Position numbers and translations under genes: made by a program | Notes under the pieces: generated by a model | What the model was told of the DNA's origin: nothing | The model's database searches: none | The model's input: only the letters and a program-made list of their open reading frames with translations | Origin: Bacteroidota bacterium | GTDB lineage: Bacteria > Bacteroidota > Ignavibacteria > UBA10030 | Assembly (NCBI GenBank): GCA_016928255.1 | Contig: JAFGLB010000162.1 | Coordinates: 1-40,520, forward strand | Direction of reading: 5' to 3' | Length of the DNA stretch: 40,520 nt | Shown here: positions 1 through 40,520 of the stretch, one piece after another | Layout: each line of letters opens with the position of its first letter | Numbering within the stretch: position 1 is the first letter of the stretch

Positions 1-789
1 CAGGTAGTTCTTTCGCGCCGCATCCAGCTGCCTTTTTCAGGCGATCCTTTTCCTGTATATCGTGCGCTGCGTATAATCAATCCTTCTCCTTATCTTTTTT
101 ATCTCGACTTTAAATCCGTAAAACTAATAGGTTCTTCTCCTGAGGTGCTTGTGCGAGTACAAAATAACATCGCATCGGTTATGCCTATAGCGGGCACACG
201 CAAAAGAGGAAAATCACAGGAGAGCGATACACGATTGGGCGAAGAATTACTTTCAGATAGAAAGGAACTCGCAGAGCATGTAATGCTTGTTGATTTAGGA
301 CGAAACGATATTGGGCGCGTGAGCGAGTTCGGCAGTGTAGAAGTCTCTGTGTACAAACGCCTCAAGAGATTTTCGCATGTAATGCATCTTGTCTCCGAAG
401 TACAGGGCAAACTGAAGCCGAATTCGAGCAGCCTTGATGCATTGAAAGCCTGCTTTCCGGCTGGAACAGTTTCCGGCGCACCTAAAGTCCGTGCAATGGA
501 AATCATACATGAACTTGAACCGGTCCGGCGCGGAATTTATGCCGGAGCCGTCGGATATCTGGGTTTCAACGGCACGCTGGATACATGCATTGCTATCCGC
601 ACAATCATAGCGGCAAACGGTCTGTTGACGATTCAGGCCGGTGCGGGAATTGTGGCAGATTCGGTTCCGGAACTTGAATATAAAGAGACTGTTAACAAAG
701 CCCAGGCGCTTATTGATGCACTGGATTCTGCATCGAACGGATTAATGAAGATTCACAACGGAAACGAATTCACGGGAGAACAAAAATGA
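1..789 (+). CDS. trpE: anthranilate synthase component I, 5'-truncated by window edge
   Basis: Frame 1 is open from base 1 (QVVLSRRIQLPFSGDPFPVYRALR..GSSPEVLVRV..PIAGTRKRG..GRNDIGRV..FPAGTVSGAPKVRAMEII); first gene of a trp operon. Confidence 0.95.
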   Translation, partial: QVVLSRRIQLPFSGDPFPVYRALRIINPSPYLFYLDFKSVKLIGSSPEVLVRVQNNIASVMPIAGTRKRGKSQESDTRLGEELLSDRKELAEHVMLVDLGRNDIGRVSEFGSVEVSVYKRLKRFSHVMHLVSEVQGKLKPNSSSLDALKACFPAGTVSGAPKVRAMEIIHELEPVRRGIYAGAVGYLGFNGTLDTCIAIRTIIAANGLLTIQAGAGIVADSVPELEYKETVNKAQALIDALDSASNGLMKIHNGNEFTGEQK

Positions 790-1361
790 TTTTGTTTATA
801 GACAACTACGATTCATTTACTTACAACCTTGTGCAAATGATCGGAAAAATATATCCAGATATTCGCGTCATAAGAAATCATGATATGTCTGTCGAAGAAA
901 TATCTGCACTCAAGCCCGGCGGAATTATTCTTTCACCCGGGCCGGGCCGGCCTGAAGATGCCGGCATTACGGTCGATGTAGTAAAGAGACTCGGTGCCGC
1001 AATTCCGGTTCTTGGTGTCTGCCTGGGACATCAATCAATCGGTTATGCATTCGGCGCAAAAATTGTTTATGCACCGGAAATAATGCACGGAAGAACGTCG
1101 GATGTCATGCATTCCGGCGAGACTATTTTGCGCTCGATAAAAAGTCCGTTCACGGCAGGGCGTTATCATTCGCTTGTAATATCGCCGGAAGATTTTCCGG
1201 AAGAATTAAAAATATCGTCCCGCACAAACGACGGGATAATCATGGGAATAACTCACAGGGAATATCCCATCGAGGGAATTCAATTTCATCCTGAATCCAT
1301 TCTCACACCGGATGGACAACAAATTCTTCATAACTGGCTGGAGGTTTATAATATAAAATGA
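786..1361 (+). CDS. trpG: anthranilate synthase component II (glutamine amidotransferase)
   Basis: DNYDSFTYNLVQ, LSPGPGRPEDAG, GVCLGHQ, IQFHPES motifs; 4-bp overlap with trpE and with trpD. Confidence 0.96.
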   Translation: MILFIDNYDSFTYNLVQMIGKIYPDIRVIRNHDMSVEEISALKPGGIILSPGPGRPEDAGITVDVVKRLGAAIPVLGVCLGHQSIGYAFGAKIVYAPEIMHGRTSDVMHSGETILRSIKSPFTAGRYHSLVISPEDFPEELKISSRTNDGIIMGITHREYPIEGIQFHPESILTPDGQQILHNWLEVYNIK

Positions 1362-2371
1362 AAAATTACATTGAAAAATGCCTGTCGGGAGAAAATCTCA
1401 CGATAGATGAAGCTTCTGCCGCACTCGGCAGGATTATGAGCGGGCAATGCACAGATTCACAAATTGCCGGATTTATGATAGCCCTCCGCGCAAAAGGTGA
1501 AACATCCGATGAACTTGTCGGTTTTGCACGCACCATGCAGCAGAATGGCATCAGGTTGTCGATTGAAGATCATAACGCAATCGATATGTGCGGCACAGGC
1601 GGTGACGGCCTGGGCACATTCAATATTTCAACTATGGCTTCTCTCGTTGCTGCGGGAGCAGGAGTTACAGTAGCAAAACACGGCAACCGGTCCGTATCAA
1701 GTCAAAGCGGAAGCGCGGATGTTCTTGCTTCTCTGGGTGTTAACGTTCAGTGCTCTCCTGCAGCCGTTACAGAGTGTATTAACCGTGTCGGTATCGGATT
1801 TATGTTCGCACCTCTGTTTCATCCTGCAATGAAGCACGCAGCAAAACCGCGGACCGAATTGGGTGTTCGCAGTTTTTTCAATATGATAGGCCCGCTGACA
1901 AATCCGGCCGGAGTAAAACGCCAGCTGATAGGTGTTTACCAACCGCGTGTTGCCCCCCTTCTGGCCGGAGCTTTGCAGAAACTGGGTGCAGAAAAAGCTT
2001 GTGTCGTTCACAGCGATGACGGTCTGGATGAAGTCACACTTTCAAGCGGTACCGTCGTGCATGAAGTAGACGGAAATAGATCGCTTAAAGAATACCGCCT
2101 GCGTCCGGAGGATTTCGGTTTTGCAGAATGCACACTCGAGAATCTCCGCGGAGGAGATAAGGATCAAAATGCAAATATTTCGCTGGAATTACTTAAAGGC
2201 AAACCGGGACCTGCACGCGATGTTGTTGTGGTAAATGCTGCGCTCGGAATATATCTGGGCGGAAAAGCAAAAAATTTCGTTGAAGGCAAACAAAAAGCTG
2301 TAGAATCCATCGATTCAGGAAAAGCTTACGAGAAACTAAAAAAACTTATAGAATATTCGAATAAACAATGA
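1358..2371 (+). CDS. trpD: anthranilate phosphoribosyltransferase
   Basis: CGTGGDGLGTFNISTMASLVAAGAG, KHGNRSVSSQSGSADVL; operon context. Confidence 0.96.
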   Translation: MKNYIEKCLSGENLTIDEASAALGRIMSGQCTDSQIAGFMIALRAKGETSDELVGFARTMQQNGIRLSIEDHNAIDMCGTGGDGLGTFNISTMASLVAAGAGVTVAKHGNRSVSSQSGSADVLASLGVNVQCSPAAVTECINRVGIGFMFAPLFHPAMKHAAKPRTELGVRSFFNMIGPLTNPAGVKRQLIGVYQPRVAPLLAGALQKLGAEKACVVHSDDGLDEVTLSSGTVVHEVDGNRSLKEYRLRPEDFGFAECTLENLRGGDKDQNANISLELLKGKPGPARDVVVVNAALGIYLGGKAKNFVEGKQKAVESIDSGKAYEKLKKLIEYSNKQ

Positions 2372-3156
2372 GTATACTAAATGAAATAATCCTCAGTACA
2401 CGTCAGGATATTGCCGAGCTAAAAAGAATCCACTCTCTTAGTAGGCTGAAGGACATGCCTTGTTATTATCAAAGCAATCTGTCTTTGGCAGAATCATTAT
2501 CACAAAAGAATCCTGGAATAATCGCTGAGATAAAAAAAGCCTCACCGTCAAAAGGTATAATCAGAAAAGATTTCGATCACCGGTCTATCGCAGCCGGTTA
2601 TGCAGAAAACGGTGCCGGGGCGATCTCCATATTGACTGAAAAAAAACATTTTCTGGGTGACATAAAATATATATCCGATGTCCGTCCAAAAATAAATATC
2701 CCGATCTTGCGAAAGGATTTTATAATTGATCCATATCAGCTGACCGAAGCTAAGGCGTACGGTGCTGATGCCGTTTTGCTTATCGCCGCTGCATTGGAAC
2801 CAAATCAGCTTCACGATTTTCACGACGAAGCAGCTGAAATCGGACTCGATTGCCTTGTAGAAGTTCATAACGAAAAAGAATTGGAAAAACTTGATTTTAG
2901 CCAAGTCAGGATAATCGGTATAAATAACCGTAATCTTTCGGACTTTACAGTAGATATAAAAACATCAATCCGCCTTTCGTCTTTAATACCAAAAGATATT
3001 CTTATTGTCAGCGAAAGCGGCATCTCGAACAGTTCAGATATTAAAGAATTAATGAAGCAGGGAATTTTCTCTTTTCTCATAGGAGAGAGTTTTATGCGTG
3101 CGGAATCACCCGGAAAAGCATTAAAAATTCTGCTTGGTTCAGTGCAAGGAAACTGA
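2368..3156 (+). CDS. trpC: indole-3-glycerol phosphate synthase
   Basis: IAEIKKASPSKGIIR, ILTEKKHFLGD, LRKDFIIDPYQ, IGINNRNLSDFTVD. Confidence 0.96.
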   Translation: MSILNEIILSTRQDIAELKRIHSLSRLKDMPCYYQSNLSLAESLSQKNPGIIAEIKKASPSKGIIRKDFDHRSIAAGYAENGAGAISILTEKKHFLGDIKYISDVRPKINIPILRKDFIIDPYQLTEAKAYGADAVLLIAAALEPNQLHDFHDEAAEIGLDCLVEVHNEKELEKLDFSQVRIIGINNRNLSDFTVDIKTSIRLSSLIPKDILIVSESGISNSSDIKELMKQGIFSFLIGESFMRAESPGKALKILLGSVQGN

Positions 3157-3157
3157 T

Positions 3158-3766
3158 ATGAAAATAAAAATATGCGGTATAACAAACAATGACGATGCGC
3201 TCATGGCGGCAGAACTCGGTGCTGACGCCCTGGGTTTTATTTTTGTGAAGAAAAGTCCGAGATATATCAATCCATATGATGCGCAAAAAATAATAAAATT
3301 ACTGCCGCCGTTTATTACGCCTGTAGGCGTTGTTGCCGATGTATCCAATGAGGAAATATCAGATTTGATAAAAATAACCGGCATACGCTGCCTGCAGCTG
3401 CATGGAAGCGAGGTACCCGATTTTTGTGCCGATCTTTCCGTTCCGGCTTACAAGTCGTTCCGCGTTAATAACGGCTTCGACCTGCAGGTCCTTCTAAATT
3501 ACAGGGTACCGGCATATTTGCTGGATACATATGTCGAAGGCACTATGGGCGGCACGGGCAGGACATTCGACTGGGATATTGCCGTTAAAGCAAAATCTTT
3601 CGGCAAAATTATACTCGCGGGCGGACTGACGCCTGAGAATATTGCTGAAGCAATAAAAAAGGTTCAGCCGTACGCGGTGGATTTGAACAGCGGCGTTGAA
3701 TCGGCTCCAGGAAAAAAAGATAAAAATAAACTTGAACATGTTTTTAAAATAATACGATCCCTGTAA
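3158..3766 (+). CDS. trpF: phosphoribosylanthranilate isomerase
   Basis: MKIKICGITNNDDALMAAELGADALGFIF; ATG at 3158 preferred over the upstream start in the ORF track. Confidence 0.95.
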   Translation: MKIKICGITNNDDALMAAELGADALGFIFVKKSPRYINPYDAQKIIKLLPPFITPVGVVADVSNEEISDLIKITGIRCLQLHGSEVPDFCADLSVPAYKSFRVNNGFDLQVLLNYRVPAYLLDTYVEGTMGGTGRTFDWDIAVKAKSFGKIILAGGLTPENIAEAIKKVQPYAVDLNSGVESAPGKKDKNKLEHVFKIIRSL

Positions 3767-3790
3767 TAAGCAACTTTAGGAGATTAAACC

Positions 3791-4999
3791 GTGAAATTAA
3801 GGCAATCCCAATTACAAAAATACAGTTATCCGGATATAAATGGATTCTTCGGAAAATACGGCGGCAGATACGTGCCTGAAACATTGATGCAGGCTCTATT
3901 TGAGCTTGATGAATTATACCGCGATGCAGTGAAGGATAAAGCATTTAAAAAAGAATTCACATCAATGCTAAAATCATACGCCGGAAGGCCGACACCTTTA
4001 ACCTTCAGCGACAGGCTGACAGATCATTACGGGCGCGGAAAAATTTATATGAAACGCGAAGATCTGTGTCATACCGGGGCCCATAAAATTAATAACACGG
4101 TCGGGCAAATTCTTCTCGCAAAACGCTCCGGTAAAAAACGTATTATAGCCGAAACAGGAGCGGGACAGCATGGGGTTGCTACTGCAACAGTAGCAGCAAA
4201 GATAGGATTACAATGTGTAGTTTATATGGGTGAAGAGGATATTCACCGCCAGGAATTAAATGTCCACAGGATGAAAATGCTCGGTGCAAATGTCGTCCCG
4301 GTAACCACCGGAAGCCGGACTCTGAAAGATGCCACCAGCGAAGCCATCCGCGACTGGGTGACAAATGTCGATAATACATTTTATATCATCGGTTCTGTGG
4401 TCGGCCCTCACCCTTACCCGATGATGGTCCGTAATTTTCAATGTATCATAGGCGAAGAAACTTTTAAACAAATCCTTTCGGCTGAAGACAAACTTCCGTC
4501 AATACTGGTTGCATGCGTCGGCGGCGGCAGCAATGCAATAGGCATGTTTTATCCTTTCCTTGGCAAAAACGTTCAAATGATCGGCGTGGAAGCCGCCGGC
4601 TGCGGCCTGAATACACAAAAACATGCGGCCACTCTTTCACGCGGAACACCAGGTGTTCTGCATGGATCCTTCAGCTACCTGCTTCAGGATAAAAATGGAC
4701 AGGTAGATCTTGCACATTCAATTTCGGCGGGACTCGATTATCCGGGTGTCGGTCCTGAGCACAGCGCCCTGAAAGATTCCGGCAGGGTAAAATACGTTTC
4801 AATTACAGATAATCAGGCCTTGAGAGCAGCCGGTCTATTTACCCGCCTGGAAGGCATCATACCGGCTTTGGAATCGGCGCATGCAATTGCATACCTGGAA
4901 AAACTTATGCCTTCTACAACAAAAAAAGATGTCATCGTCGTCAACCTCTCCGGCAGAGGAGATAAAGATATGATGACATATGCGAGAGAACTCAACTAA
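3791..4999 (+). CDS. trpB: tryptophan synthase beta chain
   Basis: [11 protein letters not shown]-type start, [35 protein letters not shown] start. Confidence 0.97.
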
Positions 5000-5047
5000 T
5001 ATTGTAAAAATATTTTTGCGTTGAAAATATATAATCCGGAGTTTTAA

Positions 5048-5851
5048 ATGAAAATTAAAAAACAGCTAAAAGGAAATAGAATTGCACCGCTGTTTCATTC
5101 TTTAAAAGAAAAAAACAATAAGGCGCTCACACTTTTTATTACTGCAGGCTATCCGAAAAAAAACTCTACCGTGCCTCTGGCGCTGCGTATTGCCGAGTCA
5201 GGAGCAGATATTATTGAACTCGGCATGCCCTTCTCCGATCCGCTTGCCGACGGGCCTGTGATACAGACAAGTTCTCAGCAGGCCATAAAAAACGGCATTA
5301 CCCTGAAACTGGTATTGGCCCAGGTAAAAGAAATCCGAAAACATTGCGAAATTCCATTGATCCTTATGGGTTATTTAAATCCCATTTTGCATTACGGTGA
5401 AAATAAATTTTTTGCAGATGCAAAGAAAGCCGGGATTGACGGTATAATTCTTCCTGAGGTTCCGCTCGAAGAATCCGCCCGTTTTCTTTCTCTCAACCGA
5501 AAATATAATCTCGCCGATATTCTTTTTGTAAGTCCGGCTACACCGGAAAAAAGAATCAGAGAAATAGACAAAACTGCGTCCGGATTTATTTATTGTGTGT
5601 CTACAACCGGAGTTACGGGAAAATCCAATATCGGCAATATCGGTTCATATATTAAACGGGTCAAGAAGAATGCAGTAAAAAATCCTGTCCTGGTAGGATT
5701 CGGAATTAAAACTCCGGCTGACGCCCGTAATATTGCCAGACATGCAGACGGCATTATTATCGGAAGCGCATTAATTAAAAAAATAACACAAAAAGAACCT
5801 TTATTAAAAATTGGTAAATGGGCAGCGGATATGAAAAGAGCTTTGCATTAA
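5048..5851 (+). CDS. trpA: tryptophan synthase alpha chain
   Basis: TLFITAGYP, IIELGMPFSDPLADGPVIQ, GFIYCVSTTGVTG, VGFGIKTP. Confidence 0.96.
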   Translation: MKIKKQLKGNRIAPLFHSLKEKNNKALTLFITAGYPKKNSTVPLALRIAESGADIIELGMPFSDPLADGPVIQTSSQQAIKNGITLKLVLAQVKEIRKHCEIPLILMGYLNPILHYGENKFFADAKKAGIDGIILPEVPLEESARFLSLNRKYNLADILFVSPATPEKRIREIDKTASGFIYCVSTTGVTGKSNIGNIGSYIKRVKKNAVKNPVLVGFGIKTPADARNIARHADGIIIGSALIKKITQKEPLLKIGKWAADMKRALH

Positions 5852-5870
5852 CAGTCGATTATTTAAACGA

Positions 5871-6578
5871 TTATTTCTTTGATCGCTTGGCCCAGGTTTT
5901 TAATCTTTTTTTAACTGCCGGACTCTGTAATTCTCTTAATGCATCCGATGCTATCCATTTGGCGGACGGAGAGTTCATTTTTTTTATTTCCTTAGCCGCT
6001 TTGACGGCATACGGATTGCAATACAGACTTCTTTTCCCTATCTGCCTGAGTGCCCAGTTGACGGCTTTCTTAACGTACTGGCGTTCATCCGCTGCATATT
6101 TTTTAACAAGCGGGAGATATTTTATAAATACTTTATCGTTCATTTTTTTATCGTGCACACAGAGAGTTGCGATCATCGAAAATCCGGCCCTGCGGACAAA
6201 TTCCTGCTTCCGCTTCACCCATGTGACTGCAAGTTCATGCGCATACGGAGTGTCTCTGAAACAATGCATACAGGCGCAGTCGCAAACAGCCCAATTATCG
6301 AAATCTTTTATCCATGCGTTCATTGTGCTCTTTTTTATCTTGTTCGGATCAGCAATAAGAGTGCTTAATATTCTTGCTTCATAAACGCCGGTTTTCCAGA
6401 GTTCAATGGCCAGATCCGTGTTCTTTCCAAGCCTCTTGGCCATAGCAAACAGCGGTTTTGCAGACACGCCGAGCACCTTTTTTGTGCTGGTTATGCCGTA
6501 CCGCTTCATTCCCTCGGCATTTTTGGAATTTGCTTTGGAATAAAGCTCTGTCAGCACAGTATTTGTTAGCGAGTTCAT
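5871..6578 (-). CDS. DNA alkylation repair protein, AlkD-like HEAT-repeat family
   Basis: YGITSTKKVLGVSAKPLFAMAKRLGKNTDLAIELWKTGVYEARIL..DNWAVCDCAC..FVRRAGFSMIA; convergent with trpA. Confidence 0.8.
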   Translation of the reverse strand: MNSLTNTVLTELYSKANSKNAEGMKRYGITSTKKVLGVSAKPLFAMAKRLGKNTDLAIELWKTGVYEARILSTLIADPNKIKKSTMNAWIKDFDNWAVCDCACMHCFRDTPYAHELAVTWVKRKQEFVRRAGFSMIATLCVHDKKMNDKVFIKYLPLVKKYAADERQYVKKAVNWALRQIGKRSLYCNPYAVKAAKEIKKMNSPSAKWIASDALRELQSPAVKKRLKTWAKRSKK

Positions 6579-6765
6579 TCTATCACCCGGCTTTGATTAA
6601 TAATATTGCTCTATGATAAACACTTCTTTTTCAAAGTCCAAATAATTATTAAACATAATTATTCCTTTTCATCCGCTATGCTCATGGCTTTTCATGGACT
6701 TCATTTGTACATTAAAGTTACTATATAATAGCTTTTTAAAAAGATAATTATTAAAATAGTACCTG

Positions 6766-7869
6766 ATGAAACATAAATCCTCTTCTTATACAGAAGAGCT
6801 GAAAAGACTTTCAGCTCTTCGTAACCTTGACAAAATTAGGACAGGTGTTAACTCGTTATATTATCGTGTAGTTAAAACACACACTGATAGAGATGGCTTA
6901 GGTAATTTTCCTGTCAATGGTCAATCATTTCGAATTAATAAAGAATACTTACTTTCTGAGTTCTCTCAAATACAAGAAGCTCATTCTATTGAAAGGGCAA
7001 AGTATTATATTAAAAGACTCATAAAGAGTCTTAATGAAATTCGTCTTGGTAAATTGAATGATATTAATCTTAACCGTTGGAAAGAATACAACGATATCGT
7101 TACAGACAGCCTTTGGGAAATTGATAAACGAGACAGGTCGGGGACGCACACCGCTGGTTACTGGGGTAACTTTGTACCACAAATACCTAATCAACTTCTT
7201 CGTCGATATACAAAAAAAAATGATTGGGTCCTGGATGCCTTTCTTGGAAGCGGTACAACGTTAATCGAATGCAAAAAATTAGGTAGAAATGGAATAGGCG
7301 TTGAATTACAACCGTCGATCGCTAGGAAAGCTCAACAAGCAATAGATAAAGAAAATTCTGAAATTCCTATGCGATGCCCTGTAATTGTCGGCGATAGCAA
7401 ACAGTTGAACTTATCGCAAGAAATAAAAAAGTATGGCACATCATCTGTCCAATTTGTTCTCCTCCATCCACCTTATTGGGATATAATAAAATTTAGCAAT
7501 AACGATTCTGATCTCTCAAATTCAAAAACAATAAATGATTTTCTATCTGATTTTGGTAAAGTTGTTGATAATTGTTCAAAAATATTGGATCAGGGAAGAT
7601 ATTTGGCTGTTGTTATTGGCGATAAGTATAGTGATGGGAACTGGATTCCTCTTGGTTTCTATACAATGCAAGAAGTTTTGAATAGAAATTATTCTCTTAA
7701 ATCAATAATCGTAAAGAACTTCAAACAAACAAAAGCAAAGCGTGGCCAAGAAAGATTATGGAGATATCGCGCTCTTGTTGGTGGCTTTTATGTATTTAAG
7801 CATGAATACATATTCTTATTTAAAAAAATAGTGCCAATTAATTCACTTAGTAGTAAATTACAAAAATGA
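6766..7869 (+). CDS. DNA methyltransferase (N4/N6 amino-methylase type), motif order X-I-IV
   Basis: WVLDAFLGSGTTLIECKKLGRNGIGVEL (SAM motif I) followed by FVLLHPPYWDIIKFS (catalytic PPY motif with His in place of Asp/Asn/Ser); upstream GNFVPQIPNQLLRRYTKKNDW resembles motif X. Confidence 0.85.
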   Translation: MKHKSSSYTEELKRLSALRNLDKIRTGVNSLYYRVVKTHTDRDGLGNFPVNGQSFRINKEYLLSEFSQIQEAHSIERAKYYIKRLIKSLNEIRLGKLNDINLNRWKEYNDIVTDSLWEIDKRDRSGTHTAGYWGNFVPQIPNQLLRRYTKKNDWVLDAFLGSGTTLIECKKLGRNGIGVELQPSIARKAQQAIDKENSEIPMRCPVIVGDSKQLNLSQEIKKYGTSSVQFVLLHPPYWDIIKFSNNDSDLSNSKTINDFLSDFGKVVDNCSKILDQGRYLAVVIGDKYSDGNWIPLGFYTMQEVLNRNYSLKSIIVKNFKQTKAKRGQERLWRYRALVGGFYVFKHEYIFLFKKIVPINSLSSKLQK

Positions 7870-7870
7870 T

Positions 7871-8989
7871 TTATTCTAAATAAATTATTTTGCACATATT
7901 CTTAGTGGAATTCACCTTATTGTTACTATCAATTTCCAAACCAAGTATTTTTCCAACATTGAAAGCTAACCAGTCTTTTGGATCCTTTTCAATATCTTTT
8001 AATCCTCTATTTATCCATCGATTTATAGATCCGGTGAATATATCTGCTATCTGAATCAGTTCACTCTTTTCAGATTTTTCACACTTAACTTTATTTTTGT
8101 TGAGTATTATAGACTTATCCTGGAATTCAATATTCAGTGCCTCAACAATTCGTCTATTCATCGGAGGCAATTGTAAAACATCCGTATGGATATCAGCGTC
8201 TTTGGTAACATGTAATTCTACCGGTGGAGATATTTTAAATGATTTAAGTTCACTATCTGTCCCTTCTATTAATAATTCAGCAAGTCCATTATATACAGCT
8301 GCTAATTGTTGATTAACATTAAAATCAGAATTTTTAAGAACTAGTGCTTTGAAAGATGAAAACAAATTATTGTTGAAAAATGCCTCAAAAAAAGAAGCTG
8401 CTTGTTGTGCTCTTAAATTATTTTTAATTTTCGTAAAATGAAATTCAATAACATCTTGTTTTTGTTTGTTTAGAATCTCTACTGCACCATGATAATCCGC
8501 GCTTGAATACAACCATATACTACCAATAACTAAATATTTTTCGTTTTTTCCGCTTTCATCTGCAAATATAAATAAAGGTTTATAGTCAAGCGTTTTAGCA
8601 GCAAAATCTTCTGCTTTTTCTTTCTGGTGTTTACGTCGATATAGTCTAACTTTGGGAGACGCTTGGAAAAGTTTATATTCATTTTGTATGCGCGCGCGTT
8701 CACGCTGCATATCATAAAAATGCGGTAGTTTATAAAGATCGCTTAGAGATAAAAATTCATTATTAATGAAGGTTGGATAGAATGTCTTTAATAAATATAT
8801 TATCAAAGCAATATCGGAATCTCTTGCTTTTGGATATTGATTGAGAATATGTGCCACTTTTTGAAATAGCTTTTCAGAATCTCCTCGTAGAACTTGCTTT
8901 AGTAGTATATCTCTTCTTTTGCGAAGATTTTCTGTTTTATTTCGAGATTTGCCTTTTTTCTTTAAGTTTGACCTTCCTTTGCTTCCCAT
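7871..8989 (-). CDS. DUF3800 domain-containing protein
   Basis: FIFADESGKNEKYLVIGSIWL and C-terminal LIQIADIFTGSINRWINRG fit the DUF3800 pattern; start set to ATG at 8989 (GGGAGATAAGATG) rather than the track start at 9031. Confidence 0.75.
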   Translation of the reverse strand: MGSKGRSNLKKKGKSRNKTENLRKRRDILLKQVLRGDSEKLFQKVAHILNQYPKARDSDIALIIYLLKTFYPTFINNEFLSLSDLYKLPHFYDMQRERARIQNEYKLFQASPKVRLYRRKHQKEKAEDFAAKTLDYKPLFIFADESGKNEKYLVIGSIWLYSSADYHGAVEILNKQKQDVIEFHFTKIKNNLRAQQAASFFEAFFNNNLFSSFKALVLKNSDFNVNQQLAAVYNGLAELLIEGTDSELKSFKISPPVELHVTKDADIHTDVLQLPPMNRRIVEALNIEFQDKSIILNKNKVKCEKSEKSELIQIADIFTGSINRWINRGLKDIEKDPKDWLAFNVGKILGLEIDSNNKVNSTKNMCKIIYLE

Positions 8990-9224
8990 CTTATCTCCCT
9001 CGATAGTTATGAATTGAGTATTTAGACTCAAGCAATCTTTGGGTTTTGTAGAAGTTTTGTTAATTTGATAACAATAATAAATTTAGTTTTTCAGAGAATC
9101 AATTGCAATATTATTACATTCATTTATGGCTATTATTAGCATTTACTTTGTAAACTTAATTGATATATTCTAAAAAATTATCTTGTTCCTTAAATGATAA
9201 ATATAATATTAAAGGATCTATCTT

Positions 9225-9749
9225 ATGTTCTGGCTCAAATTCATTGCTAATTTTATTAAAATTATGCGCGAGGGACAGACTCCCGCTCAGGTCGCGGGCG
9301 GTTTTGCTTTCGGCTCAATTTTAGGCCTGTCGCCCATGCTGACGCTTCAGGGTCTGATAGTCTGGTTTATCATTCTTGTTCTAGATGTAAACCTTTCAGC
9401 CGTTACCGTTTCACTTTTTCTTTTCAGTCTTATAGCTTTTATTTTCGACCCGTTGTTTCACCAGTTGGGTTATTATATACTTGTTAATATCGATGGGCTG
9501 AAAGATTTTTGGACGAGTTTGTACAATGCTCCAATCGCGCCTTTAACACGTTTTAATAATACTGTTGTCATGGGAAGTTTTGTATGTGCGATTATAGTTT
9601 TCCCGTTCGTTTATTTCGGCTTTAAAAAATTTGTAATTGCCTACCGGACAACAATAGGCAAGCGCCTTCAGAAAACAAAAATTTATCGGATCATAAATAA
9701 AAGCTGGATAGTCCAGACATACCAGCGTATTCGCGGAATGGTGGTGTGA
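9225..9749 (+). CDS. DUF2062/TIGR03546-like membrane protein
   Basis: GQTPAQVAGGFAFGSILGLSPMLTLQGLIVWFIILVLDVNLSA: conserved GxxxGxxPxxxxQ-like membrane segment. Confidence 0.7.
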   Translation: MFWLKFIANFIKIMREGQTPAQVAGGFAFGSILGLSPMLTLQGLIVWFIILVLDVNLSAVTVSLFLFSLIAFIFDPLFHQLGYYILVNIDGLKDFWTSLYNAPIAPLTRFNNTVVMGSFVCAIIVFPFVYFGFKKFVIAYRTTIGKRLQKTKIYRIINKSWIVQTYQRIRGMVV

Positions 9750-9750
9750 C

Positions 9751-11616
9751 ATGAGAAGGAAATTCATTTACTTCATTCTTATTCCTTTTTTAATAGTCTG
9801 CATTATAGTATATCTGTTTATCGACAGCTGGATTGAACTGGCGTTCGAATATACGGGAGAAAAGACTGTCGGTGCAAGGGTAGAAATTGATAATCTTCAT
9901 TTCACAATTAATCCTATCAGCATTGAATTCTCCAGAATGCAGATCGCTAATCCGACTAACGGCTGGAAAAACCTGTGCGAAACCGGAAGAACCAGGTTTG
10001 AACTCGATTTCGGCCAGCTTTTGCGCGGAAAATATATTGTTGAAACAATGGAGATTAACAACCTCATCATAGGCACAGACCGAACTACCGACGGATCAAG
10101 TACAAGGTTTGGTGAACAGGCTGTAAAGGTTCCGATAATAGAACAGGCAAAAAGCCTTCTTACAGGGGATGATTCAAAATCATCGCCGTCTTTCAACCTG
10201 GAAAATATCAAACGCGATTTGAAAATCGACAGCCTGTTAAATCCAAAAAACCTTTTAACATACCGCCGCATCGACACTTTGAAAAAGCAAATCGATTATG
10301 CCGGTGTGCAGTGGAAAACAGCGTTAGACGAAATTGACAAATCTAAAGCAAGGCTGGCTGAAATCGAAACGAAAGCGAAGGCAATCGATATCAACAAAAT
10401 AAAAACCGTCCAGGCCGCAAGCGACGCGCTGAACAATGCCAACAGCATACTATCTAATGCAAATGAAATTAAAAATTCTTACCAGACACAAAAAAATGAC
10501 TTAATAAACAGCGTGAATAATTTTGGAAAGTCTATAAAGGACCTCGACAAACTTGTTGAACAGGACTTCAAGAACGCGCTGAAATTGGCCCGCTTGCCGG
10601 ATTTATCCATGCAAAGTATCGCAGAAATGGTGCTTGGTAAAGAGCTGCTGCAAAAAGCATACGAATATCTTGGATATGTTGAAATTGCGAAAAACCGAAT
10701 TCAGAATTCAACTGATAAACCGCCGATAGAGGCACCGGCGCGCTTCAGGGGGCAGGATATCCATTTCCCTGCCGAACGTTATTATCCTAAATACTGGGTA
10801 AAAAAAGTCCTTATATCCGGCGGTACAGATAAGTCCAGAGATCCAAAATACTTTTATACCAAAGGCGAGATCCATAATATTACAGATAACCAGCGTTTAA
10901 CTGGGCTTCCTCTTACGGTCGATTTATCCGCTACAAAGGCCGAAATTACAAGCCTTTCGCTGGAAGCATCAATAGACAGGCGCAAAGAACTGCCCCTGGA
11001 TAATTATAGAGCGCATTTATCTGGATTATCCATCGGACAAATGTCTCTCGGCCGTTCTGATTTTCTCCCCTCTAAGATAATAGATGCTTTTGCCGATGCT
11101 TCAATCTCCGTTACGGTTCCCGGCAATTTATTTGATTCAAATGCAAAGATTAACTTTAGGAATCTTTCATTAATTTTTGATCGTGAACCTGCCGGTATGG
11201 TAGAACAAATTGTCCGCAATGTTCTTTCTCCTGTAAAAGGATTTAATGTAGATCTGCGAATATGGAAAACGGAAGAAAAAATCGATGTTGCTTTTGCAAC
11301 TGATCTTGACGAACAGCTTGCATCTCAAACCAAAAAAGCCATCGGCAATGAAGTTGCAAAAATTCAAAACGACTTGCGGAAAAAACTTGAGGCCGTAATT
11401 GCAGAAAAACGCTTAGAACTGGAAAAACTATATAATGAAAAGCGTGAAATGGTTATGAGCAAGGTCAAAGAATATGAAGCTTTATTGAATGAAAAACTTT
11501 CCGTAGTTGAAGCAAAAAAGAAAGAAATTGAAAACCGGATTGATCAGGAAAAGAAAAAGCAGACAGATGATGTTACCAAAAAAGCTAAAGATGCTTTAAA
11601 GGATGTATTTAAATAG
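9751..11616 (+). CDS. TIGR03545-like, AsmA-like membrane-anchored protein
   Basis: N-terminal TM helix, AsmA-like VGARVEIDNLHFTINPISIEFSRMQIANPTNGWKN, long coiled-coil segments; 1 nt after the DUF2062-like gene. Confidence 0.65.
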   Translation: MRRKFIYFILIPFLIVCIIVYLFIDSWIELAFEYTGEKTVGARVEIDNLHFTINPISIEFSRMQIANPTNGWKNLCETGRTRFELDFGQLLRGKYIVETMEINNLIIGTDRTTDGSSTRFGEQAVKVPIIEQAKSLLTGDDSKSSPSFNLENIKRDLKIDSLLNPKNLLTYRRIDTLKKQIDYAGVQWKTALDEIDKSKARLAEIETKAKAIDINKIKTVQAASDALNNANSILSNANEIKNSYQTQKNDLINSVNNFGKSIKDLDKLVEQDFKNALKLARLPDLSMQSIAEMVLGKELLQKAYEYLGYVEIAKNRIQNSTDKPPIEAPARFRGQDIHFPAERYYPKYWVKKVLISGGTDKSRDPKYFYTKGEIHNITDNQRLTGLPLTVDLSATKAEITSLSLEASIDRRKELPLDNYRAHLSGLSIGQMSLGRSDFLPSKIIDAFADASISVTVPGNLFDSNAKINFRNLSLIFDREPAGMVEQIVRNVLSPVKGFNVDLRIWKTEEKIDVAFATDLDEQLASQTKKAIGNEVAKIQNDLRKKLEAVIAEKRLELEKLYNEKREMVMSKVKEYEALLNEKLSVVEAKKKEIENRIDQEKKKQTDDVTKKAKDALKDVFK

Positions 11617-11632
11617 CAGCTGACGGCAGTAA

Positions 11633-11664
11633 AAGAAAGCCTCTTTTATAAAGAGGCTTTCTTC
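11633..11664. terminator. bidirectional intrinsic terminator between convergent genes
   Basis: 13-bp perfect stem AAGAAAGCCTCTT-TTATA-AAGAGGCTTTCTT; T-rich flanks on both strands. Confidence 0.8.
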
Positions 11665-11667
11665 TGT

Positions 11668-14319
11668 TTATTTCTTGGTTTTTTTCTTTTTAACGTTTTT
11701 CTGCGGAACGGGTTTTTTGGACTTCACGATTTTTTTTGCAGTTTGTTTTCCTTTTTCACCTGCAGCGGTCTTTTGTGCAGTTTTGTTTTCCTGCTTCAAT
11801 CCGCCCTTTCCTTCTTCATCCGATTTATTATTTGAAGAACTCTTCCCGTTGGAAATAGATTTTTCTTTTTCAGCCAATTGTTTTTCTTCTTCTTCCTCTG
11901 CAACAACTGCTGCAACATCCGCAACTTTATCGCCCTCGTTTAAACGAATCAATCTTACACCCTGCGTGTTGCGGCCGGCGACACGTATATCCGATGCATG
12001 CTGGCGGATAATCATTCCATCCAAAGTAACAATAACAACGTCGTCGGTATTGATTACCTCTTTGATTGCAACCATTTTACCGGTCTTTTCAGATGTTTTT
12101 ACGGTAAAGATGCCTTTACCGCCTCTGTGACTTATTCGGTATTCGTCTTCTTCGCTGCGCTTCCCGAAACCTTTTTGGGTTGCAACAAGAATTGTTGTTC
12201 CTTTTCGCTGTAAATTCACGGCCCCGACTACTTTGTCGTCTTTTTTAAGTCTGATGCCACGTACTCCGGCAGCAGCCCGTCCCATCGGCCTTATTTCATT
12301 TTCATGAAAACGTATAGCCAGTCCGTTGCATGTGCCTATGACTATATCCTGTGTTCCATCTGTCAGTTTTACATCCGCCAACTTGTCGCCTTTTTTCAGA
12401 TTTGCAGCAACTATTCCGCTTCTTCGCGGGTTGCTGAATTCTGAAAGCACAACTTTTTTAACCAATCCCTGTTCAGTGAACATAAATACAAAATGGTTTT
12501 CATCGAATTCTTTTACAGCAATAAATGATGTAATTTCTTCGCCCGGATCTTTCTTTATAAGGTTATTTATCGATTTCCCTTTTGTTGTTCTTCCGCCTTC
12601 CGGTATCTCGAATACTTTTAACCAGTAGCACCTTCCTTTATCGGTGAATATCAGAACATAATTATGCGTGCTTGCAATGAACATATGCGCAACAAAATCA
12701 TCTTCGCGCGTCGCCGCGCCTGTAACGCCTTTCCCTCCTCTCGACTGGCGTCGATATCCCGATACAGGATATCTCTTTATAAATCCGCCGTGACTAATCG
12801 TCACGACTACTTCCTCTTCCGCGATAATATCTTCTATCCGAAATTCTTCGGCTTTATAAATAATTTCTGTCCGCCTGTCGTCGCCGTATTTTTCTTTTAT
12901 TTCCGCAAGTTCTTCTTCTATGATTTTCATTTGAAGCTGTTTACTTTTAAGAATGGTTTTCAGCTTCTCAATGAGTTTGATCATTTCCCTGTATTCTTCT
13001 TCGACTTTTTTGCGCTCAAGTCCGGTCAGTCTTTGCAGACGCATGTCGAGAATCGCTTTTGCCTGGATTTCTGAAAGTTTGAATTTCTTCATCAATCCGA
13101 GTTTTGCGCTTTCAACATCTGCCGATTTCTTTATAAGGGCTATCACCGCATCGATATTATCAAGCGCGATTATGTATCCCTCAAGTATATGCGCGCGTTT
13201 TTCGGCTTCGTCCAGATCGAACTTGGTTCGGCGGACCACGACTTCATTTCTATGCTCTATGAAGTGCTTTATGAATTCACGCAGCTGCAGAACCTTTGGA
13301 CGGCTGTCTACAAGAGCCAAAAGGTTTACTCCAAATGTCGTTTGCATTTGAGTATGTTTATAAAGATTATTAAGCACTACCTCTGCATTGGCTTCCCGTT
13401 TTAATTCAATCACAACACGCATTCCGTCCCGGTCGGATTCATCGCGTATATCGGAAATATCCTCCAAGTTTTTATCCGTAACCAAATCTGCAATTTTTTC
13501 AATTAGCGATGCTTTATTTACCTGGTACGGCAGCTCCGTCACAATTATCCGCTGTCTCTCGCCTTTTCCGGTTTCAACATTTGCCCTTGCGCGGACAATG
13601 ATTTTTCCGCGGCCTTTTGTATAAGCTTCTTTTACACCGTCATATCCATAAATTATTCCGCCCGTGGGAAAATCCGGTGCTAGAATATGTTTCATCAGTT
13701 TTTCGTTGCTGATTTCATGGTCTTTTATATATGCAATGCATCCGTCGATGACCTCGCGTAGATTATGCGGCGGAATGTTAGTTGCCATGCCGACTGCAAT
13801 TCCGCTAGTACCGTTACAGAGTAAATTCGGTATTTGGGCCGGCAATACAGTCGGTTCCTGTAGTGTATCGTCGAAGTTTGGTGCAAAATTGACCGTGTTT
13901 TTTTCCAGGTCTTTCAGCATTTCCTCGGCAACTCGTGTAAGCCTTGCTTCTGTGTAACGCATTGCGGCGGCGGAATCGCCGTCGACCGAGCCGAAGTTAC
14001 CCTGGCCGTCTACCAGCATATACCGCATTGAAAAATCCTGCGCCATGCGCACCATTGTGTCATACACCGCCGAATCGCCATGCGGGTGGTACTTACCAAG
14101 CACTTCACCGACTATGCGTGCGCTTTTCTTGTACGCTTTATTGCTTGCCAGTCCGAGTCCCTGCATACCGAATAATACGCGCCTGTGAACCGGTTTGAGG
14201 CCGTCCCGCACATCTGGCAGCGCGCGTGATATTATTACCGACATCGAATAATCGATGTACGATCCTTTCATTTCATCTTCAATATCTACAGGTATAGTTT
14301 TTTCGCTTACTGTTGCCAT
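11668..14319 (-). CDS. gyrA: DNA gyrase subunit A with Lys-rich C-terminal tail
   Basis: [47 protein letters not shown], GyrA-box-like RQSRGGKGV. Confidence 0.97.
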
Positions 14320-14349
14320 GGATTATCTTTTTTTCTTCTTCTTGTGTTG

Positions 14350-17047
<2,698 letters not shown>

Positions 17048-17059
17048 TTAAGTTTTTAT

Positions 17060-17359
17060 TCAATTAAACTTTATATCCTTCACGATTTCTTTTCCAATAA
17101 AGTTGTTCAGTTTTTCTATTATTTCCTTTTTCCGTATGGTCAATTCATTCCGCCATGTACTCGTTTTAACACTGACAAACAACACGCCTTTTGTTATTCT
17201 TGTTGCCTCCGTCATCTGCGCTATTTTTTTTCCTACTACTTCTTCCCAGTGAACAACCGCATCTACCTCAACGAGCTTTTTCTTTATTCCCAGGTCGTTA
17301 ATCAGCTCCTCAATTGCGGTCTCGATAGATTTAATTGATTTTGGCTTCTTCCTCGACAC
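17060..17359 (-). CDS. DUF721 domain protein (DciA-like)
   Basis: DAVVHWEEVVGKKIAQMTEATRITKGVLFVSVKTSTWRNELTIRKKEIIEKLN; between recF and gyrB; overlaps the recF end by 29 bp. Confidence 0.75.
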   Translation of the reverse strand: MSRKKPKSIKSIETAIEELINDLGIKKKLVEVDAVVHWEEVVGKKIAQMTEATRITKGVLFVSVKTSTWRNELTIRKKEIIEKLNNFIGKEIVKDIKFN

Positions 17360-18482
17360 GCTCTATTCTTCCCCTCTTTATAAGGTATTTTCTTACATTG
17401 GCAATGACATCCGGTGATAATCCATTAAGTGCATGTTTGTCTGTCGAAGTGATAAAAACCTGACCCTTGCATACGGCTGATTTAATCAATTTATTGCACC
17501 TCTTTTCATCGAGTTCGCTCAAAACATCGTCAAGCAGGAGCAGCGGTGTTTCATTACATGCGTTTTTCAGGTAAAAGAATTCCGCCATTTTTAAGGCTAC
17601 AAGCAGTGTTTTATGCTGTCCCTGCGAAGCAAAGTTCTTTGCTTCCATTTCATTTATCTGAAGCAAAAAATCGTCCCTATGAGGACCTACCATAGTGAAT
17701 CCTATTTTCTGCTCCGTTAAACTTTGATTTTCAAGCGCTTTTTTAAAAAAATCTTCTGTGTTATCCTCGTTTTCTTCTGAACAATTGAATGAGGGAGAAT
17801 ACAATATTTTTGGCAGTTCACTGTTACCCGATATCTGTGAATAAGCTTCTATTACTAATTTTTGAAAGTTCTTTGTAAACTCTTTTCTTTTATTTATAAT
17901 ACTTGTGCCTGTTTTAATTAAACTTTCGTTCCAGACTTCAACCTCTTCTTTATTTCTGATCCTTCCTGTTTGTATGTCTGCAAGTATTCTGTTTCTTTGC
18001 TTTAAAATTTTTCTGTATTCAATCAAATTATCCAAATATTTTCTGCTGGACTGAGACAAAACAAAATCGACAAATTTCCGTCTATCTCCCGGCGATCCAT
18101 ATGTTATGGCGCCCTGTTCCTGTGAGAGTATAACAGCCGGGAACCATCCTATTAGTGCCGATGCTTTATCAACTTTTGATTTATTTACTGTGATTATTTT
18201 TTGATTTATATCTCTGTTATATTTTATTTGTACTTCGTACTGTACGCCGCAATCCGACTTAAGGCATCCTGTTGCCGTGAAACCATTTTCATCTGCTTTT
18301 GCTACAATTGAATCGCTTAATGCATAAAAACTTCTTGTCAGACAGAAATAAGATATACTTTCAAGGATATTTGTTTTACCTTCTCCGTTGTCTCCATAAA
18401 AAAGATTAACACCAGAAGAACAATCGAAAGATGTTGACTTATGATTCCTGAAATTTTCGATTTCAATGTGCTGCAAAATCAA
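17331..18482 (-). CDS. recF: DNA replication and repair protein RecF
   Basis: IEIENFRNH, FYGDNGEGKTNILESISYFCLTRSF, PLLLLDDVLSELDEKRCNKL; TTG start. Confidence 0.94.
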   Translation of the reverse strand: MILQHIEIENFRNHKSTSFDCSSGVNLFYGDNGEGKTNILESISYFCLTRSFYALSDSIVAKADENGFTATGCLKSDCGVQYEVQIKYNRDINQKIITVNKSKVDKASALIGWFPAVILSQEQGAITYGSPGDRRKFVDFVLSQSSRKYLDNLIEYRKILKQRNRILADIQTGRIRNKEEVEVWNESLIKTGTSIINKRKEFTKNFQKLVIEAYSQISGNSELPKILYSPSFNCSEENEDNTEDFFKKALENQSLTEQKIGFTMVGPHRDDFLLQINEMEAKNFASQGQHKTLLVALKMAEFFYLKNACNETPLLLLDDVLSELDEKRCNKLIKSAVCKGQVFITSTDKHALNGLSPDVIANVRKYLIKRGRIERVEEEAKIN

Positions 18483-18570
18483 TTCTATATTACCTTATTT
18501 ACAACACGATAGCCCCAAATCCATATTCGGATGGGGCTATTCATTATAAAACCAACAGCAATTTTCACGT

Positions 18571-19686
18571 TCATACATTAAGCCGCATCGGCATAACAAG
18601 CATCAAAACATCCTCGTTTTCTTTCATTGTTACCGGTTTTATTATTGCCGCCTTAACCGAACTGCTGAAATTAAATATGACTTCCTGTGAATCAATATGC
18701 GATAGGATGTCTATAAGATATATTGCATTAAAACCTATTTCAATGTTTTCCGCAGAATAACTGCATGCTATCTTTTCTTTAGCTTCTCCACCGAAATCAA
18801 TATCCTCGGCCATTATTTTGAGATCATCTTTTTTCATCGAAAAACGTATCTGGTGAGTAGTGTTGCTCGAGTACAGGGAAACTCTTTTAACTGCAGATAA
18901 TAAAATATTTCTATCTGCTAAAAGTTTTTTATCGTTTTCAAGCGGTATTACGCTTTCATAATTTGGATAACTTTCTTCAATTAACCTTGAAGTAAGCGTT
19001 AAATTCTTGAAAGAGAATTTTATATGTGTCGAGCTGAATGAAACAGTGTTAGATCCGCTTTCTATTGCTTTTGATATTAAATTTAGTGCTTTTGAAGGAA
19101 TTATTATATCCTTCTGGTCTTTGATTTGTGGGAGATTTGTGTAAATAATCCTAACTAGTCTGTGGCCGTCCGTAGCAACCGCTCTCATTTCTTTTTCTTT
19201 GAACTGCAGCAATAGTCCGGTCATTGCAGGACGAAGTTCGTCTGTGCTGACGGAAAAAACTGTTTTTGATATTATGGATTCTATTACCGAGCTTTCTATA
19301 AGCAGCTCGTTGCTGCTTTTAAATTCAGGTATCGCCGGATAATCCTGGCTGGACTCTCCAATGAGGTTATACTCGCCGTTTTCAGTAATCATCTTTATCT
19401 TATTGTTGCCTGTGTCTGCATTAAATACGATCTGAGCATCAGGTAAAGCTCTCAGTGTATCCATAACTCTCTTCGCAGGCACCGCTATCGATCCGTTTTC
19501 ACTTCCTCTTACATCAAGCGAAGCAGACATAGATATTTCCATGTCTGTAGCAACAAGTGTAAGTTTGTTTTCGTTTAGTGTAAAAAGGATGTTTTCAAGT
19601 ATAGGCAGTGTTGATTTTGATGGTACGACACCACTGATTTTTATCAGTACTTTTTGGAGTTCATTACTTTCTATGGTAAACTTCAT
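18571..19686 (-). CDS. dnaN: DNA polymerase III beta sliding clamp
   Basis: MKFTIESNELQKVLIKISGVVPSKSTLPILENILF, ATDGHRLVR, MLVMPMRL C-terminus. Confidence 0.97.
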   Translation of the reverse strand: MKFTIESNELQKVLIKISGVVPSKSTLPILENILFTLNENKLTLVATDMEISMSASLDVRGSENGSIAVPAKRVMDTLRALPDAQIVFNADTGNNKIKMITENGEYNLIGESSQDYPAIPEFKSSNELLIESSVIESIISKTVFSVSTDELRPAMTGLLLQFKEKEMRAVATDGHRLVRIIYTNLPQIKDQKDIIIPSKALNLISKAIESGSNTVSFSSTHIKFSFKNLTLTSRLIEESYPNYESVIPLENDKKLLADRNILLSAVKRVSLYSSNTTHQIRFSMKKDDLKIMAEDIDFGGEAKEKIACSYSAENIEIGFNAIYLIDILSHIDSQEVIFNFSSSVKAAIIKPVTMKENEDVLMLVMPMRLNV

Positions 19687-19993
19687 TCATATAACTCCTT
19701 TTTATCAATGTCTATTATTTATTAAAAATATCAAAATTTTAGCATATACACAATAAACACTATTATAAAAAGACTTTAATTAAGAAAACAATGTTTATTA
19801 TAACGATGTTGATAATGTGGAAAATTGCAATAAAACAACAATCATTGGCGGATTTAAAATATTTAATGTTGAATTGATGTGCAAAACAAAAAGAACTTTA
19901 ACAAACCATTAAAAATTATACTTCCGCATAATAGTAAAACAAAATTACATACAGCATATCAACATTAATTAACATGTTTATTAACAAGAAAAA

Positions 19994-21433
19994 CTACTCA
20001 TTCAACTCAATTTTCCTGCGTATCTGGTCAACCTGCTGTTTGAAATTATTGTCGGTTTTTTGAAACTCCTCTATAGCCTGGCAGGCATGAATAACCGTGC
20101 TGTGATCCCTTCCGCCAAAATGCAGACCTATAGTCTTCAGTGATGAGTTTGTAAGATCTTTTGCCAAGAACATAGCAGTTTGTCTTGCAATAACGACCTC
20201 GTGACGCCTTGTTTTTGCTCTAAGCAAGTCGACAGGAATATCAAAATAACTGCAGACAACTTTTTGTATCTGGTCTATGCTTATGGGAGTTCTCAGATCG
20301 TTTACAATTACGCGCAGAACATCTTTTGCCAGGTCAACGCCTATCTCACGGTTTTCCAAAGAAGCACGAGCGAAAAGGCTGATAAGACAACCCTCTAATT
20401 CGCGAATATTGTTTTTTACATTTACAGCAATAAACTCTAAAACATCTGACGGAAGCTCAAGTGAATTTTCTTCACTTTTTTTCTGAAGTATTGCTATTCT
20501 TGTTTCAAGATCCGGGGGCTGAATATCGGCTGTAAGTCCGCACTGGAATCTTGAAATTAGTCTCTCGTCCAAACCGCGCAATTCCTTAGGCGGGACATCG
20601 GAAGAAAGAACAATTTGTTTGCCGTGCTGGTACAAAGCGTTAAAAGTATGAAAAAAATTATCCTGTGTTTTTTCTTTGCCTGCAAAGAATTGAATGTCAT
20701 CAACAACGAGAAGATCCATACTCCTGTAAAAAGAGGAAAACTCCTGAACCTTGTCTCCCTGAATTGCTTCAACAAAATCAACAGTAAATTTCTCACTTGA
20801 AAGATAAGCAATTCGTTTTGCTTTGCCGTTTGCTGCAGCATGGTTTCCAAGCGCATGCATCAAATGTGTTTTGCCAAGACCCGTACCGCCGTACAGAACC
20901 AGCGGATTAAAGGAAGTACCGCCTGGATTATTTGCAACAGCAAGTGCAGCCGCCCTGGCAAGCTGGTTGCAATCGCCTTTGATAAAATTCTCAAATGTAT
21001 AACGCGGATTAAAATTACTTTTTATTGACTGCAGGTTTTCAGTTCTTAATGAAACATGGGGAGTAAAAGGCTGTGTGCGAACCAGCTCTGTGCCGGTAGA
21101 GATAAAATCATTATCAGTACTTTCCTGGTTGGGCGGCAAGTTTTCTTCAGATGTTACTATATAAAAAAGCCTGCTGTTCTCGCCGACAACCGCTGCAATG
21201 GTATTGTGTAAAAGTGTATTATAATGTTCTTCGAGCCAATCATAAAAAAACTGACTGGGAACCTGGACGGTTAATTCATTTCCATTTATGGAAACAGGTA
21301 TAACAGGAAGAAACCAGGTCTTAAAACTTAATGTTGAAACTTGGTCTTTAATGATACTTAAGCATTGTTCCCAGGTTTTACTTGCTAGTTTTTGATTATC
21401 AACAAACTGATCAGTTTGTACAGGAAAATTCAT
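19994..21433 (-). CDS. dnaA: chromosomal replication initiator DnaA
   Basis: LVLYGGTGLGKTHLMHALGNHA, LVVDDIQFFAGKEKTQDNFFHTFN, GGRDHSTVIHACQAIEE; ATG at 21433 preferred (GGAG SD upstream). Confidence 0.98.
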   Translation of the reverse strand: MNFPVQTDQFVDNQKLASKTWEQCLSIIKDQVSTLSFKTWFLPVIPVSINGNELTVQVPSQFFYDWLEEHYNTLLHNTIAAVVGENSRLFYIVTSEENLPPNQESTDNDFISTGTELVRTQPFTPHVSLRTENLQSIKSNFNPRYTFENFIKGDCNQLARAAALAVANNPGGTSFNPLVLYGGTGLGKTHLMHALGNHAAANGKAKRIAYLSSEKFTVDFVEAIQGDKVQEFSSFYRSMDLLVVDDIQFFAGKEKTQDNFFHTFNALYQHGKQIVLSSDVPPKELRGLDERLISRFQCGLTADIQPPDLETRIAILQKKSEENSLELPSDVLEFIAVNVKNNIRELEGCLISLFARASLENREIGVDLAKDVLRVIVNDLRTPISIDQIQKVVCSYFDIPVDLLRAKTRRHEVVIARQTAMFLAKDLTNSSLKTIGLHFGGRDHSTVIHACQAIEEFQKTDNNFKQQVDQIRRKIELNE

Positions 21434-21477
21434 ATTACGCTCCAGCAAAGCACAGAAAAGATCATGTTAAAAACAAC

Positions 21478-21486
21478 TTATCCACA
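21478..21486 (+). promoter_or_regulatory. DnaA box TTATCCACA
   Basis: Exact match to the 9-mer consensus. Confidence 0.85.
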
Positions 21487-21490
21487 ATTA

Positions 21491-21499
21491 TGTGAACAA
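21491..21499 (-). promoter_or_regulatory. DnaA box-like TTGTTCACA (reverse)
   Basis: One mismatch to TTATTCACA; inverted, 4 bp from the perfect box. Confidence 0.45.
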
Positions 21500-21597
21500 A
21501 GCAATGTCAGAGTTAAGGTCGAATTAAAACAAAAACCGCAATAATTAACAATACGGAACGCAATAAAATCGACCAATTGAAAAAGCATTTCCACAAG

Positions 21598-21606
21598 TTA
21601 TCCACA
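21598..21606 (+). promoter_or_regulatory. DnaA box TTATCCACA
   Basis: Exact match to the 9-mer consensus. Confidence 0.85.
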
Positions 21607-21721
21607 GCAATTAAAAAATAACAGAGTGGGCTTAATAATAGCATCTATGAATACAGCATGCAAGAGGAATTTTTACAAAATTATTTCAGTATTTGAATGA
21701 ATAATCTTTATACAAGTCTTC

Positions 21722-21750
21722 TTGTTTGTGCGTCAATATTTATGTAAATT
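21722..21750 (+). promoter_or_regulatory. candidate promoter of the rpmH operon
   Basis: TTGTTT - 17 bp - TAAATT, about 54 nt upstream of the rpmH start. Confidence 0.4.
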
Positions 21751-21803
21751 TAAATAAAGTAATAATCAAGAGAAATTAAAGAAGAAAAGGAAAGCAAGCA
21801 AAA

Positions 21804-21950
21804 ATGAAACAAACATTTCAGCCGCACAAGAGAAAAAGGAAAAACACACACGGTTTTCGTGCGAGAATGGCAAGCAAGAACGGAAGAAAAGTGATTAGCA
21901 GGCGAAGAGCGTCTGGAAGAAGAAAGCTTTCTGTCAGCGACGAGAGATAA
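21804..21950 (+). CDS. rpmH: 50S ribosomal protein L34 (not in supplied ORF track)
   Basis: [48 protein letters not shown], classic L34. Confidence 0.97.
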
Positions 21951-21979
21951 GAAAAGGACCTCCTGACAGCAGGAGAGTT

Positions 21980-22363
21980 ATGCCTCATTTGCAGCCGACA
22001 ATTGAAATCCTGAGAGGTTACGGGGCCTTTACAAAAGTTATAACTCAAGGCAGGAGGTATGAAAAGCCGCCGATAAAAGCATTTGTTGAAATAAAAAGTT
22101 CGGAAAACTCATCACTGCGCATAGGTTATACGATAACAAAAAGAGTAGGAAAAAGCGCACATCGAAACAGACTGAAAAGATTAATGAGAGAAGCGTTTTT
22201 GGCAAAGAAAAACGAGTTCACAAGACTTCTCGGCCCCAACAATCAAATAGAAATTGTATTCATGTATAACGGAAACTCGAAAATCGCACCAAAAATGGTG
22301 CGATTCTCATCTATAGCGGATGCGTTTTCGTCGATTAGTAAAATAATTGCCGGGGAAAAATGA
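21980..22363 (+). CDS. rnpA: ribonuclease P protein component
   Basis: RIGYTITKRVGKSAHRNRLKRLMREAF; follows rpmH. Confidence 0.95.
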   Translation: MPHLQPTIEILRGYGAFTKVITQGRRYEKPPIKAFVEIKSSENSSLRIGYTITKRVGKSAHRNRLKRLMREAFLAKKNEFTRLLGPNNQIEIVFMYNGNSKIAPKMVRFSSIADAFSSISKIIAGEK

Positions 22364-22366
22364 GAA

Positions 22367-22582
22367 ATGAGAAAAGTTCTAATTTTTTTAATAAGAATTT
22401 ATCAGAATTTTATATCACAGACACTTCCCTTTAATAACTGCAGGTTTTATCCGTCATGTTCGCAGTATTCAATAGAAGCATTGAATACGCATGGAGTGAT
22501 CGTCGGCTTATGGCTGGCATTAAAAAGAATTGCAAAATGCCACCCTTTTAGTAAATCGGGCGGATTTGATCCCGTTCCTTAA
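22367..22582 (+). CDS. yidD: membrane protein insertion efficiency factor
   Basis: [62 protein letters not shown]. Confidence 0.96.
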
Positions 22583-22613
22583 TATCAACGAGTAAAATCA
22601 GGACTAATTTAAT

Positions 22614-24395
22614 ATGGATCGTCAATCAATAATAGGCTTTATACTTATCTTCATAATTCTTGTTGTGTGGATGTGGATGAATTCGCCTCAGCAGCCCCCC
22701 CCCGAACAGGCAGCAACCGAACAGCGGCAGGAACAGGTAAAAGACACGCTCACAGCCGTATCGAAACCAGAGAAAGAAAAAAAATCAGCGGAACCTGCAG
22801 AACCTTACGGGAAATTCTTTTCAGCGAGAAGCAGCGGCATAGAAAAAATTATAACCGTAGAAACAGATAACTATATCGCGGAAATATCGTCGAAAGGCGG
22901 CGTAATTAAAAAATGGGAGCTCAAAAAGTATAAAACATGGGACGGCCTGCCGGTGCAGCTTGTCGATTATGACCACAATGGCGATTTTTCTGTTTTGCTT
23001 ACAACCGCAGACGGGCGTGTGATAAACACGAAAGACCTTTACTTCGATGTATCTTCAGCCGCAGATAATGCCAGGCTCGAAGAAAATTTTGAATTTGAAG
23101 CAACTTTTACTCTCCCGGCGGCACAGGGCGGCAAACTTGTTAAAAAAATGAAATTTAAAAATGGAAAATATGACATTGAAACCGAACTGCAAATGATAGA
23201 CCTGGCACAGGTTATAGCTAATTACCAGTATGAAGTTGTCTGGGAACATGGAATCAGATATGCAGAAGGGAATAGTGTTGATGAATCGGGCTTTGCTGCT
23301 GCATATGCTTTTGCAGGAAATGAACTGACTGAAATAAATGCTTCAACTGTGAATGAAAAGGTGCAGAAAGAACTTTCGGGAACAGTGGATTGGGTTGCAA
23401 CAAGAAACAAGTATTTTGCTGTAGCCCTCATGCCGTCGGAAAAGAAAAGCGAAGGTGCTTTTTTAGAAGGAACACAAACAGCTATGCCGGACAACGGGGC
23501 TCTTGAAAAATACGGTGTTGCCTTGAGAATGCCTTTCCGGGGAGAACAATCTGAAAAGAGCGTTATAAATGTCTTTTTAGGACCGCTGGATCATGGCGAG
23601 CTGAAGACTTATGAAAACGGACTTGAAAATATAATGAGCCTGGGATGGGCATGGTTAATAAGACCAATTTCTGAATATATAATGCTGCCCCTGTTTAATG
23701 CTATTCATTACATCATTCCAAATTGGGGATTGGTTATAATAATTTTTTCAATATTGATAAAAATTGCACTGCATCCGCTGTCAAAAAGCCAGATGAATTC
23801 AATGAAAAAGATGCAGAAACTTCAGCCCATGATGAATGAAATGCGCGAGAAGTACAAAGATGATCCGCAAAAAATGAATCAGGCGGTAATGAGTTTATAC
23901 AAAGAATACGGCGTTAATCCCGCAGGCGGCTGTCTGCCTTTGTTGCTGCAGATGCCGATTATGTATGCGCTGTATTCTGTATTCCGCGGTGCGATAGAAT
24001 TACGGCAGGCAGGTTTTATCGGCTGGATTACGGATCTTTCTGTTCCGGATGTTATTTACAGACTGCCCTCTAAGTTACCACTGTTGGGTATACAGGATAT
24101 CAGCGGCATTGCATTATTAATGGGCATCACTATGTTTATTCAGACGAAAATGACAACAACAAATCCCCAGCAAAAAGCAATGGTTTGGATGATGCCGATT
24201 ATGATGACGTTATTATTCAACGGATTCCCGTCTGGATTGAATTTGTACTACGCAGTGTTCAACATACTTTCGATAGGACAACAGCTGCTGATAAATAAGC
24301 AACAAGACGATGAACCCCTGCGAAAAGTCGAGAAAAAGAAAACACATAAGGGAATATTTAAATATGCGAAAGACTTGCCCAGGCTTAAAAAATAA
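22614..24395 (+). CDS. yidC: membrane protein insertase YidC
   Basis: N-terminal TM, periplasmic domain, NWGLVIIIFSILIKIALHPLSKSQMNSMKKMQKLQP, PAGGCLPLLLQMPIMYALY. Confidence 0.97.
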   Translation: MDRQSIIGFILIFIILVVWMWMNSPQQPPPEQAATEQRQEQVKDTLTAVSKPEKEKKSAEPAEPYGKFFSARSSGIEKIITVETDNYIAEISSKGGVIKKWELKKYKTWDGLPVQLVDYDHNGDFSVLLTTADGRVINTKDLYFDVSSAADNARLEENFEFEATFTLPAAQGGKLVKKMKFKNGKYDIETELQMIDLAQVIANYQYEVVWEHGIRYAEGNSVDESGFAAAYAFAGNELTEINASTVNEKVQKELSGTVDWVATRNKYFAVALMPSEKKSEGAFLEGTQTAMPDNGALEKYGVALRMPFRGEQSEKSVINVFLGPLDHGELKTYENGLENIMSLGWAWLIRPISEYIMLPLFNAIHYIIPNWGLVIIIFSILIKIALHPLSKSQMNSMKKMQKLQPMMNEMREKYKDDPQKMNQAVMSLYKEYGVNPAGGCLPLLLQMPIMYALYSVFRGAIELRQAGFIGWITDLSVPDVIYRLPSKLPLLGIQDISGIALLMGITMFIQTKMTTTNPQQKAMVWMMPIMMTLLFNGFPSGLNLYYAVFNILSIGQQLLINKQQDDEPLRKVEKKKTHKGIFKYAKDLPRLKK

Positions 24396-24416
24396 AAATC
24401 TAAATATTTTTTTATA

Positions 24417-24448
24417 AACGCCTTGTTGTTCAAAGGCGTTTTTTTTTT
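24417..24448 (+). terminator. intrinsic terminator after yidC
   Basis: AACGCCTT-loop-AAGGCGTT followed by a T tract. Confidence 0.85.
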
Positions 24449-24495
24449 CATTGTAGAAGGAGTTAGCGTTTCGTACATTTAATCCGGAGTAAAAA

Positions 24496-25887
24496 ATGAT
24501 TGGACGATTGAAAGATACGATAGCTGCGATTTCAACCCCGATAGGAGAAGGTGCAATTTCAGTCGTACGTGTTAGCGGAGAATCTGCACGAAGACTTGTT
24601 TCAAACCATTTTAGCGGCAAGCTCAATCTGACCGAAGCTAAAAGTCATACAGCGCATTTCGGGCGTTTTGTCGATTCCAAAGGCGGACATATTGATGATG
24701 TGGTATGCACAGTGTTTATTGCTCCAACGTCATATACAGGAGAAGATACTGTCGAAGTGAGCTGCCACGGAGGCATACATGTTACACGACGTGTTTTGGA
24801 ATGCCTGCTGGAAACAGGGATACGCCTTGCAGAACCCGGAGAATTTACACAACGAGCTTTTCTGAATGGAAAAATTGACCTTTCGCAAGCTGAAGCAATA
24901 GCTGATATAATAAGAGCACAATCCGACAAAGCACATAAGATTTCAATTGATCAGCTTGAAGGAACTCTTTCAAAAGAAGTAAAAGAAATTCAGGATCAAT
25001 TGGTAAAGGCGGCAGGACTATTAGAACTAGAGCTGGATTTTGTTGAAGAAGATATAGAGTTAGTTGATAAAACAGAATTTCAGCAGTTAATTGAATCTGA
25101 AATAATCAGCATAAAAAAGCTTTTGGATACTTTTAAATATGGAAAAGTCTGGAGAGAAGGAGTAAGAGTAGCGCTTGTCGGAATACCAAATGCTGGAAAA
25201 TCGCGGTTGATGAATGCATTGCTGAAAGAAGAGCGCGCAATTGTAACCAGTATTCCGGGTACTACAAGAGACTTTTTGGAAGAAGAAATTATTATATCCG
25301 GTGTGTTGTTTAGAATTACGGATACGGCCGGTTTAAGGCACACGGAAGACTCGATCGAGAAAGAGGGGGTAAGAAGGACACGGAAAATCATACAAAATTC
25401 AGACATTATTGTGCTTGTTCATGACAGCACCAGCTTTCTAATCACCGATGAAATTGAATTAATAAAAAACTCACTGGAAAACCTGCCTGATGCATATATG
25501 ATCTTGGCAAATAATAAAACAGATCTTGAAAATTGTAAATCCATAAATGCGAAAGATGCATACGGGATTCAAATTGTTAATACGTCGGCCCTTAGTCATG
25601 AAGGAATAGAACCGCTAAAAATCGCTTTAGAAAGGTATGTTATTGAAAAATCAAGGAATGATAATAAAGAATCGGTTACCATTACTAATGTAAGGCATTA
25701 TAACAATCTTCTCAGAGCAAAAGAAGGACTGATTTCCTCGTTGGAATCGCTGAAAACAGGAAAAAGTGAGGAATTTATTGCTTTGGATTTAAGACGAGCA
25801 ATAGAAGCTATTGGAGAAATAATCGGGGTTATTACTACCGAGGACATTCTGAACGACATTTTCTCTAAATTCTGCATTGGAAAATGA
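24496..25887 (+). CDS. mnmE: tRNA modification GTPase MnmE
   Basis: DTIAAISTPIGEGAISVVRVSG, VALVGIPNAGKSRLMNALL, C-terminal FCIGK. Confidence 0.97.
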   Translation: MIGRLKDTIAAISTPIGEGAISVVRVSGESARRLVSNHFSGKLNLTEAKSHTAHFGRFVDSKGGHIDDVVCTVFIAPTSYTGEDTVEVSCHGGIHVTRRVLECLLETGIRLAEPGEFTQRAFLNGKIDLSQAEAIADIIRAQSDKAHKISIDQLEGTLSKEVKEIQDQLVKAAGLLELELDFVEEDIELVDKTEFQQLIESEIISIKKLLDTFKYGKVWREGVRVALVGIPNAGKSRLMNALLKEERAIVTSIPGTTRDFLEEEIIISGVLFRITDTAGLRHTEDSIEKEGVRRTRKIIQNSDIIVLVHDSTSFLITDEIELIKNSLENLPDAYMILANNKTDLENCKSINAKDAYGIQIVNTSALSHEGIEPLKIALERYVIEKSRNDNKESVTITNVRHYNNLLRAKEGLISSLESLKTGKSEEFIALDLRRAIEAIGEIIGVITTEDILNDIFSKFCIGK

Positions 25888-25892
25888 ATCAA

Positions 25893-25908
25893 TGTTTCAC
25901 GTGAAACA
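25893..25908. promoter_or_regulatory. parS site
   Basis: TGTTTCACGTGAAACA, perfect 16-bp palindrome matching parS TGTTNCACGTGAAACA. Confidence 0.9.
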
Positions 25909-25924
25909 GATATGGATTTAAGCT

Positions 25925-27847
25925 TTGAAAAGCGATGAAATAAGAGATTTTGACATAATTGTCGGCGGCGGCGGTCACGCCGGTATAGAAGCGGCGCTCG
26001 CCGCAGCAAGAATGGGATATAAGGTTCTGATGGTTACCATGGATAGAAATGCCATTGGCAGGATGTCCTGTAATCCATCAATTGGCGGAACCGCAAAAGG
26101 CCACCTTGTTCGCGAGATAGACGCACTTGGGGGCGAGATAGCGAAAATAGCTGATGCAACGGGAATACAATTCAGGATGCTTAATATGTCAAAGGGACCC
26201 GCAGTCTGGTCGCCGCGGTGTCAGAGTGATCGCGAATGGTACACAAGAGAAGCAAAAAGAATAATAGAATGCCAGCATGGATTGATTTTGCTGGAAGGAA
26301 TAGTGAAAGATGTCGTTGTTGAGAAAGATCATAAAAGCAACCATAAACCTAAAATCAAAGGCGTAATACTTCAGGACGATAGAAAATTTACATGCCGGTC
26401 ATTTATTTTATGTGCGGGTACTTTTTTAAAAGGACTTATGCACACCGGCGAATATACGACAATAGGAGGCAGGTATAAGGAGCCTTCATCTGAAGGCTTG
26501 ACGGAGAATTTGGAAAAATTTGGCTTAATAAGCGGCAGGCTCAAAACCGGGACTCCGCCAAGAGTTGATAAAAATTCGATAGATTTTAGCCGCACGGAAG
26601 AACAGCCCAGCGATATAAATCCCCGCCCGTTTTCATTCCAGAATACAAAAATATCTAATAAACTGATTTCCATGTATTTAACTTACTCTAACAGTAATAC
26701 ACACGAGATATTGAGAAGCGGATTCGATAGATCACCATTATTCACGGGAAGAATAAAAGGAACAGGTCCGCGCTATTGCCCGGCTATAGAAGTTAAACTA
26801 AACAGATTTGCAGATAAGGAACGGCACCATATATTTCTCGAACCTGAGGGTTATGATACAAACGTTGTTTACGTAAATGGATATGCGACAAGCCTGCCTG
26901 AAGACGTACAATTGAAAGGCCTACATTCTATACAGGGACTTGAAAATGCAGTTATGCTGAGGGCAGGATACGCAGTTGAGTATGACTATTTTCCACCGCA
27001 CCAATTGAAGTCATCTTTGGAAACAAAAGCTGTAGATGGTCTTTTCTTTGCTGGTCAAGTAAACGGCACATCAGGGTATGAAGAAGCAGCCGCGCAGGGT
27101 ATTCTGTCAGGCATCAATGCCGTGCAATATATCAGAAAAGAAGATCCGCTGATATTTCAAAGATCCGAGGCATACCTCGGCGTATTGGTCGATGATTTAG
27201 TTGACAGAGAAATTGAAGAACCGTATCGAATGTTTACATCAAGAGCGGAACATCGTCTGATACTTCGGCAAGATAATGCTGATAGAAGATTGATGGAAAT
27301 AGGATATCGATTCGGGTTGATATCGGAGAAGATAATAAAGCGTCTACGGAAAAAAGAAGAATTTATTCAAAGAGGAATAGATCTTTCAAATCGACTTTCG
27401 ATTGCACCGAAAGATGTAAACCCTTATTTTGAAAGAATAGGGGAAGAAAGTATTTCAGAAAATGAAAAGATAGCAAAACTGCTTAAACGTCCCAAAGTTG
27501 CTCTTTCTCAGTTCGCACAAACCGAATTTCTCTCATCCAACCCGTACTTCACAAACCTTCGTTCTTGTTGTGATGATCAATTATACATGGAAGTAATAGA
27601 ACAGATCGAAATCGAACTTAAATATGAAGGGTATATAAAAAGACAGCAGGAAGAAATAGATAGATTTAAAAGATTTGAAATGCTTCATATACCAAATGAT
27701 ATTAAATATGAAAATATCAGATCAATATCATCAGAAGGACTTGAAAAGCTTAAGAAAATACAGCCTGTATCAATAGGCCAGGCATCAAGAATAAACGGTG
27801 TTACACCCGCGGATATTTCAGTTCTTATGGTTTACCTAAGGAGTTAA
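25925..27847 (+). CDS. mnmG: tRNA uridine 5-carboxymethylaminomethyl modification enzyme MnmG
   Basis: [62 protein letters not shown] start, in-frame stop just upstream. Confidence 0.96.
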
Positions 27848-27855
27848 CTCGTAAT

Positions 27856-27871
27856 TGTTTCACGTGAAACG
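27856..27871. promoter_or_regulatory. second parS-like site
   Basis: TGTTTCACGTGAAACG, 15/16 to consensus. Confidence 0.85.
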
Positions 27872-27879
27872 TACGTTGG

Positions 27880-28614
27880 TTGGTAATTATGATGCAAACC
27901 GATAAAAGGATATGGTTGCGTGAGATTTGCCTGAAGAACGGGCTTAATCCGACGGATTTTCAAATAAATCAACTTAATTATTACGTTGTGTTATTGCTGG
28001 AATGGAATAAAAAAATCAATATTATTTCCAGAAAAGACGAAGAAAACGTATGGACTTATCATATATTGCACAGTATTTCACTGCTTTTTAAAATTAATAT
28101 ACGAGAGAGAAGTTCGATTGTAGATATTGGGACAGGCGGTGGGCTGCCGGGAATCCCGATTAAGATAATGCGCCCGGATCTGCATGTCCTCTGTATTGAT
28201 TCAACCGGTAAAAAGATAAACGCAGTTTCACAGATGATAAAAGATATAAAGCTGGATGATATTTTTGCTGTCTGGGGAAGAGCAGAAGAGTTTGGTTCGA
28301 AGTCTGAATACGGAGGCAGGTTTGATTTTACGATAGCAAGGGCTGTCGCCCCGCTTGAAGATCTGATATACTGGTCAAAGGCCTTTTTAAAAACTGATTT
28401 TCAAAAAAGAAAATCTGCAGAAGTTATAATGAACAAGCGAGAAAATCCGGATCCGCCTGCCTTACTAGCTTTCAAAGGAGGAGATTTATCCCGCGAAATC
28501 GAGACAGCAAAACGAAAATATCAGAACCTGGAAATAAAGTCAATAAATCTCGCATTTTACGGGTCAGAACAACTAAACGCTTCTGATAAAAAAATTTTAA
28601 TTGTACATTTGTAA
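27880..28614 (+). CDS. rsmG: 16S rRNA m7G527 methyltransferase
   Basis: LLEWNKKINIISRKDEENVWTYHILHSI, IVDIGTGGGLPGIPIKI; follows mnmG. Confidence 0.94.
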   Translation: MVIMMQTDKRIWLREICLKNGLNPTDFQINQLNYYVVLLLEWNKKINIISRKDEENVWTYHILHSISLLFKINIRERSSIVDIGTGGGLPGIPIKIMRPDLHVLCIDSTGKKINAVSQMIKDIKLDDIFAVWGRAEEFGSKSEYGGRFDFTIARAVAPLEDLIYWSKAFLKTDFQKRKSAEVIMNKRENPDPPALLAFKGGDLSREIETAKRKYQNLEIKSINLAFYGSEQLNASDKKILIVHL

Positions 28615-28643
28615 ATATTAAAACAACAAAGAAAGAAAAAATT

Positions 28644-29591
28644 TTGTCTAGATCAAAAGACATATTTAATCAATTGCAGACTCTATCGACAGAACAAAGA
28701 AATTCCGGCAGCATGGACATTGATACGAAAACTGTCGATGAAATTCTAAAGATTATAAATAATGAAGATAAAAAAGTTGCCATAGCTGTGGAGGAACAGA
28801 TAAAATCTATATCTGCCGCGGTAGAACTTGTTGTCTCTGCATTTCTGAAAAGTGGAAGGCTTATATATGTCGGAGCAGGAACAAGCGGCAGGCTGGGTGT
28901 TCTGGATGCAGTAGAATGCCCGCCGACTTTCGGGACCGAGCCGAAGATGGTGCAGGGAATTATAGCCGGCGGGGAAAAAGCTATGTTTGCAGCACAAGAA
29001 GGGGCAGAGGATAAAGAAGAAGTCGGCGCGCTTGATATTGAGAAGAAAAATGTTGGAGGAAAAGATGTAGTTTGCGGTATTACTGCAAGTCTTCGTACAC
29101 CATATGTAATTGGAGCCGTAAAGAAAGCGAAGCAGCTCGGTGCGAACACTATATATCTGACTACAAATCCGCGTTCAAAATTTGATCTTTTGGAGTTTAA
29201 GGATCTTGCTGCCGCGATAGATGTAGCAATTTGCCCGGAAGTCGGACCTGAAGTAATTATGGGATCCACAAGAATGAAATCCGGCACGGCGCAGAAGATA
29301 GTTTTAAACATGATAACAACAGCGGCAATGATTCGGCTTGGAAAAGTTTACGAAAATATGATGATTGATCTTCAAACTACCAATTTAAAACTGCGTGAAC
29401 GCGCTAAGAAAATTGTTATGATATCTACAGGTGTTGCTTATGACGAGGCTTCGGAGTACCTGGAAAAATCAAATTTTCATGTAAAACCGGCTCTGGTTAT
29501 GATTAAAGCAAATGTTTCATTGAGCGAAGCGAAAGCGCGGTTAAAAAGGTCTAACGGTTTTGTCCGGGCCGCAATTGAAAATAAAGAGTGA
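28644..29591 (+). CDS. murQ: N-acetylmuramic acid 6-phosphate etherase
   Basis: TEQRNSGSMDIDTKTVDEILKIINNED, YVGAGTSGRLGVLDAVECPPTFG; TTG start. Confidence 0.95.
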   Translation: MSRSKDIFNQLQTLSTEQRNSGSMDIDTKTVDEILKIINNEDKKVAIAVEEQIKSISAAVELVVSAFLKSGRLIYVGAGTSGRLGVLDAVECPPTFGTEPKMVQGIIAGGEKAMFAAQEGAEDKEEVGALDIEKKNVGGKDVVCGITASLRTPYVIGAVKKAKQLGANTIYLTTNPRSKFDLLEFKDLAAAIDVAICPEVGPEVIMGSTRMKSGTAQKIVLNMITTAAMIRLGKVYENMMIDLQTTNLKLRERAKKIVMISTGVAYDEASEYLEKSNFHVKPALVMIKANVSLSEAKARLKRSNGFVRAAIENKE

Positions 29592-29611
29592 AGCATTTTA
29601 GAGGATGAAAA

Positions 29612-30319
29612 GTGGCAGGAATACCGGTAATGGATTTTGATATTTTTCCTCCTTTCAAAGGATTTCCACAGGAAGGCATACAATTCCTAAAACGTCTTAA
29701 AAAAAACAATAACAGAGAATGGTTTGAAAAACACAGGGAAGAATTTTTAAATCATGTTAAAGAGCCGATGCAATCGTTTATTGTTGCATTACAGGTACAC
29801 TTTTCACGCTTTAGTCCGGAGTTTGATCTTAATCCGGCTAGATCTATTTTCAGAATTTACCGCGACATAAGGTTTAGTCCGGATAAAACTCCGTATAAAA
29901 CCCATATTGCTGCACACTTTGTTCTACGGGGCAAGCCGAAAGGATTTGTCGGATCGGGATATTATATAGAAGTGAACACGGAAGAGGTCTATATCGGCGG
30001 CGGTATTTATATTCCGGACAGCAATCAGCTGAAAAAAATACGCAAAGCAATCGGCGGACGGGGAAAAGAATTTCTTGCCGTAGTGGAAGACCGGAATTTT
30101 AAAAAGTCGTTTGCGCCTTTTAACTGGGATAAGCTTAAACGAATACCGAAAGGTTATGATGAAAATCATCCGATGGCGGAATGGCTAAAGTGCAAGCAAT
30201 TCTTTGTCGGCGTTTCCCGGCCGGTGACGAAGTGTTATAAGGCATCGTTCGCTAAAGAAGCTGCTGCTATTTGCGAGAAGGTCACGCCGCTGGTAAGATT
30301 TTTAAACAGCTCGCTTTAA
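29612..30319 (+). CDS. DUF2461 (TIGR02453-like) protein
   Basis: FLKRLKKNNNREWFEKHREEF, FRIYRDIRFSPDKTPYKTHIAAHF, GGGIYIPDSNQLKKIRKAI. Confidence 0.8.
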   Translation: MAGIPVMDFDIFPPFKGFPQEGIQFLKRLKKNNNREWFEKHREEFLNHVKEPMQSFIVALQVHFSRFSPEFDLNPARSIFRIYRDIRFSPDKTPYKTHIAAHFVLRGKPKGFVGSGYYIEVNTEEVYIGGGIYIPDSNQLKKIRKAIGGRGKEFLAVVEDRNFKKSFAPFNWDKLKRIPKGYDENHPMAEWLKCKQFFVGVSRPVTKCYKASFAKEAAAICEKVTPLVRFLNSSL

Positions 30320-30517
30320 ATATGTTTTGAATTTAAAATAGTTAAGCTTTTGAAAAAGCTGCGGCGGAGGTTTTTTAAGCTTAGACATACGGAGCCTGCA
30401 AAAGCAGATGTAAATCAGTGATTGAATTCATTCTACGCTCCATCCGGCGGAGCTATCAGGTTTCCATGCAGAGGTTGATTCTCCTGTAATTCCTCGGTAT
30501 ATTGTTATTGAAATCGT

Positions 30518-30558
30518 GGGTGTGTCAGCTAAAGCAGACGTGCCCTCTTTTATTTTTT
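30518..30558 (+). terminator. terminator-like hairpin in the lon leader
   Basis: GGGTGTGTC-agctaaagca-GACGTGCCC (9 pairs incl. 3 G-U) then TCTTTTATTTTTT. Confidence 0.5.
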
Positions 30559-30580
30559 AGCGATTATTCAGGCAATACCT

Positions 30581-33004
30581 ATGAGCGAGACTGTTAAATC
30601 AGGCAAAAACATTGAAACATTAGATCAAATTCCGGGTATACTTCCTGTTCTGCCCTTGAGGGATGTGGTTGTATTTCCATATATGATTTTTCCTGTTCTT
30701 GTAGGCAGGGAAACATCGCTTCGTGCTGCAAACGAATCGCTTGAACGGGGAAAGAACATTTTCCTTGTTGCGCAAAAAAATCCTTCTGTTGATGAGCCGA
30801 CTGAAAATGATATATATCGCGAGGGGACAGTTGCGAAAATCCTGCAGATGCTGAAACTGCCGAACGGACTGATGAAGATATTGGTAGACGGTATTGCACA
30901 GGCCGGCATAAAGAAATTCATACAGAATCCAGATTTCCTTGAAGCTGAGATAGCTATTAACCGGATTGATCCGCCTGCCGGCCGTGAGATAGAAGCCCTG
31001 GTCAGACACGTATCCGCGCTCTTTGCCGAATATGTCAGGCTTAACCGCAACCTGCCGCCTGAAGTAATTATGGCGTACGACGTCATTAAAGAGCCTCAAA
31101 GGAAAATGTATTATGTCGCGTCCAATATTATTCAAAGTGTCGACGTAAAACAGCGTATTTTGCAGACGCAGGTGTTACGGGATCAGCTTTATGAATTATC
31201 TAAAATACTGACCACTGAAGTGGATATACTGAAGATCGAACAGGATATAGATACGAAGGTTCAGAATAATATCCAGAAATCCCAGCGAAAATTCTTTATT
31301 CAGGAACAGATTAGAATTCTGCAGGACGAGCTTGGCGACGATGAAGCCTCTCCCGAATTGGCAAAGCTTAAGAATCAAATTGTTACAGCCAAGATGCCTA
31401 AGGATGCCGAGATTAAGGCGTTGGAAGAATTCCATAAGCTGAAAAAGACACCGCCGATGTCTCCCGAATTCACCGTCACACGTAATTATCTGGATTGGCT
31501 TATTTCTATTCCCTGGCAGAAAAGAACCAAAGACAATCTCAATATAGATCACGTTAAAGAAATTCTTGATGCCGATCATTATGGATTGGATAAACCGAAA
31601 GACAGAATTCTGGAACACATCGCGGTTCTGAATCTTGTTAAAGAATTACGCGGCCAGATTCTCTGTTTTGTAGGTCCTCCGGGTGTTGGAAAGACATCTC
31701 TGGCAAAATCGATTGCCCGGGCTCTCGGCAGAAAATTTGTACGTATTTCGTTAGGGGGTATACGCGACGAAGCTGAGATTCGCGGGCACAGGCGTACTTA
31801 TATCGGCTCGATGCCCGGAAAGATCATTCAATCCATGAAACGCGCCGGAACGGTAAATCCGGTCCTGCTCATGGATGAAGTTGACAAAATGAGCATGGAT
31901 TTCCGCGGTGATCCTTCCGCTGCGCTTCTGGAGGTGCTGGATCCCGAACAGAACATTGCGTTTAATGATCATTACATCGAAGTAGATTACGATCTTTCTA
32001 AAGTAATGTTTATTACGACAGCGAATGTTCGCTTTGCAATACCGCTTCCGCTTCAGGACAGGATGGAGATAATTGAACTGCCGGGATACCTTGAGTACGA
32101 GAAAAAGGAAATTGCGAAAAGACATATTATTACTAAGCAGCTTCAGGCACATGGCCTCAAGGACAAAGATGTGGTGTTCGAAGATGAGGCGGTCTTAAAA
32201 CTGATCCAGCAGTACACACGCGAATCCGGAGTACGAAATCTTGAACGCGAAATAGCGTCAATATGCCGCAAGGTAGCCAAAGAAATGGTTGCAGCACAGC
32301 AAAAAAACGGCAAGCCCGGCAAGGCGGCGCAGAAAAAGATAATTAAAGTGACCCCTGAAAGTGCCGAGAAATATCTTGGTGTTCCGAAATTCAGAACAAA
32401 AGCTGCAGCAAAACAGCCCCGGGTAGGTTCAGTCATAGGTCTTGCGTGGACTAGTGTCGGAGGCGATATTCTTAATGTTGACGTGACAATTATGCGCGGT
32501 TCGGAGCGTTTGACATTGACAGGTCAACTGGGAGACGTGATGAAAGAATCGGCCCAGGCTGCATTGAGTTATATACGGTCTAACGCGAAGAAATTCGGGA
32601 TAGATCCTGAGTTTAGCAAGAATCGTGAAATTCATATTCATCTTCCTGAAGGCGCAATACCAAAAGACGGTCCATCTGCGGGTATTACAATGGCTATGGC
32701 TATAATATCTGCTGCAAGCAGCAGACCCGCCCGATATGATGTGGCGATGACCGGCGAAATTACCCTGCGCGGTAACGTACTTCCCATAGGAGGACTTACC
32801 GAGAAGCTTCTTGCAGCACGGCGAAGCGGTATTAAATCAGTGATAATTCCAAAAGAGAATGTGAAGGATCTGACTGATATATCAGAAAAAGTAAAAGAAG
32901 GCCTGAAAATCATAGCTGTTGATAAACTTGAAGACGCAATAAAATATGTTTTCGACGGTAAAGACACAGGCGTAAAAAGAAGGATAACAGGAAAGAAAAA
33001 ATAG
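30581..33004 (+). CDS. lon: ATP-dependent Lon protease
   Basis: [63 protein letters not shown] catalytic Ser motif. Confidence 0.97.
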
Positions 33005-33069
33005 TTCTGGATTATTGGCTGTGATTTCGTTATTCTTTTCATGTTTAATTAATACAGGCAGCAGTTTTT

Positions 33070-34851
33070 ATGAGTTATCAGGTTACAGCGCGTAAATGGC
33101 GCCCGCTCGTTTTTGACGATGTTGTTGGCCAAAATCATGTTACCAACACATTAAGGAACGCTATTGCATCAAAGCGTGTTGCTCATGCTTATATTTTCAG
33201 CGGAACACGCGGCTGCGGAAAAACAACAACGGCACGGATTCTTGCTCGTGCTTTAAATTGCCTTTCTCCTGTCAATCAGAATCCTGATAATACATGTGAA
33301 ATCTGTAAAGAAATAATCGAAGGCCGCAGTCTTGATGTCATCGAAATAGACGGCGCATCCAACCGCGGTGTGGAAGAAATCCGCAACCTGCGGGATTCGG
33401 TGCGTTACACGCCTGCTCACGGTTCCTACAAAATCTATATCATAGACGAAGTGCATATGCTTACAAAAGAAGCATTTAACGCACTTTTAAAAACCCTGGA
33501 GGAACCGCCGGCACATGTAATTTTCATATTTGCTACAACGGAAGTACATAAAGTGCCGATGACCATTCTTTCTCGTTGCCAGAGATTCGATTTCAGGCGC
33601 ATAGCGGTAGAAGAAATAATCAAAACACTGGCAACAATTGCAAAAGCCGAAAGTATAACCATAGACGAAGAAGCTCTAATGGTAATAGCAAAACGTGCCG
33701 ACGGCTCGCTTCGTGATGCGCAAAGTATATTTGATCAGGTCCGTTCGTTTTGCGGAACAGAGATAAAAGCAGATGAATTGCTGAAGGCGTTCAACGTAGT
33801 CGATCAGGATATATATTTCCGTGTTACTGATATACTGAAAAACCACAATGTAAAAGATGCGATTAGAATTATTGACGAAGTGATAAAAAGCGGATATGAT
33901 CTGAGAGAATTTACAAGCGGCCTGGCGGAACACCTCCGAAATTTACTGATAGTTACTTCGACAGGATCAGCCCAGATGATAGAGGTTTCAGAGCATTATA
34001 AAAAGAAATATGAGGCAGCTGTAAAACAATTCTCCGAACAGGATATACTTCGATATATAAAACAAACAAATGAACTCGAGCAGACGCTTAAATGGGCGGT
34101 TCAACCGCGTTATCGTCTTGAAGCCGGGTTGATTCAGATGGTAAAAATGGATGATTCGTTGCAGATCGGCGAACTGCTTCGGCAGATAGAGCTGTTGAAA
34201 AAAAAAATAAGCGATAAAAATTCCAGCGATCTAAAGAATCAGCAAAATCCTGCCCGTCATGAAGACCCCCATTCTTCGGGAATTAAGGTGATGGGGGAAG
34301 TAGGCGCCGGTTATTTAAGCAGTAAAGCCGCAGTCAGTTACTCCTCGCTTATTGGAGTCGACCTGATGAAAGTGGCAGGTATACCGAAAACGCTCAACCC
34401 GGAACATGTTGCGCAACGATTTGCCGCGGAAGAGACTGTTAATCAGTCGATTTCATCTGAAGAGATAGTTGCCAGATGGCCCGATTTTATTAGCGATGTG
34501 GCCAAGACGCATATTGCTGTAAGCACTTTATTAACTGAAATTAAAGTCCTGGACGTTCAGGGTGGAACTGTGCGTATCTCATGCCCGGATATGTATCATT
34601 TTTCAACAGTGAAGCGCCATAGAAATTTCTTGGTAAATGCACTTAACCAGGTTATCGGCAAGAATATCGCAATAGAACCGGTTCTGCATTCAAGCAAAGA
34701 CATTCCTGTCAAGTCGGTTTTTATGACTTCTTCACAGTTAGAAGACGCGAAAAACAGCACAGAAAATCGGATTTCAGATAATAACCAGGTGGTTGAACAT
34801 CCTGTTTTGAGCATGCTGAAACGTGAATTAGGCGCAGAACGTATTGAGTAG
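33070..34851 (+). CDS. dnaX: DNA polymerase III subunits gamma/tau
   Basis: RKWRPLVFDDVVGQNHV, FSGTRGCGKTTTARILARALNC, IIDEVHMLTKEAFNALLKTLEEPP. Confidence 0.96.
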   Translation: MSYQVTARKWRPLVFDDVVGQNHVTNTLRNAIASKRVAHAYIFSGTRGCGKTTTARILARALNCLSPVNQNPDNTCEICKEIIEGRSLDVIEIDGASNRGVEEIRNLRDSVRYTPAHGSYKIYIIDEVHMLTKEAFNALLKTLEEPPAHVIFIFATTEVHKVPMTILSRCQRFDFRRIAVEEIIKTLATIAKAESITIDEEALMVIAKRADGSLRDAQSIFDQVRSFCGTEIKADELLKAFNVVDQDIYFRVTDILKNHNVKDAIRIIDEVIKSGYDLREFTSGLAEHLRNLLIVTSTGSAQMIEVSEHYKKKYEAAVKQFSEQDILRYIKQTNELEQTLKWAVQPRYRLEAGLIQMVKMDDSLQIGELLRQIELLKKKISDKNSSDLKNQQNPARHEDPHSSGIKVMGEVGAGYLSSKAAVSYSSLIGVDLMKVAGIPKTLNPEHVAQRFAAEETVNQSISSEEIVARWPDFISDVAKTHIAVSTLLTEIKVLDVQGGTVRISCPDMYHFSTVKRHRNFLVNALNQVIGKNIAIEPVLHSSKDIPVKSVFMTSSQLEDAKNSTENRISDNNQVVEHPVLSMLKRELGAERIE

Positions 34852-34980
34852 ACTTGATTCTCTCGATTGAATCTTCTACCTTATACTCAGGAGAAAGGAT
34901 AACAGCGTATCGGTTTGATTGATAGAGATTTGTGAAATGCCGGGTAGTGCATTAATACTCAATCTCTAGCGTTATTATAT

Positions 34981-35023
34981 ACCGGACCACACAATGATTG
35001 AGTGAGTTCGGTTTTTTATTTTT
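34981..35023 (+). terminator. intrinsic terminator just upstream of the PorV-like start codon
   Basis: ACCGGAC-CAC-a-CAA-tga-TTG-a-GTG-a-GTTCGGT then TTTTTATTTTT. Confidence 0.75.
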
Positions 35024-35031
35024 GGTGTCAT

Positions 35032-36048
35032 ATGAAAAAATTAAAAAGCATTCTTATTCTTCTTTTTGCCTTTCAGGCTGCCTCGGCCCAGCATATAGCC
35101 AAATATGCAGGCGAGTTTCTATCCATTGGAGTCGGCGGACGGGCTCTGGGTTTAGGCGGTGCCTATACTGCCCTGGCGTACGATGCATCTGCAGCATATT
35201 GGAATCCGGCAGCGCTTGCACGGCTTAACTACCCTGAATTTATGCTGATGCATGATGAACGGTACGGCGGAATTGTCAACTATGATTTTGGCGCCGCGGC
35301 AGTTCCATACGGCGAAAACACGACATTCGCATTGAGTTTAATGCGTCTAGGTGTTGATGGTATTCCGGATTCGCGGTTTGCACTGGTGGATGGAAATCAA
35401 AATGGTGTTCTTGACTCAACCGATTTTATTGATCCCGACAGAATATCATATTTCAATTCAGCAGACTGGGCTTTATATCTCACTTATTCGAAAAGGTTAT
35501 CTTTTAATCTTACATATGGCATCAATTTTAAAATATTATACAGGAATTTGAGTGTTGCAACAGCAACAGGATTTGGATTTGATATCGGTGTTTTGTATAT
35601 ACCGCAGGAAAATTGGTATATTGCGGCGAATTTGCAGGATGTAACGACAACACTTGTAGCCTGGACAACGGGTACTAACGAATTAATTTCGCCGACGCTT
35701 AAACTGGGAACAGTCTATTTCTTTAATCTTTTTAACGGGCGTTTTGCTCCGACATTCGATGTGGATGTCCGATTTGAAGGCCGTGAATATGCTTCTGCTG
35801 CACATCTCGGCCCCGTTAGTCTTGATCCGCATTTCGGTATAGAATTCGATTACAAGAATACAGCAGCGCTGCGTGTGGGTTACAGTGATGTTAAACAGTT
35901 GACTCTGGGTGCCGGTTTGCATTTTCGAATGCTCGATATTGATTACTCATTTGCAAAATTCGGTACGGAAAACGATCTCGGAGATACACACCGGATATCG
36001 CTGCGGGTAGTACTGCGGGAACAAAAATTTGCACGAGCAACAGAATAA
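35032..36048 (+). CDS. PorV/PorQ-like outer-membrane beta-barrel protein
   Basis: Signal peptide MKKLKSILILLFAFQAASAQ then FLSIGVGGRALGLGGAYTALAYDASAAYWNPAALA; start moved to ATG 35032. Confidence 0.8.
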   Translation: MKKLKSILILLFAFQAASAQHIAKYAGEFLSIGVGGRALGLGGAYTALAYDASAAYWNPAALARLNYPEFMLMHDERYGGIVNYDFGAAAVPYGENTTFALSLMRLGVDGIPDSRFALVDGNQNGVLDSTDFIDPDRISYFNSADWALYLTYSKRLSFNLTYGINFKILYRNLSVATATGFGFDIGVLYIPQENWYIAANLQDVTTTLVAWTTGTNELISPTLKLGTVYFFNLFNGRFAPTFDVDVRFEGREYASAAHLGPVSLDPHFGIEFDYKNTAALRVGYSDVKQLTLGAGLHFRMLDIDYSFAKFGTENDLGDTHRISLRVVLREQKFARATE

Positions 36049-36079
36049 TGGTCACAAAAAAAATTATCTTATCTGCAAT

Positions 36080-36104
36080 CCCGGCAAGCAGCCGGGTTTT
36101 TTTT
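36080..36104 (+). terminator. intrinsic terminator after the PorV-like gene
   Basis: CCCGGC-AAGCA-GCCGGG-TTTTTTTT. Confidence 0.9.
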
Positions 36105-36128
36105 GATCGGGTGTTTATTCGGCTGTTA

Positions 36129-37109
36129 TCAGAAAGCCCCTGCCACGACATTTATAGCGGCCATACTTACGATATCGCTGACACTGCATCCGCGTGACAG
36201 ATCATAACATGGCTTTTTGAGTCCCTGAATAATAGGTCCGTACGCATCTGCACCGGCCAGGCGTTGTGTTAATTTATATGCAATATTGCCTGCGTCAAGA
36301 TTTGGGAAAATCAGCACATTTGCCTTGCCGGCAATAGGACTTCCCGGGGCTTTTTTTGCACACACGGAAGGAACAATAGCAGAATCGCCCTGTAATTCTC
36401 CGTCGATAATCAGGTCCGGGCGTTTTTGTTTTGCCAGGGCAGTTGCTTTTTGAACTTTGTCTACAAGCGGATGAGAAGCGCTTCCCTTTGTTGAAAATGA
36501 AAGCAATGCAGTCAGAGGAGTATCACCGGTTATTTTTTTATAATTGTCGGCTGTTGAAATGGTAATATCGGCAAGCTGTTCAGCTGTTGGGTCCGGTACC
36601 ACGCCGCAATCTGCATATAAATATACTTTATCGGGAAGAACCATTAGAAAGAAACTGGAAACAACAGAATTTCCCGGAGGCATCCCGACAACCTGAATGC
36701 CTGCCCGCAGCACATCGCCGGTTGTTGATAATGAACCTGCAACGCTGCCATCGGCAATTCCTTCACGAACCATCATAGCACCGAAAAATAAAGATTGTTT
36801 CATGGCTGCTTTGGCTTGTTCAAGCTGTATACCTTTTTCTTTTCGAAGATTATAATAAATCTGTGTGAAGTCGTTATACTTATCTGATTTTTCAGGATCT
36901 GCAATATGAACGCCTTTCAGGTCTGCTCCAATCTGTTGTGCTTTTGAGCGTATAGCTTCTTCGCTGCCGACAAGAGAAATTTCGGCAATTTTTTCATCTG
37001 TGATAATCCTGGCTGCTTGAATTGCTCTTTCATCTGCTGCGTCCGGAAGCACTATATGTTTCTTTAATTTCTGAGCTTTCTTTTTTATATCTTCGATCAA
37101 ATTAGCCAT
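36129..37109 (-). CDS. pta: phosphate acetyltransferase
   Basis: KKHIVLPDAADERAIQAARII, FGAMMVREGIADGSVAGSLSTTGDVLRAGIQVVGM, NVLIFPNLDAGNIAYKLTQRL. Confidence 0.9.
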   Translation of the reverse strand: MANLIEDIKKKAQKLKKHIVLPDAADERAIQAARIITDEKIAEISLVGSEEAIRSKAQQIGADLKGVHIADPEKSDKYNDFTQIYYNLRKEKGIQLEQAKAAMKQSLFFGAMMVREGIADGSVAGSLSTTGDVLRAGIQVVGMPPGNSVVSSFFLMVLPDKVYLYADCGVVPDPTAEQLADITISTADNYKKITGDTPLTALLSFSTKGSASHPLVDKVQKATALAKQKRPDLIIDGELQGDSAIVPSVCAKKAPGSPIAGKANVLIFPNLDAGNIAYKLTQRLAGADAYGPIIQGLKKPCYDLSRGCSVSDIVSMAAINVVAGAF

Positions 37110-37398
37110 GGTATTCTTTCATAATATTTTGGTTTGTAAAATTAGGTTCAAAAATCCCCAAAACTGGGAATCGTGTAATTCGTCATTATTTGAACAATAT
37201 ACAACAGCATCTTTGTTCAATCAATTGGAAATCTTAAAAAAAACCACGGATTTAATATCTGCCGATATGGCAATACATAATTGCGTTATCTATAGAACTT
37301 CAACAAATCCTTTAAGATTAAATAACTTTAATGATAGAGGCATTTATTGTGTGTCTGCCATTGTTTCATTATTATAAAAGCAAATCCAACGGTAAAAA

Positions 37399-38718
37399 AT
37401 GCATAGAAGTCGTAGTATTTATATTGAGACTTACGGCTGTCAGATGAACATGGCAGACACTGAAGTCGTGCTTAGCATATTACGAGATGCCGGATTTGCG
37501 CGTGTAAATGAATTAAACCAGGCAGGTGTCGTTTTAGTAAATACATGTGCAATTCGTGAAAATGCCGAGCAGCGCGTAATAGGTCGGCTTGGTGATTTTC
37601 ACCATTACAAGAAGACTAATCCGGAGATTATTATCGGCGTCTTGGGCTGTATGGTTGAGCGTTATCGAAAGGATTTAATAGATTCTCAAGAATTTATTGA
37701 TATAATCGCCGGGCCTGATGAATACAGAAAGCTGCCTGCTCTTATCGAATCTGCACGAAGAGGAGAAAAGGGAATAGCGACCAGACTTTCGCGTTCAGAA
37801 AAGTACGACGATATAGTTCCTCTGCGTAAAGCGGGATTAAGTGCATGGATTGCAATTATGAGGGGATGTAATAATTTCTGCACTTACTGTGTTGTCCCGT
37901 TTACACGGGGCCGGGAACGAAGCCGTTCCAGGTCGAGTATCATCGGAGAAGTTGAAGATATAATATGTCAGGGTTTTAAAGAAGTTACTTTACTCGGGCA
38001 AAATGTAAATTCGTACCGGGACGGCAGTAATGATTTCTCGGATTTGATCGGAATGGTTGCAGATGTTGATAAAAATCTTCGTGTAAGATTTATGACATCG
38101 CATCCACGGGATATGTCGGATAAATTAATTGAAACGATTGCTTCACGTTCCAATATCTGCAAATACATTCATTTGCCTGTTCAGTCCGGATCGGACAGGA
38201 TTCTTGCGTTGATGAAACGCAGCTATACGGTAGAATACTATTTAGATCTGATCCGGAAGATAAGGTCGGTTATTCCGGAGGCCGGTCTTTCAACGGATAT
38301 AATAACCGGTTTTCCAACGGAAACGAAAGACGACCATAAGCAGACTATTGATTTACTGCAAAAAGTTGGTTATGACGGAGCTTATACGTTTATATATTCG
38401 CCGCGTGAAAAAACCAAAGCCTGGTCTATGACAGATGATGTGTCCCATGAAGAAAAGAACCGGAGACTGGAAGAGATTATTAACATTCAACGCGGTATTT
38501 CTTTGCACAGGAACAGAAGTATGATAGGGCAGGTAACACAGGTGCTTGTGGAAGGGATTAGTAAGAGGTCTAATTCAGATTTTTGCGGAAGAACGGATAC
38601 AAATAAGATGGTTGTATTTCCGAGGAACGGCAATATTGCCGGTGATTACGCAGATGTTCGCATTGAGCGTGCAAACTCAGCAACATTATTCGGCACCCAG
38701 ATACATGCGGTATGTTAG
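37399..38718 (+). CDS. miaB: tRNA-2-methylthio-N6-dimethylallyladenosine synthase
   Basis: YIETYGCQMNMADTEVV, radical-SAM GCNNFCTYCVVPFTRGRERSR, HLPVQSGSDRILALMKR, C-terminal TRAM-like region. Confidence 0.95.
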   Translation: MHRSRSIYIETYGCQMNMADTEVVLSILRDAGFARVNELNQAGVVLVNTCAIRENAEQRVIGRLGDFHHYKKTNPEIIIGVLGCMVERYRKDLIDSQEFIDIIAGPDEYRKLPALIESARRGEKGIATRLSRSEKYDDIVPLRKAGLSAWIAIMRGCNNFCTYCVVPFTRGRERSRSRSSIIGEVEDIICQGFKEVTLLGQNVNSYRDGSNDFSDLIGMVADVDKNLRVRFMTSHPRDMSDKLIETIASRSNICKYIHLPVQSGSDRILALMKRSYTVEYYLDLIRKIRSVIPEAGLSTDIITGFPTETKDDHKQTIDLLQKVGYDGAYTFIYSPREKTKAWSMTDDVSHEEKNRRLEEIINIQRGISLHRNRSMIGQVTQVLVEGISKRSNSDFCGRTDTNKMVVFPRNGNIAGDYADVRIERANSATLFGTQIHAVC

Positions 38719-38752
38719 TCCCGGGATACGATTACTTGAGAGGGTCGAAAAA

Positions 38753-39469
38753 ATGAGAGCGATACGGACTTTTTATTTAGTTTTTGCGGCAGTATTCATA
38801 ATCGTACCTAATGTTAAAAGCCAAACTGCCAGCCGGGGTCCGGACATTAATCATCGTCTTGAAATGATTGAGAAGGGCCAGGGTGAAACTGTGCGCGCCG
38901 AGCTGCCGGCACTTATGACTAATTATCAGAATGATCCCGGATTGATATATTTGCAGGCGGTATTGACAACGGACGGCACGGAAGCGGCGAAATTATATCA
39001 GAATATCGTCGATAATTTTCCCAAGAGTGAATGGGCGGACGATGCTTTATATAAGCTGTACCAGTATTATTATTCAATCGGACTTTATAAAACGGCCGAT
39101 CTCAAGCTTATTCAGTTAAAGGAAGAATACCCTTTCTCGACTTATACGGCAGAACATGTAGTTGTTGCGGAGGAAAAACCGGTTGAAAAAGAAAAGCCGG
39201 CTGAAATTAAACCGAAAGGCACGGTTCAAAAGTTTGCTACAAATTTTACTGTACAGGTCGGTGCTTTTTCTACTATGCAAAATGCGGATGAGTTGAAAGC
39301 TAAGTTTGAAAAAGAAGGCTATACATCGAATATTTTTACAATAGTAAGTCATGGAAAGAAACTTCATAAAGTTTGGGTAGGTGAATTCCAAACGTATGAC
39401 GAGGCTAAAGAATTTGCTGCTGAAGTAAAGAATAAGTTCAATCTATCATCTATGGTTGTATCGCGTTGA
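38753..39469 (+). CDS. secreted SPOR-domain protein with TPR-like repeat region
   Basis: Signal-like [25 protein letters not shown]-terminal [49 protein letters not shown]; start moved from 38546. Confidence 0.85.
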
Positions 39470-40520
39470 CTAACAGGGAAGCGTTCCAGCAGAAATACGG
39501 CATCATCGGACAATCGACTGAGATGCAGGAAATTATGGACGTCATCAAGCAGGTGGCGCCGACGGATATTACCGTACTAATAACCGGTGAGAGCGGCACA
39601 GGGAAAGAAGTAATTGCCAAGGCAATTCATGGCGAAAGCAGAAGAGCACAGCAACCCATGGTGTCGGTAAATTGCGGTGCAATACCGGAAGGACTGATTG
39701 AAAGCGAGTTATTCGGTCATGAAAAGGGCGCTTTTACGAGTGCCCTCGAAATGCGAAGGGGCTATTTTGAAATTGCAGACAGCGGAACAATTTTGCTTGA
39801 CGAAATCGGCGAAATGCCGTTAGCAACTCAGGTAAAGCTGCTTCGAGTATTGGAAAGCGGTGAGTTCATGCGTGTAGGATCGTCTGCCGCAAGGAAGACG
39901 GATGTCCGGGTAATTGCAGCGACGAATAAAATCCTGGAATACGAAGTACAGCAAAAGCGTTTTCGCCCGGATTTGTATTTCCGGCTTCGATCTGTGAATA
40001 TACATCTGCCGCCGTTAAGGAACAGGAAGGAAGATATTCCGGCCCTGGTTGAAAAATTCATAAAGGAAACAGCGGATAAGAATAGGATTCAATTCGGCGG
40101 ATTCAGTAATAGTGCAACTGAATTATTGATGGGCTATGACTGGCCGGGAAATGTGCGTGAATTAAGAAATACAATTGAAAGCATGATCATATTGGAAAGC
40201 GGAAAATATCTCAATGAAGAGGATGTGCATAAATATCTGCAGGGACAGGCAAAAGTAGAGATGGACAGAAATCTTCCCGCTGTTTCGAACAGAACGATAG
40301 AACAGGCGGAACGTGAGCTTATCTATCGCGCTCTTGTGGAACTCAAATCCAATATCATTGAAATGAAAGAATTGCTCGAAAATTCTTTGAACGAAAAAAA
40401 TCTGCAGGGCATGGATTATGTCCAGCCGCAAAACGGCAACGGCATACTGACAATGGACGAAATGGAACGCAGAATGGTTACCTCAGCTCTCGACAGGCAT
40501 AAAGGAAACAGGCGTAATGC
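39466..40520 (+). CDS. sigma-54-dependent transcriptional activator, 3'-truncated (absent from supplied ORF track)
   Basis: TTG start overlapping the SPOR stop; [98 protein letters not shown]. Confidence 0.93.

Follow-up and report, generated by a model that had tools for sequence, protein, structure and literature searches.

A length-conserved A10 run in dnaX of an Ignavibacteria genome as a probable site of programmed transcriptional slippage

It has long been argued whether the gamma form of DnaX is a general subunit of the replisome or something found peculiarly in E. coli and Thermus. The question is raised again by dnaX in the window analyzed here, by which we mean the whole stretch of 40,520 nucleotides from contig JAFGLB010000162.1 of a Bacteroidota bacterium of the class Ignavibacteria. 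A sequence-only reading had pointed out ten consecutive As from codon 377 of this gene, which the sequence confirms (Table 1), and had proposed that a gamma-like product is made there by transcriptional slippage similar to that of Thermus. Is this run a programmed site, and if so, is it the RNA polymerase or the ribosome that slips on it? Based on the comparison of related dnaX genes, we consider it very probable that the A10 run is under selection and serves as a programmed site of transcriptional slippage.

The open reading frame matches the dnaX_nterm family (TIGR02397, E 6e-140) as well as the ATPase (AAA), lid and domain III families, the last of which finishes at residue 372. The closest solved structures are the gamma/tau chains of E. 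coli, including clamp-loader constructs of 368-395 residues. Located 63% of the way through the gene and directly 3' of domain III, the run is read as TTG AAA AAA AAA ATA AGC GAT AAA, its first A being the start of codon 377. When translated in silico, the A10 sequence gives 593 aa. An A9 sequence reads AAA AAA AAA TAA and yields 379 aa (43.2 kDa), an A11 sequence reads AAA AAA AAA AAT AAG CGA TAA and yields 382 aa (43.6 kDa), and A12 gives 380 aa. The predicted short products of A9 and A11 have the C-termini ...LLKKK and ...LLKKKNKR, respectively. Any change in length other than by a multiple of three thus drops the whole tail just past domain III. This is the outcome that had been predicted from the sequence, namely an immediate stop with nine As, a stop three codons later with eleven, and a product of about 380 aa. 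Near stops in both alternative frames, found here after 0 and 3 codons, are a feature of the Thermus type. The gamma predicted in this way would be approximately 50 residues shorter than that of E. coli (379-382 versus 431 aa).

Table 1. Positions of dnaX features and of sequence elements around the A10 run
Feature	Position	Strand	Basis
dnaX, encoding tau (593 aa, frame 0) and a predicted gamma of the clamp loader	33070..34851	+	ORF; TIGR02397; AAA, lid and domain III families
Domain III (DNA_pol3_gamma3, residues 243-372), end 4 codons 5' of the A-run	33796..34185	+	PF12169, E 9e-10
A10 run, putative slippage site, codons 377-379 and base 1 of codon 380	34198..34207	+	Sequence; kept in relatives
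TAA in frame with one A lost or two gained (predicted 379/380-aa product)	34208..34210	+	A10 followed by TAA in the window and 5/5 congeners
TAA in frame with one A gained (-1 frame; predicted 382-aa product)	34215..34217	+	Sequence; in-silico products
Tau-only tail, missing from predicted gamma, with a weak match to DnaX_C around residues 460-547	34211..34848	+	PF20964, E 0.0018, below curated cut-off
CCCCCAT/ATGGGGG inverted repeat (CCCCCAT 34266-34272, ATGGGGG 34291-34297), judged outside the mechanism	34266..34297	.	Fold z 0.07

Taken alone, the A10 run is no more than chance would provide; it is its conservation that is beyond chance. The window holds 5 matches to A9 where 8.4 are expected, and a pattern search of the 3.16-Mb genome returned 17 separate runs of ten or more As, a few of them within other genes. 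Another sense-strand A9 within a gene lies at 7212-7220 (+) of the window, in the codons ACA AAA AAA AAT of a 367-aa open reading frame (6766-7869). At dnaX, A10 followed by TA is present in the window and in 5/5 congeners, and since A10 occurs in all congeners, a sequencing or assembly error can be ruled out as its source. Of the 83 dnaX genes sampled from the order, 65 carry A9 or A10 at this site, compared to 16.2 expected (maximum 25 in 300 shuffles) when synonymous codons are permuted within each gene with the peptide kept, which rules out a chance run arising from codon usage. Elsewhere in the same 83 genes (125 kb) there are only 2 runs of at least nine As. The earlier suggestion to look for the run and its stops in related dnaX genes therefore finds both of them kept. 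Two other in-frame A10 runs, located on other contigs of the same genome, served as controls, and both are probably neutral: the run in tilS (L203) is missing in 3/3 congeners covering the place, and that in a U32-peptidase gene (L211) is missing in 4/4 congeners examined. Slippage at the tilS run would change the C-terminus of TilS. A further control gene, L201, has no homologue in the congeners.

Could the run be a by-product of a conserved Lys-Lys-Lys peptide and A-rich codon usage, with no recoding at all? The sequence L-K-K-K is indeed common at this site in the family of the window. However, shuffles that keep the peptide place the run in about 16 rather than 65 of the 83 genes, and lysine codons within the run are 173 AAA to 18 AAG, versus 1476 to 1071 outside it. 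The peptide also varies with the register (KKK, KKN, EKKN, QKKN) while the A-run stays, which makes this explanation very improbable. A few relatives (L020, L027 and L084) write KKK with AAG.

The quantity that is conserved at the site, as judged from these sequences, is the length of the run and neither the peptide nor the codon register. Genes of the window's family mostly carry the run in register 0 (AAA AAA AAA), other families have it in register 2 (xxA AAA AAA AAG or xxA AAA AAA AAC), and some members of the class in register 1. With a final A in the codon 5' of two AAA codons, 33/36 genes use a third codon other than AAA (18 AAG, 12 AAC); without this final A, 42/44 genes use AAA as the third codon. 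This compensation, which holds the length at 9, has a Fisher value of 1.2e-16 that is too small, as are the other p-values given here, because the sequences are related and not independent. On a tree built with FastTree from 106 DnaX N-terminal regions, run-bearing genes switch register at least 9 times while the length stays at 9-10, and the presence or absence of the run changes at least 15 times. Despite the relatedness of the sequences, repeated register switches with the length kept are separate events. Placing length above register as the mark of such a site is our own criterion and is not taken from the Thermus papers. In a large share of genomes, selection against slippage begins to show at a run length of nine As (PMC1088944).

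Stops in the alternative frames come early as well. As a null, the codons 3' of the run were replaced by random draws from the codon usage of the gene in question. Relative to this null, the position of the first stop is on average at the 22nd percentile in the +A frame and at the 30th percentile in the -A frame (n=76 relatives), with p-values of 8e-13 and 2e-10 that are likewise too small given the relatedness. Among run-bearing genes of the order, a stop within 4 codons is found in 83% for the +A frame, compared to 35% under the null, and in 20% versus 16% for the -A frame. Of the two frames, +A/-1 clearly predominates, which is compatible with both mechanisms. Programmed -1 ribosomal frameshifting in the style of E. 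coli, in which the ribosome would slip on A_AAA_AAA and end at the TAA of the -1 frame to give a 382-aa gamma, could draw on this strongest of the stop signals, and on the presence of an A_AAA_AAN heptamer in every run, the run of the window itself containing A_AAA_AAA, on which some ribosomal -1 shifting may also take place. However, stops are early in the other frame too. A heterogeneous pool of mRNAs would be expected to go along with early stops in both frames, whereas a ribosome slipping by -1 would have use for only one of them.

The codons of the run and its surroundings also speak against the ribosome. To form A_AAA_AAG, the best E. coli site, a register-0 gene would require no more than AAA AAA AAG, yet the register-0 genes have AAA as the third codon in 42/44 cases and AAG in none, and AAG or AAC is seen only when the ninth A comes from the upstream codon. 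Three elements make up the E. coli dnaX signal, namely A_AAA_AAG, a Shine-Dalgarno sequence upstream of it and a stem-loop close by (PMC5009743, PMC3711429). The E. coli heptamer is absent from the window (AAA AAA AAA ATA) and from all register-0 relatives. Anti-Shine-Dalgarno pairing of the 22 nt 5' of the run equals that of the control in the 76 relatives (p 0.92), ruling out a Shine-Dalgarno stimulator. The CCCCCAT/ATGGGGG repeat that had been noticed downstream has both of its arms, and the accompanying judgement that it is probably too far away to stimulate frameshifting holds: it lies about 58 nt from the run, the 103 nt 3' of the run fold no better than shuffled sequences (z 0.07), and no excess of structure is found 3' of the run in the 76 relatives, so that a downstream hairpin is ruled out as a ribosomal stimulator. 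In sum, the window shares with E. coli dnaX a -1-frame stop just 3' of an A-rich site in one gene that would serve for both tau and gamma, and differs from it in having neither A_AAA_AAG, nor a Shine-Dalgarno stimulator, nor a stem-loop at the right distance. We regard ribosomal frameshifting as unlikely here; the fixed length, free register, stops in both frames and lack of ribosomal stimulators fit transcriptional slippage better. The genome has a separate tRNA-Lys(CTT) gene. A 2016 review proposed a dedicated tRNA-Lys(CTT) as one reason why Thermus uses polymerase slippage and not ribosomal frameshifting (PMC5009743).

We also considered slippage at the level of replication. The dnaX gene is essential, so that a contingency (phase-variation) tract toggling tau between cells would be lethal wherever tau was switched off. 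In addition, the length stays at 9-10 throughout the families and the tau frame is open in nearly all genes. Although replication slippage can mutate runs of such length (PMC1088944), a contingency tract is the least credible of the explanations that we weighed.

With transcriptional slippage as the preferred reading, we propose that RNA polymerase produces a mixture of dnaX mRNAs with 9, 10, 11 or more As on the A10 run. Those with 10 (or 10+3n) As would encode the 593-aa tau, and all others would meet a TAA within 0-3 codons and yield a gamma of 379-382 aa. This gamma would comprise AAA+ domains I-II and oligomerization domain III without the tail. We infer that slippage occurs at a useful rate, that gamma is made, and that it enters clamp loaders. 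The fixed length, the changing registers and the stops in both frames support the initial proposal of a Thermus-like origin for the gamma-like product. Together, the pattern of the site strongly suggests that one gene gives a long tau and a short gamma via RNA polymerase slippage, as in Thermus.

The relation to known systems is close. Thermus thermophilus dnaX undergoes transcriptional slippage on an A9 run (Larsen 2000, as cited in PMC1088944 and PMC5009743). Both genes have a single open reading frame for tau, at least nine As in the sense strand and near stops in the two alternative frames, with gamma coming from mRNAs of other run length, an outcome that is predicted in our case. The differences are that the window has A10 where its family has A9, that the lineage is unrelated, and that the Thermus run lies seven-eighths of the way through the gene (PMC1088944) rather than right after domain III. 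A 2013 study by Antonov described 17 split poly-A dnaX genes from 12 genera, nine of them with 10 As and that of Chloroherpeton with A9, suggested transcriptional realignment for them, and listed Chlorobi among the hosts (PMC3711429). These genes resemble ours in having A9 or A10 at the gamma/tau boundary, and Chlorobi are related to the group sampled here. In contrast to the window, where frame 0 encodes tau, their frame 0 encodes gamma and ends past the run, and tau, in the -1 frame, requires the shift; among our sequences, this arrangement occurs in L260 and L263, for example.

The site extends beyond the order. A wider sample of 60 genomes of the class and phylum, supplemented with named Bacteroidota loci, shows A9 or A10 close to where domain III ends. 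Across the phylum the run takes each of the three registers, the +A-frame stop usually follows within 4 codons, and GC-rich lineages and some others lack the run. Among cultured relatives, Pedobacter puniceum (L140), Rufibacter hautae (L147) and Hymenobacter sp. IS2118 (L162) carry A10. The polarity is reversed in L260, L263, L161, L169, L170, L174, L176 and L186 (the last six being named Bacteroidota and Chlorobiaceae loci): frame 0 stops just past the run and the +A frame is open, so that tau would need the slip. Reversed genes of this kind are probably annotated as frameshifted or truncated. Matches from other phyla (Lachnospiraceae, Verrucomicrobiota, delta-proteobacteria) are mostly without such a run, and a scan of viral contigs returned distant DnaX relatives only. 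We lean towards the view that production of gamma by polymerase slippage on a run of 9-10 As is of ancient origin and belongs to the Bacteroidota/Ignavibacteria group as a whole, that the run is fixed in length and free in codon register, that the tau and gamma frames are interchangeable, and that GC-rich lines have repeatedly lost the trait.

Departures from the pattern also occur close to the window. The run is wholly lost in L020, L025, L026 and L027 of the same family, where gamma may be missing or may arise by proteolysis. More generally, the run has been lost in several lineages, so gamma is dispensable there or made otherwise. L016 and L023, also of this family, have A8 only (AAA AAA AGA), yet their +A-frame stops lie 2-3 codons on, making them natural test cases for the length threshold of the A-run. 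In L021, A9 is kept but the +A-frame stop is distant (76 codons). In congener G005, dnaX lies in two pieces on separate contigs (L024/L088), which break off near the run; the second piece shows A10 followed by TAA.

Both the slippage mechanism, from Thermus dnaX, and split A10 dnaX genes, from 2013, are already known, and the dnaX gene of the window is a well-supported further candidate for the Thermus type. In the main texts of open-licence papers, we found no paper on dnaX frameshifting in Ignavibacteria and no description of the single-ORF slippage form across the Bacteroidota/Ignavibacteria group. A 2005 survey considered sites with a truncated product hard to judge by comparative sequence analysis (PMC1088944); comparison of codon registers can tell transcriptional from ribosomal slippage even in this case. 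The group also offers natural variants for direct tests, including A8, A9 and A10 runs, three registers and lost sites. A site that is kept over a large group, tuned in length and interchangeable in frame argues for selection of the short DnaX form. If our reading of the wider group is true, one of the largest groups of bacteria would use gamma as a regular subunit of its clamp loader.
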